Source: Taklimakanibacter albus (GTDB lineage: Bacteria; Pseudomonadota; Alphaproteobacteria; Rhizobiales; Aestuariivirgaceae). Taken from it: a stretch of 64,000 nt of DNA. The notes beneath the pieces are model-generated. The model ran no database searches. It was not told where the DNA came from and was given only the letters and a program-made list of their open reading frames with translations. The translations under genes were made by a program, and so were the position numbers. The stretch is taken from NCBI RefSeq assembly GCF_016595235.1, contig NZ_JAENHL010000006.1, positions 1,302,001 through 1,366,000 of the forward strand, written 5' to 3'. This document shows, piece by piece, positions 1 through 64,000 of this stretch (position 1 is its first letter; every line of letters starts with the position of its first letter).

Positions 1-613
1 AGAAGGGTGAGCATGGCGCCAGCGCGATCTGGATCATCGCGCCCTCGCCCCGCTCATGATGACGCGTGATGGCACGTTCGCAATCGGCGAGAATCGTATC
101 CTCGTCCTGCACCACCGAATCGGGCGGCAGGCCGCCATCCTTGGTCGAGAGATTCATCGAGCCGCGCGTTACTGTCATGCGCAGGCCGGCGCGGCGCGCC
201 TCCGCGACCTGGATGTCGACCGCTTCGTCGAGGCCCGAGGGAAAGACATAGTGATGATCGGATGTCGTGGTGACGCCGGACATCAGGAGCTCGGTCAGAG
301 CCAGCCTTGTGGCGATCGCCAGATCCCCGGGGCTGAGCCGCGCCCAGACTGGATAGAGAGTCTGGAGCCAGGCGAACAGTTCCTTGTTGATCGCCTGCGG
401 ATGGGCGCGGGTGAGCGTCTGGTAGAAATGATGATGGGTGTTGACGAGCCCCGGCAGCACGACATGCCGTCCGGCCTCGAAGGTCTCGTCGATCGGCGAC
501 GAAGGCTCCTGTCCTTTCGCCACCAGCTCTACGATTTTCGTACCGTCGATGACGACGCCGCGCTCGGCATTTTCAGCCAGAATCGCCAGCGGATCTTTCA
601 GCCATAAGGGCAT
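1..613 (-). CDS. 8-oxoguanine deaminase / amidohydrolase-family protein (partial, C-terminus outside window)
   Basis: About 204 N-terminal residues are present, starting at the ATG at 613 (MPLWLKDPLAIL...) and running off the left edge. The metal-binding motif NTHHHFYQT lies near residues 58-66, after a strand ending in LPGLV, as in the amidohydrolase superfamily. The segments FAWLQTLYPVWARL and GVTTTSDHHYVFP are typical of 8-oxoguanine deaminase and hydroxydechloroatrazine ethylaminohydrolase (AtzB-like) proteins. The likely role is hydrolytic deamination of an oxidised purine or s-triazine-like ring in the cytoplasm. It is divergent from a PotD-type transporter operon 183 bp away. The subfamily is a good match, but the substrate cannot be fixed from half a protein. 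Confidence 0.8.
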   Translation of the reverse strand, partial: MPLWLKDPLAILAENAERGVVIDGTKIVELVAKGQEPSSPIDETFEAGRHVVLPGLVNTHHHFYQTLTRAHPQAINKELFAWLQTLYPVWARLSPGDLAIATRLALTELLMSGVTTTSDHHYVFPSGLDEAVDIQVAEARRAGLRMTVTRGSMNLSTKDGGLPPDSVVQDEDTILADCERAITRHHERGEGAMIQIALAPCSPF

Positions 614-695
614 TGGCGGCTATCCTTAACCAGACTTAAGACCCACTTCCCTTCCCTGGGAAGACAAGCTAACGTTGATGTAACCATAGCCCAGC

Positions 696-716
696 ATGCT
701 GCAAAATCAGCAGCAT
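696..716. promoter_or_regulatory. Inverted repeat in the divergent promoter region
   Basis: ATGCTGC (696-702) and GCAGCAT (710-716) form a perfect 7-bp inverted repeat with a 7-base A-rich spacer, in the 182-bp gap between the deaminase gene (minus) and the transporter operon (plus). Its position suits an operator or a small hairpin. No regulator is encoded beside it in the window. Confidence 0.35.
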
Positions 717-795
717 ACTGAGGAACGCGCGGCACACTGAAGAGAGCCGTTCAGTGCGTGTTACAATCATATTGGCTCGGAGGAGGAAGGACATC

Positions 796-1956
796 ATGAA
801 TCGTATGAAGCGTACTTTCGTTTCCGTGATAGCGATCGCTGCGCTCACTGGACTCGCATCTGCGGCCGAGATGAAGAAGGAAATCGGCCCCGGCGAAGGC
901 CAGGTCAATATCGTCGCCTGGCCCGGTTACATCGAACGCGGCGAGACCGACAAGAATTACGACTGGGTGACCGACTTCGAGAAGAAGACCAGCTGCAAGG
1001 TCAACATAAAGACCGCCGGCACCTCGGATGAAATGGTAGCCCTCATGAATGAAGGCGGCTTCGATCTGGTGACCGCGTCGGGCGACGCGTCGCTCCGCCT
1101 GATCTCCGGCAAACGCGTGCAGCCGATCAACACCGATCTGATCCCGTCCTGGAAGACCGTCGACGAGCGCTTGCAGAATGCGCCCTGGCATACGGTCGAC
1201 GGCGTGCATTATGGCGTGCCCTATCAGTGGGGCGCCAATGTTCTCGCCTACAACACCAATGTCTTCAAGGAAGCGCCCAAGAGCTGGAACGTCGTCTTCG
1301 AAGAGCAGAATTTTCCCGACGGCAAATCGAACAAGGGTCGTGTCCAGGCCTTTGACGGCCCGATCTACATCGCCGATGCCGCCCTCTATCTGATGAAGCA
1401 CAAGCCGGAGCTCGGCATCAAGGATCCCTACGAGCTCAATGAGGACCAGTACAAGGCGGCGCTCGAATTGCTGCGCGCCCAGCGCAAGCTGGTCGGCCGT
1501 TATTGGCATGACGCTTTCATCCAGATCGACGACTTCAAGAATGAAGGCGTCGCCGCCTCCTCCTCCTGGCCGTTCCAGGTGAACCTGCTCGTCGCCGACA
1601 AGCAGCCGATCGCCTCGACCATTCCCGAGGAAGGCGCCACCGGATGGGCCGACACGACGATGATGCATTCGGAAGCCGCCAATCCGAACTGCGCCTATAT
1701 GTGGCTCGAGCATTCGATCAATCCCAAGCTCCAGGGTGATCTCGCCGCCTGGTTCGGCTCGGTCCCCGCCGTCACCGCCGCCTGCAAGGGCAACGCGCTC
1801 CTGACCGATGCCGGTTGCGACACCAATGGGCTCGGCAATTTCGACAAGATCAGCTTCTGGCGCACGCCGGTCGCCAAATGCGCCAGCCAGAGCGCCGGCT
1901 GCGTACCCTATTACCGCTGGGTCTCCGACTATATCGCCGTGCTCGGCGGCCGCTGA
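796..1956 (+). CDS. ABC transporter substrate-binding protein, PotD/spermidine-putrescine family
   Basis: This 386-residue periplasmic binding protein has a Sec signal peptide (MNRMKRTFVSVIAIAALTG, cleavage after about residue 23). The ATG at 796 is chosen over an upstream in-frame GTG at 754 because AGGAGGAAGG lies just before it and because it gives a clean signal peptide. VNIVAWPGYIERG, DLVTASGDASLRLI and a GVPYQWGANVLAYN stretch are typical of the PotD/PotF group. It is the first gene of a four-gene ABC operon and delivers ligand to the two permeases that follow. The ligand could be a polyamine, but the nearby oxopurine deaminase leaves other nitrogenous ligands open. Confidence 0.9.
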   Translation: MNRMKRTFVSVIAIAALTGLASAAEMKKEIGPGEGQVNIVAWPGYIERGETDKNYDWVTDFEKKTSCKVNIKTAGTSDEMVALMNEGGFDLVTASGDASLRLISGKRVQPINTDLIPSWKTVDERLQNAPWHTVDGVHYGVPYQWGANVLAYNTNVFKEAPKSWNVVFEEQNFPDGKSNKGRVQAFDGPIYIADAALYLMKHKPELGIKDPYELNEDQYKAALELLRAQRKLVGRYWHDAFIQIDDFKNEGVAASSSWPFQVNLLVADKQPIASTIPEEGATGWADTTMMHSEAANPNCAYMWLEHSINPKLQGDLAAWFGSVPAVTAACKGNALLTDAGCDTNGLGNFDKISFWRTPVAKCASQSAGCVPYYRWVSDYIAVLGGR

Positions 1957-1966
1957 ACAACGAAAG

Positions 1967-1990
1967 CTCCCGCCGGCATTCCGGCGGGAG
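1967..1990 (+). terminator. Intra-operon hairpin after the binding-protein gene
   Basis: CTCCCGCCGG (1967-1976), loop CATT, CCGGCGGGAG (1981-1990) form a perfect 10-bp stem between the binding-protein stop codon and the ATPase start at 1999. It is followed by TTCCTCTC rather than a run of T, so it looks like a partial terminator or an mRNA 3'-end stabiliser. Such a structure would let the binding protein be made in excess over the membrane components. Confidence 0.7.
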
Positions 1991-1998
1991 TTCCTCTC

Positions 1999-3006
1999 AT
2001 GACAAGCGCAGTTTCCTTCCAGCACGTCTCGCGCCATTTCGGCCCTGTTCGCGCGGTCGATGATGTCGTTCTCGACATCGCGCCCGGCGAATTCTTCGCC
2101 ATGCTGGGCCCGTCGGGCTCGGGCAAGACCACCTGCCTGCGTCTCATTGCCGGCTTCGAGCAGCCGACCAGCGGCCATATCGAGATATTCGGCGAGACGG
2201 CCGAGGGCCTGCCGCCCTATCGGCGCAACGTGAACACCGTCTTCCAGGATTATGCGCTCTTCCCGCATATGAACATTCTGGACAATGTCGCCTATGGACT
2301 GATGGTGAAGGGCGTTGCGCGTCAGGCGCGTCAGACGAAGGCGCTGGAAGCGCTCGACCTCGTCGAGCTGAAGGGCTTCGAGGCGCGCCGGCCCTCGCAG
2401 CTGTCGGGCGGCCAGCGCCAGCGTGTGGCGCTCGCGCGCGCGCTCGTCAATGAGCCGAAAGTGCTGCTCCTCGATGAGCCGCTCGGCGCCCTCGATCTCA
2501 AGCTGCGCGAGCAGATGCAGGTCGAGCTCAAGACCTTGCAACGCAATCTCGGCATCACCTTCGTCTTCGTCACCCATGACCAAAGCGAGGCCCTGTCGAT
2601 GGCCGACCGCGTCGCCATCTTCAACAACGGCAAGATCATCCAGGTTGGCGCGCCCAAGGACATCTATGAGCGCCCGCGCACCCGCTTCGTCGCCGATTTC
2701 GTCGGCTCGTCCAATGTGCTGCCGCCGGACTTCATGCAAAGGACCGGCGGCCCGGGCAAATGGGTGAGCCTCAGGCCGGAGAAGATCACCATCACGGCGC
2801 GCGGGATGACGCCGGGCAGCCACGCGGTCGAGGCCACCGTCACCTCCGTCCACTATCAAGGCGCGGTGACGCGGGTGAATGCCGAGGCGGCGGGCCAGGC
2901 GATCGCCGTCTCCGCCCCCTCGTCCTTCGGCGCGGTCAATATCGGTGACACCGTCACCTTGCAGTGGCCGGCCGATGCGTTTCACGCCATGGAGGACGAG
3001 GCGTGA
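1999..3006 (+). CDS. ABC transporter ATP-binding protein, PotA-like
   Basis: This 335-residue ATPase drives import by the adjoining permeases. Walker A GPSGSGKT is near residues 37-44, the Q-loop FQDYALFPH near 82-90, the signature LSGGQRQR near 135-142, and Walker B VLLLDEPLGALD near 155-166, followed by the H-loop FVTHD. About 90 further residues match the TOBE-type regulatory domain found in PotA/UgpC/MalK ATPases. It starts eight bases after the hairpin, and its TGA overlaps the GTG start of the first permease. Confidence 0.92.
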   Translation: MTSAVSFQHVSRHFGPVRAVDDVVLDIAPGEFFAMLGPSGSGKTTCLRLIAGFEQPTSGHIEIFGETAEGLPPYRRNVNTVFQDYALFPHMNILDNVAYGLMVKGVARQARQTKALEALDLVELKGFEARRPSQLSGGQRQRVALARALVNEPKVLLLDEPLGALDLKLREQMQVELKTLQRNLGITFVFVTHDQSEALSMADRVAIFNNGKIIQVGAPKDIYERPRTRFVADFVGSSNVLPPDFMQRTGGPGKWVSLRPEKITITARGMTPGSHAVEATVTSVHYQGAVTRVNAEAAGQAIAVSAPSSFGAVNIGDTVTLQWPADAFHAMEDEA

Positions 3007-3953
3007 CAGATACGGCGGCCGGCACCGTTCACGACCGGCGCGGCGGACTCCTGCGGCGGATCTCAGATACGTTGTTCCGCCGCCCGCATCTCTTGCTGAC
3101 GCTGCTGATCGCGCCGCCACTCCTGTGGCTCGGCATCGTCTATCTGGGCTCGCTGCTGGCACTCCTGGCGCAGAGTTTCTTCTCGATCGACGAATTTTCC
3201 GGTATGGTGAAGCGTGAGTTCACGCTGTCGACCTATGCCGAGCTCCTCAATCTCGCCAATGTCGATGTCATTCTGAGAAGCCTCGTCATGGCGGTGGCGG
3301 TCACGCTGGCGGCCGCGCTCATCGCCTTCCCGATCGCTTATTATGCGGCGCGTTATGCCCGCGGACGCTGGAAGGCCTTCTTCTATCTGGCCGTGATGCT
3401 GCCGCTCTGGTCGAGCTACCTGGTGCGTGTCTATGCCTGGAAGCTCATCCTCGCTAAGGAAGGCATCATCACCTGGCTCGCCGACAAGCTCTATCTGACG
3501 TGGGCTTTGGACGCCATCCTGGCCATCCCGGTGATCGGCGGTCCCTCGCTCAGCATCTCCTATATCGGCACTTTCCTCGTCTTCCTCTATGTCTGGCTGC
3601 CTTACATGATCCTGCCGACGCAGGCGGCGCTCGAGCGCGTGCCGGCCAATCTCCTCGAAGCCTCGGCCGATCTCGGCGCCGTGCCGCGCCAGACCTTCTG
3701 GACCGTGATCTTCCCGCTTGCTCTGCCGGGCCTCATCGCCGGCTCGATCTTCACCTTCTCGCTGACGCTCGGCGACTACATCATTCCGCAGATCGTCGGC
3801 ACGTCGACCTACTTCCTGGGGCAAGCTGTCTATACGCTGCAGGGCACCGCCGGCAACATCCCGCTCGCCGCCGCCTTCACCGTGGTGCCGATCGTGATCA
3901 TGGGCATCTACCTCTCGATCGCCAAGCGCATGGGGGCGTTCGATGCGCTCTGA
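3003..3953 (+). CDS. ABC transporter permease, PotB-like
   Basis: This 316-residue inner-membrane permease has about six hydrophobic segments and a binding-protein-dependent transport (EAA) loop, seen as [22 protein letters not shown], where the cytoplasmic coupling helix meets the ATPase. The start is taken as GTG at 3003 (VTDTAAGT), overlapping the TGA of the ATPase gene, rather than the upstream ATG at 2964, which would put about 40 bases inside the previous gene. It overlaps the next permease by 11 bases, so the two are probably translationally coupled. Confidence 0.88.
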
Positions 3954-4758
3954 ACGCGGCCAACGGGCCCCGCGCGCTTTGAGCCTCGCGGCCATCGCCG
4001 GGCTCCTGTTCCTCCACGTGCCGCTGCTCCTGATCTTTCTTTATGCCTTCACCACCGAGGAGAAGAGCTACCAGTTCCCGCCGCCGGGCCTGACACTCAA
4101 ATGGTTCGGCGCGGCATGGGAGCGCCAGGACATCTGGAATGCCCTGTGGCTGTCGGTGAAGGTCGCGAGCATCGCCACGGCGGTCGCTTTGGTGCTCGGC
4201 ACCTGCGCGGCGGCGGCGGTTTCGCGCGCCCGCTTCTTCGGCCGCGATTACATCTCGCTGCTTTTCATCCTGCCGATCGCCCTTCCCGGCATCATCACCG
4301 GCATCGCATTGCGCTCGGCCTTCAACATCATGGATTTCGACTTTTCGTTCTGGACGATCGTGCTCGGCCACGCCACCTTCTGCATCGTCGTCGTCTACAA
4401 CAATGCGCTTGCCCGTTTCCGCCGCACCGCCGGCAGCCTCATCGAGGCCTCGATGGATCTGGGCGCCGACGGCTTCCAGACCTTCCGTTATGTGGTGCTG
4501 CCCAATATCGGCTCCGCCCTTCTCGCCGGCGGCATGCTGGCTTTCGCGCTCTCCTTCGACGAGGTGATCGTCACCACCTTCACCGCCGGCCAGCAGGCCA
4601 CTTTGCCGATCTGGATGCTGACCGAGCTCATCCGCCCGCGCCAGCGCCCGGTGACCAATGTCGTCGCCATCTTCGTGATCGCGGTGACCTTCATTCCGAT
4701 CCTCTTCGCCTATTACCTGACGCGCGACGGCGAGCATGTCGCGGGCGGCGGGAAATAG
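3943..4758 (+). CDS. ABC transporter permease, PotC-like
   Basis: This 271-residue second permease has a long first hydrophobic helix ([20 protein letters not shown]), the PotC-style [15 protein letters not shown] segment after it, and an EAA loop read as [22 protein letters not shown]. It forms the transmembrane channel with the PotB-like subunit. It starts inside the end of the preceding gene and is followed after six bases by a small membrane-protein gene. Confidence 0.9.
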
Positions 4759-4764
4759 GCCCAG

Positions 4765-4959
4765 ATGCTGATCAGGCTGATGATCCTCGCCGTCGCCGTC
4801 CTGCTGGTGTCAGTGCTGTTCGGGCTGCATCGGCGTCTCAAGGGCGCGCCGCCCTGGCTGCGCCTCCTGCATCACGCCGTCTTCTTCGTCGCACTAGCCT
4901 ATGCGGCGATCTTCATCGCGATCTTCCTCGGCCTGCATCTCTTCGGTTATCGGCTTTAG
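4765..4959 (+). CDS. Small two-helix membrane protein
   Basis: This 64-residue protein begins MLIRLMILAVAVLLVSVLFG. A second hydrophobic stretch near residues 35-60 is separated from the first by a short basic loop (LHRRLKGAPPW). It starts six bases after the PotC-like gene in the same direction, so it is probably the last gene of the transporter operon. No recognised family. The spacing and sensible two-helix layout support it being real, but its short length keeps confidence moderate. Confidence 0.55.
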   Translation: MLIRLMILAVAVLLVSVLFGLHRRLKGAPPWLRLLHHAVFFVALAYAAIFIAIFLGLHLFGYRL

Positions 4960-4980
4960 CGTATGAATTAAGAGCCCCAC

Positions 4981-5093
4981 CATCACCCTGAGGTGGCCGC
5001 GAAGCGGCCCTCGAAGGGTGGCAAGCGGCGAGACCTCTGTACCTGGATCGTGCTTCGAGGCTCCCTTCGCTCGCACCTCAGCATGGTTGGTGA
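4981..5093. repeat. Palindromic intergenic repeat, copy A
   Basis: This element of about 110 bp has a left arm CTGAGGTGGCCGCGAAGCGG continuing to CCCTCGAAGG and a right arm GCTTCGAGGCTCCC through TCGCTCGCACCTCAG. Each arm contains its own small hairpin (for example GGCCGC-gaa-GCGGCC), and the arms are also roughly complementary to each other. A second copy in the opposite orientation lies at 44139-44249. It sits between the converging ends of the small membrane-protein gene and the CoxG-like gene. The layout resembles REP/IME-type non-autonomous repeats common in Hyphomicrobiales. Confidence 0.8.
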
Positions 5094-5108
5094 TCAGCTC
5101 TTCTTTTT

Positions 5109-5576
5109 CTACGCTTCCTTGGCTTCTTCCTCGTCGGGCACACCGCCGACGATCTTGGCGAATTTGTCGAAGAACTGGGTCGCCAGCGACCGCGCGGTGG
5201 AGTCGATGAGGCGAGAGCCCAGCATCGCGAGCTTGCCGCCCACTTGGGCATCGACGTCATAGGAAAGCTTCGTGCCGCCTTCGACCTCCTCGAGACGCAC
5301 ATCCGCCCCGCCATTGGCGAGGCCGGCAATGCCCTTGCCTTCGCCGGAGATCCGGTAGCTCGCCGGCGGATTGAGATCGGTGAGATTGACGTTCCCGGTG
5401 AAGCTCGCTTTGACCGGCCCTACTTTCACCATGACCTTGGCTTCGAGCTCGGTGTCGGAATGTTTGGTGATCGCTTCGCAGCCGGGGATCGCCTGTTTGA
5501 GGATATCGGGATCGTTCAACGCCTTCCACACCGCCTCACGCGAGGCCGGGATGATCTCTTCGCCACTCATTTTCAT
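5109..5576 (-). CDS. CoxG-like SRPBCC family protein
   Basis: This 155-residue cytoplasmic protein begins MKMSGEEIIPASREAVWKAL. The motifs DPDILKQAIPGCEAI and VKVGPVKASFTGNV are characteristic of the carbon monoxide dehydrogenase subunit G (CoxG) branch of the START/SRPBCC fold. CoxG proteins take part in maturation or membrane recruitment of molybdenum hydroxylases, but no coxSML genes lie nearby, so the role here is unknown. It follows tgt in the same direction after 36 bases and ends beside the palindromic repeat. Confidence 0.85.
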   Translation of the reverse strand: MKMSGEEIIPASREAVWKALNDPDILKQAIPGCEAITKHSDTELEAKVMVKVGPVKASFTGNVNLTDLNPPASYRISGEGKGIAGLANGGADVRLEEVEGGTKLSYDVDAQVGGKLAMLGSRLIDSTARSLATQFFDKFAKIVGGVPDEEEAKEA

Positions 5577-5612
5577 CGGATATGCCTCCGTCGGGGTGAT
5601 CCGAGGGCGAGT

Positions 5613-6740
5613 CTAGGCGGAAATATCACCCCGCTGCCACTGTTCCTTGGTCGCAAGCCGGAACTCCTCGAACCGGCCCCGATCGATGGCGTCCCGGATG
5701 CCCTGCATCAGCGACTGGTAATAGGCGATATTGGCCCAGGACAGCAGCATCATGCCCAGAAGCTCGCCCGAGCGGATCAGATGATGCAGATAGGCCCTCG
5801 AATAGACCGACAGCGCCGGGCATGGGCTTTCGGGGTCGAGCGGACGCGGATCGTCGGCATGTCGTGCATTGCGCAGATTGATCTTGCCGAAGCGGGTGAA
5901 GGCCTGGCCATGGCGGCCGGACCGGGTCGGCATCACGCAGTCGAACATGTCGACGCCGCGCGCCACCGCTTCGAGAATGTCCTCGGGCGTGCCGACGCCC
6001 ATCAGATAGCGCGGCCGGTCGGTGGGCAGATGCGGCGCCGTATTCTCGATCGTCTGCAGCATCAGCGCCTGGCCCTCGCCCACCGCGAGGCCGCCAATCG
6101 CGTAGCCTTCGAAGCCGATGGCGGTCAGGCCCTCGGCCGAGAGGCGCCTGAGCTTTTCATTCACCCCGCCCTGCACGATGCCGAAATTGCCGCGTCCCGG
6201 CTGCTTTCCGAAGGCTTGGCGCGAACGCTCCGCCCAGCGCAGCGACAGCTGCATGGCGCGCTCGGCATCCTTGTCGGTATGGGGATACATCAGGCATTCG
6301 TCGAGCTGCATCTGGATGTCGGAGCCCAGCAGCCGCTGAATCTCCATCGAGCGCTCAGGCGTCAGCTCGTATTTGCGCCCGTCGATATGCGACTGGAAGA
6401 CGGCGCCCTTTTCCGAGATCTTGCGCAATTTGGCGAGCGACATGATCTGGAAGCCGCCGGAATCGGTGAGGATGGGCCGCGGCCAGTTGGCGAATTTGTG
6501 CAGGCCGCCGAGCTTCGCCACTTCCTCAGGGCCAGGCCTCAGCATCAGGTGATAGACATTGCCGAGGATGATGTCGGCGCCCGTCTCGCACACCTGTTCA
6601 GGATAAAGGCCTTTGACCGTGCCGGCGGTGCCGACCGGCATGAAAGCCGGCGTGCGGATCTCGCCCCGCCCGGTGGTGATGGTGCCGCGGCGCGCCGTGC
6701 CATCGGTCTTGTGCAGTGTGAAAGAGAAACCTTCGCTCAT
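5613..6740 (-). CDS. tgt: tRNA-guanine transglycosylase (Tgt) with degenerate zinc site
   Basis: This 375-residue enzyme exchanges G34 of tRNAs with GUN anticodons for preQ1 in queuosine synthesis. [33 protein letters not shown] (catalytic Asp) and GGLAVGEG are present, and the gene overlaps queA by four bases. The C-terminal zinc region is unusual. Where the family has CxCxxC followed later by a ligand His, this protein reads [16 protein letters not shown] and then [10 protein letters not shown], keeping only one of the three Cys and replacing the His with Ala. The overall length is normal, so this is not a truncation. Confidence 0.93.
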
Positions 6741-7810
6741 GATGGCGCGGGGAATAGCAGGCTCGCATCACCATAGGAATAGAACCGATAGCTTTCCTGG
6801 ATGGCATGGGCATAGGCCGACTTCATCCGCTCGAGCCCCGCAAAGGCGGAAACCAGCATGAACAGTGTCGAGCGCGGCAGATGGAAATTGGTGATCAGCA
6901 GGTCGGCTACCCTGAAGCGGTAGCCGGGCGTGATGAAGATATCCGTCGTGTCGCGGAATGGCTTGAGCTCGCCCGAGCGGGCGGCACTTTCGAGGAGCCG
7001 GAGCGAGGTCGTCCCGACCGGAATGATCCGCCCGCCTTTGGCCTTGGCTTCCTTCAGCCGGTCGACCACATCGGCCGGCACCTCGCCCCATTCCGAATGC
7101 ATCCTGTGCTCGGCCGTGTCTTCCGCTTTCACCGGCAGGAAGGTGCCGGCACCGACATGGAGCGTGATGAATTCTTCTTTTATTCCAATCTCTTGCAGCG
7201 TCTTCATCAGACCGGACGTGAAGTGCAGCCCCGCTGTCGGCGCGGCCACCGCGCCTTCTTCCTCGGCATAGATGGTCTGATAGTCGGCGCGGTCCTGATC
7301 GTCGCGCTCGCGTTTGCCGGCGATATAGGGCGGCAAGGGCATATCGCCCAAAGCAGCGATCGCTTCATCGAGAATGGGCCCGTGGAAGTCGAAAGCGAGC
7401 GTGATCTCGCCGCCTTCGCCCTTTTCCTCGACCGTAGCGTCAAGCACGCCCAGGAGGCAGACACGGCCCTCGGCGCCGAAGCGGATCTTATCCCCGACCG
7501 CCAGCCGCTTGCCGGGCTTGGCGAAGGCCTTCCAGCGCGAGCCGTCCAAGCGCTGATGGAGAAGCGCCTCGATCCGGGGTGTCGCTTCGCCACGCCCGAT
7601 CCGGTTGCCGGTCAAGGCCGCGGGGATCACTTTGGTCTTGTTGAAGACGAGGACGTCGCCCGGACGCAGCAGCGAGGGCAGCTCGTGGAAAATACGGTCA
7701 TCGAGCCTGTCGGGCCGCACGACCAGCAGCTTTGCGGCGTCGCGCGGGTTGACCGGGCGGAGCGCGATGCGCTCGTCCGGCAGCTCGAAATCAAAATCGG
7801 AAACGCGCAT
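6737..7810 (-). CDS. queA: S-adenosylmethionine:tRNA ribosyltransferase-isomerase
   Basis: This 357-residue enzyme transfers and isomerises the ribosyl group of SAM onto preQ1 in tRNA to make epoxyqueuosine, the step after Tgt. The N-terminus [19 protein letters not shown] and the internal motifs [34 protein letters not shown] and [14 protein letters not shown] are diagnostic. Its stop overlaps the tgt start (ATGA), so the two are translationally coupled. The upstream neighbour on the same strand is a small secreted protein six bases away. Confidence 0.95.
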
Positions 7811-7816
7811 GGGAGA

Positions 7817-8224
7817 CTACTCTCCCAAGCAGGTTACCGGCCAGGCGCCCAAGCCGACAATATGCAGAGTGCCGGAGAATATGCCTTCCGTGCCCTCCTC
7901 ATGCGCATAGCTCACGCGCAGCTTGGCGATGATCGCCTCGGCATTGCCGTCGGTGACATCGATCTTCATGCCCTCGTCGTCTGAGAAGGACTGCGCGACG
8001 AGGACGGGGGTGACGCCGGTTTCAGCCGCCGTCGACCACTTCTTGCCTTTCGACTCCATGCTGAGGCTCAGGGGCCTGAGGCCTGGAGTCGTGCCGACCA
8101 GAAAGCTCATGGACGTATCGTAGTCAGGCGCGCTGCAAGTGATGTTGTCGGTGGCGAGAACCTCGCCCGCCGAAACCGTCAGCAGCATCGCGCCCAGGAT
8201 CGCCCCCCGCTTTCCGATCGGCAT
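7817..8224 (-). CDS. Small secreted protein of unknown function
   Basis: This 135-residue protein has an N-terminal signal peptide (MPIGKRGAILGAMLLTVSAG, cleavage near LAT-D). Only two Cys remain in the mature part, near its start (ITCSAPD) and at the C-terminus (WPVTCLGE), so one disulfide tying the ends together is possible. No family recognised. It lies between ppiB (five bases) and queA (six bases) on the same strand and is probably cotranscribed with them. Confidence 0.7.
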   Translation of the reverse strand: MPIGKRGAILGAMLLTVSAGEVLATDNITCSAPDYDTSMSFLVGTTPGLRPLSLSMESKGKKWSTAAETGVTPVLVAQSFSDDEGMKIDVTDGNAEAIIAKLRVSYAHEEGTEGIFSGTLHIVGLGAWPVTCLGE

Positions 8225-8229
8225 GATGA

Positions 8230-8703
8230 TCAGGCCTTGGCGTCAGCCGCGACCTGCATCTTCACGATGCGGTCCGGATCACGCACCGGCTCGCCGCGCT
8301 TCAGCGCGTCGACATGCTCCATGCCGGACGTGACCTTGCCCCACACCGTATATTGCTTGTCGAGGAAGGTGGCGTCGCCGAAGCAGATGAAGAACTGGCT
8401 GTTGGCCGAATCCGGATTGGACGAGCGCGCCATCGAGCAGATGCCGCGCACATGCGGCTCCTTCGAGAACTCGGCCTTGAGATTGGGCTTCTTCGAACCG
8501 CCCATGCCGGTGCCCGACGGATCGCCGCCTTGCGCCATGAAGCCTTCGATGACGCGATGGAACACCACGTTATCGTAAAAGCCCTCACGCGCCAGTTCCT
8601 TGATGCGCGCCACGTGATTGGGCGCGAGGTCGGGTCTGAGTTCGATGGTCACCCGGCCCTTGGCGAGGTCCATGTAGATCGTGTTTTCGAGATCGCTAGC
8701 CAT
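8230..8703 (-). CDS. ppiB: Peptidyl-prolyl cis-trans isomerase, cyclophilin type (cytoplasmic)
   Basis: This 157-residue cyclophilin has no signal peptide. The catalytic FHRVIEGFMAQGGD and SANSQFFICFGDATFLD motifs are intact. ATG at 8703 is preferred to the GTG one codon upstream; it overlaps the TGA of the secreted cyclophilin gene. It catalyses prolyl isomerisation in cytoplasmic folding. The tandem arrangement with a periplasmic paralogue, upstream of queA-tgt, is typical for this bacterial group. Confidence 0.92.
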   Translation of the reverse strand: MASDLENTIYMDLAKGRVTIELRPDLAPNHVARIKELAREGFYDNVVFHRVIEGFMAQGGDPSGTGMGGSKKPNLKAEFSKEPHVRGICSMARSSNPDSANSQFFICFGDATFLDKQYTVWGKVTSGMEHVDALKRGEPVRDPDRIVKMQVAADAKA

Positions 8704-9248
8704 CACTTTACATCCTTCATGACTCTGACAGTTACCATTTTATCGGGTTCCGACGGCGGCTCGCCCTTGGCGATCTTGTCGACGCACGGCATGCCCTGCG
8801 CCACTTCGCCGAATACCGTGTACTGGCCGTCGAGGAAGCCGCCATCGGCGAGCATGATGAAGAACTGGCTGTTGGCCGAGTTCGGGTCGGAGGTGCGCGC
8901 CATACCGACGACGCCGCGGGCGAAATGCGTGTTGGTGAATTCGGCTTTGAGATTGGGCTCGTTCGAGCCGCCGGTGCCATCGCCATTCTGGCCGTCGCCG
9001 GTCTGCGCCATGAAGCCGTCGATCACGCGGTGGAAGGGCACGCCGTCATAATATTTGGCGCGCGCCAGCTTCTTGATCTGCGCCACGTGATTGGGCGCGA
9101 GATCGGGCCTGAGCTTGACGGTGATCGTGCACTTATCGGTGGTCTTGATCGCCAGCGTATTCTCGGGGTCGAGCTCCTGCGCCGCCAGCGGCAGACTGCT
9201 CAGCGCCACGGCGGCGATCAGGCCGGCAAGGCCCAGTTTGAATTTCAT
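8703..9248 (-). CDS. Peptidyl-prolyl cis-trans isomerase, cyclophilin type (periplasmic)
   Basis: This 181-residue paralogue of the next gene carries an N-terminal signal peptide (MKFKLGLAGLIAAVALSSLP, cleavage after LAAQ or AAA region), so it acts in the periplasm. FHRVIDGFMAQTGD and SANSQFFIMLADGGFLD are the cyclophilin catalytic motifs. GDGQNGDGTGGSNEP is a slightly longer loop than in the cytoplasmic copy. It lies 39 bases downstream of coaD and overlaps the following ppiB by one base. Confidence 0.92.
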   Translation of the reverse strand: MKFKLGLAGLIAAVALSSLPLAAQELDPENTLAIKTTDKCTITVKLRPDLAPNHVAQIKKLARAKYYDGVPFHRVIDGFMAQTGDGQNGDGTGGSNEPNLKAEFTNTHFARGVVGMARTSDPNSANSQFFIMLADGGFLDGQYTVFGEVAQGMPCVDKIAKGEPPSEPDKMVTVRVMKDVK

Positions 9249-9287
9249 GCGGGTCTCCTTGGGGTTGAATGACGCGGGTTTTCCCCT

Positions 9288-9803
9288 TCAGGCGGGCTTT
9301 TTGAGGGCAGCCTTTACGGCAGCCAGCGCTTCCTTGGGGATGAACAAAGTGACGTCGCCGCCCATTGCGGCGATCTGCTTGACGAGGGACGATGCGATCA
9401 TCCGTGTCGCCGGGCTGGCGGCGAGAAAAACCGTTTCGATATCGGGTGCCATCGAGCCGTTCATCTGCCCCATCTGGACCTCATAATCGAAGTCGCTGGC
9501 GTCGCGCAGCCCGCGGATGATGAGGCCCGCCTGGGCCCGCCTCGCCGCATCGACGGCGAGATCGTCGAAGGTCTCGACCGCGATCTTGATGCCGGTATGC
9601 TCGGCGATCGGCGCCGTCACGGTCTGGAGCAATTTGATGCGCGTTTCCGCATCGATCAGCGCCTTCTTGCCGTGATGCGTGCCGACCCCTAGAACGAGCT
9701 TGTCCACAAGCCTCGCCGATCTCGCAATGATATCGAGATGGCCGTAGGTAACGGGGTCGAAACTGCCGGGATAAAAGCCAGTGCGCGCCATGGCGGAAGC
9801 CAT
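9288..9803 (-). CDS. coaD: Pantetheine-phosphate adenylyltransferase
   Basis: This 171-residue enzyme adenylates 4'-phosphopantetheine to dephospho-CoA. It shows the nucleotidyltransferase motif GSFDPVTYGHLDI and the C-terminal SSLVKQIAAMGGDV. ATG at 9803 is chosen because GCAGGAG lies about 12 bases before it; a second in-frame ATG at 9791 (MARTGFYPG) would also give a normal-length protein, and a TTG at 9827 is less likely. It is the first gene of the coaD-ppi-ppi-queA-tgt string. Confidence 0.93.
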   Translation of the reverse strand: MASAMARTGFYPGSFDPVTYGHLDIIARSARLVDKLVLGVGTHHGKKALIDAETRIKLLQTVTAPIAEHTGIKIAVETFDDLAVDAARRAQAGLIIRGLRDASDFDYEVQMGQMNGSMAPDIETVFLAASPATRMIASSLVKQIAAMGGDVTLFIPKEALAAVKAALKKPA

Positions 9804-9877
9804 AGCCCGATAAGGCTCCTGCCGCAACCTGTCAGCAGGCGGCAGTATGATCCGCCCATTCAGAGGGAGTAACCATA

Positions 9878-10300
9878 ATGGCCAACGACAATCCGTCCAT
9901 CATTTCGCATGTTTCACTGGGCACCAACCAGTTCGACAAGGCCAGGGCCTTCTACTTGAAGGCGCTCGCCCCGCTTGGCTGCAAGATCATCATGGAGCAT
10001 CCCGGAGTCGCCGCCTTCGGCAAGCAATTCCCGGAATTCTGGGTCGGCGAGCCGCATGACGGCAAGAAGGCCGAGATCGGCAATGGAACACATGTCAGCT
10101 TCGCGGCCGGCTCCAAGGCCGAGGTCGACGCCTTCCACAAGGCGGCGGTCGCCGCCGGCGGCAGCGACGACGGCAAGCCGGGACCGCGTGAGGAATATGG
10201 CGAGCCCTATTACGGCGCCTTCATCCGCGACCTCGACGGCCACAAGATCGAGGCCACCTTCTGGGACGAAGAACTCGCCAAGAAGCTGGGAATGGGTTGA
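9878..10300 (+). CDS. VOC-family (glyoxalase/bleomycin-resistance fold) protein
   Basis: This 140-residue protein has the two beta-alpha-beta-beta-beta modules of the vicinal oxygen chelate fold. The first begins ISHVSLGTNQFDKARAFY, and the second ends in YGAFIRDLDGHKIEATFW, with the usual metal His and Glu positions (HVSLG, GTHVSF, KIEATF). Its substrate is unknown. It is divergent from coaD and faces ilvD, separated from it by a strong hairpin. Confidence 0.85.
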   Translation: MANDNPSIISHVSLGTNQFDKARAFYLKALAPLGCKIIMEHPGVAAFGKQFPEFWVGEPHDGKKAEIGNGTHVSFAAGSKAEVDAFHKAAVAAGGSDDGKPGPREEYGEPYYGAFIRDLDGHKIEATFWDEELAKKLGMG

Positions 10301-10304
10301 TCAG

Positions 10305-10347
10305 ATCTCCCTCCCCCGCATCCGCGACGCGCGGGAGGGAGATTTAA
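10305..10347. terminator. Bidirectional terminator between the VOC gene and ilvD
   Basis: ATCTCCCTCCC (10305-10315) pairs with GGGAGGGAGAT (10333-10343), with extra C-G pairs inside. TTTAATT follows on the plus strand and A/T-rich sequence on the other side. It lies between two convergent stop codons, as expected for a shared rho-independent terminator. Confidence 0.8.
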
Positions 10348-10348
10348 T

Positions 10349-12193
10349 TCATTCCGGGACGTGGCGCACCGCGCCTTTGGCGGCGCTGGTCGCCATCGAG
10401 GCATAGGCCCGAAGTGCGGTCGAAACCTTGCGGTTGCGCTTCTCTTCCGGCTTCCACACGGCGCCGTCGCGCGCGGTCTTTTCGGCGCGGCGCCGGGCGA
10501 TTTCCGCCTCGTCGACCGCCAGATGAAGCTTGCGCTTCGGGATGTCGATCTCGATGCGGTCGCCGCTGCGGACGAGGCCCATCAGCCCGCCTTCCGCCGC
10601 TTCGGGCGAAGCATGACCGATCGACAAGCCGGATGTGCCGCCTGAGAAACGCCCGTCGGTGATGAGCGCGCAGGCTTTGCCGAGGCCCTTCGATTTGAGA
10701 TAGCTCGTCGGGTACAGCATTTCCTGCATGCCGGGACCGCCGCGCGGTCCTTCATAGCGGATGACGACGACATCGCCCACTTTCACCTTGCCAGTGAGAA
10801 TGCCGCTCACCGCCGAATCCTGGCTTTCGAACACGACGGCGGGTCCTGAGAAGACCAGAATCGATTCATCGACGCCGGCCGTCTTCACGATGGCGCCGAG
10901 CTCGGCAAGATTGCCGTAGAGCACCGCGAGGCCGCCATCCTTGGAGAAGGCATGCTCGGCCGAACGGATCACGCCCTTCTCGCGGTCGACATCGAGCGTG
11001 TCATAGCGGCGCTCTTGGCTGAAAGCGACTTGCGTCGGCACGCCGCCGGGCGCGGCGCGGAAGAAGTCGCTGACCTTGGCGCTTTTGGTTCGCACGACGT
11101 CCCACTGGTCGAGGGCCGCGCCCAAGCTTTCCGAATGGACGGTGGGCACCGACGTATCGATGAGCCCGCCGCGGTCAAGCTCGCCCAGGATCGCCATGAT
11201 GCCGCCGGCGCGATGCACGTCTTCCATATGAACATCGGACTTCGACGGCGCCACCTTGCACAGCACCGGCACACGGCGTGACAGCCGGTCGATATCGGCC
11301 ATGCCGAAATCGAGATTGGCCTCATGCGCGGCGGCGAGGAGATGCAGCACGGTATTGGTCGACCCGCCCATGGCGATGTCGAGCGTCATGGCATTCTCGA
11401 AGGCGGCGAAGGTCGCGATCGAGCGCGGCAGGATGCTGGCATCGTCCTGCTCGTAATAGCGCCGCGCCAGGTCGACGATGAGATGGCCCGCCTCGACGAA
11501 AAGCCGGCGGCGGTCGGCATGGGTGGCGAGCGTCGAGCCATTGCCGGGCAACGACAGGCCGAGCGCTTCGGTGAGGCAGTTCATCGAATTGGCGGTGAAC
11601 ATGCCGGAGCACGAGCCGCAGGTCGGGCACGCCGAGCGCTCGATGACCTTCATGTCCTCCTCGGAGACCTTGTCGTCGACGGCCGCCACCATGGCGTCGA
11701 CCAGATCGAGGGCGACCTCCTTGCCCTTGAGGACCACCTTGCCGGCTTCCATCGGCCCGCCCGAGACGAAGACGACCGGGATATTGAGGCGCATGGCGGC
11801 CATCAGCATGCCGGGGGTGATCTTGTCGCAATTGGAGATGCAGACCATCGCGTCGGCGCAATGGGCATTGACCATATATTCGACCGAGTCGGCGATGAGA
11901 TCGCGCGACGGCAGCGAATAGAGCATGCCGTCATGGCCCATGGCGATGCCGTCATCGACGGCGATGGTGTTGAATTCCTTGGCGACACCGCCGGCCGCTT
12001 CGATCTCGCGCGCTACCAGCTGGCCCAGATCCTTCAGATGCACATGGCCCGGCACGAACTGGGTGAAGGAATTGACGACCGCGATGATCGGCTTGCCGAA
12101 ATCGCTGTCCTTCATGCCGGTGGCGCGCCAGAGGCCGCGCGCGCCGGCCATGTTGCGGCCATGGGTGGTGGTACGGGAACGATAGCTGGGCAT
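10349..12193 (-). CDS. ilvD: Dihydroxy-acid dehydratase
   Basis: This 614-residue enzyme of branched-chain amino-acid synthesis dehydrates 2,3-dihydroxy-isovalerate and -methylvalerate to the 2-oxo acids. The N-terminus [20 protein letters not shown], the iron-sulfur motifs [12 protein letters not shown] and [19 protein letters not shown], and the C-terminal [15 protein letters not shown] are intact. Its length matches the E. coli type. It is monocistronic here, with ilvD-facing terminator sequence immediately downstream. Confidence 0.96.
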
Positions 12194-12304
12194 GGGTTTC
12201 TCGGTCTTTTCCTAAGCCTTTCAGGAGGATGCCTTCGTGCGCGCGCAGGGGAACCCTGTCAACCTTTCAGATGACATGGCTCGAATGCACCCGCGGGACG
12301 GAAT

Positions 12305-12913
12305 TCAGCGGCCGCGCAAGGCGAGCCACAGCCCGCCGCCGATCAGGCAGAGGCCGCTCGACACCTCGACGAAACGCACCCGCTTCTGCGACAGCCAGGA
12401 CCCGGCATTGCCGGCGGCGAAGGCATAGAGGCTGTCGAAGACGGTAGCGATGACCATGAAGCTCAGGCCCAAGAGGACCAACTGGTTCGGATAGTCGCCG
12501 TCTTTAGAGATGAATTGCGGGATGAGCGCCCCGAAAACGAGCAGCACTTTTGGATTGGAGAGGATGACGACGAAACCCTGGAAGAAGAAACCGCCCCGGG
12601 GCGCCGTGGCGGCCGCGGCCGTCAACTGCCCCTTTGAACGTATGAGCTTGATGCCGAGCCAGATCAGATAGGCGGCGCCCGCGATGCGCAGAACGTCGAA
12701 CCACACACCCATATAGGTGATGGCGGAAGCGAGGCCGGCAATGGCGATGGCCATCCAGACCAGGAGGCCCGCCTGGGTGCCGGCCACATTGAGCAGACCG
12801 GCGCGGGTGCCGTGCTTGAGGCTGTTGGCGATGATGATGGTGACGGTCGGTCCCGGCACGATGACGATGGCGATCGCGGCGATACAGAAGGCGATATAGG
12901 CTTCGAGTGTCAT
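12305..12913 (-). CDS. LysE/RhtB-family amino-acid exporter
   Basis: This 202-residue inner-membrane exporter begins at ATG 12913 (MTLEAYIAFCIAAIAIVIVP), after a rejected long upstream extension. PGPTVTIIIANSLKHGTRAG and AGAAYLIWLGIKLI are the family's hallmark first and third helix segments. Six hydrophobic helices are apparent. It probably exports amino acids or homoserine-type metabolites. A second, distinct LysE member lies at 14553-15155. Confidence 0.88.
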   Translation of the reverse strand: MTLEAYIAFCIAAIAIVIVPGPTVTIIIANSLKHGTRAGLLNVAGTQAGLLVWMAIAIAGLASAITYMGVWFDVLRIAGAAYLIWLGIKLIRSKGQLTAAAATAPRGGFFFQGFVVILSNPKVLLVFGALIPQFISKDGDYPNQLVLLGLSFMVIATVFDSLYAFAAGNAGSWLSQKRVRFVEVSSGLCLIGGGLWLALRGR

Positions 12914-13011
12914 GGGTCCCTCTCTGAACAGGTCGCTCAGCAAGCCATAGCGGCGCCGGCGCTTGCAAGAGGATTCTGGACAGCAGACGACGATTTCTCG
13001 TAAGGAATTGG

Positions 13012-13190
13012 GACTGCCCGGTGCCCTTGCGGGAGAATCGGAAACACGGTGCAAGCCCGTGGCGTGCCCAACGCTGTAAGGAGGATTTTTCCAGCTACTT
13101 CAGCATCTTATACTGAAGTGCAAAGCCACTGGTTCAACCGGGAAGGCGCTGGAGAAAGATGAATCCGAGCCAGAAGACCGGCCAGGCAGG
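13012..13190 (+). promoter_or_regulatory. Cobalamin riboswitch upstream of bluB
   Basis: The segment contains, in order, the blocks of the AdoCbl aptamer: GGTGCCCTTGCGGGAGAATC, GGAAACACGGTGCAAGCCCG, a variant core TGCCCAACGCTGTAAGGAGG, then AAGCCACTGG, CCGGGAAGGCGCTGG, and the B12 box GAGCCAGAAGACCGGCC (13167-13183). It ends about 55 bases before the bluB ATG at 13245, leaving room for an expression platform that overlaps the ribosome binding site. Cobalamin binding is expected to reduce bluB expression. The CCAACGCTG core differs slightly from the usual CCGCAACTG. Confidence 0.88.
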
Positions 13191-13244
13191 ACGGCTCCCG
13201 TTTGGACAGGCGGGTGGCAGCGATGCAACGCGAGGGGAAAAGCG

Positions 13245-13958
13245 ATGCAGGCCGAGACCATTACGCCGACAACCACCGATTTCGACGCGGCAGCGCGTGA
13301 CGCCGTATATCGTGCGATATTCAACCGTCGCGATATACGCGGCCAGTTCCTGCCCCGGCCGGTTCCCGATGAGATCCTGGCGCGTCTCCTCACCGCCGCC
13401 CATCACGCGCCCTCGGTCGGCTATATGCAGCCCTGGAATTTCATCCTCATCCGTGATGCGGAACGCAAAGCCCGGATCCGCGATCTCGTCTGCCGGGCGA
13501 GCGCCGAGGAAGTCCGCCATATCGAGGACGCACGCCAGGTTCTCTACCGCTCGCTGAAGCTCGACGGCATCATCGAGGCGCCGGTCAATCTCTGCATCAC
13601 CTGCGACCGCAGCCGCACCGCCGACGCCCCGCTTGGGCGCTGGCACAATCCCGAGATGGATCTCTACAGCACCGTCTGCGCGGTACAGAATCTCTGGCTC
13701 GCGGCGCGCGCCGAAGGCATCGGCGTCGGTTGGGTCAGCATCCTCGACAAGGACGAGTTGAAGGCTCTGCTCGGCATTCCGGCGCAGATAACGCCGGTCG
13801 CCTATCTCTGTCTTGGCTATGTCTCGGATTTCGCCAACAAGCCGGAGCTCGAAAACAAAGGCTGGCGCAAGCGCCTGGCGCTCGACGAGCTCGTGTTCAG
13901 TGAAAGCTGGGCCGGCAATGGCGAAGCCCCTCTCAAGACATTGATCAAATCCGCTTGA
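13245..13958 (+). CDS. bluB: 5,6-dimethylbenzimidazole synthase
   Basis: This 237-residue nitroreductase-fold enzyme uses oxygen to cleave FMNH2 and make 5,6-dimethylbenzimidazole, the lower ligand of vitamin B12. NRRDIRGQFLPRPVPDEIL and HHAPSVGYMQPWNFILI are BluB signatures, with GRWHNPEMDLYS and GIGVGWVSI later. AGGGGAAAAGCG precedes the ATG. The cobalamin riboswitch directly upstream supports both the function and the promoter direction. No other B12-synthesis genes are in the window. It overlaps the convergent methyltransferase gene by 14 bases. Confidence 0.95.
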   Translation: MQAETITPTTTDFDAAARDAVYRAIFNRRDIRGQFLPRPVPDEILARLLTAAHHAPSVGYMQPWNFILIRDAERKARIRDLVCRASAEEVRHIEDARQVLYRSLKLDGIIEAPVNLCITCDRSRTADAPLGRWHNPEMDLYSTVCAVQNLWLAARAEGIGVGWVSILDKDELKALLGIPAQITPVAYLCLGYVSDFANKPELENKGWRKRLALDELVFSESWAGNGEAPLKTLIKSA

Positions 13959-14550
13959 ACACCGCGAAGGTGAAATTCTGGGTCGTGCCGAAGGGAGTCG
14001 CATGGGTTTCGACTTCTTGAGTCTCGAGCACGAAATCCCTTCCCAGCCGCGCCGCCAGAGTCTCGGCGCTATAGCGCTGCACCGGCAGCCCGCTGCATTT
14101 CTCGGGGCCTGAAAGCGCAAAGGTCGAGATCACGATATGCGATCCAGGCCGGGTGCCGGCTTTGAGCGCGGCGATATAGGCGTCCTGGGCGGCTTCCTCG
14201 GTCAGAAAGTGGAACACGGCGCGGTCATGCCAGATGTCCCACTGCCGTTCAGGCGTCCAGCGCGTGATATCGGCGACGATCCACGCGACTTTGCCCGCCT
14301 CGACGCCGAGCCGTTCCCTCGAACGGCCGAGCGCCACGTCGGAAATGTCGAGCACGGTGAGATCATCATAAGTCTCGGCCAAAAGCCGGTCGGCCAGACG
14401 CGAGGCGCCGCCGCCGATATCGATGACCGAGCCCGTCCCCGCTTTGCGGATCAAGGCGAGCGAACGCTCCGGCACGTCCTGATACCAGCTGACGGCCGTA
14501 TCGGATTTGACGGTGTAGGTATGATCCCAATGGTCGCGGCGGTCCGTCAT
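13945..14550 (-). CDS. Class I SAM-dependent methyltransferase
   Basis: This 201-residue protein begins MTDRRDHWDHTYTVK at ATG 14550. The SAM-binding motif is VIDIGGGASRLADRLL (about residues 40-55). LTVLDISDVALGRSRERLG is the acidic strand-2 motif and IWHDRAVFHFLTEEA the motif IV region. The substrate is unknown; the protein resembles the small DHWDxxYxxK-type methyltransferases often annotated TehB-like. It starts two bases after the LysE exporter gene ends on the same strand. Confidence 0.88.
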   Translation of the reverse strand: MTDRRDHWDHTYTVKSDTAVSWYQDVPERSLALIRKAGTGSVIDIGGGASRLADRLLAETYDDLTVLDISDVALGRSRERLGVEAGKVAWIVADITRWTPERQWDIWHDRAVFHFLTEEAAQDAYIAALKAGTRPGSHIVISTFALSGPEKCSGLPVQRYSAETLAARLGRDFVLETQEVETHATPFGTTQNFTFAVFKRI

Positions 14551-14552
14551 TA

Positions 14553-15155
14553 TTATCTGGGCCAGGCGAGCCACAGCGCGGCGATCACCAGAAGCCCGCC
14601 GCTGAGGCGATCGAGCCAGACGAGGCGTTCGCCGGTGAGGAAATTGCGCGCCTGGGCGGCCGAGATCGCCAGCACGGCGCCGAAGACGGCGCTCACCGCC
14701 ACGAAGGTGACGCCGAGGATCGACAGCTGCGGTGCCGCCGGCCGGTTCGGGTCGACGAAGGGCGGCAGGAAGGCGGCGAGAAAGAGGATGACTTCCGGAT
14801 TGGCGACGGCGACCAGAAAACCGTCGCGGAACAGCCGCCCCGTCGGCTGCGGTCCGGCGAGACCGGCCCTGCCGGCGAACCACAGGCGCGTGAACCCCAG
14901 ATAAAGAAGAAAGGCGGCGCCGCCGAGCCTGATCCAGTCGAACCAGGTCTTCATCGCCTCGGCGATCCAGGCGAGGCCGAAGGCGACGAGCGAGATCAGC
15001 AGCACGAAGCCGATGACATTGCCGGCGACTGTGACGAGCCCGCCGCGCACGCCCTGCCCGATGCTGTTGGCGACGATCACCGACATCGCCGGCCCGGGCT
15101 TGGCGAACAGCAAGGCGCTGGCGGCGAGAAAGGCAAAGAAGAGATCGAGCGGCAT
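14553..15155 (-). CDS. LysE/RhtB-family amino-acid exporter
   Basis: This 200-residue membrane protein begins MPLDLFFAFLAASALLFAKP, followed by GPAMSVIVANSIGQGVRGGL, which matches the LysE first-helix signature. GGAAFLLYLGFTRLWF is the third-helix motif. It is only a distant paralogue of the exporter at 12305-12913. It sits upstream of, and nearly adjacent to, the methyltransferase gene, so the two are likely cotranscribed. Confidence 0.87.
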   Translation of the reverse strand: MPLDLFFAFLAASALLFAKPGPAMSVIVANSIGQGVRGGLVTVAGNVIGFVLLISLVAFGLAWIAEAMKTWFDWIRLGGAAFLLYLGFTRLWFAGRAGLAGPQPTGRLFRDGFLVAVANPEVILFLAAFLPPFVDPNRPAAPQLSILGVTFVAVSAVFGAVLAISAAQARNFLTGERLVWLDRLSGGLLVIAALWLAWPR

Positions 15156-15176
15156 GGCGGCCTTATCCCAGGTTGC

Positions 15177-16667
15177 TCAGCCCGACGCAATCATCTCGGC
15201 GATCCGCACCGTATCGGCGCCGAGCTCGCGGTTGTCGTCGAACGGCGTGACGCGGCTGCGCACCGCTCTATAGGCCTCGGCCGTGCCGCGGCCGAGCTCG
15301 GCCGTCACGCCGCGGATTTCCGCCGCATAGGCTGACGCGATGAGCTCCATGGCGATGAGGTGCCGCAGCCGGTCGACGATCTGGCTGGTTTTCGCGACGA
15401 CGCCCGGCGCCATCGACGCCTGGTCCTCGATCCAGTCGGAAACGGCGATCGGCGTCAGTGAAATGGGGTTGGCGAGAAAGCGGACTTCCGCCTCGAGCGC
15501 CGAAATGGGCTTCTGCAGAATGGCGAGGCCGATGCGGTTCTGGCCCTCGGCGGCGAGAAAGCGCGGCAGATCCGCCACCACCGGCGACATGAGCTTGATC
15601 GTCCGGTTGGCGATGCCCGCCGCGGCATGGGCAAGCGCCTGTCCGAGCCGCTCCCAGGCGAGGACGAAGGCGGTCATGTCGAAATTGCCATGCGACACGA
15701 TCCGGTCTTCTGAGGCCAGCACCACAGGGTTGTCGCCGGAGCTGGCGAGCTCGATCTCGGTCGCGGCGCGCGCCTCGTCGATCGCGTGGCGCAGCGCCCC
15801 CCAGACCTGCGGCACGCAGCGATAGCTGAGCGGATCCTGGATGCGCCGGGCCGCGCCTTCCGTGAACAGCGTGCTCCCCGCCAGCAGGTCGCGCAATTGC
15901 GCGGCGACCTCCCTTTGTCCGAAGGCCGGGCGCGCCGCCATCGCGCTCTCATCGAGCGCGCTGACATTGCCGCGAAAGGCTTCCAGGTTCAGCGCATAGG
16001 CTTTCAGCGACCAGAGGAAGGCCCGCTCGATATCTTCGAGCGCCAGGCAGGCTTGCGCGACTGACAGGCTGTTGGCGACGATGAGGGCATGGCCGTCCTT
16101 GGCATGGATCTCGAGCGGCGGCAGGTCGGCGCGCTTCAGCGCTTCCACCGCCGGCAGGGTCTCGCCCGCATATTCCGCCTGACCCTGGCCGATGAGGCCG
16201 AGTGTCATATGTGCCAAGGGCGAAAGATCGGCGGCACCCAGCGAGCCCAGCGACGGCACCACCGGGTGCAGGCCGGCATTGAGTGCCGCAACGAGCCCTT
16301 CAAAGACCCCAGGCGAAATGCCGGTGCCACCCGCCGCCATGCCGGCGATCCTGACCGCCATCATGGCGCGCACCGCCTCGCCGGGCAGCGGCGGCCCGAA
16401 GCCGACGGCATGGCCGAAGGCGATCCTGCGCTGATAGGTGATCAGATCCTCTTCGCCGAGCGGCGTATCGACCGCGGCGCCGAGCGCCGTGGTCAGCCCA
16501 TAGACCTTGCGCCCTTCGGCGGCGTGGCGCTCCACCACCGCGCGGCTCGCCTGGATCCGCGCATGAATTTCCGGAGAGACTTCGACGCGCGCCCGGCGCC
16601 GCGCAATGGCCGCAATGTCGTCCGTCCCGAGCGGCGTCGCGGTCAGGCGGATGGGCATCGTTGTCAT
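15177..16667 (-). CDS. HAL/PAL/TAL-family aromatic amino-acid lyase homologue with altered MIO site
   Basis: This 496-residue protein belongs to the histidine/phenylalanine ammonia-lyase family. It has VYGLTTALGAAVDTPL (the Tyr loop), ANSLSVAQACLALEDIERA, DPLSYRCVPQVWGAL, ASSGDNPVV and NRTIKLMSP-type segments. The usual GxxGASGDLxPLAH sequence, whose Ala-Ser-Gly makes the MIO cofactor, is replaced near residues 146-157 by LGSLGAADLSPLAHM, one residue shorter and lacking the Ser-Gly. The late EDHxSM motif reads EDQASM. It may be a non-MIO lyase or a changed activity, so hutH is not assigned. No hutU, hutI or hutG lie nearby. Confidence 0.82.
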   Translation of the reverse strand: MTTMPIRLTATPLGTDDIAAIARRRARVEVSPEIHARIQASRAVVERHAAEGRKVYGLTTALGAAVDTPLGEEDLITYQRRIAFGHAVGFGPPLPGEAVRAMMAVRIAGMAAGGTGISPGVFEGLVAALNAGLHPVVPSLGSLGAADLSPLAHMTLGLIGQGQAEYAGETLPAVEALKRADLPPLEIHAKDGHALIVANSLSVAQACLALEDIERAFLWSLKAYALNLEAFRGNVSALDESAMAARPAFGQREVAAQLRDLLAGSTLFTEGAARRIQDPLSYRCVPQVWGALRHAIDEARAATEIELASSGDNPVVLASEDRIVSHGNFDMTAFVLAWERLGQALAHAAAGIANRTIKLMSPVVADLPRFLAAEGQNRIGLAILQKPISALEAEVRFLANPISLTPIAVSDWIEDQASMAPGVVAKTSQIVDRLRHLIAMELIASAYAAEIRGVTAELGRGTAEAYRAVRSRVTPFDDNRELGADTVRIAEMIASG

Positions 16668-16734
16668 GGAGATCCTTGAGGAGACGGTGTGCGCGGGAAA
16701 GAATCCCGCGCCCGGGGCATGGAGTCAATTCCGA

Positions 16735-17103
16735 TCACGATGCCGGCAGCACGAGAACCGCATCCGGCACCCAGCCGGTTTCACCCGCCGTCGTGGTGAC
16801 CCAGCAGAAGCCGCTTTCGGCGTAATGCAGCATCACGATCTCGCCCGCCGTGACGGTCAGCTCGATGGCGTCAAAATCCCGGATCAGCCGGAGCTTGTCG
16901 CCGTGCGGCGCAAGCCAGTTGCCCGGCGCCCAGCCTTCCTGGCCCGCGTCATTGCGGCACCAGGTCCAGCCGAAGAGATCGGTCTCTCGGGAATAGTCGG
17001 GAACGAGAAGGTCACCCGCTTTGCCCTTCACCGGATCGGCATAGGGGCGCCGGTATTCCTGCGCCACCTTCGCCGTGAGGCCATCGGGAAAGACGTAGAG
17101 CAA
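16735..17103 (-). CDS. SH3-domain-like protein
   Basis: This 122-residue protein begins at TTG 17103, supported by GGAG five bases upstream within the end of gyrA; no early ATG exists. Two similar halves each end in a Gly-Trp-Val/Ala-Pro turn (EGWAPGNWLAPHG near residue 60 and TGWVPDAVLVLP at the C-terminus), which fits tandem bacterial SH3-like barrels. It has no signal peptide. It starts two bases after gyrA ends and is probably cotranscribed with it. The partner or ligand is unknown. Confidence 0.75.
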   Translation of the reverse strand: MLYVFPDGLTAKVAQEYRRPYADPVKGKAGDLLVPDYSRETDLFGWTWCRNDAGQEGWAPGNWLAPHGDKLRLIRDFDAIELTVTAGEIVMLHYAESGFCWVTTTAGETGWVPDAVLVLPAS

Positions 17104-17105
17104 TC

Positions 17106-19835
17106 TTACTCCTCGCCGCCGTTCTCCTCGTCCTCGCTGATGCGCTCGACCGAGACGACATGTTCGTCTTCGGCCGTATCGAGCACGATCACGCCTTGCG
17201 TCGACCGTCCCGCCTTGCGGATGTCATGGACCGGGCAACGGATGAGCTGGCCGCCATCGGTGACCAGCATGATCTGGTCCTCGTCCTCGACCGGGAAGGA
17301 GGCCACCAGCGGGCCGTTGCGGTCATTGACCGCCATGGCGGTGATGCCTTTGCCGCCGCGCCCGGTGATGCGGTATTCGTAGCTCGAGGTACGCTTGCCG
17401 TAGCCGTTGGAGGAGACGGTGAGGATGATCTGCTCCGCCGCCCCCATCTCGGCATAACGCTCCTGGCCCAGCATGGCGTCCTGCGCCTGCGTCGTCTCTT
17501 CCTCGGCCGCGCCATTGCCGTTCTCTTCGACCTCTTCGCCCGAGACCGCGCGCGCCATCTTGAGATAGGCCAGACGCTCGTCGGCCGAGGCTTCCACATG
17601 GCGCAACAGCGCCATCGAGATCACATGATCGTCGCCCTCGAGGCGGATGCCGCGCACGCCGGTCGAATCGCGCCCCTTGAAGATGCGGACATCCTCGACG
17701 GCGAAGCGGATGCACTGGCCATGCGCCGTGGTGAGGAGCACGTCGTCGGCGACCGTGCAGATATCGACGCCGGCGATCTGGTCGCCCGGCTCGAGCTTCA
17801 TGGCGATCTTGCCGTTGCGGTTGATGCTTTCGAAATCCGACAGCTCGTTGCGCCGGACATTGCCGGAGCGGGTGGCGAACATGAGCTGCAGCGAACCCCA
17901 GCTCGCTTCGTCCTCGGGCATCGGCATGACCGTGGTGATGCGCTCATCCTGCGCCAAGGGCAGCAGGTTGATGAGCGCCTTGCCGCGGGCTTGCGGGTTG
18001 CCGACGGGCAGCCGCCACACTTTCATGCGGTAGACCATGCCGGCGGACGAGAAGAACAGAATGGGGGTGTGGGTATTGGCGATGAAGAGCTTGGTGACGA
18101 AATCTTCCTCGCGCGTCTGCATGCCGGCCCTGCCCTTGCCGCCGCGCCGTTGCGCGCGATAGGCCGACAGCGGCACGCGTTTGACATAGCCGGTGTGGCT
18201 CACCGTCACCACCATGTCTTCACGCTGGATGAGATCCTCGTCCTCGACTTCGCCTTCATTGTCGACGATCTGGGTGCGGCGCGGCGTCGCGAACTCGGTC
18301 TTGATGAGGGTGAGCTCGTCCTTGATGATGCTGAAGACGCGCGCGCGGGATCTGAGAATATCCAGATAGTCGGAGATTTCCTTGGCGAGCTTCTCGAGCT
18401 CTTCGGCGATCTCCTCGCGGCCCAGCGCGGTGAGGCGCTGCAGGCGCAGATCGAGAATGGCGCGCGCCTGCTCTTCCGACAGCTTGTAGGTATCGTCGGC
18501 GCCGAGCTTGTGGCGCGGATCGGCGATGAGCGCGATGAGCGGCGCCATGTCCTTGGCGGGCCAGGCTTTCGCCATCAAGGCCTCGCGCGCCTCGGCGGCG
18601 TCCTTGGAGCGGCGGATGAGCGCGATCACCTCGTCGATATTGGCGACGGCGATGGCGAGGCCGACTAAGATATGGGCCCGGTCGCGCGCCTTGTTGAGGA
18701 GGAACTTCGTCCGCCTGGTGACGACCTCCTCGCGGAAGCCGACAAAGGCCTGGATCAGGTCCTTGACGTTGAGAAGCTCAGGGCGCCCGCCGATGAGCGC
18801 GATATTGTTGACGCCGAAGGTCGTCTGCAAGGGCGAGAAGCGGTAGAGCTGGTTCAGCACCACATCGGCCATCGCCTCGCGCTTGAGCTCGACCACCACG
18901 CGCATGCCGTGCCGGTCGCTTTCGTCGCGGATGTCGGAGATGCCCTCGATCTTCTTCTCCCGCACCAGCTCGGCGATCTTCTCGATCATCGTCGCCTTGT
19001 TCACCTGATAGGGAATCTCGTGAATGATGAGCGCCTCGCGCTCCTTGCGCAGTTCCTCGGTGGTGACCTTGCCGCGCATGACGACCGAGCCGCGCCCCGT
19101 ATGCATCGCCGACCTGATGCCGGCGCGCCCCAGGATGATCGCACCCGTGGGGAAATCAGGGCCTGGGATGATGTTCATCAATTCTTCGATGGTGATGCCG
19201 GGATTGTCGATCGTGGCGATGGTGCCGTCGATCACTTCGCCCAGATTATGCGGCGCCATGTTGGTCGCCATGCCGACCGCGATGCCGCCCGCGCCATTGA
19301 CGAGCAGATTGGGATACTTCGCCGGCAGGACCGTCGGCTCGTGGAACTCGTTGGAATAGTTGGCGACGAAATTGACCGTGTCCTTGTCGAGATCATCGAG
19401 CAACGGAATGGCCGACTTGGCGAGACGGGCCTCGGTATAACGTTCGGCCGCCGGCGGGTCGCCGTCGACCGAGCCGAAATTGCCCTGCCCGTCGATGAGC
19501 GGCAGACGCAGTGAGAACTCCTGCGCCAGGCGCACCAGCGCGTCATAGATCGCGAGATTGCCATGCGGATGGTATTTACCCATCACGTCGCCGGTGACGC
19601 GCGCCGACTTCTTATGCGCCTTGTCGGGCGTGAAGCCGTTCTCGTACATCGTGTAGAGAATGCGCCGGTGCACCGGCTTGAGTCCGTCGCGCACATCGGG
19701 CAAAGCGCGCGACACGATCACGCTCATCGCGTAATCGAGATAACTCTTCTTCATCTCCTCTTCGATGGAGATGGGCGCGATTTCACCCGGATTGCCGGAG
19801 GAATTCGGATCGTTCTTGTCGTCTTTGTCGGCCAC
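17106..19835 (-). CDS. gyrA: DNA gyrase subunit A
   Basis: This 909-residue breakage-reunion subunit of the type II topoisomerase introduces negative supercoils with Gyr[21 protein letters not shown] begins the core, [19 protein letters not shown] holds the quinolone-determining region, and RYTEARLAK has the catalytic Tyr. The C-terminal wheel begins with the GyrA-box sequence QRRGGKG. At the positions matching E. coli Asp82 and Ser83 it has Asn and Leu. An acidic insert (near [17 protein letters not shown]) lies between blades of the C-terminal domain. The start [10 protein letters not shown] is the longest plausible and fits family length. Confidence 0.97.
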
Positions 19836-19992
19836 TTGAATCCTGACGGAATTACGCTCTTCATGAACCGTCGATAAGGCCTGGGAGGCCTCGTTTCTGG
19901 AAACGATTCGAGCGGCGGAACATAATAGCCGCCAAGGCCAGCCGGAAGCAATGCCAAGCGCATGAAAAACCGGCTAAAAACGCCGATTTTAT

Positions 19993-20009
19993 GGGCCTGA
20001 ATCAGGCCC
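19993..20009. terminator. Hairpin downstream of the oxidoreductase gene
   Basis: GGGCCTG-aat-CAGGCCC is a perfect 7-bp stem, 24 bases past the stop of the minus-strand oxidoreductase gene. A second small CGGC/GCCG stem with a T run follows on the minus strand near 19973-19989. Together they could terminate the oxidoreductase transcript before the gyrA promoter region (19836-19970). Confidence 0.5.
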
Positions 20010-20032
20010 TGATATCAAGGCCTTGCGCGGCG

Positions 20033-21103
20033 CTATCCCGGGCTGCGGAAAGCCCTCCCGACGGCAGCGAATAGCGCCAGGTCATGAGCCGAATCCGCGA
20101 GCGTGGTTTTGGGCGGCGTGCCGTTGACGACGCAGTCATGAAAGGCGTCGAGCTCGATCCGGAACGGGTCCTCATAGACGGGCCCGAAGGTCCGCGTCTC
20201 GGTCTCCTGATCGCTCGATGAGGTGATGTCCAGACGCGACGGCAGGCTGCGGATATAGGGCGTGTCGTAATTGAGCCGGAATTGCTGCCGGTCCGTCAGG
20301 ATGTCGATGCCGGCATCGAAACGCGCCACATTGTGGATCAGCGCCTCATAGACCGCGGTGAAATGGCCGTAATCGAACAGCACCGAGACGGCCTCGCCGC
20401 GATGCTGGCGGGCCGCGGCGACGGCCTTCGGCATGCCGAGCAGCTCGCGCATGGCCGAGAAACTGTGCGAGGACAGCCCGGTCAGCACCTGATAGGCGCG
20501 CAGTTCCTCACGCGAGGCGCCCTCGCCCATGACGGAACGCAAGAGCCTTTCGGTCTCCGCCCGCCCCTCCGCGATGATCTCCTGCGGCACATCCTTGGGA
20601 CAGAAGACATTGCGGGTCTGTCGGATGAAGAACGGCCCCTCGCAGATGATGTCGCGCACCCGTGCATGCTGAACCTCGCCAACCGCCGGCATCAGCCTCT
20701 TCAGCTCGAGGAAGGGCCTGGAGAAGCGCCGCATATAGCCGACGAAGATGGTCTTGCCGTAGCGTTCCGCCGGCCCGACGAGCGGCGTCAGCTCGTCCGC
20801 CGTGAGGCAGACGGGCTTCTCGATGAAGATGTGCTTGTCCGCCGCCATGGACTGGGCGAGCAGCCGGCCATGGATGTGATCGGGGGTGAGGATGAATACC
20901 GCATCGACCGCTTTGTCGGCGAGAAGGTCCTCGGGCCTCAGATATCGGCGCGACACGCCATAGCGCTGCCCCACATGCTCGACCAGCGACGGCGCCACAT
21001 CCATCACCGCCTCGATGCGGTAGCGCGGATCATCGGCAAGCAGCGGCAGATGCATGAGCTGGGCGACTTCGCCGAGGCCGATCAGGCCCACCCGGATGGT
21101 CAT
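20033..21103 (-). CDS. Gfo/Idh/MocA-family oxidoreductase
   Basis: This 356-residue NAD(P)-dependent sugar or polyol dehydrogenase begins at ATG 21103 (MTIRVGLIGLGEVAQ), with GGAGAC upstream. The Rossmann motif GLIGLGEVAQ is near residues 6-15, and the signature EKPVCLTADEL near 95-105 supplies the catalytic Lys. The C-terminal half is the beta-sheet substrate domain. It is divergent from a ROK regulator gene and belongs to the sugar module. Probable substrates are oxidised at a C2 or C3 hydroxyl, but the sugar is not identifiable. Confidence 0.88.
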   Translation of the reverse strand: MTIRVGLIGLGEVAQLMHLPLLADDPRYRIEAVMDVAPSLVEHVGQRYGVSRRYLRPEDLLADKAVDAVFILTPDHIHGRLLAQSMAADKHIFIEKPVCLTADELTPLVGPAERYGKTIFVGYMRRFSRPFLELKRLMPAVGEVQHARVRDIICEGPFFIRQTRNVFCPKDVPQEIIAEGRAETERLLRSVMGEGASREELRAYQVLTGLSSHSFSAMRELLGMPKAVAAARQHRGEAVSVLFDYGHFTAVYEALIHNVARFDAGIDILTDRQQFRLNYDTPYIRSLPSRLDITSSSDQETETRTFGPVYEDPFRIELDAFHDCVVNGTPPKTTLADSAHDLALFAAVGRAFRSPG

Positions 21104-21166
21104 TCTGGTCTCCAAAATGCTTAAGGACGTTTCAGGATTTCATGCTACATGACACGTCCAAGTGAT

Positions 21167-21187
21167 TTACTCAACTGAGTGGATTTA
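21167..21187. promoter_or_regulatory. Candidate ROK-repressor operator near its own gene
   Basis: TGGATTTA at 21180-21187 is identical to the right half-site of the two operators at 29139-29188. The matching left half (TTACTCAA, 21167-21174) agrees at five of eight positions with the same 5-base spacing. It lies in the divergent promoter region of the oxidoreductase and regulator genes and overlaps one possible GTG start (21179) of the regulator. Confidence 0.5.
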
Positions 21188-21196
21188 GGTATTGAC

Positions 21197-22414
21197 GTGA
21201 AGCTGCGCGCAAGCGGACTGGGCAAGAACAACGCTTATACGAAACGGCTCAACCGGCAGACGGTCCTGGGCCTCTTGCGCCGCGACCCGGCGCAGAGCCG
21301 GGCCGAGTTGGCGCGTGTGACTCGGCTCAGCCCGCAATCGGTCTCCAATATCATCGGCGATCTCGAACAGGCGGGGCTCATCGAGCCCGCCGGCAAGGTC
21401 TACGGCGGCAAGGGCCAGCCGGCGACCAATTACCGGATCGTCGCCGAGCGCGGTTACGGCATCGGTCTGCATCTGGACCGCGACTTCGTTCGCGCCACGT
21501 TGATCGACTTTGCTTTTGAGCCGAAAGCGCGCCTGCGCAGCACGCTCACCACCAGCTCGGCGAAAGGCGTGCAGGCAGCCCTCGGCCGCCTCATCGACAA
21601 GCTCATTACCAAGGCCGGCATATCGCCTGATCTCGTCTGGGGCATCGGCATCGCCTCGCCGAGCTTGCGCGACGAGCGGGTCATCGACACGGAGAGCCTC
21701 GAAGGCTCGTTGTGGAGCGCGCTTCACAGCTATGAGATCGACCGCCGCTTGGCCCACGACAAGGGCCTGCCCGTCATCGTCGAGAATGACGCCAATGCCG
21801 GCGCGCTCGCCGAAGCGACCTTCGGCAAGGCGCAAGGCTTGCGTGACTTCTGCTATCTCTTCCTCGCCCATGGCTTCGGCGCCGGCATCGTGCATGACGG
21901 CGCCCTCTTCCAGGCCAATGCCGGCGAGATCGGCCGGCTCCAGATCGTCCATGAGGGCAAGACCGTTCTCTTGGAATCCATCGTTTCCATCGAGCATCTG
22001 CTCGACCGCCTGGGCGCGTCCGGAAGTGCGCGCGATCGTGAAGCGGGTTTCGCCGGCCTCGTCGAAGCGCGCCGGAAGGAAACCGAAAAATGGATCGCGC
22101 AGTCGGCGCCGCATCTGCGCTGGCTCGTCGGCACGCTCGAGAACATCCTCGACCCGGAGACCATCATCCTCGGAAGCGACCTGCCCGAATGGGTGCTGGA
22201 CCGCCTGATCGAGCTGGCCGAGCCCTTGCCCCATAATATCGCTCTGCGCAGCACCCGCACCGCGCCGCGCCTGCAGAAAGGCCTGCTCGACCGCGATATG
22301 ATCGGCCTCGGTGCCGCCACCATGCCGCTTCTTGCCACCATCGAGGCGGATCCGGCCTCCAGGTGGAAGATCAGCGGCACCGTGTTCGATGTCTTTCATG
22401 GGCTCGATGATTAA
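21197..22414 (+). CDS. ROK-family transcriptional regulator (NagC/XylR/Mlc type)
   Basis: This protein of about 405 residues has an N-terminal winged helix-turn-helix (RLNRQTVLGLLRRDPAQSRA... then RVTRLSPQSVSNIIGDLEQA, roughly residues 20-60) and a C-terminal ROK sugar-kinase-like domain with ENDANAGALAEATFG and LAHGFGAGIV. The zinc-site CxCGxxGC of Mlc is absent. GTG at 21197, with TAGGT before it, is preferred over GTG at 21179, which lies inside a candidate operator; the choice is uncertain. It is convergent with, and overlaps by four bases, the last permease gene of the transporter operon it probably represses. Confidence 0.85.
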   Translation: MKLRASGLGKNNAYTKRLNRQTVLGLLRRDPAQSRAELARVTRLSPQSVSNIIGDLEQAGLIEPAGKVYGGKGQPATNYRIVAERGYGIGLHLDRDFVRATLIDFAFEPKARLRSTLTTSSAKGVQAALGRLIDKLITKAGISPDLVWGIGIASPSLRDERVIDTESLEGSLWSALHSYEIDRRLAHDKGLPVIVENDANAGALAEATFGKAQGLRDFCYLFLAHGFGAGIVHDGALFQANAGEIGRLQIVHEGKTVLLESIVSIEHLLDRLGASGSARDREAGFAGLVEARRKETEKWIAQSAPHLRWLVGTLENILDPETIILGSDLPEWVLDRLIELAEPLPHNIALRSTRTAPRLQKGLLDRDMIGLGAATMPLLATIEADPASRWKISGTVFDVFHGLDD

Positions 22415-23274
22415 CCCTTGATCGCCCCGGCGGTAAGCCCGCTGACGATCCGTCGTTGGAAGAACAGCACCAAAGCGAGGAGCGGCAAGGTCACCACGAT
22501 CGATGCCGCCATCACCGGCCCGAACGGATATTCATAGCGGCTGTTGCCTGAAATGAGTCCGATGGCGACCGGCACAGTGCGGTTCTCATCGCTCAGGATG
22601 AAGGTCAAGGCGAACAGGAACTCGTTCCAGGCCAGAATGAAGGCGAGAAGCCCGGTGCTGGCGAGCGCCGGCCCCATCAGCGGCAGGAGGACGCGGGTGA
22701 GGATGCGCCAATGCGAGCAGCCATCCATGATCGCCGCCTCTTCCAGTTCGCGCGGGAACTCGCGCATGAAGCTGGTCAGCACCCAGACGGTGAAGGGCAC
22801 GGTGAAGATCAGATAGGCCAGGATCAGCGACCCGATGCGGTTATAGAGGCCGAACCAGCGCACCAGCTCGAACATGCCCGACATCACCGCGATCTGCGGG
22901 AAGATCGACACCACCAGGATGGCCATCAGCATCAGCTTTTTGCCGCCGAAGGTGAGCCGTCCCAACGCATAAGCCGCGGCGACCGCAACGGCGAGCGAGA
23001 TGAGGGTGGTCGATCCGGCGACGATCAGCGAATTGACGATACTGCCCGTGAAGACCGGGTCCTGCAGCAGCGCCATGTAATGGGTGAGATCGAAGCTCGG
23101 CACCAGGCTGGTGCTGAACAAGGCCGAGCCTGAGCGCAAGGATGAGACAATCGCCCAATAATAGGGAAACAGCGTGTAGACGAGCACCAGCAGCAGGAGG
23201 ACGAAGAGTCCGAAACCCCGCGCCCGTCTCTGCCAGCGATAGCGTGCGGATGAACGGCGGGCGGCGATGGTCAT
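22411..23274 (-). CDS. Carbohydrate ABC transporter permease, MalG-like
   Basis: This 287-residue inner-membrane permease begins MTIAARRSSARYRWQRRARG at ATG 23274, in place of a longer upstream extension that overlaps the previous gene. It has about six helices and an EAA loop, ELEEAAIMDGCSHWRILTRV followed by LLPL, which docks on the ATPase. The MalG-type ending with QRRIVSGLTAGAIKG is present. It is the last gene of the minus-strand operon and pairs with the MalF-like protein two bases upstream. Confidence 0.92.
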   Translation of the reverse strand: MTIAARRSSARYRWQRRARGFGLFVLLLLVLVYTLFPYYWAIVSSLRSGSALFSTSLVPSFDLTHYMALLQDPVFTGSIVNSLIVAGSTTLISLAVAVAAAYALGRLTFGGKKLMLMAILVVSIFPQIAVMSGMFELVRWFGLYNRIGSLILAYLIFTVPFTVWVLTSFMREFPRELEEAAIMDGCSHWRILTRVLLPLMGPALASTGLLAFILAWNEFLFALTFILSDENRTVPVAIGLISGNSRYEYPFGPVMAASIVVTLPLLALVLFFQRRIVSGLTAGAIKG

Positions 23275-23276
23275 GC

Positions 23277-24188
23277 TCACCTCCCTGCCGTCGTGGAACG
23301 GTCGAGCCGCAAGGCGCCGATGATCAGGACGGCGACCAGCGCGATCACGAAGAACACCCAGGTCGAGGCGGCCGAGCCAAGCCCCGTCTCCTGGAAGGAA
23401 ATGAGCTGGTTGCGGGCATAGATCGAGATCGTCATGGTGCGCTCGTTGTTGCCGGCGAGAATGTAGCTCAGATCGAACATGCGCATCGCATCGAGCGCCC
23501 GGAACAGCACCGCGACGCCGATCGCCGGGCGCAGCATGGGCAAGGTGATCGACCAGAAGCGTTTCCACGAGGGCACGCCGTCGACGAGCGCCGCCTCGTG
23601 TATCTCCTCGGGGATGGTCTGCAGCCCGGCGAGGATCAAGAGCACCATGAAGGGCGTGGTGATCCAGACATCGATGAAAATCACGACGCCGAGGACCAGG
23701 GACGGAGTCGCCGTCCAGGCGATGCCATGCTCGACCAGCCCCAGGCCGATCAGCAGATTGTTGATGATGCCGAACTGGTCATGCAGCATCCATTCCCAGA
23801 TCTTGGCCGACACCACCACCGGGATTGACCATGGAATGAGAATCGCGGCGCGCAAGGCTCCCCTGCCCGGCAGCGCCTGGTTGAGCAGCAACGCGATGCC
23901 GAGCCCGAGCAGCGTTTCGAGCACCACCGAGACGATGGTGAAGAGAACCGTATTGCCGACCGCGCGCCACCATTGCGCGTCCCGCGCGATCTCGGTGAAA
24001 TTCAGCCAGCCGATGAAGTCGTAGATAGACGGATCGTCGAGCGTCGCATTGGTGAAGGAGAAATAGAACGTCCGCGCCAGCGGCCAGAAGGCGACGAGCA
24101 GCAAGGCGATGAGCGCCGGCGCCAGGAAGATCCAGGCGGCGAACACCTCCTTGCGCTGCAAGGACCCGCTGGCCGGCTTGGGCGTCAT
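23277..24188 (-). CDS. Carbohydrate ABC transporter permease, MalF/UgpA-like
   Basis: This 303-residue permease begins MTPKPASGSLQRKEVFAAWI. The first helix is LAPALIALLLVAFWPLARTF, followed by FYFSFTNATL, characteristic of the CUT1 sugar transporters. The EAA loop reads EEIHEAALVDGVPSWKRFWS, then ITLPML. It forms the heterodimeric channel with the MalG-like protein and overlaps the ATPase gene by four bases. Confidence 0.92.
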   Translation of the reverse strand: MTPKPASGSLQRKEVFAAWIFLAPALIALLLVAFWPLARTFYFSFTNATLDDPSIYDFIGWLNFTEIARDAQWWRAVGNTVLFTIVSVVLETLLGLGIALLLNQALPGRGALRAAILIPWSIPVVVSAKIWEWMLHDQFGIINNLLIGLGLVEHGIAWTATPSLVLGVVIFIDVWITTPFMVLLILAGLQTIPEEIHEAALVDGVPSWKRFWSITLPMLRPAIGVAVLFRALDAMRMFDLSYILAGNNERTMTISIYARNQLISFQETGLGSAASTWVFFVIALVAVLIIGALRLDRSTTAGR

Positions 24189-25195
24189 GCGACGGCGCGC
24201 CCGTCCGTGCCGAAGCGATAAAGCGCCTCCTCGGCCCAGCCAAGCCCGACCATGGCGCCACGCTCGCGATCGGGATGGGCGGCGAGCCTCACCGTCCAGG
24301 TGATGTCGCGCGCGATTTCGACATAGGCGAGATGCTCATGGCCCAGATCCTCGAGGCGCAGGAGCGTGCCGCTGACATGCGCCTCTTCCGCCGGCACCAG
24401 CCTGATCGCCTCCGGCCGCACCCCCAGCGTCGTGGCGCCGCGGGCTTTCTCGCCCAGAAGCGCTCCGGCGACGAAATTCATACGCGGCGAACCGATGAAC
24501 CCGGCGACAAACTGGTTGGCCGGCTGGCGATAGAGCTCCTGTGGCGTGCCGATCTGCTCGATGCGGCCTTCATTCAGCACCACGATGCGATCGGCGAGCG
24601 TCATCGCCTCGATCTGGTCATGCGTGACATAGACCATCGTGGTGCCGAGCTCTTCATGGAGCCTGGCGATCTCGACGCGCATTTCGGCGCGCAGATCGGT
24701 GTCGAGATTGGACAGCGGCTCGTCGAACAGGAAGACCTTGGGCTGGCGCACCAGCGCGCGCCCGATGGCGACGCGCTGGCGTTGCCCGCCGGACAGCTGG
24801 CGCGGATAGCGCCCCAGCAGATGGTCGATCTTGAGCATGCGGGCAATGTCGGTGACCTTGGCCTTGATCTCGGGCTTTCCAAGGCCCGAAGTCTCGAGCG
24901 CGAAGCCGATATTGCGGGCGATCGTCATATGCGGATAAAGCGCATAGGACTGGAAGACGATGGCGATGCCACGTTTCGACGCCGGCACCTCCGTCATGTC
25001 TTCATCGGCAATGCTGATATCACCAGAGCTTACCGGCACGAGGCCGGCGATGAGGCGCAGCAAGGTGGACTTGCCGCAGCCCGACGGCCCGACGAAGACG
25101 ACGAATTCACCATCGGCAATGGCGAGGTCGACGGCGCGGATGATGTCGACCGCGCCATAGCTCTTGGACACCTGATTGAGGCTGACCGAAGCCAT
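24185..25195 (-). CDS. Carbohydrate ABC transporter ATP-binding protein, UgpC/MsmK-like
   Basis: This 336-residue ATPase has Walker A GPSGCGKST near residues 37-45, the Q-loop FQSYALYPHMTI, the signature LSGGQRQRVAIGRAL, Walker B FLFDEPLSNLD and the H-loop YVTHDQIEAM. The C-terminal third is the regulatory OB/TOBE region of sugar-importer ATPases. It lies between the ROK kinase gene (three bases) and the permease genes, and powers sugar import. Confidence 0.94.
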   Translation of the reverse strand: MASVSLNQVSKSYGAVDIIRAVDLAIADGEFVVFVGPSGCGKSTLLRLIAGLVPVSSGDISIADEDMTEVPASKRGIAIVFQSYALYPHMTIARNIGFALETSGLGKPEIKAKVTDIARMLKIDHLLGRYPRQLSGGQRQRVAIGRALVRQPKVFLFDEPLSNLDTDLRAEMRVEIARLHEELGTTMVYVTHDQIEAMTLADRIVVLNEGRIEQIGTPQELYRQPANQFVAGFIGSPRMNFVAGALLGEKARGATTLGVRPEAIRLVPAEEAHVSGTLLRLEDLGHEHLAYVEIARDITWTVRLAAHPDRERGAMVGLGWAEEALYRFGTDGRAVA

Positions 25196-25198
25196 GGG

Positions 25199-26107
25199 TC
25201 ACTCCCTCCCCTTGCGCGGACCGGCATAAAGTGCTGCCGCCCCGATGATGCCGGCTGTGGCGTTGAGCGCGCTCGGCAGGATCGGCAGGTCGCGGCAATC
25301 CGCGGCCCAGATATAGGCCGGCACCTTGGCCCTGAGCATATCGAAGAAACGCGGCGCCGTGCCGAGGCCACCGCCGATCACCACGCCATGGGGATCGATC
25401 ATATTGATGATCTGCCCGATATAGCTGGCGAGCGCTGTTGTCGCCTCATCGAGGAGCGCCGTCCCTTCCGGCCCAGCCCGCTCTTCGACCATGTCGCGCG
25501 CCGTGGCCTCACGTCCGGTCCGCAGCTGATAGACGCGGCTCATGCCCAGGCCCGACGCGAAGCTTTCCAGATTGAACACCATCTTCCGGCCACTGGCGGC
25601 GTCATAGGAGACGAGATCGCCGGACGCGAAATGGATGGCGAACCCATGGGCGCCACGCCGGATCACACCATCCTCACAGACCGCACAGCTCAAGCCCGTG
25701 CCGATCGAGACGAAGACGAAGCTCGGCAAGCGTAAGCCATGGCCGTAATGGAGTTCGGCCAAGGTCGCGAGCCGCACATCGCTGTCGACCGTCACCGGAT
25801 GAAACCGGGCGAGGTCTTTGGTCAGGTCGCGCTTGCGCCACGGGGTGATCCAGTCGCTCGCCGGCACGCCGTCGAGCCGCACCAGCTCGGGCAGCCCGAT
25901 GCCGATGCCGAGTGGAACGACATGGGCGGCTTTGGCGGCCTCCTGCATGCGCTCCGCCACCCCGGCGATGGTGGCGAGCATGGTCTCGGCGCTCTCGCCG
26001 CGCGGTGTCGGCATTTCCGCCTGTATGATGAGCCGACCAGCCGTCAGATCGACCAGCCCGGCGGCGATCTTGGTGCCGCCGATATCGATGCCGATGGCGG
26101 TGCGCAT
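25199..26107 (-). CDS. ROK-family sugar kinase
   Basis: This 302-residue kinase has the N-terminal phosphate loop AIGIDIGGTKIAAGLVD and VDSDVRLATLAEL with the catalytic Asp. FVSIGTGLSCAVCEDGVIRR and NLESFASGLGMSR follow. The usual CxCGxxGCxE zinc motif is missing. ATG at 26107 overlaps the TGA of the NagB-like gene by one base. It probably phosphorylates the imported sugar or amino sugar in the cytoplasm, before the NagB-like and isomerase-like enzymes of the same operon. Confidence 0.87.
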   Translation of the reverse strand: MRTAIGIDIGGTKIAAGLVDLTAGRLIIQAEMPTPRGESAETMLATIAGVAERMQEAAKAAHVVPLGIGIGLPELVRLDGVPASDWITPWRKRDLTKDLARFHPVTVDSDVRLATLAELHYGHGLRLPSFVFVSIGTGLSCAVCEDGVIRRGAHGFAIHFASGDLVSYDAASGRKMVFNLESFASGLGMSRVYQLRTGREATARDMVEERAGPEGTALLDEATTALASYIGQIINMIDPHGVVIGGGLGTAPRFFDMLRAKVPAYIWAADCRDLPILPSALNATAGIIGAAALYAGPRKGRE

Positions 26108-26898
26108 CACGCCCGCGCCGCCGCTTCATCGGCGAGGATGACGCCACCCCGGCAGATCGAGACGACGCTCGCCGGCCAATCGGGATCATAGTCTTCTGCC
26201 TTGCTGAGACGGTCGAAAGCCAGCCGCTTGCCCTCGCCCCAGACGATCATCACCCCCTGCTTCGAGTGGCGCGCGATCGTATCGATGCCGACGGTGACGC
26301 CGAAACGCGGCACCTCGTCGAGCGAGCGGAAATCCGGAAAGGTCTTCATATTGTCGCGCCGCGTCTCTTCGGCGAGCGGCACGATGCGCGACCGGCTCTC
26401 GCGCGCGCTGCCTTGCGGATTGAAGGCGACATGGCCGTCGCTGGCGCCCGAGGCGAGGATGAACAGATCGATGCCGCCCGCCGCTTCGATCCTTGCGTCA
26501 TAGGCGGCGGGATCGCGCGGATCGGGGAACCAGATCTGCGCTGCCGGAATACGGAAAGGCGCCGGCAGGCCCGCATTCAGCACGCCGGCAATATCGTCGC
26601 GCGCGAAGCGGCGGCAGGAAAAGTGACTTTCGATCGGCACATGATCGAGGCCGGACGGCGTCTCGACCAGATAGTCGTCCATCATCACGATGACGACGTG
26701 GCTCATATCCTGCGGTGCCGTGGCGAGCGCCGCGCCCATCGCGTCATAGACGGGTTTGGGCGAACGGCCGCCCGGACAGCCGAGCAGGAAGGACCGCCCG
26801 GCAGTTTTGGCTTGCGCGACCTCATTAAGAAGACGCGCGGCGAAGTGACGGCCGAGCGTTTCGGGATCGGCGTAGATCTTGGGCGTGATGAGGCTCAT
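26107..26898 (-). CDS. Glucosamine-6-phosphate deaminase (NagB)-like protein
   Basis: This 263-residue sugar-phosphate isomerase fold protein has LLGCPGGRSPKPVYDAMG, VVIVMMDDYLVE (equivalent of NagB Asp72) and GASDGHVAFNPQGS, which keeps the Asp and His of the NagB ring-opening triad. The Glu of the NagB FNEPGS motif is Pro here. RSRIVPLAEETRRDN and VTVGIDTIARH further match NagB rather than 6-phosphogluconolactonase. It lies between a TIM-barrel isomerase and a ROK kinase, suggesting an amino-sugar or related phosphate as substrate, but the altered triad makes the exact reaction uncertain. Confidence 0.8.
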   Translation of the reverse strand: MSLITPKIYADPETLGRHFAARLLNEVAQAKTAGRSFLLGCPGGRSPKPVYDAMGAALATAPQDMSHVVIVMMDDYLVETPSGLDHVPIESHFSCRRFARDDIAGVLNAGLPAPFRIPAAQIWFPDPRDPAAYDARIEAAGGIDLFILASGASDGHVAFNPQGSARESRSRIVPLAEETRRDNMKTFPDFRSLDEVPRFGVTVGIDTIARHSKQGVMIVWGEGKRLAFDRLSKAEDYDPDWPASVVSICRGGVILADEAAARA

Positions 26899-27752
26899 CG
26901 GGCGAGTAGGTCCTGAAGATAAATGAGATTGCGGGCGGCGAGCGCTTCGGGCGTCTCGGTCGCATTGTCGCTCGGATCCTGCTCGACGATGCAGGGGCCC
27001 TCATAGGCCTTCTCTTTGAGCAGTGCGATCACCGCCGCAATATCGACGGCGCCATCGGGAAGCGGGCACATGACACCTTGGGCGAAGGACTCATTGGGGC
27101 CGAGCTCGCCTTTGAGCACCCGGGCGCGCATAGCGGGATCGACATTCTTCAGATGCATATACCCGATGCGATCCCAGACTTTGCGCATATAGGCGACAGC
27201 ATCCTGGTCCCAGAAGGCATGATGGCCAGTGTCGAAGCACAGATCGACCTCGGTGTCCTGGAGCAGCCGGTCGATCTGCGCCTCACGCTCGACACAGGTG
27301 CCGACATGCGGATGAAAGGTGAGCCTGACGCCATAGGTCTCGGTCACATACCGTAAGGAGTCGCGGACATGGCCGATCATCACGCGCCAGCCGGCTTGAT
27401 CGACCACGCCGGGCTGGCCCGGCGGATACCATTCGCTTTCATCCATCAACGCCAGATGCGGCGCATCGAGCCTGGACAGCAGGCTGCCGAGCCGGTCGAG
27501 CGCCGTCCGGAGCACCGGCCACGAGCCAGGCTCGGCCAGCACATGGACATGGGCGGCGCCGGCGAGCGTCAGCGCGCGGCTCGCCAGCGCGTCGGCGAGC
27601 GCGGCCGGATCGTCAGGCAGAAAGCCCAGGGGCCCGAGCTCTGTCGCCCGGTACCCGGCGCGCGCCACCGCATCGAGATACTCCTCAGCGGTGAGGCGAT
27701 TGCCGGTGGGATAGAAGACGCCCCAGGAACAGGGCGCGTTGCCGATCAGCAT
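26895..27752 (-). CDS. Sugar phosphate isomerase/epimerase, TIM-barrel (IolE/IolI-like)
   Basis: This protein of about 285 residues begins MLIGNAPCSWGVFYPTGNRL; the GNAPCSWG opening and GYRATELGPLGFLPDD are typical of inosose dehydratase IolE-type xylose-isomerase-fold proteins. LTFHPHVGTCVE, LCFDTGHHAFW and YMHLKNVDP supply the metal-binding His, Asp and His residues. An alternative GTG start four codons upstream (27764) lacks room for a Shine-Dalgarno sequence. It overlaps the NagB-like gene by four bases. The substrate is probably a ketose or inosose derived from the imported sugar. Confidence 0.82.
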   Translation of the reverse strand: MLIGNAPCSWGVFYPTGNRLTAEEYLDAVARAGYRATELGPLGFLPDDPAALADALASRALTLAGAAHVHVLAEPGSWPVLRTALDRLGSLLSRLDAPHLALMDESEWYPPGQPGVVDQAGWRVMIGHVRDSLRYVTETYGVRLTFHPHVGTCVEREAQIDRLLQDTEVDLCFDTGHHAFWDQDAVAYMRKVWDRIGYMHLKNVDPAMRARVLKGELGPNESFAQGVMCPLPDGAVDIAAVIALLKEKAYEGPCIVEQDPSDNATETPEALAARNLIYLQDLLAR

Positions 27753-27825
27753 AGGTTCAGTCACTTTCCATAAGAAGGATGGCCGGCCGCGGGAGGAATG
27801 CGGCCGGCCATCGGCGGCTTATGTC

Positions 27826-29094
27826 TTACCACTTGCCGCGTTGTTTGATCTTGTCGAGATCGGCGGCGAGTGTCTTCAGGGCTTCCGCCGCCTCCGCCTC
27901 GCCCGCCAGCACGCCATGCACCGCCTTATAGAAAGCCTGCGAAACACGGTTGTAGCTCGAGCCGGTTACTGCTGACGGCCGCGCCACGCTTTCGGCGAAG
28001 GCGGTCTGCGCGTCCTTCAGGAACGGCAGCGCCTTCAGCACCTCGGCATCGTCATAGAGCGCGGAGATGGTCGGGTTATAGGCGCCGGCGATGGCGCGGC
28101 GCTTCTGCTCGTCGAGCCCCGACATGAAGCGGATGAGGCTCACCGCCGCTTCCTTGTTCTTGGTGTATTTCGAGACACCGAGATGGGCGGTGCCCATGCA
28201 GCCGCTCGACTTGGCGCCTTGCGCGCCGACAGGAAGCGACGCGACGCCGACCTTCCCGACCAGCGGCTGGTCCTTGCCTTGCGAGGTGCCCCACACATAG
28301 GCCCAGTTGCGCAGGAACACTGCATTGCCGGCCTCGAAGGCACCGCGCGAGGATTCCTCGTCATAATTCAGGACGCCTTGCGGGCTGATATTATTCACCC
28401 AGCCTTTGGCGAGAGTGAGCGCCTCGGCCGCCTTGGCATTGTCGATGGTGATATTGCCCTTCTCGTCGATGATGGTGCCGCCGCCGAAGCTGCCGACCCA
28501 TTCGATCGCATCGCAAGTGAGGCCTTCATAGGATTTGCCCTGCCACACATAGCCCCACATGTCCTTATTGCCGGCGGCGCGTTCACCGTCCTGCACGGCC
28601 TTGGCCGTCTCGGTGAGCTCGGCCCAGGTCTTCGGCACCGGCTTGCCGTATTTTTCCAGCAGGTCCTTGCGATAGAACATCAGCCCCGTATCGGTGTACC
28701 AGGGCAGCGCCACGAACTTGCCTTCGACCGTGCCGGCCGCGACGGTCGAGGCGAAATGCGCTGCGATATCTTCCTTCGGCAGCTCGGCATTGAGGTCGAG
28801 CAGATGGTTCTGCAACAGGCCGATCCACACCACATCGAGGAGGAGCACATCGGCATCGGCCGACTGCGCCGACAGCAGTTGCTGATAGAGCGGCAGCGCC
28901 TCGTCCCAGGCGGCCGGCATCTTGTTGATCTTGACCTCGTTGCCCGAGCTCTTGGCCCAGGCCTCGGCGCCCTGCTTGCACAATTCATATTCGGCACCCG
29001 ATGACGAGCAGAACAGCGACACCGTGGCGGCCGAGGCCTGACCGGCCCAGAGCAACATGCCGGCAACCGCCGCCGCACCCAGAAAATGCTTCAT
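27826..29094 (-). CDS. Sugar ABC transporter substrate-binding protein
   Basis: This 422-residue CUT1-type extracellular binding protein begins at ATG 29094 (MKHFLGAAAVAGMLLWAGQA), with GGGAGGG upstream and a clear signal peptide (cleavage after ASA). WDEALPLYQQLLSAQSADAD, VLLLDVVWIGLLQ and FVALPWYTDTGLMFYRKDLL are family segments. It is the first gene of the seven-gene operon running down to 22411 and carries two operator-like inverted repeats in its promoter. A 62-codon upstream open extension lies across the operators and is not used. Confidence 0.93.
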   Translation of the reverse strand: MKHFLGAAAVAGMLLWAGQASAATVSLFCSSSGAEYELCKQGAEAWAKSSGNEVKINKMPAAWDEALPLYQQLLSAQSADADVLLLDVVWIGLLQNHLLDLNAELPKEDIAAHFASTVAAGTVEGKFVALPWYTDTGLMFYRKDLLEKYGKPVPKTWAELTETAKAVQDGERAAGNKDMWGYVWQGKSYEGLTCDAIEWVGSFGGGTIIDEKGNITIDNAKAAEALTLAKGWVNNISPQGVLNYDEESSRGAFEAGNAVFLRNWAYVWGTSQGKDQPLVGKVGVASLPVGAQGAKSSGCMGTAHLGVSKYTKNKEAAVSLIRFMSGLDEQKRRAIAGAYNPTISALYDDAEVLKALPFLKDAQTAFAESVARPSAVTGSSYNRVSQAFYKAVHGVLAGEAEAAEALKTLAADLDKIKQRGKW

Positions 29095-29138
29095 GAAACC
29101 CTCCCTATCCCGGCTTCCAGCACCGGGTGACGCGACTA

Positions 29139-29188
29139 TAAATCCACTTACTGGATTTACCAAGTTATAATTCCAGATAGTGGATTTA
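29139..29188. promoter_or_regulatory. Tandem operators for the sugar operon
   Basis: TAAATCCA-CTTAC-TGGATTTA (29139-29159) is a perfect 8-bp inverted repeat. TAATTCCA-GATAG-TGGATTTA (29168-29188) is the same motif with one mismatch, centred 29 bases away. Both lie 45-95 bases upstream of the binding-protein start. The same right half-site occurs at the ROK regulator gene (21180-21187), which makes that regulator the most likely ligand. The plus-strand 928-residue gene starts at 29261, on the other side. Confidence 0.72.
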
Positions 29189-29260
29189 TGCGGTGAACGG
29201 CTTGCCCGCCTCCCACCGCCATGCGACGTTGGGTCAATCAGCCCCTTTTGAGTCTCCCGA

Positions 29261-32047
29261 ATGGCCGAAGCGAAGAGCACCCGACCTCAGGCCGCATCGC
29301 CGGCAAGGATTCTCGTCACCGTCCACGGCATCCGCACTTTCGGGCAATGGCAGGACCGCCTGAGAAATCTCACCCTTCAGGCCAATCCGGGCATCCTGGT
29401 GGAGAATTACGGCTACGGCTATTTCAGCGTCATCGCTTTCGTCATCCCCCTCTTCCGCTGGCTGGCGGTGCGGTCCTTCAGGAACAATCTCAAGGTGCTG
29501 ATGAAGTCGCATGAAGGGGCCAGCTTCACCTTCGTGGCCCATTCCTTCGGTACCCATCTCGTCGCTCATGCATTACGCAGCATGAAACCGGACGAGCGGC
29601 CGGATGTCGAGCTCATCATCCTGTCCGGCAGCGTCCTCAGATCGGCTTTCGACTGGGCATCCTTGATGAACCCGGCGCCGGGCAAGCCCGGCATCCGGCG
29701 CGTCATCAATGACTGCGGTCTGAATGATTCAGTCCTGATCCTGAGCCAGGCCGGCGTCCTGTTCACCGGCATGGCGGGCCGTGTCGGCTTCTACGGCTTC
29801 ACCGGCGCCGACCTGGTCAACCGCTTCTTCCCCGGCGGCCATAGCCATTATTTCATGCCACCGGGCGATGATCCCGACGCCTTCATGAAGCGCTACTGGG
29901 TGCCGGTCGTGGCGGCCGGAGAGGCGGCTCTGCCCGGCCTGGAAATCCCGGTCGCCGGCACGCTTAAGGGAATCCAATATGCGCTCTACCGGGTCGCCGA
30001 TCCGATCAAGCTCGCGCTATACGGTCTGCTGGCCTTCATCCTGGTCAACTACGCCTATCTCCAGCCCCGCGCCGAGGCGCGCCTCGAGCAGGCGCGGCGC
30101 GAATATCTGGCGGCCGCCGCGCAGACGGTATCGGACCGCACTTTGCCCGATGCCTTCAGCACCCTGTCGTCGATCTTCCAGCGCGGCCTTCTGAGCTCCG
30201 GCAACGACCGTGACAGAGCTTTGACCTTGGCGCGTTTTTCGCTCCAGCGTCTGGTGCCGGCAAGCACCGCGCTCGACGGCATCACCGAAGGCAGTCTCTT
30301 CGGCTGGGGCGACTTCAGCTATCTCAAGGCCGGCAGCCCTCTGCGGATCGCGATCGAAAATCCGCTCGCCGCCATTGGCGATGACGCCACGCACAAGCTC
30401 GTCGCGCTCGACCGCAACTCGTCCATCATGGTCCTCGATGCGCAAACCGGCCGTATCCTGCAGCAGTATCGCGCCGACCCGGAAGGCGATGTCAATTCGC
30501 CGGTTCTGTTCCAACGGCTCAAGGACGCGCCGGGCCGTTATCTCGTGACATTCGGGACTGAAGCTGCGAACCAGGATGAAGACAATGCATGGGTCTTCAG
30601 CCTCGACCTCGCGACAGACACCGTGTCTCTTGCCAAACCCGGCCTTACGCCGACCGAAGACTGTGCCGGCTTCGTCGACCTGGTCAATCTCGATCCCGAT
30701 GATGACGACAGGACACTGTCGCAAGAGGAACAGCAGCAAATCGACGCGGAAAAGGAACGCCGCCGGCGGGTCGAGAAGAAATGCCTCATTTCCGTTTCAC
30801 CCGACCAGGCGGCCGTGCGTTTTCTCGCCTTTCCCCGCGCCCGGTCGGAGGCCCTTCTGTGGACGAGTGAAGCGCGTCCCGCCGCCACTGCGGACGACAG
30901 CCTGACCTGCCCGTCGATCCGCCCGAACTTTGCTTTTACCTTGCGCACCGACATCGACCGCCTCGACTTCTCAGGCCTCCCGTCCGCCGAAGGCGAAGTG
31001 AGCGCCGATGAGGCGAAGCGCGCCTTTATCGACCAGAACGACTTTGGCTGTTTCATCGATTTCGTCGGCGCCGGCGGCCGCCACTTCATCGCGACCATGG
31101 TGGTTTCCGGGCAATGGAATTTCAGCTGGCTGCTCTGCGCGCTGAAGGATGATGTCGCCGCCGAGAAATGCCGCTTCGCCGGTCTGAATTGGGACTCTCA
31201 TTCGAACTTCATTCTCTCGGCGGACAAGGCGCGTCTCGCCATTGCGGCGCGCGGCATGCTGGACATGCCCGCCTGGCTCGAAATGGATTTGAACAGCATG
31301 ACCGTGCGCTATCCGGATGTCTGGGCCAACAGCCGGACGATCGCCATGGCCTATTCCGGCGAGGCCCTGATGACCGTCTCGCCGGCGCGCGGGGTGGCCG
31401 GTGGCGTCGAGGTCTGGGCTTATGGAACCGACGCGACTCCCACGCTGCAGGCCCGGCGTATTTTTGTCGCGCCGGAAGGTCTGGGCCTGGACGAGGAGCA
31501 GATGCGGTCCACCGTCGAAAAAACCGCATTGTTCGACTCCGATGGTGCGATCGTGCTGGCGACGCCCTTTCAGCAGTTGTCGGCGCTCACCCTGCAAGAC
31601 ATCTCATCATTGCCTGGGTGGCTCAGAACAGCGCTGACCTGGCTGCGATGGCAGGCCAAAGGCGAAAGCCTCATCGCCTCGTCCTGGAATGTTTCCGAGA
31701 CCGGTCTTGATCCGAAGGGAACGGTGACCTTCGCCATATCTCCCCAACGCAGTATCCTGGCGATCGCCAGCGGCACGTCATTGCGCCTGTTTCAAACCTC
31801 GGATGGGCGCTTCCTGTCCAACTCCATCGATCTCGCCACCCTGCCCGGTTGCGCAGGCCCGATCGAAGCTCTCGCCGTAGCCGATGATCTTTCCGTCACC
31901 GCCACCATGGCGGGCTGCATCGCGCATCGCGCATCGCCGCCGGGCATCGGCGAAACAGAATCCGTACTCGCCAATCCTGAGGATTTTCTCGGTGGCGGAA
32001 CACCCGTCGACCGGCGCCTCCCGGGCGAGCGGCCTCTGCCCAAATAA
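29261..32047 (+). CDS. Alpha/beta-hydrolase, membrane helix and beta-propeller-like protein
   Basis: This 928-residue protein has an N-terminal alpha/beta-hydrolase-like domain with the oxyanion region VTVHGIRTFGQWQ (residues 20-31) and a nucleophile elbow FVAHSFGTHL (Ser95). Candidate His residues lie in GGHSHYFMP near 194-196. One strong hydrophobic helix (about 249-268, LALYGLLAFILVNYAYL) splits it from about 650 residues rich in short beta-strands. Stretches such as LVALDRNSSIMVLDAQTGRI and FAISPQRSILAIASGTSLRL have the look of WD40/PQQ propeller blades. There is no signal peptide. The LytM gene follows after 30 bases in the same direction. I recognise no characterised protein with this layout. 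Confidence 0.8.
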   Translation: MAEAKSTRPQAASPARILVTVHGIRTFGQWQDRLRNLTLQANPGILVENYGYGYFSVIAFVIPLFRWLAVRSFRNNLKVLMKSHEGASFTFVAHSFGTHLVAHALRSMKPDERPDVELIILSGSVLRSAFDWASLMNPAPGKPGIRRVINDCGLNDSVLILSQAGVLFTGMAGRVGFYGFTGADLVNRFFPGGHSHYFMPPGDDPDAFMKRYWVPVVAAGEAALPGLEIPVAGTLKGIQYALYRVADPIKLALYGLLAFILVNYAYLQPRAEARLEQARREYLAAAAQTVSDRTLPDAFSTLSSIFQRGLLSSGNDRDRALTLARFSLQRLVPASTALDGITEGSLFGWGDFSYLKAGSPLRIAIENPLAAIGDDATHKLVALDRNSSIMVLDAQTGRILQQYRADPEGDVNSPVLFQRLKDAPGRYLVTFGTEAANQDEDNAWVFSLDLATDTVSLAKPGLTPTEDCAGFVDLVNLDPDDDDRTLSQEEQQQIDAEKERRRRVEKKCLISVSPDQAAVRFLAFPRARSEALLWTSEARPAATADDSLTCPSIRPNFAFTLRTDIDRLDFSGLPSAEGEVSADEAKRAFIDQNDFGCFIDFVGAGGRHFIATMVVSGQWNFSWLLCALKDDVAAEKCRFAGLNWDSHSNFILSADKARLAIAARGMLDMPAWLEMDLNSMTVRYPDVWANSRTIAMAYSGEALMTVSPARGVAGGVEVWAYGTDATPTLQARRIFVAPEGLGLDEEQMRSTVEKTALFDSDGAIVLATPFQQLSALTLQDISSLPGWLRTALTWLRWQAKGESLIASSWNVSETGLDPKGTVTFAISPQRSILAIASGTSLRLFQTSDGRFLSNSIDLATLPGCAGPIEALAVADDLSVTATMAGCIAHRASPPGIGETESVLANPEDFLGGGTPVDRRLPGERPLPK

Positions 32048-32077
32048 CTCCTCGATTTCACGCGACGAAGGATTTCC

Positions 32078-33085
32078 ATGTTTCCCCGCTTTGAGCACCG
32101 ATCCACAAAGCTTTCCGCCGCAAGTCTGGGCGCTCTGCTTCTCCTGTCTTCGCCATCGCCTCTCCTGGCCGAGACGCAAGACGCGCCACCGGCGCAGATC
32201 ACTTTTGCCTGGCCGATCGGCGGCCTCGCCGAGCTCGGCTTCGGCCAGCCCGACGGCGCTGGCGGCAGGCTGCAAGGTATACTTTTTGGTGTGAGGAAGG
32301 ATTTCACTCTTCGTGCCGCTGCGGATGGTACGGCACTGTATGCGGGGCCGTTTCGCAGCTACGGTTCTCTTCTCATTCTCGACCATGGCTGTGGATTGAA
32401 CAGCATTCTCGCCGGCGCGCAGCAGCTGTCGGTGACGATCGGGCAAAAGGTCCGCCGCGGCGAGCCGGTCGGCAGCGCGGCTACGTCGACTCAAAATGAA
32501 GTGAAGATCTATTTCGAGCTGCGTCGGAACGGCATCGCCATTGCCCCCTATCTCGTGATGCCGCCACAGGGCGCCACCACGCCGCGCACCGTACGGTGCA
32601 CCGGCGTGAAGACCGACGAGGCGCCCGTCGATCCACAAACCGATCAGCCGGCAGCCGAAACGGCGCCGGCCCCGCCCGAACCCGCTTCCGCGCCATCCGC
32701 CGGCAAGATCGTCTGGACGGGTAAGTGGCCCTGGCCAGCCCGGGGCGAAATTCTCCGGGCCTTCAAGGTCGACGGCAATGACGGCATCAACATCGCGGTG
32801 CCCGAAGGCACCAATGTCAAGGCGGTTGAGAACGGCATCGTCATCTATGCCGGTGACGGCCTGAAGGACTTCGGGAACACGGTGCTCGTGCGTCACGAGG
32901 GCGGATTGGTGACAGTCTACGGTCACCTGAGCGAGCTCAAGAAGAAGCGCGGCGAGAATGTCCGGCGTGGCGACGTGATCGGCAAGTCCGGAAAGACCGG
33001 CGTGGCGCGCGAGCCTCAGCTGCATTTCGAGGTGCGGAAAAAGTCAGCGCCCGTCGATCCGGCGGAGTATTTGCGGGCGCCGTGA
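32078..33085 (+). CDS. LytM/M23-family murein hydrolase activator-like protein (degenerate)
   Basis: This 335-residue protein has a signal peptide (SLGALLLLSSPSPLLAE). It has two LytM-like halves: a weak one at about residues 40-170 and a clear one from about 210 (GKWPWPARGEILRAF) to the end, joined by a Pro/Ala-rich linker. The zinc ligands of active M23 peptidases are changed: the HxGxD motif reads NDGINIAVPEG, and HLHFE reads PQLHFEVRKK, while VYGHLSEL remains. This resembles NlpD/EnvC-type LytM factors, which activate amidases instead of cutting peptidoglycan. It is probably cotranscribed with the hydrolase-propeller gene. Confidence 0.85.
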   Translation: MFPRFEHRSTKLSAASLGALLLLSSPSPLLAETQDAPPAQITFAWPIGGLAELGFGQPDGAGGRLQGILFGVRKDFTLRAAADGTALYAGPFRSYGSLLILDHGCGLNSILAGAQQLSVTIGQKVRRGEPVGSAATSTQNEVKIYFELRRNGIAIAPYLVMPPQGATTPRTVRCTGVKTDEAPVDPQTDQPAAETAPAPPEPASAPSAGKIVWTGKWPWPARGEILRAFKVDGNDGINIAVPEGTNVKAVENGIVIYAGDGLKDFGNTVLVRHEGGLVTVYGHLSELKKKRGENVRRGDVIGKSGKTGVAREPQLHFEVRKKSAPVDPAEYLRAP

Positions 33086-33091
33086 TGCGGT

Positions 33092-33403
33092 TCAGTCGGG
33101 GCAGCTTCTGGCGACGATCTCGATCTTGAACTGACGCGGTCCGACACGTTGCCCGTTGTCGGGCATATCGACGATGGCGACGTCGACATGGCAAGGACCG
33201 GCCGTCACCCGATAACGATCGGTCTTGAGACTCTCGATGCGGTCGATGGGCTGGCTGACATTGAACGCATCGACGACCGCCGGATCATCGAGGATCGCCT
33301 GAAGCTCGGCGATGCGCTGATAGTTCGGCGCCAAGGCGGCCTGTGCGAGCGAGACAGTCGAAAGAACCAGTGCGCCGGCACACAGGAACCGCTTCAGCCG
33401 CAT
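33092..33403 (-). CDS. Small secreted protein of unknown function
   Basis: This 103-residue protein has a signal peptide (MRLKRFLCAGALVLSTVSLA, cleavage after AQA). The mature part contains two Cys (GPCHVDV and the C-terminal RSCPD), consistent with one disulfide. No family recognised. It is convergent with the LytM gene (six-base gap) and lies downstream of ssb beyond two hairpins. Confidence 0.68.
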   Translation of the reverse strand: MRLKRFLCAGALVLSTVSLAQAALAPNYQRIAELQAILDDPAVVDAFNVSQPIDRIESLKTDRYRVTAGPCHVDVAIVDMPDNGQRVGPRQFKIEIVARSCPD

Positions 33404-33433
33404 GGTCTCCCCCCGTTACACTTTCTTGGAACA

Positions 33434-33481
33434 ACAGCTTCCCAAGCTGTGGCCCGGGGCGGTTCAGTTCCCGCCCCGGCC
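33434..33481. terminator. Two adjacent hairpins between ssb and the small secreted-protein gene
   Basis: ACAGCTT-ccc-AAGCTGT (33434-33450) and GGCCcGGGGCGG/CCGCCCCGGCC (33451-33481) are directly adjacent. They lie about 26 bases past the ssb stop on the minus strand and upstream of the secreted-protein gene. Neither is followed by a long T run on the minus strand (TTGTTCC), so they may attenuate rather than stop transcription. Confidence 0.55.
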
Positions 33482-33506
33482 ATTTTCGTCAATCGGGCAA
33501 CCCGCC

Positions 33507-34004
33507 TCAGAACGGCACTTCGTCGTCGAGATCGCGGGCGAAATTCTGCTGCGGGCGGGCACCGCCGCCGCTGCGCGGACGTTCCATCGGGCTCGACTGG
33601 CCAAAGCTGTCGCCGTTGCCACCGCCGAAACCGGCGCTGTCGCCGCCACCGCTGCGCCCATCGAGCATGGTGAGCTCGCCGCGATATTGCTGCAGCACCA
33701 CCTCGGTCGAGTATTTCTCGACGCCGTCCTTGTCGGTATATTTGCGCGTCTGCAACTGGCCCTCGAGATAGACCTTGGCGCCCTTCTTCAGATACTGCTC
33801 GGCGACCTTCGCCAGATTCTCGTTGAAGATGACGACGCGGTGCCACTCGGTGCGCTCCTTGCGCTCGCCCGACTGCTTGTCCTTCCAGTTCTCCGAGGTG
33901 GCGATCGAGAGATTGACGATCGGGCGGCCGTCCTGCGTATGACGCACCTCCGGATCCTTGCCGAGATTCCCCACCAGAATGACTTTGTTCACCGATCCGG
34001 CCAT
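33507..34004 (-). CDS. ssb: Single-stranded DNA-binding protein
   Basis: This 165-residue protein begins at ATG 34004 ([20 protein letters not shown]), with AAGGAG upstream; an in-frame extension to 34061 is rejected. The OB-fold occupies about residues 1-112, followed by a Gly/Ser/Asn-rich linker and the acidic tail DLDDEVPF, which binds repair and replication partners. It coats single-stranded DNA during replication and repair. A GTTC-N7-GTTC box at 34134-34148 suggests LexA control. Confidence 0.96.
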
Positions 34005-34095
34005 ATCCGCTTCTCCTTGCTTTCCGGGCACCACGCGTGGTCGCGCCACATTCATAAACATCGATCAGGGATGGTGATCTACCAAAGCTCACCTG

Positions 34096-34112
34096 CGATC
34101 CACTGTGGATCG
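34096..34112. promoter_or_regulatory. Palindrome in the ssb/RidA divergent region
   Basis: CGATCCAC-T-GTGGATCG is a perfect 8-bp inverted repeat with a single central base. It lies 92 bases upstream of the ssb start and 84 bases upstream of the RidA start. The compact odd-length palindrome looks like a regulator binding site rather than a terminator. The regulator is unknown. Confidence 0.45.
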
Positions 34113-34133
34113 TATGTTATCCCCGGGTAATAT

Positions 34134-34148
34134 GTTCTCTTTATGTTC
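34134..34148. promoter_or_regulatory. Alphaproteobacterial SOS (LexA) box
   Basis: GTTC-TCTTTAT-GTTC is an exact match to the GTTC-N7-GTTC direct repeat bound by LexA in alphaproteobacteria. It lies 130 bases upstream of the ssb start and 48 bases upstream of the RidA gene. A similar site with one mismatch lies before uvrA. ssb is the more likely target, as it belongs to DNA repair. Confidence 0.7.
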
Positions 34149-34195
34149 CAGAATCAAGCGCTATAAGGGCTGTCCCGTCGAAATAGGAGATTTAA

Positions 34196-34588
34196 ATGCT
34201 GAAGCAGATCGAGACCGATGCCGCCCCCAAGCCCTTCTCCAATTATGCCCAGGCGATCGAAGTGGCGCCGGGCGCCCGCCATCTGTTCGTCGCCGGCCAG
34301 GTCGGTGCCGATCCGGCGACCGGCAATATCCCTGAAAGCGCGGAAGAGCAGCACCGCCTCGCCTGGGCCAATGTGCTGGGCATATTGAAGGCGGCCGGCA
34401 TGGACCATCGCGCCATCGTCGATGCGCGGGTCTTCATCACCGATCGCTCACAGATCGGACTTTACCGGCAGGTGCGGGACGAGATTCTGAAGGGTCACAA
34501 AGCGGCGGCGACCTTGCTGGTGGTCGCGGGCCTGGCCGATCCCAGGCTGGTCGTCGAGGTTACCGTCATAGCAGCGGCCCCGGTCTGA
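34196..34588 (+). CDS. RidA/YjgF-family protein
   Basis: This 130-residue protein has the Rid fold. The family's conserved segments are visible as LFVAGQVGADPATGNIP near residue 30 and DPRLVVEVTVIAA near the C-terminus, where the Arg is the substrate-carboxylate ligand of active imine deaminases. AGGAG lies seven bases before the ATG. It probably hydrolyses reactive enamine/imine intermediates made by PLP enzymes, although several Rid subfamilies have other or unknown roles. Confidence 0.88.
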   Translation: MLKQIETDAAPKPFSNYAQAIEVAPGARHLFVAGQVGADPATGNIPESAEEQHRLAWANVLGILKAAGMDHRAIVDARVFITDRSQIGLYRQVRDEILKGHKAAATLLVVAGLADPRLVVEVTVIAAAPV

Positions 34589-34622
34589 GATCGACAGGAG
34601 CCGCATCAAGGGTCAGGAGAAC

Positions 34623-34766
34623 TTAGCCGCGGACGAAGGGCTTGAACAGAGAGAAGCTCTTCGGCTCGGCGCCGTTCTTCGCAGTTGCAACATTGGCCGG
34701 ATGCTTCTGATCCTGCATCATGGCCGCGTTGTAAACATTTGAATAAGCTTCGAAAATCCAGTTCAT
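34623..34766 (-). CDS. Short conserved-looking small protein (47 residues)
   Basis: The sequence begins MNWIFEAYSNVYNAAMMQDQ at ATG 34766, preceded by AAAGGAG seven bases upstream, a near-perfect Shine-Dalgarno sequence. The C-terminus is basic and aromatic (KSFSLFKPFVRG). It lies between RidA (convergent) and the LysR gene (divergent) with a long A/T tract upstream. No family recognised. The strong ribosome binding site and AT-rich leader support expression, despite the small size. Confidence 0.55.
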   Translation of the reverse strand: MNWIFEAYSNVYNAAMMQDQKHPANVATAKNGAEPKSFSLFKPFVRG

Positions 34767-34887
34767 GATCAATCTCCTTTTTTTTGTTTTAGGCAATCTC
34801 GGTATGGGTGGAAGATAGTCAATTCGCGCTTGCACCACAAACGGCATTATCCTACGCTACCTGTAAGGAAAACTCACAGGACAGCCC

Positions 34888-35808
34888 ATGGCCCGGCGTC
34901 TGCCATCGCTTAACGCCCTGCGCGCCTTCGAGGCCGCCGCCCGGCATGAAAGCTTCACCAATGCCGCCGTGGAGCTGTTCGTGACCCATGCGGCGGTGAG
35001 CCGGCATATCCGTGAATTGGAGGAATGGCTGGGCACCGACCTCTTCAACCGCACCGGCCGGGGCGTCGAGCTGACCGATGCCGGCCGCCGCTACGGCGCC
35101 CGTCTCACCCCCCTCTTCGACAATATGGCGGAAGCGACAATCGAGGCCGCGGCACAGGGCAAGGTGCGCAGCCTCAATGTCTCGGTCGAGCCCTCGATCG
35201 CATCCCGCTGGCTGGTGCCGCGCCTCGGCCGCTTCAACGAGCTTCATCCCGATATCGAGCTCAACATCGATCCCGAGAACCGCCTGGTCGATTTCCGCTC
35301 CGACAAGGCCGATCTCGGCATCCGCTACGGTCTCGGCCGCTGGCCCGATGTCGAGATCCAGAAGCTCATCTCGGATGTCGAGATCTTCCCGGTCTGCAGC
35401 CCGCGCCTCCTCAAAGGCCCGCTCAGCCCCGGCGATCTCGCCGACTACAATCTCTTGCATGAGAGCCGTAAGCAATATTGGACCGACTGGCTCCATGCCG
35501 CCGGCATCAAGGGCGTCGAGGACTGGCGCGGCACCGTCTTCCAGGGCCATCTCGCCATCGAGGCGGCGGAAGCGGGCCAGGGCTTCGCGCTCGGCGACAT
35601 GATCCTGTGCACCGACGCCATGGCGGCGGGCCGGCTGGTGCGCCCCTTCGCTCTCGACATCAAAGATCATGGCGGCTACTTCATCGTACGCGCCAAAGGG
35701 TCTAAGGAATCAGCCCCGGCGCGCGCCTTCCGCGAGTGGCTGCAGGCCGAAATGGCCGAAACCCAGCGGAAGTTCGCGAGCATCAAGAGCGCGTCCACGA
35801 AGAAATAG
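34888..35808 (+). CDS. LysR-family transcriptional regulator, GcvA-like
   Basis: This 306-residue regulator has an N-terminal winged helix-turn-helix (LPSLNALRAFEAAARHESFT, then HAAVSRHIRELEEWLG, residues 4-45), with the GcvA-branch FNRTGRGVELTDAG after it. The C-terminal two-lobed effector domain follows (SVEPSIASRWLVPRLGRF). GcvA relatives control glycine cleavage or beta-lactamase genes, but no such target is adjacent. The next gene on the same strand starts eight bases later. Confidence 0.92.
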   Translation: MARRLPSLNALRAFEAAARHESFTNAAVELFVTHAAVSRHIRELEEWLGTDLFNRTGRGVELTDAGRRYGARLTPLFDNMAEATIEAAAQGKVRSLNVSVEPSIASRWLVPRLGRFNELHPDIELNIDPENRLVDFRSDKADLGIRYGLGRWPDVEIQKLISDVEIFPVCSPRLLKGPLSPGDLADYNLLHESRKQYWTDWLHAAGIKGVEDWRGTVFQGHLAIEAAEAGQGFALGDMILCTDAMAAGRLVRPFALDIKDHGGYFIVRAKGSKESAPARAFREWLQAEMAETQRKFASIKSASTKK

Positions 35809-35816
35809 GCCACCCT

Positions 35817-36194
35817 ATGCCCAGAAAGAAATATGACTGCCTGAAGTGCCCCGGCTATTGCTGCTCCTATCCGGTCGTCGAGGTGAAGGACCGCGATGCC
35901 GCGCGCATCGCCAAACATTTCGACCTCCCCTTGAAGGACGCCGAGAAGAAATACTTCAAGTCCGCTTACGGCTATAAGCGCGTGATGCGGCGCAAGAAGG
36001 ACAAATTCTTCGGCCGCATCTGCCAGTTCTTCGACACCGAGGCCCGCCGCTGCACCATCTATGAAGCCCGTCCCTGGGCCTGCCGTGATTATCCCGGCAA
36101 GGATAATTGCGGCTACTGGGACTTCCTCGCCTTCGAGCGCAACGCCCAGGAAGACGACACCTACGTGTCGACGACGTTCCACAACGAAAGATGA
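35817..36194 (+). CDS. YkgJ-type cysteine-cluster protein
   Basis: This 125-residue protein begins at ATG 35817 (MPRKKYDCLKCPGYCCSYPV). The CxxCxxxCC cluster at the N-terminus, GRICQFFDTEARRCTIYEAR and WACRDYPGKDNC give the eight or so Cys of the UPF0153/YkgJ zinc- or iron-chelating family. Its biochemical role is not established. It overlaps the following HisD-like gene by four bases (ATGA), so the two are translationally coupled. Confidence 0.87.
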   Translation: MPRKKYDCLKCPGYCCSYPVVEVKDRDAARIAKHFDLPLKDAEKKYFKSAYGYKRVMRRKKDKFFGRICQFFDTEARRCTIYEARPWACRDYPGKDNCGYWDFLAFERNAQEDDTYVSTTFHNER

Positions 36195-37519
36195 CGGCTG
36201 CCGTCAATTTCGTAAGGCTGGACGGGCTTTCGGCGGAGGAACGCCGCCGGTGCCTTGCCCGCACCGAAAGCGACCTCAGGCCCTATCTCGAGAAAGTGGC
36301 GCCGATCATCGACGCGGTGGCCGCCGAAGGCGATGAGGCGGTGGCCCGCTTCACCCGCCAGTTCGACAAGGCGCCGGTCGCCGCCGACGATCTCGCGGCA
36401 ACGCCCGACGATTTCGTCCGTGCACGGAAATCTCTCAAGCCCGACATCACCGAAGCCATCGCCTTCGCCGCCCATAACATCACGAAGTTCCATCAGCGGC
36501 AGAAGCCTGAGGAGATGTGGCTTACCGAGATCGCGCCCGGCGCCTTTGCCGGCGACCGCATCGGCCCCATCGCCTCGGTGGCCTGTTATGTGCCGCGCGG
36601 CAAGGGCTCGTTTCCGAGCTCCGTCATGATGACCTGCATCCCGGCCAAGGTGGCGGGCGTCGACAAGATCGCCATCGTCACCCCGCCCGGCCCCGACGGC
36701 TCGATCGATGCCGCCACGCTGGTCGCCGCCGAAGCGGCGGGCGTATCGCAAGTCTTCAAATGCGGCGGCGCCCAGGCCGTCGCCGCCGTCGCCTATGGCA
36801 CACGGACGATCCCCCGTTGCGCCAAGATCGTCGGACCGGGCAGTCCCTGGGTGGTCGCCGCCAAGCGCCTGGTCGCCGATCGCATCGACACCGGCACGCC
36901 GGCGGGTCCGAGCGAAAGCATCATCTTCGCCGACGAAACGGTGGATGGCCGCCTCGCCGCCCTCGATCTTCTCATCGAAGCCGAGCATGGCGCTGATTCA
37001 TCCGCCTGGCTCGTCACCCATGTGCCGGCGGTGGCGGAAGCCGCGCGCGCCGTATTGCCCGAGCTCCTGAAAGAGATGAGCCTTGAGCGCGCCGGCTTTG
37101 CCGAGGCCGTGCTGAAGGGACCGCAAGGCGGCATCCTCCTCTGCCCCGATGCGGAAAGCGCCATCGCCTTCGTCAACGACTACGCGCCCGAGCATCTGCA
37201 GATTCTCAGCCTCGATCCCAAGGCCTGGCTGGCGTCCTTCAAGAATGCCGGCGAGATCCTGCTCGGCGAATACACGCCCTCGACGCTCGGCAATTTCGTG
37301 CTCGGTCCCAATCACGTCCTGCCGACCGGCGGCTGGGCCAGGACAGCCTCGCCGCTTTCGGTTTTCGACTTCATGAAACGCACCTCGATCGGCCATGTGA
37401 CACGCGAGGGTTATGACGCGCTCGCTCGCCAGGCCCGTGTCATCGCGAATTACGAGGGCTTCGACGCCCACGCCAATGCGGTGTCCGATTTACGCACAAA
37501 ATTCCTCAGGGTAAAATAA
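36191..37519 (+). CDS. Histidinol dehydrogenase-family protein (divergent)
   Basis: This 442-residue NAD-dependent dehydrogenase of the HisD fold begins [60 protein letters not shown] and [11 protein letters not shown] are the family motifs, with the catalytic Glu-His. Differences from biosynthetic HisD are [12 protein letters not shown] for GPGNxYVxxAKR, EAEHG where E. coli has the zinc ligand Gln (QAEHG), and GEY in place of GDY at another zinc ligand. It may oxidise a different alcohol, as other HisD paralogues do. Coupling to the cysteine-cluster gene is unusual for histidine synthesis. Confidence 0.82.
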
Positions 37520-37655
37520 AGCCGATCAGTCGTCGACCCGAGTGTGACTTGCGCGCCACAGCGCCCAATAATAATTACGCGTGGCCATCTGCCGAGATTG
37601 ACCTCCCGGAACAAATCCGACATTTCTCCGATCAACGCCATTCGGGGACACTGTC

Positions 37656-38348
37656 ATGTTCAAGAGATTCTTCCTTACAACGTCGGTTCTGATCTCGACG
37701 GTGACATTCGCGCAGGCCGCTGATGTCGAGCCGGTCGCGGCGTTCGACTGGACCGGATTCTATATCGGCGCGCATGCCGGTTATGGCGATCCCTCGTTAG
37801 ACGGCGTCTTCGATAGCGGCGAAAGCGACGACGAAGAGCGCTCATTCGCTGACGACATCAATGCCGACGGGATTCTCGGCGGCCTCCAGGCCGGCTACAA
37901 CTACCAGATCGACAACATCGTCCTGGGCATCGAAGCGGATATCAGCTTCACGGATTTCTCCGGTGACACCGAGGATGAAGATGCGGGCGAACGGGATGGC
38001 ATCAAGGCCGATATCGATTTCCTCGCTTCCTTGCGCGCCCGTGCCGGCTTCGCCGTCGATAACGTCCTCCTCTATGCGACGGGTGGTGTTGCTTACGCCG
38101 ACGGCGAATTCGAGTTCAAGAACAGCGGCGACGATGCCGGCTCGATCGACATCGACGACTTCGGTTATGTCGTCGGCGGCGGCATTGAATGGGCCGCGAC
38201 CGAGCAGACGAGCCTGCGGCTGGAAGGCCTCTATTACGGCTTCGGCAAGGAAAGAGATCTGGACGATATCGATGACGGCGATGAAGACGACTTCATCGAG
38301 CTCAAAGATGTCGCAGTGGTCCGCGCCGGCGTAAACTGGCGTTTCTAG
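37656..38348 (+). CDS. Outer-membrane beta-barrel protein, Omp25/31-like
   Basis: This 230-residue protein has a signal peptide (MFKRFFLTTSVLISTVTFAQ, cleavage after AQAA). The mature N-terminus FDWTGFYIGAHAGYG is the classic opening strand of the OmpA-like transmembrane barrels of rhizobia and Brucella. It ends in an aromatic residue (VRAGVNWRF), needed for Bam recognition. Loops are rich in Asp and Glu, making it very acidic. It is monocistronic, with a 136-bp upstream gap, and convergent with the AraC-type gene 12 bases away. Confidence 0.9.
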   Translation: MFKRFFLTTSVLISTVTFAQAADVEPVAAFDWTGFYIGAHAGYGDPSLDGVFDSGESDDEERSFADDINADGILGGLQAGYNYQIDNIVLGIEADISFTDFSGDTEDEDAGERDGIKADIDFLASLRARAGFAVDNVLLYATGGVAYADGEFEFKNSGDDAGSIDIDDFGYVVGGGIEWAATEQTSLRLEGLYYGFGKERDLDDIDDGDEDDFIELKDVAVVRAGVNWRF

Positions 38349-38360
38349 AGCCTGAATTTC

Positions 38361-38996
38361 TCAGGAACTGGTGCCGAGACTGGCGAGCTCAGCGGCGCGA
38401 TTGCGCCAGGCGAGGAGCGACAGGCCCGTCTCGGCGCGAAAATGGCGGGTGAGGCTGCGCCGGCTCATGCCGGCGATGTGCGCCCAGTCGTCCAGTCCGC
38501 GGCGCTCGCCTTTCGTCACGATGGCATTGCAGAGACGAACGAGACGGGCATCGCGCGGCATCGGCAGGGCGAGCTCCGCGTCGTCGGCGCGAGTCATCTC
38601 ATCGACGATCAGCGCGGCGAGATGGCCGCCGCGCCCTTTCTCGTCATAGTCGGCCAGCTCCCCCGCCAGCGCTTCGATTGCCGCGGCCAGTAAGACCGAC
38701 GTGATGATGACCTTGCAGTGAGTAGGCAGCACTGCCGCGGCAGCGGGCTCGACATAGGCGCTCCTCATCGCCACCGCGCCGCGCATGCCGATATCGTGAT
38801 CGAGACCCGGCGGGATCCACAGCGCGTGGCCGCGCGGCACATACCAGGCGCCGCGCTCGGTCGTCGCCACCATCAGCCCCTGCGACGCGGTGAGAATCTG
38901 GCCACGGGCATGATGATGCCACCCGGTGCTCTCGCCATCCGCATAGAGCTGGGCATGGATGGTGACCAGGCGTGTGCCCTGCTCGAAATCATCCAT
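38361..38996 (-). CDS. AraC-family regulator, apparently short at the C-terminus
   Basis: This 211-residue protein begins at ATG 38996 (MDDFEQGTRLVTIHAQLYAD), downstream of the candidate operator. A cupin-type sensor (TGWHHHARGQILTASQGL, WIPPGLDHDIGM) occupies about residues 15-90. The C-terminus carries a first helix-turn-helix (DDWAHIAGMSRRSLTRHF near residue 180) and stops at AELASLGTSS. The second helix-turn-helix of this family, roughly 45 residues, is missing. The stop lies 12 bases from the convergent OMP gene end. It may be a truncated or changed regulator. It is divergent from an MFS exporter gene. Confidence 0.8.
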   Translation of the reverse strand: MDDFEQGTRLVTIHAQLYADGESTGWHHHARGQILTASQGLMVATTERGAWYVPRGHALWIPPGLDHDIGMRGAVAMRSAYVEPAAAAVLPTHCKVIITSVLLAAAIEALAGELADYDEKGRGGHLAALIVDEMTRADDAELALPMPRDARLVRLCNAIVTKGERRGLDDWAHIAGMSRRSLTRHFRAETGLSLLAWRNRAAELASLGTSS

Positions 38997-39001
38997 GAGT
39001 T

Positions 39002-39047
39002 TGGCCCGATATCCCCTGTATTTGGCCCCACGCATTATATCGGGCCA
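39002..39047. promoter_or_regulatory. Perfect inverted repeat between the AraC-type and MFS genes
   Basis: TGGCCCGATAT (39002-39012) and ATATCGGGCCA (39037-39047) are perfect 11-bp complements with 24 bases between, in the 88-bp gap between the divergent AraC-type and MFS genes. This is a strong candidate operator for the AraC-type protein acting on both genes. Confidence 0.6.
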
Positions 39048-39084
39048 GTTAGGTTGCGCAATATTGTCCCGCAACCGGACCACC

Positions 39085-40248
39085 ATGACCGACGCCCGCC
39101 GCACCATCCTGTTCGTCAATGCCGCGCATGCGCTCACCCACTATGTGATCCTGATCTTCCCGACCGCCGTGATCGCCATCAGCCTCGAATGGCAGCTCGG
39201 TTATGGCGAGCTGGTTCCCCTCGCCACGGGCTGCCTCGTTGCCCATGGGCTGCTCTCCTTGCCCGCCGGCTGGCTGGTCAATGTCGTGGGCCCGGAGCGG
39301 CTTCTGGCGGCCTTCTTCGCCCTCACCGGACTGGCCTGCTTCCTGGTCGCCGCGGCGGGGTCATGGCTCATGCTCGGCTTCGCATTATTGCTCCTCGGTG
39401 CCGCCGGAGCGATCTATCATCCGGTCGGGCTCACCCTCCTCACCTCGGTATCCACCCGGCTTGGACGTGACCTTTCCATCAACGGTGTCTGCGGCAATAT
39501 CGGTGCGGCGGTGGCGGCTGCCGGAACCGCGCTCCTCACCTCGCTCCTTGGCTGGCGCTGGGCCTTCATCGCTCCCGGCCTCGCCGCTCTGCTTCTCGCC
39601 GCTCTCTTCGCTGCCACGAGCCGCGCCCGGCCGGCCGCCGGGACGGTCCAAAAGCCGGCCAGTTCTTCGCAGAGCCTCCCGGTCCATAATGTCACTCTCG
39701 CCATCTGCACCATTATGCTGGCCTTCCTCGTTGGTGGTGTGACCTACAACATCGTCACCGTCGCCTTGCCCAAGATCGTCGATGAGCGTTACGCCGGCGC
39801 ATTGCCGCTCATCGGCACCGGCGCGCTCGCAACCCTCATTCTCGTCTGCGGCGCGCTCATGCAGCTTGCCGCCGGGCGCCTCATCGACAGGCTGTCGCTG
39901 GCTTCCCTGTTCGTCATTCTCTCCGGCCTTCAGATGACCGGTCTTGCTCTGGCCTGGCTGGCCGATGGTCATTGGATGCTGATCGGCCTCGCTTTGACCA
40001 TGGCCGCGATCTACGGCCAGGTGATCGTCGACGACGCCTTCGTGGCGCGTTATGTGCCGGAGCGCTTGCGGGGGCGTGCTTATGGCGTCAGCTATTTCCT
40101 CGGCTCCGCCGTCAGCGCGGCGGCCATTCCCATGATGGGGGTGCTCTACGGGCAAGGCGCAGGCTTCACGCCGGTCCTCGCCCTCACCGCGGCCTGTGGC
40201 GTGGCGCTGTTCGCTTGCGCGTTGGGCTTCCGCTATGCGGTGAGATGA
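39085..40248 (+). CDS. MFS transporter
   Basis: This 387-residue inner-membrane transporter begins MTDARRTILFVNAAHALTHY at ATG 39085. Twelve hydrophobic helices are apparent, with GAAGAIYHPVGLTLL (motif-C-like) and a central hydrophilic loop near residue 190. The opening resembles the fosmidomycin-resistance/YfcJ-like drug efflux branch. Its divergent pairing with the AraC-type gene and the shared inverted repeat suggest inducible export of a small molecule. The substrate is unknown. Confidence 0.85.
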   Translation: MTDARRTILFVNAAHALTHYVILIFPTAVIAISLEWQLGYGELVPLATGCLVAHGLLSLPAGWLVNVVGPERLLAAFFALTGLACFLVAAAGSWLMLGFALLLLGAAGAIYHPVGLTLLTSVSTRLGRDLSINGVCGNIGAAVAAAGTALLTSLLGWRWAFIAPGLAALLLAALFAATSRARPAAGTVQKPASSSQSLPVHNVTLAICTIMLAFLVGGVTYNIVTVALPKIVDERYAGALPLIGTGALATLILVCGALMQLAAGRLIDRLSLASLFVILSGLQMTGLALAWLADGHWMLIGLALTMAAIYGQVIVDDAFVARYVPERLRGRAYGVSYFLGSAVSAAAIPMMGVLYGQGAGFTPVLALTAACGVALFACALGFRYAVR

Positions 40249-40626
40249 TGTTGCAATTTTGCCTCAAAAAATCGAAACCCCGCCGCGCTCATAGGCGCCG
40301 GCGGGGCACTCGATCATTCGAGATTTTCTTCGAAGTCCATTCCGGTAGTTATACCGGTAATTTTCGAGGCTCTGGAATTGCCCAGCTAAGGCACTCCGCC
40401 CTCGCATGAGGTTTTCAAGTGTGATGTGAGCGGCCTGATCAGCGTCGATTAGTGCTGCAGCGCGCTGTCAGAACCGTGACTGCGAGACCTGCCGCAGTCG
40501 AAGAAGGTGACCCGGTGGATTCATGCCTCCCTCCTTAGAGTTTCTGTCATCAATCTCACGACCGATGATGATTTTTATCTTGGTCCTCTCCCCCGCGATG
40601 TCAAGTCAAAAGGGCCGCCATGCGTG
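40249..40626. other. 378-bp gene-free stretch between the MFS and glyoxalase-like genes
   Basis: No supportable coding region was found here. It contains a strong hairpin at 40278-40306 and, at 40342-40357, the short inverted repeat CCGGTA-gttat-ACCGG. Otherwise it shows nothing recognisable. Confidence 0.6.
40278..40306 (-). terminator. Hairpin terminator-like structure
   Basis: CCCCGCCG (40278-40285) pairs with CGGCGGGG (40299-40306). On the minus strand it is followed by TTTCGATTTTTTG, the usual layout of an intrinsic terminator for minus-strand transcription from the glyoxalase-like gene upstream. On the plus strand it also lies just past the MFS stop codon. Confidence 0.65.
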
Positions 40627-40986
40627 TCACGATTTGCGATAGGCGCGGCTGGAAACCGAGATCGAATTCTTGGCCGGATCGCGCGCATTGGCGAACACGT
40701 AACCTTGACCTTGATGGAGAGCGCTGAACACCAGCCCTTTCTTTGCGCAGTCGGCGCAAAATGCTTCGACATCCTCGACATCGAAAACCAGCTTGACCTG
40801 GGACTGGCCGACTTTCTGCGCCCGTCCGGCCTGATGGATCATCAGGCGGGCGCCGCCATCGGCCGCGACAAGTTCCACGATCCGGTCGCCGTCTTCCTTG
40901 CGCGCCTTGAATCCGAAGAATTTTTCATAGAACGCTACGGTTTGTTCCATGTCCATTGCGTAGAGAATGATCCGGTTCAGGGGCAT
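40627..40986 (-). CDS. VOC-family (glyoxalase-like) protein
   Basis: This 119-residue protein begins at ATG 40986 (MPLNRIILYAMDMEQTVAFY), with GAAGGA upstream, replacing a longer upstream extension. DMEQTVAFYEKFFGFKARK and GQSQVKLVFDVEDVEAF are typical vicinal-oxygen-chelate fold stretches. The metal-ligand pattern is incomplete, since the end reads FANARDPAKNSISVSSR in place of DPDGNxxEL. Its catalytic role is therefore uncertain. Confidence 0.82.
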   Translation of the reverse strand: MPLNRIILYAMDMEQTVAFYEKFFGFKARKEDGDRIVELVAADGGARLMIHQAGRAQKVGQSQVKLVFDVEDVEAFCADCAKKGLVFSALHQGQGYVFANARDPAKNSISVSSRAYRKS

Positions 40987-41166
40987 CTGGATTGTTCCTT
41001 CTGGTATCCACGTCGAGTACGCCTCGCTCCAGGCGCCTTGGACACCATTTCTTCCCCTGTGGACAGCGGAATTTCGACCCTTGTGCATAGCGGTCAAGCT
41101 GCTGACATGTTCTGGCGCTTGAAGGGGGCAGCATGCCGTCTTCGGGTGCTCATCGAGCTTGCCCGC

Positions 41167-41181
41167 GTTCTCTATTTGGTC
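41167..41181. promoter_or_regulatory. Possible SOS-like box before uvrA
   Basis: GTTC-TCTATTT-GGTC matches the GTTC-N7-GTTC LexA repeat with one mismatch, and its spacer resembles that of the ssb box (TCTTTAT). It lies 15 bases upstream of the uvrA start. The closeness to the start codon is a caution, so the promoter would have to overlap the box directly. Confidence 0.4.
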
Positions 41182-41195
41182 TAGTCAAAGCGCCC

Positions 41196-44123
<2,928 letters not shown>

Positions 44124-44138
44124 CTCAGACGGATCCGC

Positions 44139-44249
44139 CCTCACCCTGAGGTGCGAGCAAAGCGAGCCTCGAAGGGCGTGGTGCCGTGTTCTCGCTCTAT
44201 CCTGATGGATGCTTCGAGGGCCGCTGCGCGGCCACCTCAGCATGAGGGG
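44139..44249. repeat. Palindromic intergenic repeat, copy B
   Basis: The reverse-complement counterpart of copy A (4981-5093). The left arm here is CTGAGGTGCGAGCAAAGCGA followed by GCCTCGAAGG. The right arm is GCTTCGAGGGCCGCTGCGCG followed by GCCACCTCAG. It lies between the convergent ends of uvrA and the MFS gene, the same type of site as copy A. Confidence 0.8.
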
Positions 44250-44265
44250 ATATGAAGGACTTTGG

Positions 44266-45504
44266 TTATCCGCCGCTCACTTCCAGATGCGGCGCCAGGC
44301 GCTTGCGCCAAAGGAAGACCAGGAACGATGCCGCGAGTCCGATCGCAGCACCCACGACCACCGGCCCCCTTATGCCGACCATGTCCCCGATATAGCCGAT
44401 GAGCAGCGCGCCGGCCGATGGCGCCGCGTTGAAGACGACCGAATAGAAGGCGAAGACCCGACCGCGCACCTCGTCATCGAGGCCCGACTGGACGAGTGTC
44501 TGCGCGACGATGTTCTTTCCCGTGACGCCCACGCCGACGAGCAGCATACAGATGATCGCGATATGATGACTGGTGGTGAGCGCGAAGAGCGCTGTCGCGG
44601 TCGCGCCCAGCATGCCGAAGGCGGCCATGAGCGTCGTCAGGCCGGAATAGCTCTGGCGCCAGGACAAGAGCAGCCCGGCACCGAGCGCCCCGATGCCCAT
44701 GGCCGAGATCAGCGCCGCGAAGCCGCCCGGCCCCTTGTCGAAGACGCCCCCGACGAAAGCCGGCAGCAGATCGGCCAAGGGCCTGACCGCCAGCGCGAAG
44801 ATGCCGATGAGGATGAAAAGCGGCCGCATGCCGGGATGCGCGGCGACGACGGTCAGCCCCTGCCAGACGCCGCCCGGTTTCTTCGGCCGCGGCGGCGTGG
44901 TGTCCGCGCGCGACAGCCGCATCATCAGGAGTGCGATCACCACGGCGACGAAGCTCAAGCCGTTAAGGGCGAAGGCCGCGCCGATGCCGCCCCAGATGAT
45001 CGCCGGCCCCGCCAGCATTGGCCCGACGACCCGCGCCACATTGGCCAGAACCGAGGTGAGCGCGATCACGGTCGGCAGATCCTCGGGTGGCGCCAATTTC
45101 GGGATCAGGGTGAGGCGCACCGGCTGCCAGAAGGCGCTGTTCAAGCCGAGCAGGAAGGTCGCAAGGACGAGGATCTCCGCGCTCACCCAGCCGAAGACTT
45201 GCAACACGGCAAGCAACAGGGCTTCGAGCGCCGCCAGCGACTGGAAGATGAGCGCCACCCGCCGGCGGTCCAACCGGTCCGCGACAAGGCCTGACACCGG
45301 CCACAACACAAGCCGCGGCAGGATCTCGGAGAGCGCCAACACACCCAGCCAGGTCGCCGATCCGGTCAGCTGCCACATGAGCCAACCCGCCGCCACTTCA
45401 TGGATGCGGGTGCCGGCCAGGCTCAGCACCTGACCGGTGGCGAAGAGGCGAAAATTGCGGCTGTGAAAGGCGCGGAATGGACCTTTACGAAGATCCATCC
45501 CCAC
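44266..45504 (-). CDS. MFS transporter, EntS-like
   Basis: This 412-residue membrane protein begins MGMDLRKGPFRAFHSRNFRL. The opening FHSRNFRLFATGQVLSLAGT and GWLMWQLTGSATWLGVL match the MFS_3 branch of the enterobactin-exporter type. LVADRLDRRRVAL is the inter-helix A motif. It is probably an exporter of a small metabolite or drug. It starts three bases before the next minus-strand gene ends. Confidence 0.87.
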   Translation of the reverse strand: MGMDLRKGPFRAFHSRNFRLFATGQVLSLAGTRIHEVAAGWLMWQLTGSATWLGVLALSEILPRLVLWPVSGLVADRLDRRRVALIFQSLAALEALLLAVLQVFGWVSAEILVLATFLLGLNSAFWQPVRLTLIPKLAPPEDLPTVIALTSVLANVARVVGPMLAGPAIIWGGIGAAFALNGLSFVAVVIALLMMRLSRADTTPPRPKKPGGVWQGLTVVAAHPGMRPLFILIGIFALAVRPLADLLPAFVGGVFDKGPGGFAALISAMGIGALGAGLLLSWRQSYSGLTTLMAAFGMLGATATALFALTTSHHIAIICMLLVGVGVTGKNIVAQTLVQSGLDDEVRGRVFAFYSVVFNAAPSAGALLIGYIGDMVGIRGPVVVGAAIGLAASFLVFLWRKRLAPHLEVSGG

Positions 45505-45507
45505 GCC

Positions 45508-46656
45508 TTACGCCTGGACGGAACGGCGCAGCGCGGCGGCGCTGTCAGGGACGGCGTCACTGAGGCGCCTGAACGTCTCGACCGCCCAGCCGAAGAGACC
45601 GAGCGCGATGAAGAGCTCCTTATATTCGGTGACGTCCCAGATGCGGACGAAGCGATCCCCCAGAGCAAGGAACAACCCCTGCGCGCCGGCGATCGTCACC
45701 GCCAGCAGGAGGCAGAACATCGCCTCGGCGCGCCGTCTTTCCCGCCAGGCCAGATACGCCAGACAGATCACGATGCCGAGGGTGAGATAGGTCGTCGCCT
45801 GGAAGAGGAGCGAATCCCAGCCATTGTAATTGAAGGCGGCGAGCGGCGTGCTCACCAGCACCACGGCGCGGCTCGGCATCAGATCCGCGAGCCCGGCGAG
45901 CGGCAGGCGCCCCGGCAGGACGATGTACAGAAACGGCAGCAGGATCAGGACGACGAAGCCGATGATCTTATGCGCGGCGCCGATCTGATTGGTCGCGAAA
46001 TTATGGAAGTTGATCTCGCCCTGGATATTGCTCTTGAGCGCCTCCGGCGTCGCGATGCCGAAAACGCGCTGCAGCCAGGAAATCTCCTCCATTCCAAGCA
46101 CGAAGAGAATCGCGGCTGAGAGAAGCAGAACCACGCCGATCCAGCCACCCTTCCCTTCTCTATGCCGCCCCGTGATGAGTACTGCGCCACGCCAGGCGAG
46201 GAGCAGGCTCGCCGCGATGGGCAGCAGGGCCGACGCCCACTCGACCAGGCCATCCTCCAGGCTGAAAATGTTGAAGGCGCCGGGAGACACAAGGAAGATC
46301 GCGACAAAAAGCGCGAGCATCAGGAACGAGGCGAGGACGGCGCACCATTGGTGCACGGAAAAGGGAGTTCCCGCTTTCGCAACCTTGGCGCCTGCTGCGA
46401 CTTCAAACACGAAGGCAAAGCCGATAAGCGCCATCAGCGCCGAACGCACAAACGCGTAAAGCCCGTGGTCCGGCGCCTTGTTGGGCAGCACCGGCGTCGC
46501 CCAGGCGAGATGCTCGCAAATGATCCATACCGCGACCGCCAAACCTGCCCAAAGGGACAGTTTGATCGATTGGTCGATGTTCCCGTGTCGCAAAACCGTC
46601 ATGAGGCCATTTGCCCGGGCGAAAGTGGCCATCTGGGGGCGGACGATTAAAATCAT
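45508..46656 (-). CDS. Polytopic membrane protein of unknown function
   Basis: This protein of up to 382 residues has about ten hydrophobic helices. Loops carry no catalytic motif I recognise (for example HREGKGGWIGVVLLL near residue 170 and GEINFHNFATNQIGAAH near 210). The start at ATG 46656 lacks a clear Shine-Dalgarno sequence; downstream ATGs at 46632 and 46602 are alternatives. It ends three bases before the MFS start, so the two genes are likely an operon. The upstream 171 bp is AT-rich and probably holds the promoter of this gene and of the divergent SDR gene. Confidence 0.7.
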   Translation of the reverse strand: MILIVRPQMATFARANGLMTVLRHGNIDQSIKLSLWAGLAVAVWIICEHLAWATPVLPNKAPDHGLYAFVRSALMALIGFAFVFEVAAGAKVAKAGTPFSVHQWCAVLASFLMLALFVAIFLVSPGAFNIFSLEDGLVEWASALLPIAASLLLAWRGAVLITGRHREGKGGWIGVVLLLSAAILFVLGMEEISWLQRVFGIATPEALKSNIQGEINFHNFATNQIGAAHKIIGFVVLILLPFLYIVLPGRLPLAGLADLMPSRAVVLVSTPLAAFNYNGWDSLLFQATTYLTLGIVICLAYLAWRERRRAEAMFCLLLAVTIAGAQGLFLALGDRFVRIWDVTEYKELFIALGLFGWAVETFRRLSDAVPDSAAALRRSVQA

Positions 46657-46827
46657 TTTAGCAAGACAAGATTCCTTGATTTGTCAGACGTTTCGAATTA
46701 ACAGAAAATTGTTTGGAAAGCTTTGCAACTTTTCAGCGATTTTTGGGTAGAACCGAGTCCAGCTTCAGCAACCAGACCGGGAGCAACCGCTCGCTGAGCA
46801 CTACCGTTCCCGAGGGTGTCGTTTTAT

Positions 46828-47562
46828 ATGTCCAACTTGCCTCTCGCCTTGATCACCGGCGGTTCGCGGGGTCTCGGTTTTGAAACAGCCCGCCAATTGG
46901 GGCGGCTAGGTTATCGCCTGTTCATCGCCAGCCGGACGTCGCCGCGGCTTGAACAGGCCGCGCACGGCCTGCGCTCGGAAGGTTTTCTCGTCACCACCCA
47001 CGCCTTCGACATGCAGGATCAGATTTCTATCCAGGCGCTGGTCGAGGAAGTGAAGAAGAAGGATGTGCCCATCGACGTCCTGATCAACTGCGCCGGCGTC
47101 ATGTATGAGACCGGCAATGGCGATGATCTGCAGACGGAATATGGCTCGACCGCGAGCGTGCTCAGAAGTGCGGAAAGAAACGTCACCGACACGATCGCCA
47201 TCAACATGATCGGCACCTGGAGCGTGACACGGGCGCTGGCGCCGCATCTCGGGCGTGGCGCCCGCATCGTCAATGTCTCCTCCAGCATGGCCTCGCTGGG
47301 CGAAATGGGGCCCGGCTATTACGGCTATCGCGCCTCCAAGGCAGGCATCAATGTCTTCACCCGCACCCTCGCTTACGAGCTCCGCCCGCGCGGCATCCTG
47401 GTCAACTCGGTGTGCCCCGGCTGGGTGAAGACTCACATGGGCGGCCCCGGCGCGACGCGCGAGGTCGCCGACGGTGCCGCCGGCATCGTCTGGGCGGCGA
47501 CGCTGCCGCCCGACGGGCCGACCGGCGGCTTCTTCCGCGACGGCCAGGCGATCCCCTGGTAA
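46828..47562 (+). CDS. Short-chain dehydrogenase/reductase (SDR)
   Basis: This 244-residue NAD(P)-dependent oxidoreductase begins at ATG 46828 (MSNLPLALITGGSRGLGFET). The glycine motif TGGSRGLG is at residues 10-17, NCAGVMYETG follows strand 4, and the catalytic Ser and YxxxK appear as NVSSSMASLGEMGPGYYGYR, then ASKAG. The ending TGGFFRDGQAIPW is typical of small SDRs. The substrate is unknown. It is convergent with the MBL-fold gene, four bases apart. Confidence 0.9.
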   Translation: MSNLPLALITGGSRGLGFETARQLGRLGYRLFIASRTSPRLEQAAHGLRSEGFLVTTHAFDMQDQISIQALVEEVKKKDVPIDVLINCAGVMYETGNGDDLQTEYGSTASVLRSAERNVTDTIAINMIGTWSVTRALAPHLGRGARIVNVSSSMASLGEMGPGYYGYRASKAGINVFTRTLAYELRPRGILVNSVCPGWVKTHMGGPGATREVADGAAGIVWAATLPPDGPTGGFFRDGQAIPW

Positions 47563-47566
47563 TCCC

Positions 47567-48298
47567 TCAGCCCAAGGCCGCTCGGACCCGCCCGTCATAG
47601 TCATCGGCGAGGGCTTTGAGCGCCCCTGCCCCGTCGCCGGAAAACGACGGCCCGTGCATGAGGGCAAGCGTCTTCGGCGCGAGCTCAGCCAGCCGCCGGA
47701 TCGTCCGGCCCATGCCGGGATTGAGGCTCGAAAAGCGGAAGATGTCCTCGGTGGCGATCGCCGGCCCGACGATGTCGCCTTCGGTGAGCGCGGCGCCGTC
47801 ACCGATCTGCGTGAAGAGATCGCCGCACAGCAAGGTGCCGCTCGCCTCCTCATAGAGGACGCCTGCATCCCAGCCATGCGGGATATGCGGCGTATCGAGA
47901 TAGCGTACACGCCGGCCTTGCCCAAGCTCGATCGTCTCGCCGTCTTCCAGAACGCGCGGGTTGCGGTCCGACATGTCGTTGAGCGAGACGAGGCAGCCGG
48001 TCCGGCCATGCGCCACCTGGGCGAGCGGCGCCACCGTCTGCCACTCATTCATCGCTCCGCACTCATCGGCCTCGAAATGACCGAAAGCGATCCAGCGCAG
48101 CTTCTCGGGCGCCAGGAGTCGCGCCACACCGGCGCGCACCAGCGGAAACATGCGTTTGAGCCCGGTATGGAAGAGGAGTGGTTCGTCCCCCAGAATGACG
48201 AAGTGATTGAAGGTCAGACCGTGGGGTGGCGCGATGTCCGGCACGAAGATCGACAGCCGGTAGATGCCATTGGCGATTTCGGTGATCCTGGTTTCCAT
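47567..48298 (-). CDS. Metallo-beta-lactamase-fold diiron protein (ODP/flavodiiron-like)
   Basis: This 243-residue protein begins METRITEIANGIYRLSIFVP at ATG 48298, with GGGAGG upstream. The motif GHFEADECG matches the flavodiiron HxExDH signature except that the last His is Glu. HIPHGWDAGVLYEE, LLCGDLF (bridging Asp) and LALMHGPSFSG supply further ligands. Such oxygen-binding diiron (ODP) proteins lack the flavodoxin domain. Its role could be oxygen sensing or reduction, but this is inferred only from ligand pattern. Confidence 0.82.
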   Translation of the reverse strand: METRITEIANGIYRLSIFVPDIAPPHGLTFNHFVILGDEPLLFHTGLKRMFPLVRAGVARLLAPEKLRWIAFGHFEADECGAMNEWQTVAPLAQVAHGRTGCLVSLNDMSDRNPRVLEDGETIELGQGRRVRYLDTPHIPHGWDAGVLYEEASGTLLCGDLFTQIGDGAALTEGDIVGPAIATEDIFRFSSLNPGMGRTIRRLAELAPKTLALMHGPSFSGDGAGALKALADDYDGRVRAALG

Positions 48299-48344
48299 GC
48301 ACGCCTCCCTTCCAAACGTCTCCCGCGCAAAAGCAGTCAGCTGA

Positions 48345-48752
48345 TCAGTCCGGGTCCTTCTCATGGGCGATCGTCCCCGGCGGCAACCTCACCCAGCCGT
48401 GCCGGCGGCTGTCATAGACCGAATCCTGTGGCGGCGGGAAATCGGGATCGGCGAAGCCACCTACCGCGACCAGGACGAAGGAGCTCTCCTGTCCCTCTTC
48501 CGTGTGGAACAGGCTCGTCCCGCAAATCGGGCAGAAACGAAACCTGATACGGCTTCCCCGGTCGCCGGTGCGGACGAATTCCGTGGCGCGGCCGGTAACC
48601 TCATAAGGAACCGGAAAGGCGGCCAGTGTTGCAAAGACGCTCCCCGTCCGGCGCTGACAGGCAAGGCAGTGGCACACGCCGTTTCCCAGAGGATTGCCAC
48701 TCACCTCGACACTCAATTGCCCACAGGAGCAGGATGCCGTTCGCGTCTGCAC
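48345..48752 (-). CDS. GFA-family (glutathione-dependent formaldehyde-activating type) protein
   Basis: This protein of about 135 residues has a zinc-binding GFA/CENP-V fold: CSCGQL, GVCHCLACQRRTGSVF and RFRFCPICGTSLFH give the conserved Cys set. GTG at 48752, with GAGG six bases before it, is chosen; no ATG exists, and a TTG at 48806 would add 18 residues. The reaction is not established for most members. It lies upstream of the diiron MBL gene and follows rarA in the same direction. Confidence 0.78.
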   Translation of the reverse strand: MQTRTASCSCGQLSVEVSGNPLGNGVCHCLACQRRTGSVFATLAAFPVPYEVTGRATEFVRTGDRGSRIRFRFCPICGTSLFHTEEGQESSFVLVAVGGFADPDFPPPQDSVYDSRRHGWVRLPPGTIAHEKDPD

Positions 48753-48812
48753 GGGATGCCTCGCAAGAGTTTCCTCATTTGAACGGCGAGCGCGGCCCCG
48801 CGTCAAGCGGGT

Positions 48813-50126
48813 CTAGCTTTCGCCCCGATCGCGCCGGAGCTTCGACCAGTAATCGAGCCGCTTGCGAAGCTCGCGCTCGAAGCCGCGCTCCGGCGGATCG
48901 TAATAACGCTCGCGTTTCATCTGCTCGGGGAAATAATTCTGGCCCGAAAAGGCATCGGGCTCATCATGGTCATACTGGTAGCCGGAGCCATATTCCTGCT
49001 CCTTCATGAGCTTGGTCGGCGCATTGAGGATGATCTTGGGCGGCGACAGCGAGCCCGTCTCCTTGGCCCGCTTCATCGCCGCCTTGTAGGCGACATAACC
49101 GGCATTGGATTTGGGTGCGGTGGCGAGATAGATGACGGCCTGCGCCATCGCGAGCTCGCCTTCCGGGCTGCCGAGGAAGTCATAGGCCTCTTTCGCGGCG
49201 AGCGCCTGTTGCAGTGCCTGTGGATCGGCAAGGCCGATATCCTCGACCGCCATGCGCACCATGCGCCGGATGATATAGAGCGGGTCCTCGCCGGCGGTCA
49301 GCATGCGGGCGAGATAATAAAGCGCCGCATCGGGATCGGAGCCGCGCACCGTCTTGTGGAGCGCCGAGATCAGATTGTAATGCCCGTCCTGCGACTTGTC
49401 GTAGAGCGGCACGCGCTTCTGAACGACCTCGGCGAGCCTGGCGGCATCGAGCGGCACGCCGCCGTCGGGCACCGTCGCGAAGATGTCCTCGACCAGGTTG
49501 AGCAGATAACGGCCGTCGCCATCGGCGAGCCCGGCCAGCACTTCGCGCGCCTCTTCATTGAGGGGCAGAGCCCGTTTCTCATGCAGCTCCGCCCGCGCGA
49601 TGAGCTTGCTCAACGCCTCGCCGTCGAGCCGGTTGAGCACCAGCACCTGGGCGCGTGAAAGAAGCGCGCCATTCAATTCGAAGGACGGGTTTTCGGTCGT
49701 GGCGCCGACCAGCGTGATGGTGCCGTCCTCCATCACCGGCAGGAAGCTGTCCTGCTGCGAGCGGTTGAAGCGGTGGATCTCGTCGACGAAGAGCAGCGTG
49801 CCGCGGCCCTGATCGCGGCGCGACCGCGCCATCTCGAAAGCTTTCTTGAGATCGGCGACGCCCGAAAAGATCGCCGACATCTGCTCGAAGACGAGGCCGG
49901 TGGCGCCGGCGAGCAGCCGGGCGATGGTGGTCTTGCCGGTGCCGGGTGGGCCCCAGAAGATGACCGAGGGGACACGTCCTGCCGCGATCATCCGGGTGAG
50001 CACGCCTTCAGGTCCGGTGATATGTTCCTGGCCGACGACGTCGGAAAGCTTCTGCGGCCTGAGACGATCGGCCAAAGGCCGCGGCGCCTCCTTGTCCAAT
50101 CCGGCCGCCTGGAAGAGATTGGCCAT
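48813..50126 (-). CDS. rarA: Replication-associated recombination protein A
   Basis: This 437-residue AAA+ ATPase related to clamp loaders acts at stalled replication forks. Walker A WGPPGTGKTTIARLLA near residue 60, sensor region TTENPSFELNGALLSRAQVL, and the C-terminal DPDALQQAL-like MgsA domain (YGSGYQYDHDEPDAFSGQNY) are clear. It starts 14 bases after the DegQ-like gene ends and is probably cotranscribed with it, an order common near rplQ in Hyphomicrobiales. Confidence 0.95.
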   Translation of the reverse strand: MANLFQAAGLDKEAPRPLADRLRPQKLSDVVGQEHITGPEGVLTRMIAAGRVPSVIFWGPPGTGKTTIARLLAGATGLVFEQMSAIFSGVADLKKAFEMARSRRDQGRGTLLFVDEIHRFNRSQQDSFLPVMEDGTITLVGATTENPSFELNGALLSRAQVLVLNRLDGEALSKLIARAELHEKRALPLNEEAREVLAGLADGDGRYLLNLVEDIFATVPDGGVPLDAARLAEVVQKRVPLYDKSQDGHYNLISALHKTVRGSDPDAALYYLARMLTAGEDPLYIIRRMVRMAVEDIGLADPQALQQALAAKEAYDFLGSPEGELAMAQAVIYLATAPKSNAGYVAYKAAMKRAKETGSLSPPKIILNAPTKLMKEQEYGSGYQYDHDEPDAFSGQNYFPEQMKRERYYDPPERGFERELRKRLDYWSKLRRDRGES

Positions 50127-50140
50127 CTGGTGCTGCTGAA

Positions 50141-51538
50141 CTATCCGCCGAGCTGCATGCGGATGACGCGGCCGCCGCGATTGACCGCGAACTGCCAGAA
50201 GCCGTCGCCCGTTTTCACTGCCGAACTCAGCGTGTCGACATTGTCGATGATCACCCCGTTCACTTCCAGGATGACGTCGCCTTTGCGGAAGATGCGCTTG
50301 GCCGGCCCGCCCTTCACGTCGGAGGCCACGACACCGGTCGAGCCTGACGGCAGGCCAAGTTCGTCAGCGACCGCCGGCGACAGATTGGCGACGACGAGGC
50401 CCGAGAAAGGCGTGTTGCCATCCATCAGCGTCTCATCGCGCGCCGTGGTTTCCGGCGCCGCGATCAATTTGATACGCGTCTCGCGCCGGTCGCTGCCACG
50501 CTGATATTCCACGATGGCCGAGGAGCCGATCTGTGCGGTCGCCACGCGGTAGGTCAATTCCTTGGCGTTCTCGACCGCCTTGCCGTCGATGCCGAGAACG
50601 ACATCGCCGCGCTTGAGGCCGGCAATGGCGAGCGGGCTCTTGGGGTGGAGTCCGGCGATGAGGGCGCCTTCCGGCCGCGCGAAGCCCAGTGAGTCGGCAA
50701 TCTCGGCGGTCACATCCTGCATCTCGGCGCCGATCCAGGGCCGCTGGATGCGTCCGCCCGTCTCGGCCGACTGCACGACGGTCTTGACCATGTTGGCGGG
50801 GATGGCGAAACCGATGCCGATCGAGCCGCCCGAACGCGAGAAGATCGCCGTGTTGATGCCGATGAGATTGCCCTTGAGATCGACGAGCGCGCCGCCGGAA
50901 TTGCCCGGATTGATCGCCGCGTCGGTCTGGATGAAGAACTGATAGTCGGTGATGCCGACCTGGGTGCGCGCCAGGGCCGAGACGATGCCGCTCGTCACGG
51001 TCTGGCCGACGCCGAAGGGATTGCCGATGGCGAGCACCAGGTCGCCGACTTCGAGATTGTCGGAATCGCCCATGGCGAGCGCCGGCAGATCCTCGCCTTG
51101 CGGATCGATCTTGAGCACCGCGAGATCGGTGCGCTCATCGGCGACGAGCAGTTTGGCTTCGAATTCGCGCCGGTCGGCCAGCACCACGCGGATGTCGTTG
51201 CCGCCCAGGATGACGTGGTTGTTGGTGACGATGAGGCCCTTGCCGTCGACGATCACGCCGGAGCCGAGAGAATTCTGCACCCGCTCGCGCGGCGCCCCGA
51301 ACGCCCCGTCGCCGCCGAAGAAGCGCCGGAAGAACGGATCGGCGAACAGGCCCTGGTCGCGCTGCTGCGAGACGAGGCGGCGGGCATAGACGTTGACGAC
51401 CGCCGGCGAGGTCTCCTTGACCACCGGCGCGAAGGTCAGCTGGATATCGCTGCGCGTCTGCGGAACAGTCTGCTCGGCCGCCGCCGGCAAAGCCGCGACA
51501 ATCGTGAGTAGCAGGGCAACAAGAATATTCGACTTCAT
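50141..51538 (-). CDS. Periplasmic serine endoprotease, Do/DegQ-like
   Basis: This 465-residue HtrA-family protease has a signal peptide (KSNILVALLLTIVAALPAAA, cleavage after AAA). The catalytic triad appears as TNNHVI (His), DLAVLKID (Asp) and GNSGGAL (Ser). Two PDZ domains follow, at about residues 260-345 and 380-465. It handles misfolded envelope proteins. The next gene upstream on the strand is an Lrp/AsnC regulator, ten bases away. Confidence 0.93.
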   Translation of the reverse strand: MKSNILVALLLTIVAALPAAAEQTVPQTRSDIQLTFAPVVKETSPAVVNVYARRLVSQQRDQGLFADPFFRRFFGGDGAFGAPRERVQNSLGSGVIVDGKGLIVTNNHVILGGNDIRVVLADRREFEAKLLVADERTDLAVLKIDPQGEDLPALAMGDSDNLEVGDLVLAIGNPFGVGQTVTSGIVSALARTQVGITDYQFFIQTDAAINPGNSGGALVDLKGNLIGINTAIFSRSGGSIGIGFAIPANMVKTVVQSAETGGRIQRPWIGAEMQDVTAEIADSLGFARPEGALIAGLHPKSPLAIAGLKRGDVVLGIDGKAVENAKELTYRVATAQIGSSAIVEYQRGSDRRETRIKLIAAPETTARDETLMDGNTPFSGLVVANLSPAVADELGLPSGSTGVVASDVKGGPAKRIFRKGDVILEVNGVIIDNVDTLSSAVKTGDGFWQFAVNRGGRVIRMQLGG

Positions 51539-51548
51539 TCCTCAAGTC

Positions 51549-51983
51549 CTAACGCCGATCGACCTTGGTCGACAGGATAATGGCAGATTCTGTCCGCGTT
51601 ACGCCCGGAATAAGACCGACGCCGTCGAGCATGCGGTCCATGTCCTCGGCGGTCGCGGTGCGCGCCAGCGCCACCAGATCGAACTTGCCGGCCACCGTGT
51701 GCAGGGCTTCGATCTGCGGCAGCTTGCTCAGAGCCCGTCCGACATCCACTTGCCGGCGCGGCTCCACCGCTATGGTCACATAGGCGCGAATGCCCCCTTT
51801 GTCGACCGCGCTGGCGAGCTTGACCGCATAGCCGGCGATGACGCCCTGCTCCTCGAGCCGCTTGATTCGATCTTGAACTGTCGTACGGGAAAGTTTGAGC
51901 TTGCGGGCCAGCGAGGCGACCGGCTCGCGCGCATTGAGGCGCAGCAGGGCCAGCAGATCCTCGTCCTTCTGGGTGAATGTCAC
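51549..51983 (-). CDS. Lrp/AsnC-family transcriptional regulator
   Basis: This 144-residue regulator has an N-terminal helix-turn-helix (LLALLRLNAREPVASLARKL, then KLSRTTVQDRIKRLEEQG) and a C-terminal RAM ligand domain (about residues 65-140). It probably senses an amino acid and may control itself: an inverted repeat GACGG-caaaa-CCGTC lies 35 bases upstream (52018-52032). Divergent from it is the TPR pseudogene at 52267. Confidence 0.9.
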   Translation of the reverse strand: MTFTQKDEDLLALLRLNAREPVASLARKLKLSRTTVQDRIKRLEEQGVIAGYAVKLASAVDKGGIRAYVTIAVEPRRQVDVGRALSKLPQIEALHTVAGKFDLVALARTATAEDMDRMLDGVGLIPGVTRTESAIILSTKVDRR

Positions 51984-52212
51984 GCGCCGTCACCTTGCCG
52001 TAAAAACTGGTCAGATCGACGGCAAAACCGTCACTTGGCTGCATAACGCCGTCTGCGTTCCGGCGCAACTGTGCAGGACATATGGGACAGGTTTTGCGCG
52101 ACGGCCCGGGCGATCCGCCCATAACGGCCCGACGCTGCAAAAGCGAGAAAAGCGGGCCTCTGGTCCGCTTTTCGATTCCAGGGCCCTGGCCGCCCCTGCC
52201 CCCTGGCACGGC

Positions 52213-52266
52213 CGTTGCAAAGATTGAACAGTTTTGCGAAACCGGTTCGGTTAACGGGGGAAAGCC
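52213..52266 (+). promoter_or_regulatory. Conserved leader upstream of the first TPR gene
   Basis: The 54 bases before the TPR start closely match 54486-54535 before the second TPR gene: CGTTGCAA, then ATTGAACAGTTTTGC, then AAACCGG and GGGGAAA before the ATG. Small length differences and changes shift the reading frame between copies, so the conservation is regulatory rather than coding. It probably holds the promoter and ribosome binding site. Confidence 0.7.
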
Positions 52267-54051
52267 ATGACACGCGGCGAGAAGATCGCCTGGATCTGGG
52301 TGTGGAGCGCGATGGCCGTCGTCGCCTTGGGCTTGGCCACGGCTGCCTGGCGCTATGCGGGACTGCCGAAGGCTTTCGTCGATAGCCTCATCTGCACCGA
52401 CGGCAAGGAGAATGACGCAGGACCGGCCTGCCGGCGCGTCCTCGCCTCCAATATGTCCACTCTCGACATGCGGACCGGCGCCTATTTGCGCCTCGCCACA
52501 CTCGCCAAGGAGGCCGGCCGGTATGACGAGGTGCTCGGCCATCTCGACGCGCTGATCGCGACCGGACAGGCGACTGCGCTCGACTGGAACGAGCGCGGCG
52601 TGGCGCGATACACGCTCGGTCGTTTCAAGGACGCGGCCGATGACTTTCGCGCGGCAATCGGCATGGACGATAAGATCGGGATCTTCTGGGCCAATCTCGC
52701 CGATGCGCGCCTCGAGATGAAGGACTATGCCGAAGCGGAGCGCAACTATGGGGCCGCGCTGGCGCTCGGGGCCGACACGGCCGAGATTCTCGGTAATCGC
52801 GGCTGGGCCCGCTATCAGCTCGGCAGCTTCGAAGAGGCGCTGAAGGATTTCGACGCGGCGCTTGCCAAGGACCCGAAGCATTTTGACAATCTCAATGAAC
52901 GCGGCCTGGTTCATCACGCGCTCGGCGACTATCCCGCCGCCCTCGCCGACTTCGACCAATCGATTGAGCTCTCCTCCAAAAACGCCGTCATCCTGACCAA
53001 CAGGTCGGCAAGCCTTTCGCGCCTCGGCCAATGGGAGAAAGCGCAGGCCGACCTCGATCTCGCCATTTCACTCGATCCCAAATATGCCCCGGCGCGGCTC
53101 GAAAAGGCCTAGTTCTTCATCGATCAGCGCCAACCGGCTAATGCCTTGTCCGAACTCGGGGCTTTCGTCGCACCGACCAATTTCGACATCCAGATCTTCG
53201 AAGCGCGCGCGCAGGCCCATGCGAATCTGAACGAGTGGCGGTCGGTGATCGCCAATGCCGACCAGGCCGTGGCGGCCGGCAGCCGCGCGCCCTGGCTTTA
53301 TCAGATACGCGCCGATGCCCGCTACGAGCTCGGCGACCAGCAAGGCGCCATCGCCGATGCCACTTTGGCGCTCGCCGGCCAACCGACCAACAGCAATGCG
53401 CTGGTGACACGCGCCTTCGCCCTTCTGGTGAGCGACCGGCCGGAGACCGCCATCGCCGACATAGAGCTTCTCGTTCAGACAGCACCGGATCGTGCTTATG
53501 CGCTTGAGGTGCGCAGCTACTTCCACCTGACCTGGGGCCGGCTCGACGCGGCGCTCGCCGATGCGAGGCAGTCGGCCGCACTGGCGCCGACCTCCCCCGA
53601 TTCCGCCGTGGCCCTGGGCCGCATGCTGGCGGAGAGGGGCGATGGCGCTGCCGCTCTGGCGCAATGCAATCGGGCGCTCGGCTTGGCCGAAACCGCTCTT
53701 ACATGGCGTTGCCGCGCGCTCGCCTATCTCATTCTCGGACAGCACGGCCCCGCCGCGGCGGACATCAAGCGCTCGTTAGCCCTGAACAACGCGTCGTCCA
53801 ACAGCCAGATCGCCATGGGCCGCATCGAGCTCGCCCAGGGCAACGCGCGCGGCGCCATCGAACGTTTCAACGAGGCCCTGAGCCTGGAAACCTATGACAG
53901 CTCCGGTGTCTTCATGTTCCGCGGTGATGCCGCGCGCGCACTCGGCAATCTCGACCAGGCCCGCCTCGATTATCTCGAAGCGAAGAAGCGCGATCTGGGC
54001 CGTTATCGATCGGAACTGGCCGAACGCCTGACCGCCCTGCCCGCCCAGTGA
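52267..54051 (+). pseudogene. TPR-repeat protein gene split by one in-frame amber codon
   Basis: The first part (52267-53112) encodes 281 residues with an N-terminal membrane helix (IAWIWVWSAMAVVALGLATA) and TPR repeats, ending ...APARLEKA at TAG 53110-53112. The same frame continues without other stops to 54051 for 312 more residues of TPR sequence (FFIDQRQPANALSEL...). The intact paralogue at 54536 has Trp (TGG) at exactly this point (RLQKAWLLINEKQPEKALLE). The best explanation is a single TGG to TAG change, giving a broken gene. Two separate proteins, stop readthrough or a sequencing error are alternatives. The intact form would have about 594 residues. Confidence 0.8.
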
Positions 54052-54076
54052 AAGAACGGGGCCCGGCGAAGCCGCG

Positions 54077-54379
54077 TCAGACCTTATGCAGGCGTAGCGG
54101 CGTAGTTTTCACGCGCGCGATGATGTGTTTGGCTTCGAGATCGAGCTGCACCGCTTTGGTCCACCAGCCCGCTTTGGCGCCGCCCGGATAGAGGTCGTCA
54201 GGCAGATGCGCCAGCACCCGGTCCTCCAGTTCGGCGACCGTCATGCCGGGTGATGTTTTCGGCAGGCTCTTCAGGACGGCGCGCTTCATGGCCTCATACA
54301 TTCTCGCGTCGGCGCTGGTGACCTTCCCAGGATGATTGACATTCTCCAGGCTGACGCGTGCCGGCTTCTGCGAAATCAT
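54077..54379 (-). CDS. Small conserved protein of unknown function (DUF-like)
   Basis: This 100-residue protein begins MISQKPARVSLENVNHPGKV at ATG 54379, with GGGAGGAA upstream; another ATG is one codon earlier. The stretch AELEDRVLAHLPDDLYPGGA and AGWWTKAVQLDLEAKHIIAR looks like a short, conserved bacterial family of winged-helix character with no known role. It lies between the two TPR genes on the opposite strand. Confidence 0.75.
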   Translation of the reverse strand: MISQKPARVSLENVNHPGKVTSADARMYEAMKRAVLKSLPKTSPGMTVAELEDRVLAHLPDDLYPGGAKAGWWTKAVQLDLEAKHIIARVKTTPLRLHKV

Positions 54380-54485
54380 CATTTCCTCCCCGAGTTGAGG
54401 CAGAAACATACCAACTAGTAGGTATGCAATCAAGTGCCAATTTGCTTCGCCCTACCCGTCCGGGGTCGCCGTACCGTGGTGTGAC

Positions 54486-54535
54486 CGTTGCAATAATTGA
54501 ACAGTTTTGCCAAACCGGATGGACAGGGGAAAACC
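54486..54535 (+). promoter_or_regulatory. Conserved leader upstream of the second TPR gene
   Basis: The counterpart of 52213-52266. The shared core ATTGAACAGTTTTGC and AAACCGG precede the ATG by 25-45 bases, and GGGGAAAACC is the ribosome binding region. Confidence 0.7.
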
Positions 54536-55999
54536 ATGACCAAAATCGGCAGAGGTTTCTTGTCGTTCTGCGCTGCACTTGCAGTGCTGCTCCTAGCCAA
54601 CGGTTCCTTTGCAGGCGAAACCGACCGCGCCCAGTGGATCAAGCTTGGTGACGGCCAGATGGAGGCCGGAAAATATGCCGATGCGGTCTTCAGCTTCACC
54701 ACCGCCCTGGCGAAGGGCGAAGACACGGCGGAGTTCCGCGCCAAACGCGGCTGGGCCCAGTATATGCAGGGAAGCTACAAAGTCGCACTTTTCGATTATG
54801 ACGAGGCGATCAAAAAGGCTCCAGCCAATGCGGCGTATTACAACGAACGCGGCCTCATCCATCATGCCCTCGCCGACTACGGCCTAGCTATTGCTGACTT
54901 CCGTCAATCCTTGAAATTGAACAAGACAGACGCGGTGGTCTGGGCCAATCGCGCCGAAAGTTATATTCGGAGCGGCGACCGCGAGAAGGCCGGCCGCGAT
55001 CTCGACCAGGCTTTGTCGCTCGATCCCAACTTTACCTCCGCTCGCCTTCAGAAGGCTTGGCTCTTGATCAACGAAAAGCAGCCAGAGAAGGCCCTGCTCG
55101 AGCTGAGTGCAATCGAGAGCACAACTACTCCCGATATTTCATTTCTCGAAGCGCGCGCTCATGCCCGCCTCGCTCTCGCCGACTGGAAGGGCGCGTCCGC
55201 CGACGCCGACAGTGCAATCACGATTGATCAGCAATATGATTGGCCATATCTGATCCGTACCCAGGCAAGACGCTGGCTCGGTGACTATGAGGGATCGCTC
55301 GCCGATGCAGATCGTCTGCTGGTGCGCAATCGCTCGAACATGTGGGCCATGATCGAACGGGCAATGACCCTGCAGTTTCTCGGGCGAACCGACGCGGCTC
55401 TCGCTGAGATGGATCGGGCAATCCAGGAGAAAATTGATCCCGAACAAGGTTGGCGGATGCGTGCCTTTCTGAATTTCAATGCCGGGAAGATGAAAGCCGC
55501 ACTCGACGACGCGCGGCAGTCCGCGACTCTGAAGCCGAAGTCGCCCTACGCAGTCGCACGCCTGGGCTGGGCATTCGTCGAAAATGGTGAGGCCGCACAG
55601 GGCGAAGCCGAGTGCGGCAAGGCCCTGACGCTCGCCGAGACTTTGGATGCCTATTCCTGTCGCGCCACAGCGCGGCTCCTCCTGAAGAAGTTCAAGGCGG
55701 CTCGGAAAGATGCCGAGCGGGCGCGTGATCTCGACAAATCGGTGGGCATCGGCCCGTTTCTCATCGGTCGCGTCGATCTCGCGCAAGGCAACCCGGACAA
55801 GGCCTTGGCGCAATTTGATCAGGCTGCAAAGCTGAACATGTACAATCAAGCCGGGCTGCTCATGTATCGCGGAGATGCCGAAAAAGCACGCGGCAACATG
55901 GAATTGGCCCGCACACACTATCAGACAGCCAGGAAGTTCGATTTCGGCCGCTATAGCCAGGCCCTGGACGAGCGTCTCGCAAGCCTGCCCGCCCAATAA
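54536..55999 (+). CDS. TPR-repeat protein (secreted)
   Basis: This 487-residue protein begins MTKIGRGFLSFCAALAVLLL, with a signal peptide cleaved near FAGE. About ten TPR-like units follow (for example YYNERGLIHHALADYGLAIA and ARLGWAFVENGEAAQGEAEC), making a superhelical scaffold for protein binding, probably in the periplasm. The in-frame TTG start at 54497 lies within the conserved leader and is rejected. It is the intact paralogue of the split gene at 52267-54051. A terminator shared with rplQ follows the stop. Confidence 0.87.
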   Translation: MTKIGRGFLSFCAALAVLLLANGSFAGETDRAQWIKLGDGQMEAGKYADAVFSFTTALAKGEDTAEFRAKRGWAQYMQGSYKVALFDYDEAIKKAPANAAYYNERGLIHHALADYGLAIADFRQSLKLNKTDAVVWANRAESYIRSGDREKAGRDLDQALSLDPNFTSARLQKAWLLINEKQPEKALLELSAIESTTTPDISFLEARAHARLALADWKGASADADSAITIDQQYDWPYLIRTQARRWLGDYEGSLADADRLLVRNRSNMWAMIERAMTLQFLGRTDAALAEMDRAIQEKIDPEQGWRMRAFLNFNAGKMKAALDDARQSATLKPKSPYAVARLGWAFVENGEAAQGEAECGKALTLAETLDAYSCRATARLLLKKFKAARKDAERARDLDKSVGIGPFLIGRVDLAQGNPDKALAQFDQAAKLNMYNQAGLLMYRGDAEKARGNMELARTHYQTARKFDFGRYSQALDERLASLPAQ

Positions 56000-56022
56000 A
56001 AAAGCGGGCCCGTGAGCCCGCT
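55996..56022 (-). terminator. Intrinsic terminator for the ribosomal operon
   Basis: AGCGGGCCCGTGAGCCCGCT (56003-56022) is a strong stem, and on the minus strand it is followed by TTTTTTATTGG. This is a classic rho-independent terminator for the operon ending with rplQ. It also lies at the stop of the TPR gene on the plus strand. Confidence 0.88.
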
Positions 56023-56053
56023 CTCTATTCCCTCGGCAGGTGATGCCGGAATA

Positions 56054-56485
56054 TCAGGCGGCGGCGCTTTCGCTCGCTTCTTCGCCGGTCTTCATGGTCG
56101 GACCCGAATCGAGGCCCTTGGCGTTCACGTCGCGATCGACGAATTCGATCACCGCGCGCGGCGCCGAGTCGCCATAGCGGAAGCCAGCCTTGAGCACGCG
56201 GGTATAGCCGCCCTTGCGCTCGGCATAGCGCTTGGCCAGCACGTCGAAGAGCTTCTTGACCTGGGTCTCGTCGCCGATCTGGGCGATGGCCTGGCGGCGG
56301 GCCGCGAGATCGCCCTTCTTGCCGAGCGTCACCAGCTTCTCGACGATCGGACGCAGGTCCTTCGCCTTGGGCAGCGTGGTGACGATCTGCTCATGCTTGA
56401 TCAGCGACATCGCCAGATTGGCGAGCATCGACTTCCTGTGCGAGGCCGAGCGGTTGAAGCGGCGGCCGGCAAATCCGTGACGCAT
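56054..56485 (-). CDS. rplQ: 50S ribosomal protein L17
   Basis: This 143-residue ribosomal protein begins [40 protein letters not shown] and [20 protein letters not shown] are L17 signatures. The C-terminal tail is longer and acidic ([15 protein letters not shown]), as often seen in alphaproteobacteria. It is the last gene of the operon, 21 bases after rpoA. Confidence 0.96.
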
Positions 56486-56506
56486 GATGACGTCTCCTCA
56501 AAAATC

Positions 56507-57529
56507 TCAGTAATGCGTTTCGTATTTCTTGGCGAGCTCGTCGATGTTCTCGGGCGGCCAGTTCGGCACTTCCATGCCGAGATGGAGCCCCATCTGCGCG
56601 AGCACTTCCTTGATCTCGTTCAGCGACTTGCGGCCGAAGTTCGGGGTGCGGAGCATCTCCGCCTCGCTCTTCTGGATCAGGTCGCCGATATAGACGATGT
56701 TGTCGTTCTTCAGGCAGTTGGCCGAGCGCACCGAAAGCTCGAGCTCGTCGACCTTCTTGAGAAGAGCGGCGTTGAATTCGAGCTCCGGACGGGTGTCCTC
56801 GTGGACCACCTTCGAAGGTTCGTCGAAATTGATGAAGACCGAGAGCTGGTCCTGCAGGATGCGTGCCGCATAGGCGACCGCGTCCTCGGGGCTCATCGAG
56901 CCGTTGGTCTCGACCGTCATGATCAGCTTGTCATAATCGAGGATCTGGCCCTCGCGGGTGTTCTCGATCTTGTAGGAGACGCGGCGGACCGGGCTGTAGA
57001 TGCTGTCGACCGGGATGAGGCCGATCGGCGCGTCCTCGGGACGGTTGCGCTCGGAGGGCACATAGCCCTTGCCGTTATTGATGGTGAACTCCATGCGCAC
57101 TTCCGCGCCCTCGTCGAGCGTGCAGATGACATGCTCGGGGTTGAGGATCTGCACATCGGCGGTCTGCTGGATGTCGCCGGCCTTGACCACGCCCGGGCCT
57201 TCCTTGCGCAGAACGAGCCGCTTGGGGCCCTCCGCATGCATGGCCAGCGCGATTTCCTTGATGTTGATGACGATGTCGGTGACATCCTCACGCACGCCCG
57301 CGATCGAGGAGAACTCGTGCAGGACGCCGTCGATCTGCACCGAGCTCACCGCCGCGCCCTGCAGCGAGGACAGAAGCACGCGGCGCAGCGCATTGCCGAG
57401 CGTCGTGCCGAAGCCGCGCTCGAGCGGCTCGGCGACCAGCGTCGCCACCCGCTTGCGCTCACGCCCGGCCGAGACTTCGAGCTTGCTCGGACGGATGAGT
57501 TCCTGCCAGTTCTTTTGATTCACGTGCAT
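56507..57529 (-). CDS. rpoA: DNA-directed RNA polymerase subunit alpha
   Basis: This 340-residue subunit nucleates polymerase assembly and contacts promoters and activators. The N-terminal domain begins [17 protein letters not shown], with [20 protein letters not shown]. The C-terminal domain carries [20 protein letters not shown] near residue 300. Length and domains are typical. It lies between rpsK (98 bases upstream) and rplQ. Confidence 0.97.
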
Positions 57530-57627
57530 GGTTTCATCCTGTTCAGAACCTTGGCGCCGGCGGACCGGCTTTCAGGTCGCATATTCACTGTGCTGGGGAA
57601 GCGGATCGCCGCTTCCGGAAAATCTCG

Positions 57628-58017
57628 TCAGACGCGGCGGCGCTTCGGCGGCCGGCAGCCATTGTGCGGGATCGGCGTCACGTCGCGGATGGCGGTGACC
57701 TGGAGGCCGCAGGACTGCAGCGCCCGGAGTGCCGATTCACGGCCCGAGCCCGGACCGCTGACTTCCACTTCGACGGTCTTCATGCCGTGCTCCATGGCCG
57801 ATTTGCCGGCCTGTTCGGCGGCGACCTGGGCGGCGTAAGGCGTCGACTTGCGCGAGCCCTTGAAGCCGAGCTTGCCGGCCGAGGCCCAGGAGATCGTGTT
57901 GCCCTGGACGTCGGTGATGGTGATCATCGTGTTGTTGAACGACGCATTCACATGCACGACGCCGGAGGTGATGTTCTTGCGCTCTTTGCGGCGCGGACGA
58001 GCTGGCTCTTTGGACAT
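57628..58017 (-). CDS. rpsK: 30S ribosomal protein S11
   Basis: This 129-residue protein begins [39 protein letters not shown] and the C-terminal [18 protein letters not shown] are diagnostic. It forms part of the platform of the small subunit. It follows rpsM after 12 bases. Confidence 0.97.
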
Positions 58018-58029
58018 GGGGGCTCTCTC

Positions 58030-58398
58030 TTACTTCTTCTTGCCGGCGATGGCCTTGGCCGGGCCTTTGCGCGTGCGGGCATTGGTGTGGGTGCGCTGGC
58101 CGCGGACCGGCAGGCCCTTGCGGTGGCGCAGGCCCCGATAGGTGCCGAGATCCATCAGACGCTTGATGTTCATCGACACTTCACGACGAAGATCGCCTTC
58201 GACCACGTAGTCGCGGTCGATGATCTCGCGGATCTGCAGCACTTCGGCGTCCGAAAGCTCATTGACGCGCTTGGAAGTCGGGATGGCGACCTGCTTACAG
58301 ATCACCTTCGCATTGACGGGGCCGATGCCATGGATATAGCGAAGGGCGATTTCAACGCGCTTATTGGTCGGAATGTTAACGCCTGCGATGCGGGCCAC
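58030..58398 (-). CDS. rpsM: 30S ribosomal protein S13
   Basis: This 122-residue head protein begins [40 protein letters not shown] and [20 protein letters not shown] are signatures. Before it is a 202-bp gap (58399-58600) with no gene, which separates the rpsM-rplQ group from adk and probably carries a promoter. A small hairpin (GAGGG-TTA-CCCTC type) is near 58500. Confidence 0.97.
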
Positions 58399-58600
58399 TT
58401 TATTTTCTCCTAAGCCTTACAAGGGCTTACGCCCAAAGTCTCCGTCAATACTCGAAACGCGGTACCGGGCGCCTAAATGGCACAAGGCCGTGCCTCCAGA
58501 GGGGTAACCCTCCTGAAGCCAGCCTTCATGTCGGTCTTATGGCGGGTATCTAAGGCTGAATCGCTGTCGCGTCAACCGCATTAGATGCCACACCCGACCG

Positions 58601-59251
58601 TCACGCTCGTCCCAGCACATCCTCGATCTGGCGGGTAACGACACCGATATCCGCCATACCGTTTACCTTATGCAGCACCCCGGTCCGGCCGTAATAGTCG
58701 ACCAGCGGGGCGGTCTGCTTGTTGTAGACCACCAGACGGTCACGGACCGTCTTCTCATTGTCGTCGGCGCGCCGAACGAATTCGGTCGACCCGCAGACAT
58801 CGCAAACTCCCGCGACCTTCGGCTTCTCGAACGCGTCGTGATAGCCCTTACCGCATTTGGCGCAGGTGTAGCGCCCGGCAATCCGCTTCACGAGCTCCTC
58901 GTCATCGACTTTCATTTCGATGACGGCGTCGAGCTTGAGCCCCTTTTCCTCGAGCATCCGGTCGAGCGCCTCGGCCTGGGCCGTATTGCGCGGAAAACCG
59001 TCCAGGATGAAGCCCTTCTTGACGTCGGGCTGATCCAGGCGCTCCGAGATGATCGAGATGACGATGTCATCGGAGACGAGCTGCCCCTTGTCCATCACCT
59101 CTTTAGCCTTGCGGCCCATTTCCGTGCCGGCGGCGACGGCGCCTCTCAGCATGTCGCCGGTCGAGAGCTGCTTGAAGCCTTTTTTGTCTTCCAGCAGCTT
59201 CGCCTGGGTGCCTTTGCCGGCGCCAGGCGGTCCGAGCAGTATCAAATTCAC
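58601..59251 (-). CDS. adk: Adenylate kinase
   Basis: This 216-residue enzyme interconverts ATP+AMP and 2 ADP. The P-loop [16 protein letters not shown] is near residue 8. The long lid domain contains a zinc-type Cys4 set ([20 protein letters not shown] then GVCDVCGS). [20 protein letters not shown] is a C-terminal hallmark. It overlaps the secY stop by four bases, so it is translationally coupled to it. Confidence 0.96.
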
Positions 59252-60579
59252 CGGCGCGCTCCCCTGAGCTTCGCCTTCTTGACCAGGCCCTCATATTGCT
59301 GGGCCAGGAGATGGCCCTGCACCTGGGCGACCGTGTCCATGGTCACGCTCACCACGATGAGGAGCGAGGTGCCGCCGAAATAGAACGGCATGGCCGCATA
59401 GCCGATCAGAAACTCAGGCAGCAAGCAGACGATGGTCAGATAGAGAGCGCCGAGCACGGTGATGCGGGTCAGCACATAGTCGATATATTCCGCCGTGCGC
59501 TCACCCGGCCGGATGCCTGGGATGAAGCCGCCATATTTCTTCAGATTGTCGGCCGTGTCCTTCGGGTTGAACATGATCGACGTGTAGAAGAAGGCGAAGA
59601 AGATGATCAGCAGCGCGTAAAGCGTGAGGAACAGCGGCTGGCCGTGGCCCAGAAGGGCCGTAATGCGGTTCAGCCAGTCAGGTCCCTGCCCCTGCGTGAA
59701 GTTGGCGACCGTGATCGGCAGCAGCAGCAGCGAGGACGCGAAGATCGGCGGGATGACGCCCGAGGTGTTGAGCTTCAGCGGCAGATGCGAGCTGTCGCCC
59801 TGCGTGATCTTCATGCCGACCTGGCGCTTCGGATACTGGATCAGGAGGCGCCGCTGGGCGCGCTCGACGAAGACGATGAAGGCGATCACGGCGAGCGCCA
59901 TGAGGAAGATGCCGAAAATCAGGAACACCGACATCTGCCCGGTACGGCCGAGCTCGAGGAGCGCGGCGAGGCCCGAGGGCAGGCCGGCGACGATGCCGGC
60001 GAAGATGATGAGCGAGGTGCCGTTGCCGATGCCGCGCGCGGTGATCTGCTCGCCTAGCCACATCAGGAAGATGGTGCCGCCGGTCAGCGTGATCACGGTG
60101 CTCGCCCGGAAGAACAGCCCCGGATCGAGCACGATGCTGCCCTGCCCTTCGAGGCCGGCGCCGATCGCATAGGCCTGCAGCGCGGCGATGATCACCGTGA
60201 GGTAGCGGGTATATTGATTGATCTTCTTGCGGCCCGACTCGCCCTCTTTCTTGAGCTGCTCGAGCTGCGGCGAGACCGTCGTCATCAGCTGGATGATGAT
60301 CGATGCCGAGATATACGGCATGATGTTGAGGGCGAAGATCGCCATGCGGCCCAAGGCGCCGCCGGCGAGGCCGTTGACCCAGCCCAGGATGCCGGTGGAA
60401 TTCTGCGCCGCGAAACGGGCGAGCTCGACCGTGTCGACCCCAGGGATCGGGATGTAGGTGCCGAGGCGATAGATGATCAGGGCGCCGAGCGTGAACCAGA
60501 TGCGCTTCTTGAGATCCTCGGCCTTGGCCAAGGCCGAGAAGTTGATATTGGCTGCAAGTTGTTCAGCTGCCGATGCCAT
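59248..60579 (-). CDS. secY: Preprotein translocase subunit SecY
   Basis: This 443-residue channel subunit of the Sec translocon has ten predicted helices. [40 protein letters not shown] and [20 protein letters not shown] are SecY signatures. It exports or inserts proteins with SecE and SecG. It follows rplO after 62 bases and overlaps adk. Confidence 0.97.
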
Positions 60580-60641
60580 GTGATTCCCTTAAGCCCCGCC
60601 CCAAATCCCCTAAATGGGGTGCCGGGCCGGCGCCCGCAACC

Positions 60642-61286
60642 TTACTTCGCCTTAGCCGGCTTTTCTTCTTTTTTGGCTTTCGCGGCAGGCTTGTCTTCCT
60701 GCTTCGGCGCCTTGGCTTCCTTGACCGGCTTGGCTTCCTTGGCGTCCGCCGGCGCGGCCCTCAGGGCTTCCAGCCTGGCGGTCTTGGCCGCCTTGGCTTT
60801 CGTCTCGTGCTCGTTCTCGACCTTCGCCGACTTCAGCACCTTGACGCTGCCGCCGGCTTTTTCGACCGCGGCGATGGCGCCCTTGGAGGCGTGATGCACC
60901 TCGAAGGCGAGCTTCGCCTTGAGTTCACCCGTGCCGAGCAGGCGCAGGCCTGCCTGGGCCTTCGTCACGACGCCGGCCTTGACCAGCACGTCGAGGGTCA
61001 CCGGCGCCGAAACGTCGATCTTCTTGGCATCGACAGCCTGCTGGATGCGGCCGAGATTGATCTCGTTGTACTTGACCGGGAACGGCACATTGAAGCCGCG
61101 CTTGGGCAGACGCCGGTAGATCGGCATCTGGCCGCCTTCGAAGCCCGCTTTGGCGCCGCCGGAACGGGCCGTCTGGCCCTTGCCGCCGCGGCCCGCGGTC
61201 TTGCCGAGGCCCGAACCGATACCGCGGCCAAGCCGCTTGCGCGGGCGCCGGGCGCCCTCGTTGTCGGAAATCTGATTGAGTCTCAT
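60642..61286 (-). CDS. rplO: 50S ribosomal protein L15 with long basic/Ala-rich tail
   Basis: This 214-residue protein begins at ATG 61286 ([20 protein letters not shown]), with AAGGA nine bases upstream; ATG at 61295 is rejected. [19 protein letters not shown] and [17 protein letters not shown] are L15 signatures over the first 155 or so residues. The remaining 50-60 residues are a repetitive Lys/Ala/Pro/Glu tail ([20 protein letters not shown] and so on) not found in standard L15. Confidence 0.95.
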
Positions 61287-61298
61287 CGCATCCATTCC

Positions 61299-61493
61299 TT
61301 ACTCGACGACGCGCACAAGGTGCTGGACCTTGGCGATCATGCCGCGAACCGCAGGCGTATCCTGCAATGTGCTGCGCTTATGGCGCTTGTTGAGGCCGAG
61401 GCCGATCAGCGTGGCACGCTGGTCGGCGGGACGGCGCGCCGGGCTGTAGATCTGTTCGATCGTAACAGTCTTGTCTGTCTTCGCTTTCGCCAT
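61299..61493 (-). CDS. rpmD: 50S ribosomal protein L30
   Basis: This 64-residue protein begins at ATG 61493 ([20 protein letters not shown]). [20 protein letters not shown] and [15 protein letters not shown] match L30. A GTG two codons upstream is not needed. It lies between rpsE and rplO in the conserved spc order. Confidence 0.95.
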
Positions 61494-61505
61494 GGTCACA
61501 CCTGA

Positions 61506-62069
61506 TTACTCGGCCGTCGCATCCTGGTCGCGACGGCGGGAAAGAATATCGCTGACTTTCTTGCCGCGGCGGGCCGCGACGGCGCGCGGGCTCGCCTGCT
61601 TCTTCAGCGCGTCGAATGTGGCGCGCACCATGTTATAGGGGTTCGAGGATCCCTTCGACTTGGCGACGACGTCCTGCATGCCGAGCGATTCGAAGACGGC
61701 GCGCATCGGACCGCCGGCGATGATGCCGGTGCCGGGAGGCGCCGAGCGCAGCACGACTTTGCCGGCACCCCAGCGTCCATCGACGTCATGATGCAGCGTG
61801 CGGCCTTCGCGCAGCGGCACGCGGACGAGACCGCGCTTGGCGCTTTCGGTCGCCTTGCGCACCGCTTCCGGCACTTCACGGGCTTTGCCATGACCGAAGC
61901 CGACACGGCCCTTCTGGTCGCCGACGACCACGAGGGCCGCGAAACCGAAGCGCTTACCGCCCTTCACCACCTTGGCGACGCGGTTGATATGCACGAGTTT
62001 GTCGAGAAACTCGGAATCGCGATCGTCGCGATCCTTGCCGCGATCTCCGCCATGTTCCCTTGGTGCCAT
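61506..62069 (-). CDS. rpsE: 30S ribosomal protein S5
   Basis: This 187-residue protein has the S5 N-terminal RNA-binding region ([40 protein letters not shown]) and the C-terminal fold with [20 protein letters not shown]. It contributes to decoding accuracy. The N-terminal extension ([20 protein letters not shown]) is charged and variable between species. Confidence 0.96.
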
Positions 62070-62093
62070 GATCCTTGCCTTCCTCGAAACGAA

Positions 62094-62456
62094 TTAGAAC
62101 TTGAGGCCGCCTTCGCGGGCCGCCTCGGCCAGCGCCTTGACGCGGCCATGATAAAGATAGGCGCCACGATCGAAGACGACGCTCTCGACGCCGGCCTTCA
62201 CCGCACGTTCGGCGACGAGCTTGCCGATCGCTTCCGCCGCCGACTTGTCGGCGCCGGTCTTGCCACCCTTCTTGAAACCCTCTTCGAGGGTCGAGGCGGC
62301 TGCGAGCGTAACGCCCTTCTGGTCGTCGATGACCTGGGCATAGATGTTCTTCGCCGAGCGGAACACCGAGAGGCGCGGCCTCAACTTGCCGGCCGCCTTG
62401 AGCGCCTTGCGCACCCGCGACCGCCGGAATTCCATTTTTGCGAGCTTGGACGACAT
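62094..62456 (-). CDS. rplR: 50S ribosomal protein L18
   Basis: This 120-residue 5S-rRNA-binding protein has [40 protein letters not shown] and [20 protein letters not shown] as signatures. It follows rplF after 11 bases. Confidence 0.96.
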
Positions 62457-62467
62457 TATGACACCCG

Positions 62468-63001
<534 letters not shown>

Positions 63002-63011
63002 CGTTCAGTCC

Positions 63012-63410
63012 TCAGAATACGGTGCAGAGCACTTCGCCGCCCACATTCTGGGCCCGCGCTTCTGCATCCGACATGACGCCCTTCGGCGTCGAAAGAATTG
63101 AGATCCCGAGCCCATTGAAAACGGTCGGAATGCTGTCGACCGAGGCATAGACCCGGCGCGACGGCTTCGACACACGCTGGATCTCATGGATCACCGGTGC
63201 GCCGTCGAAATACTTGAGTTCGATTTCGATCTCGGGGTGGCCGCCATCGTGCTGAACGGTGGCGAAGCCGCGGATGAAACCTTCCTGCTGCAAGACGCCG
63301 AGCACGCGCTCGCGCAGCTTCGACGCCGGCGTCGTCACTTTCGACTTGCCGCGCTCCTGCGCATTGCGGATACGTGCCAGCATGTCGCCGATCGGATCGG
63401 TAAAGCTCAT
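63012..63410 (-). CDS. rpsH: 30S ribosomal protein S8
   Basis: This 132-residue protein begins [40 protein letters not shown] and [20 protein letters not shown] match S8. It binds 16S rRNA and, in many bacteria, represses its own operon. Confidence 0.97.
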
Positions 63411-63438
63411 TTGCCTGTTCTCCTTTTCCGTCCGTCGC

Positions 63439-63744
63439 TTACCAGCTCGACTTGACCAGGCCCGGTATCAGGCCCTTGTTGCCGAGCTCGCGTAAAGCCA
63501 TACGCGACATCTTCATCTTGCGATAATAAGCGCGCGGACGCCCCGTCAGCTCGCAGCGGTTGCGGATGCGATTAGGCGCCGAATTGCGCGGCAGCACGGC
63601 CAGCTTGAGCTGCGCTGCGAAACGCTCTTCCATCGAAAGCGCCTGGTTCTTGGTGATCGCCTTGAGACGCGCACGCCGGGCAGCGAACTTCTTCGCCATC
63701 TTGCGCCGCTTTTCGTTCTTCTCAACCGAGCTCTTCTTCGCCAT
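63439..63744 (-). CDS. rpsN: 30S ribosomal protein S14
   Basis: This 101-residue protein is the long, zinc-free form: only one Cys remains ([20 protein letters not shown]). The conserved C-terminus [16 protein letters not shown] is intact. It begins [20 protein letters not shown], 27 bases after the rplE stop. Confidence 0.96.
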
Positions 63745-63771
63745 GGGGCTACCTTCAGTTCATCGTGACCA

Positions 63772-64000
63772 TTACGCCGCCTGCCTACGGGCAGACTTGC
63801 GGAACGGGAAGTTAAACGCTTCGAGCAGCGCACGGGCCTCGTCGTCGGTCTTGGCCGTGGTGCAGACGATCACATCGAGCCCCCACACGCGATCGATCCT
63901 GTCGTAATCGATCTCCGGGAAAATGATGTGCTCCTTGATGCCCATGGCGTAGTTGCCATGGCCGTCGAAGCTGGTGGACGACAGGCCGCGGAAGTCACGC
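63772..64000 (-). CDS. rplE: 50S ribosomal protein L5 (partial, N-terminus outside window)
   Basis: The last 75 or so residues are visible on the minus strand: [40 protein letters not shown] and the end [12 protein letters not shown] with TAA at 63774-63772. This is the C-terminal part of L5, which binds 5S rRNA. Its position before rpsN fits the spc order. Confidence 0.95.

Follow-up and report, generated by a model that had tools for sequence, protein, structure and literature searches.

What is the function of a locus in which a 928-residue protein, predicted to join a hydrolase domain, a membrane helix, and a long strand-rich tail, lies directly upstream of a LytM-family protein? We addressed this question for one such locus in the 64,000-nucleotide stretch of DNA analyzed here (the window), where an earlier note, made from the sequence alone, had proposed that the two genes form a defined pair. 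Both open reading frames that it described are confirmed and intact, in the same orientation and 30 bp apart (Table 1), and the hydrolase gene is single-copy in this 7.17-Mb Rhizobiales-like genome of a soil-type bacterium. Another species of this genus (G001, locus L009) also carries both genes intact, with amino acid identities of 93% for the hydrolase and 87% for the LytM protein, and comparison of the two species gives a dN/dS of ∼0.17 for each gene, which indicates purifying selection and thus that both encode functional proteins. The 30-bp spacing is kept in both species, making a shared transcript likely. Full-length relatives of the 928-residue protein comprised one 93% homologue in GTDB contigs and one distant match in plasmids, with none in phage records. 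The view that no characterized system has this arrangement holds for the libraries searched, Pfam, NCBIfam, and PADLOC among them, and a literature search, with subscription journals mostly outside its reach, found no papers describing the hydrolase family or its layout. Among ten neighbors of the locus there was no convincing PADLOC system. A PADLOC "mad3" match at positions 41133 to 44120 of the window covers part of a 996-residue protein and was set aside as probably an ordinary ABC-type ATPase, e.g., UvrA.

Table 1. Features of the locus, with positions counted from the first letter of the window
Feature	Position	Strand	Basis
928-aa membrane-anchored (predicted) alpha/beta-hydrolase with long C-terminal tail	29261..32047	+	ORF call
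Alpha/beta-hydrolase domain, about residues 12-230	29294..29950	+	AF2 model, VIA-align, family alignment
Ser95, predicted nucleophile (AHSFG), after strand 88-94	29543..29545	+	20/20 family members
Asp156, predicted acid, after strand 148-153	29726..29728	+	20/20 family members
His194, predicted base, after strand 185-190	29840..29842	+	19/20 family members; the exception is a sequence truncated before His194
Predicted membrane helix, residues 249-267	30005..30061	+	Hydropathy; relatives
C-terminal region, residues 270-928: helices to about 331, then strand-rich	30068..32044	+	Sequence, model; propeller via relatives
335-aa degenerate LytM factor, predicted to be exported	32078..33085	+	ORF call
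First LytM domain, EnvC-like; degenerate, with KIYFELR in place of the usual HxHF	32186..32548	+	PDB 4bh5/6tpi EnvC, E 2e-13 to 8e-13
Second LytM domain, DipM-like; Asn234, Asn238, and Gln314 at ligand/catalytic positions	32678..33064	+	PDB 7qrl DipM, E 3.7e-29; 3slu alignment

The AF2 model and structure comparison identify the N-terminal domain as an alpha/beta-hydrolase with the predicted triad Ser95-Asp156-His194. The motif VHGIRTFGQWQ and the AHSFG elbow with Ser95, both read by eye beforehand, are found at residues 21 to 31 and 93 to 97, and in the model, supported by family conservation, the three triad residues follow strands 5, 7, and 8 in the order typical of the superfamily. Blocks of the domain mostly have a pLDDT of 66 to 93, with a dip around residues 161 to 180. 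The nearest solved fold is the minimal lipase LipA of B. subtilis (1i6w; Z 16.1, rmsd 2.8, 170 aligned residues within 15 to 223, VIA-align), followed by cutinase (Z 14.8) and the Legionella phospholipase PlaB (Z 14.7 but with an rmsd of 7 to 9), and by analogy with these folds the substrate may be a lipid and the activity lipolytic. In Pfam the hydrolase has a sub-threshold match to DUF900 only, and neither the PADLOC models (0 families) nor NCBIfam returned a match.

The single transmembrane helix proposed earlier agrees with the main hydrophobic helix of the protein. A helix occupies the corresponding place in four relatives (L014, L099, L013, and L110) and the C terminus in a fifth (L022). 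Between the hydrolase and the strand-rich region there are only this helix and about 65 helical residues, and Pfam detected no NTPase domain there. The tail beyond the helix has no Pfam match, its AF2 model (∼650 residues) has a pLDDT of 33, and the best match to a WD-repeat protein in a profile search has an E value of 0.16; Foldseek matches of the full model are confined to the hydrolase part, and the missing propeller match is uninformative. Judging from relatives of the same layout, the tail is probably a beta-propeller: propeller models matched one such relative, L138, at 2e-10, and the tails of the two Rhizobium relatives, L014 and L099, have weak propeller matches below the cut-off. A profile of the window tail produced no alignment with the Rhizobium tails (probability 0.1) and matched the L138 tail over 37 residues only (E 0.002).

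All eight cysteines of the tail are kept in an Ensifer adhaerens protein against an overall tail identity of 27% (hypergeometric P of 2e-5 for random placement, which is overstated, since cysteine is conserved in most proteins). The Rhizobium pair likewise keeps 8/8, and the L138 relative has two tail cysteines only. Conserved cysteines would imply disulfides and hence an oxidized compartment, so that we consider, with moderate confidence, that the tail is disulfide-bonded and periplasmic; the positive-inside charge rule is ambiguous for this helix.

The downstream protein is a degenerate LytM factor, i.e., it has the M23 fold (two domains; Pfam PF01551, E 1.7e-48) and has lost zinc-site residues, as had been seen beforehand. 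Where an active-type M23 peptidase has its zinc-site His and Asp, this protein has Asn234 and Asn238 in the alignment, and the HxH motif has Gln314 instead of its first His. DipM has the same letters at these altered positions, and we therefore rejected the idea that the changes are unusual. While the protein shares its ligand changes with DipM and its first domain matches EnvC, it differs from both in being a hybrid of two degenerate domains. It has no match to a LysM or coiled-coil family, and it reaches none of the NCBIfam equivalog cut-offs (213.5 of 740 bits for DipM, 113.8 of 270 for EnvC, and 107.8 of 311 for NlpD). Its N terminus, read by eye, resembles a signal peptide, and export is predicted on that basis. 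The same genome encodes a separate DipM-like frame of 475 residues, an EnvC-like frame of 432 residues, and one Amidase_3 gene; the LytM protein of the window is an extra, accessory copy.

Comparison within the genus bears on whether the two genes belong together. Both are accessory: in G003 the LytM gene occupies this site but the hydrolase is absent, and next to the conserved SSB gene G002 and G004 lack both. The region upstream of the G003 LytM gene is 81% identical over 146 bp to the divergent region that precedes the hydrolase in G001, beyond which the sequences part, indicating gain or loss of a single-gene cassette, the hydrolase, in front of LytM. An apparent frame break in the G003 gene was not accepted as evidence of a pseudogene, since neighboring genes in that assembly are broken alike. 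The proposed pair is thus weak: in G003 the LytM gene stands alone, so that conserved pairing in relatives is largely lacking for LytM as such, and its ligand changes are ordinary for DipM. We see close to an even chance that the adjacency is accidental, the hydrolase cassette being placed before an accessory LytM gene that was already there and sharing a transcript but no function with it. The G003 site is what such an accident would leave, and beside the L138 hydrolase-propeller gene no peptidoglycan enzyme was found; the spacing kept in two species argues the other way, as do peptidoglycan-active partners in three further Rhizobiaceae loci (L012, L014, and L099).

In the first of these loci, from Ensifer adhaerens (L012), the gene order is a glucosaminidase with a peptidoglycan-binding domain, a patatin, and then the hydrolase-tail protein, which is 35% identical to that of the window over nearly its whole length. 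The two Rhizobium loci encode a phage-type lysozyme, a patatin, the hydrolase-propeller protein, and a tandem hydrolase. All three operons resemble the window in having a hydrolase followed by a long tail with eight cysteines, and in L014 and L099 the membrane helix was picked up as well; they differ from it in that a patatin gene is present and that the peptidoglycan-directed partner is an active-type hydrolase, not a degenerate LytM factor, and the L014 and L099 tails cannot be aligned with that of the window. The three probably represent two independent cases. When L014 and L099 are treated as a single lineage, and likewise the window with G001, a peptidoglycan-active neighbor accompanies the hydrolase-propeller gene in 3 of 4 independent cases. 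This looser association with some peptidoglycan-active enzyme is suggestive only.

The hydrolase domain itself has a wider distribution. In profile searches the family was recovered at E values below about 1e-20 and ordinary alpha/beta-hydrolases at 1e-7 and weaker; the matches near 1e-7 in many Rhizobiales genomes were left out as other alpha/beta-hydrolases. At E ≤ 1e-18, the family is present in 5 of 398 sampled genomes of the phylum and in 15 of 298 genomes of one Rhizobiales family, and is thus rare and patchy. Its members occur in varied architectures and surroundings, including receiver-hydrolase fusions that neighbor PDC-M60-like proteins on plasmids of Enterobacter and Klebsiella, a member with a macro-domain tail, and PDC-M63A/DUF6932-hydrolase proteins, one of them on a Klebsiella plasmid between GajA (Gabija) and OloA/OloB-like (Olokun) genes. 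BilC and BilD lie upstream of the family hydrolase in Aminobacter, and a SAVED (CBASS-type) protein lies near it in Bradyrhizobium. A prophage-type cassette encoding a 342-residue protein, a 128-residue protein, and the hydrolase was found at ten IMG/VR loci; most of these have all three genes, and at others it is incomplete, either because the contig ends or because a member falls below threshold. Although these contexts were gathered case by case, in aggregate they are suggestive of an interchangeable module, as expected of an effector. Plasmids and prophages are rich in defense genes anyway.

An enzyme of this kind could also serve as an antibacterial toxin against competitors, like the phospholipases of type VI secretion. 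Two family members have weak matches to Tle3 (a type VI secretion phospholipase) below the cut-off, and the Rhizobium leguminosarum locus has a DUF2235 gene in its vicinity, but the window protein matches no Tle family in Pfam, carries its membrane anchor mid-protein, and has no adjoining secretion or immunity gene that we noticed. We regard this explanation as very improbable.

A second alternative is that the locus serves envelope maintenance; a lipase anchored in the membrane would cooperate with an amidase activator in ordinary lipid turnover and in cell wall remodeling during growth or division. DipM/EnvC-type factors like the LytM protein steer growth and division in Rhizobiales (PMC8416486), and the purifying selection on both genes fits such a role. 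We nevertheless consider it unlikely, as the two genes are accessory within the genus, the genome already has its own DipM-like and EnvC-like frames, and the hydrolase family is rare and found in mobile contexts.

Of the roles suggested in the earlier note, the evidence most favors a conflict or defense effector with a sensing propeller, as the family is modular and patchy and occurs in defense-type contexts; its modularity and contexts together support a membrane-attacking conflict effector, and published work on bacterial conflict systems assigns alpha/beta-hydrolases a proposed effector role against membrane lipids (PMC8195603). Against this, the locus lies outside any defense island, judging from its ten neighbors, and the hydrolase matches no PADLOC model. 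We propose only tentatively, at slightly less than even confidence, that the 928-residue protein is a membrane-tethered, lipase- or phospholipase-type effector of a conflict system, most likely for anti-phage defense or cell suicide; the enzyme is probably not a housekeeping protein but a triggered membrane-damaging device. In such a system, the catalytic domain would sit on the cytoplasmic face of the inner membrane, the single helix would cross it, and the propeller-type C-terminal region, probably in the periplasm, would sense a trigger or partner and restrain the enzyme. Once triggered, the enzyme would hydrolyze inner-membrane lipids and disable the cell. Within this conflict-effector model, the effector role has about an even chance and the periplasmic sensor a marginally better one; a functional link to LytM is doubtful. 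The LytM factor, probably co-transcribed, may add wall damage or autolysis by activating the cell's own amidase, which is plausible because dipM is toxic when overexpressed, and less so once AmiC is lost (PMC8416486), but this is the weakest step.

This architecture has several partial counterparts. Among them are the alpha/beta-hydrolase effectors of conflict systems (Kaur et al. 2020, PMC7159879; PMC8195603), for which membrane-lipid attack and interchangeable adaptor or sensor domains have been proposed, as in the family described here; the likeness to the effectors of Kaur et al. 2020 is one of description. One reported conflict class has a globular domain in the effector position and a membrane segment followed by TPR and beta-propeller regions (PMC7159879; PMC8195603). 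No vWA or MoxR genes, as in the vWA-MoxR beta-propeller system of Kaur et al. 2020, are present among the Pfam-scanned neighbors (27829 to 36191). Rhizobial patatin clusters similar to those described above contain trypsin-like, PLD-like, and cytochrome peroxidase genes and are reminiscent of the alphaproteobacterial conflict systems based on trypsin (PMC7159879), with no NucA nuclease among the proteins scanned. The receiver-hydrolase of the PADLOC candidate defense system PDC-M60 belongs to the same hydrolase family, but the window lacks an M60A/B partner and its hydrolase carries the tail instead of a receiver domain. Fungal NLRs that combine a lipase or patatin with WD40 repeats (PMC12881547) similarly place a lipolytic N terminus and propeller-type repeats at opposite ends; unlike these NLR/STAND proteins, the window protein has a membrane helix in place of an NTPase domain, and the comparison is an analogy only.

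In its fullest form, the proposal would describe a transmembrane alarm contained in one protein, in which a periplasmic propeller-type sensor exerts direct control over a cytoplasmic lipase that destroys the inner membrane and a peptidoglycan-acting protein finishes off the envelope, together forming an undescribed anti-phage or suicide system. We think this quite unlikely. The peptidoglycan-acting protein would be a degenerate LytM activator here and a lysozyme or glucosaminidase elsewhere. The main interest of the finding lies in the hydrolase family and less in the hydrolase-LytM pair: a lipase-like effector family for which the Pfam and PADLOC copies searched contain no model is common to many candidate defense loci, which opens a whole class of prophage, plasmid, and rhizobial "hypothetical proteins" to direct testing. 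Should the tail prove to be a periplasmic sensor, the protein would be a rare bacterial conflict effector that is triggered from outside the cytoplasm.

The third gene of two plasmid operons (L015, L016) has a hydrolase half that is a member of the window's family, and the ~1100-1190-aa operon protein, scanned in L015, matches PDC-M60A of the PADLOC candidate defence system PDC-M60. Rhizobiaceae plasmid operons (L012 in Ensifer adhaerens, L014 and L099 in Rhizobium) encode a glucosaminidase or lysozyme, a patatin and then the hydrolase-propeller protein, with a tandem hydrolase following in L014 and L099; in L012, the hydrolase gene is succeeded by two IS21-like ORFs and, after them, another hydrolase fragment. 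The L105 macro-domain fusion is spread across two overlapping frames in that assembly.

Features by locus and position
Feature	Location	Content
Plasmid operon	L015:531-5705	~1100-1190-aa protein, receiver protein, receiver-hydrolase
Plasmid operon	L016:771-5726	~1100-1190-aa protein, receiver protein, receiver-hydrolase
Three-gene cassette	L017-L020, L022-L027	~342 aa, ~130 aa, hydrolase ~296 aa
Macro-domain fusion	L105:4432-5704	macro domain, then hydrolase
996-aa ORF	window 41133-44123	PADLOC mad3 match over last third

The sugar-transport flank of the window locus (26107-29261) varies in content between species; in G001, a second species of the genus, the stretch that separates the k26107 gene from the hydrolase lacks two genes present in the window (26895-27764 and 27829-29106). 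The mad3-matching ORF lies near ssb and probably encodes an ATPase of the ABC type, for example UvrA.

The cassette is conserved across prophage-like IMG/VR contigs, where integrase- or terminase-like genes often adjoin it. Its first two proteins, scanned in L022 and L024, gave zero Pfam matches and no convincing PADLOC match, and we regard the cassette as a candidate separate system in its own right.
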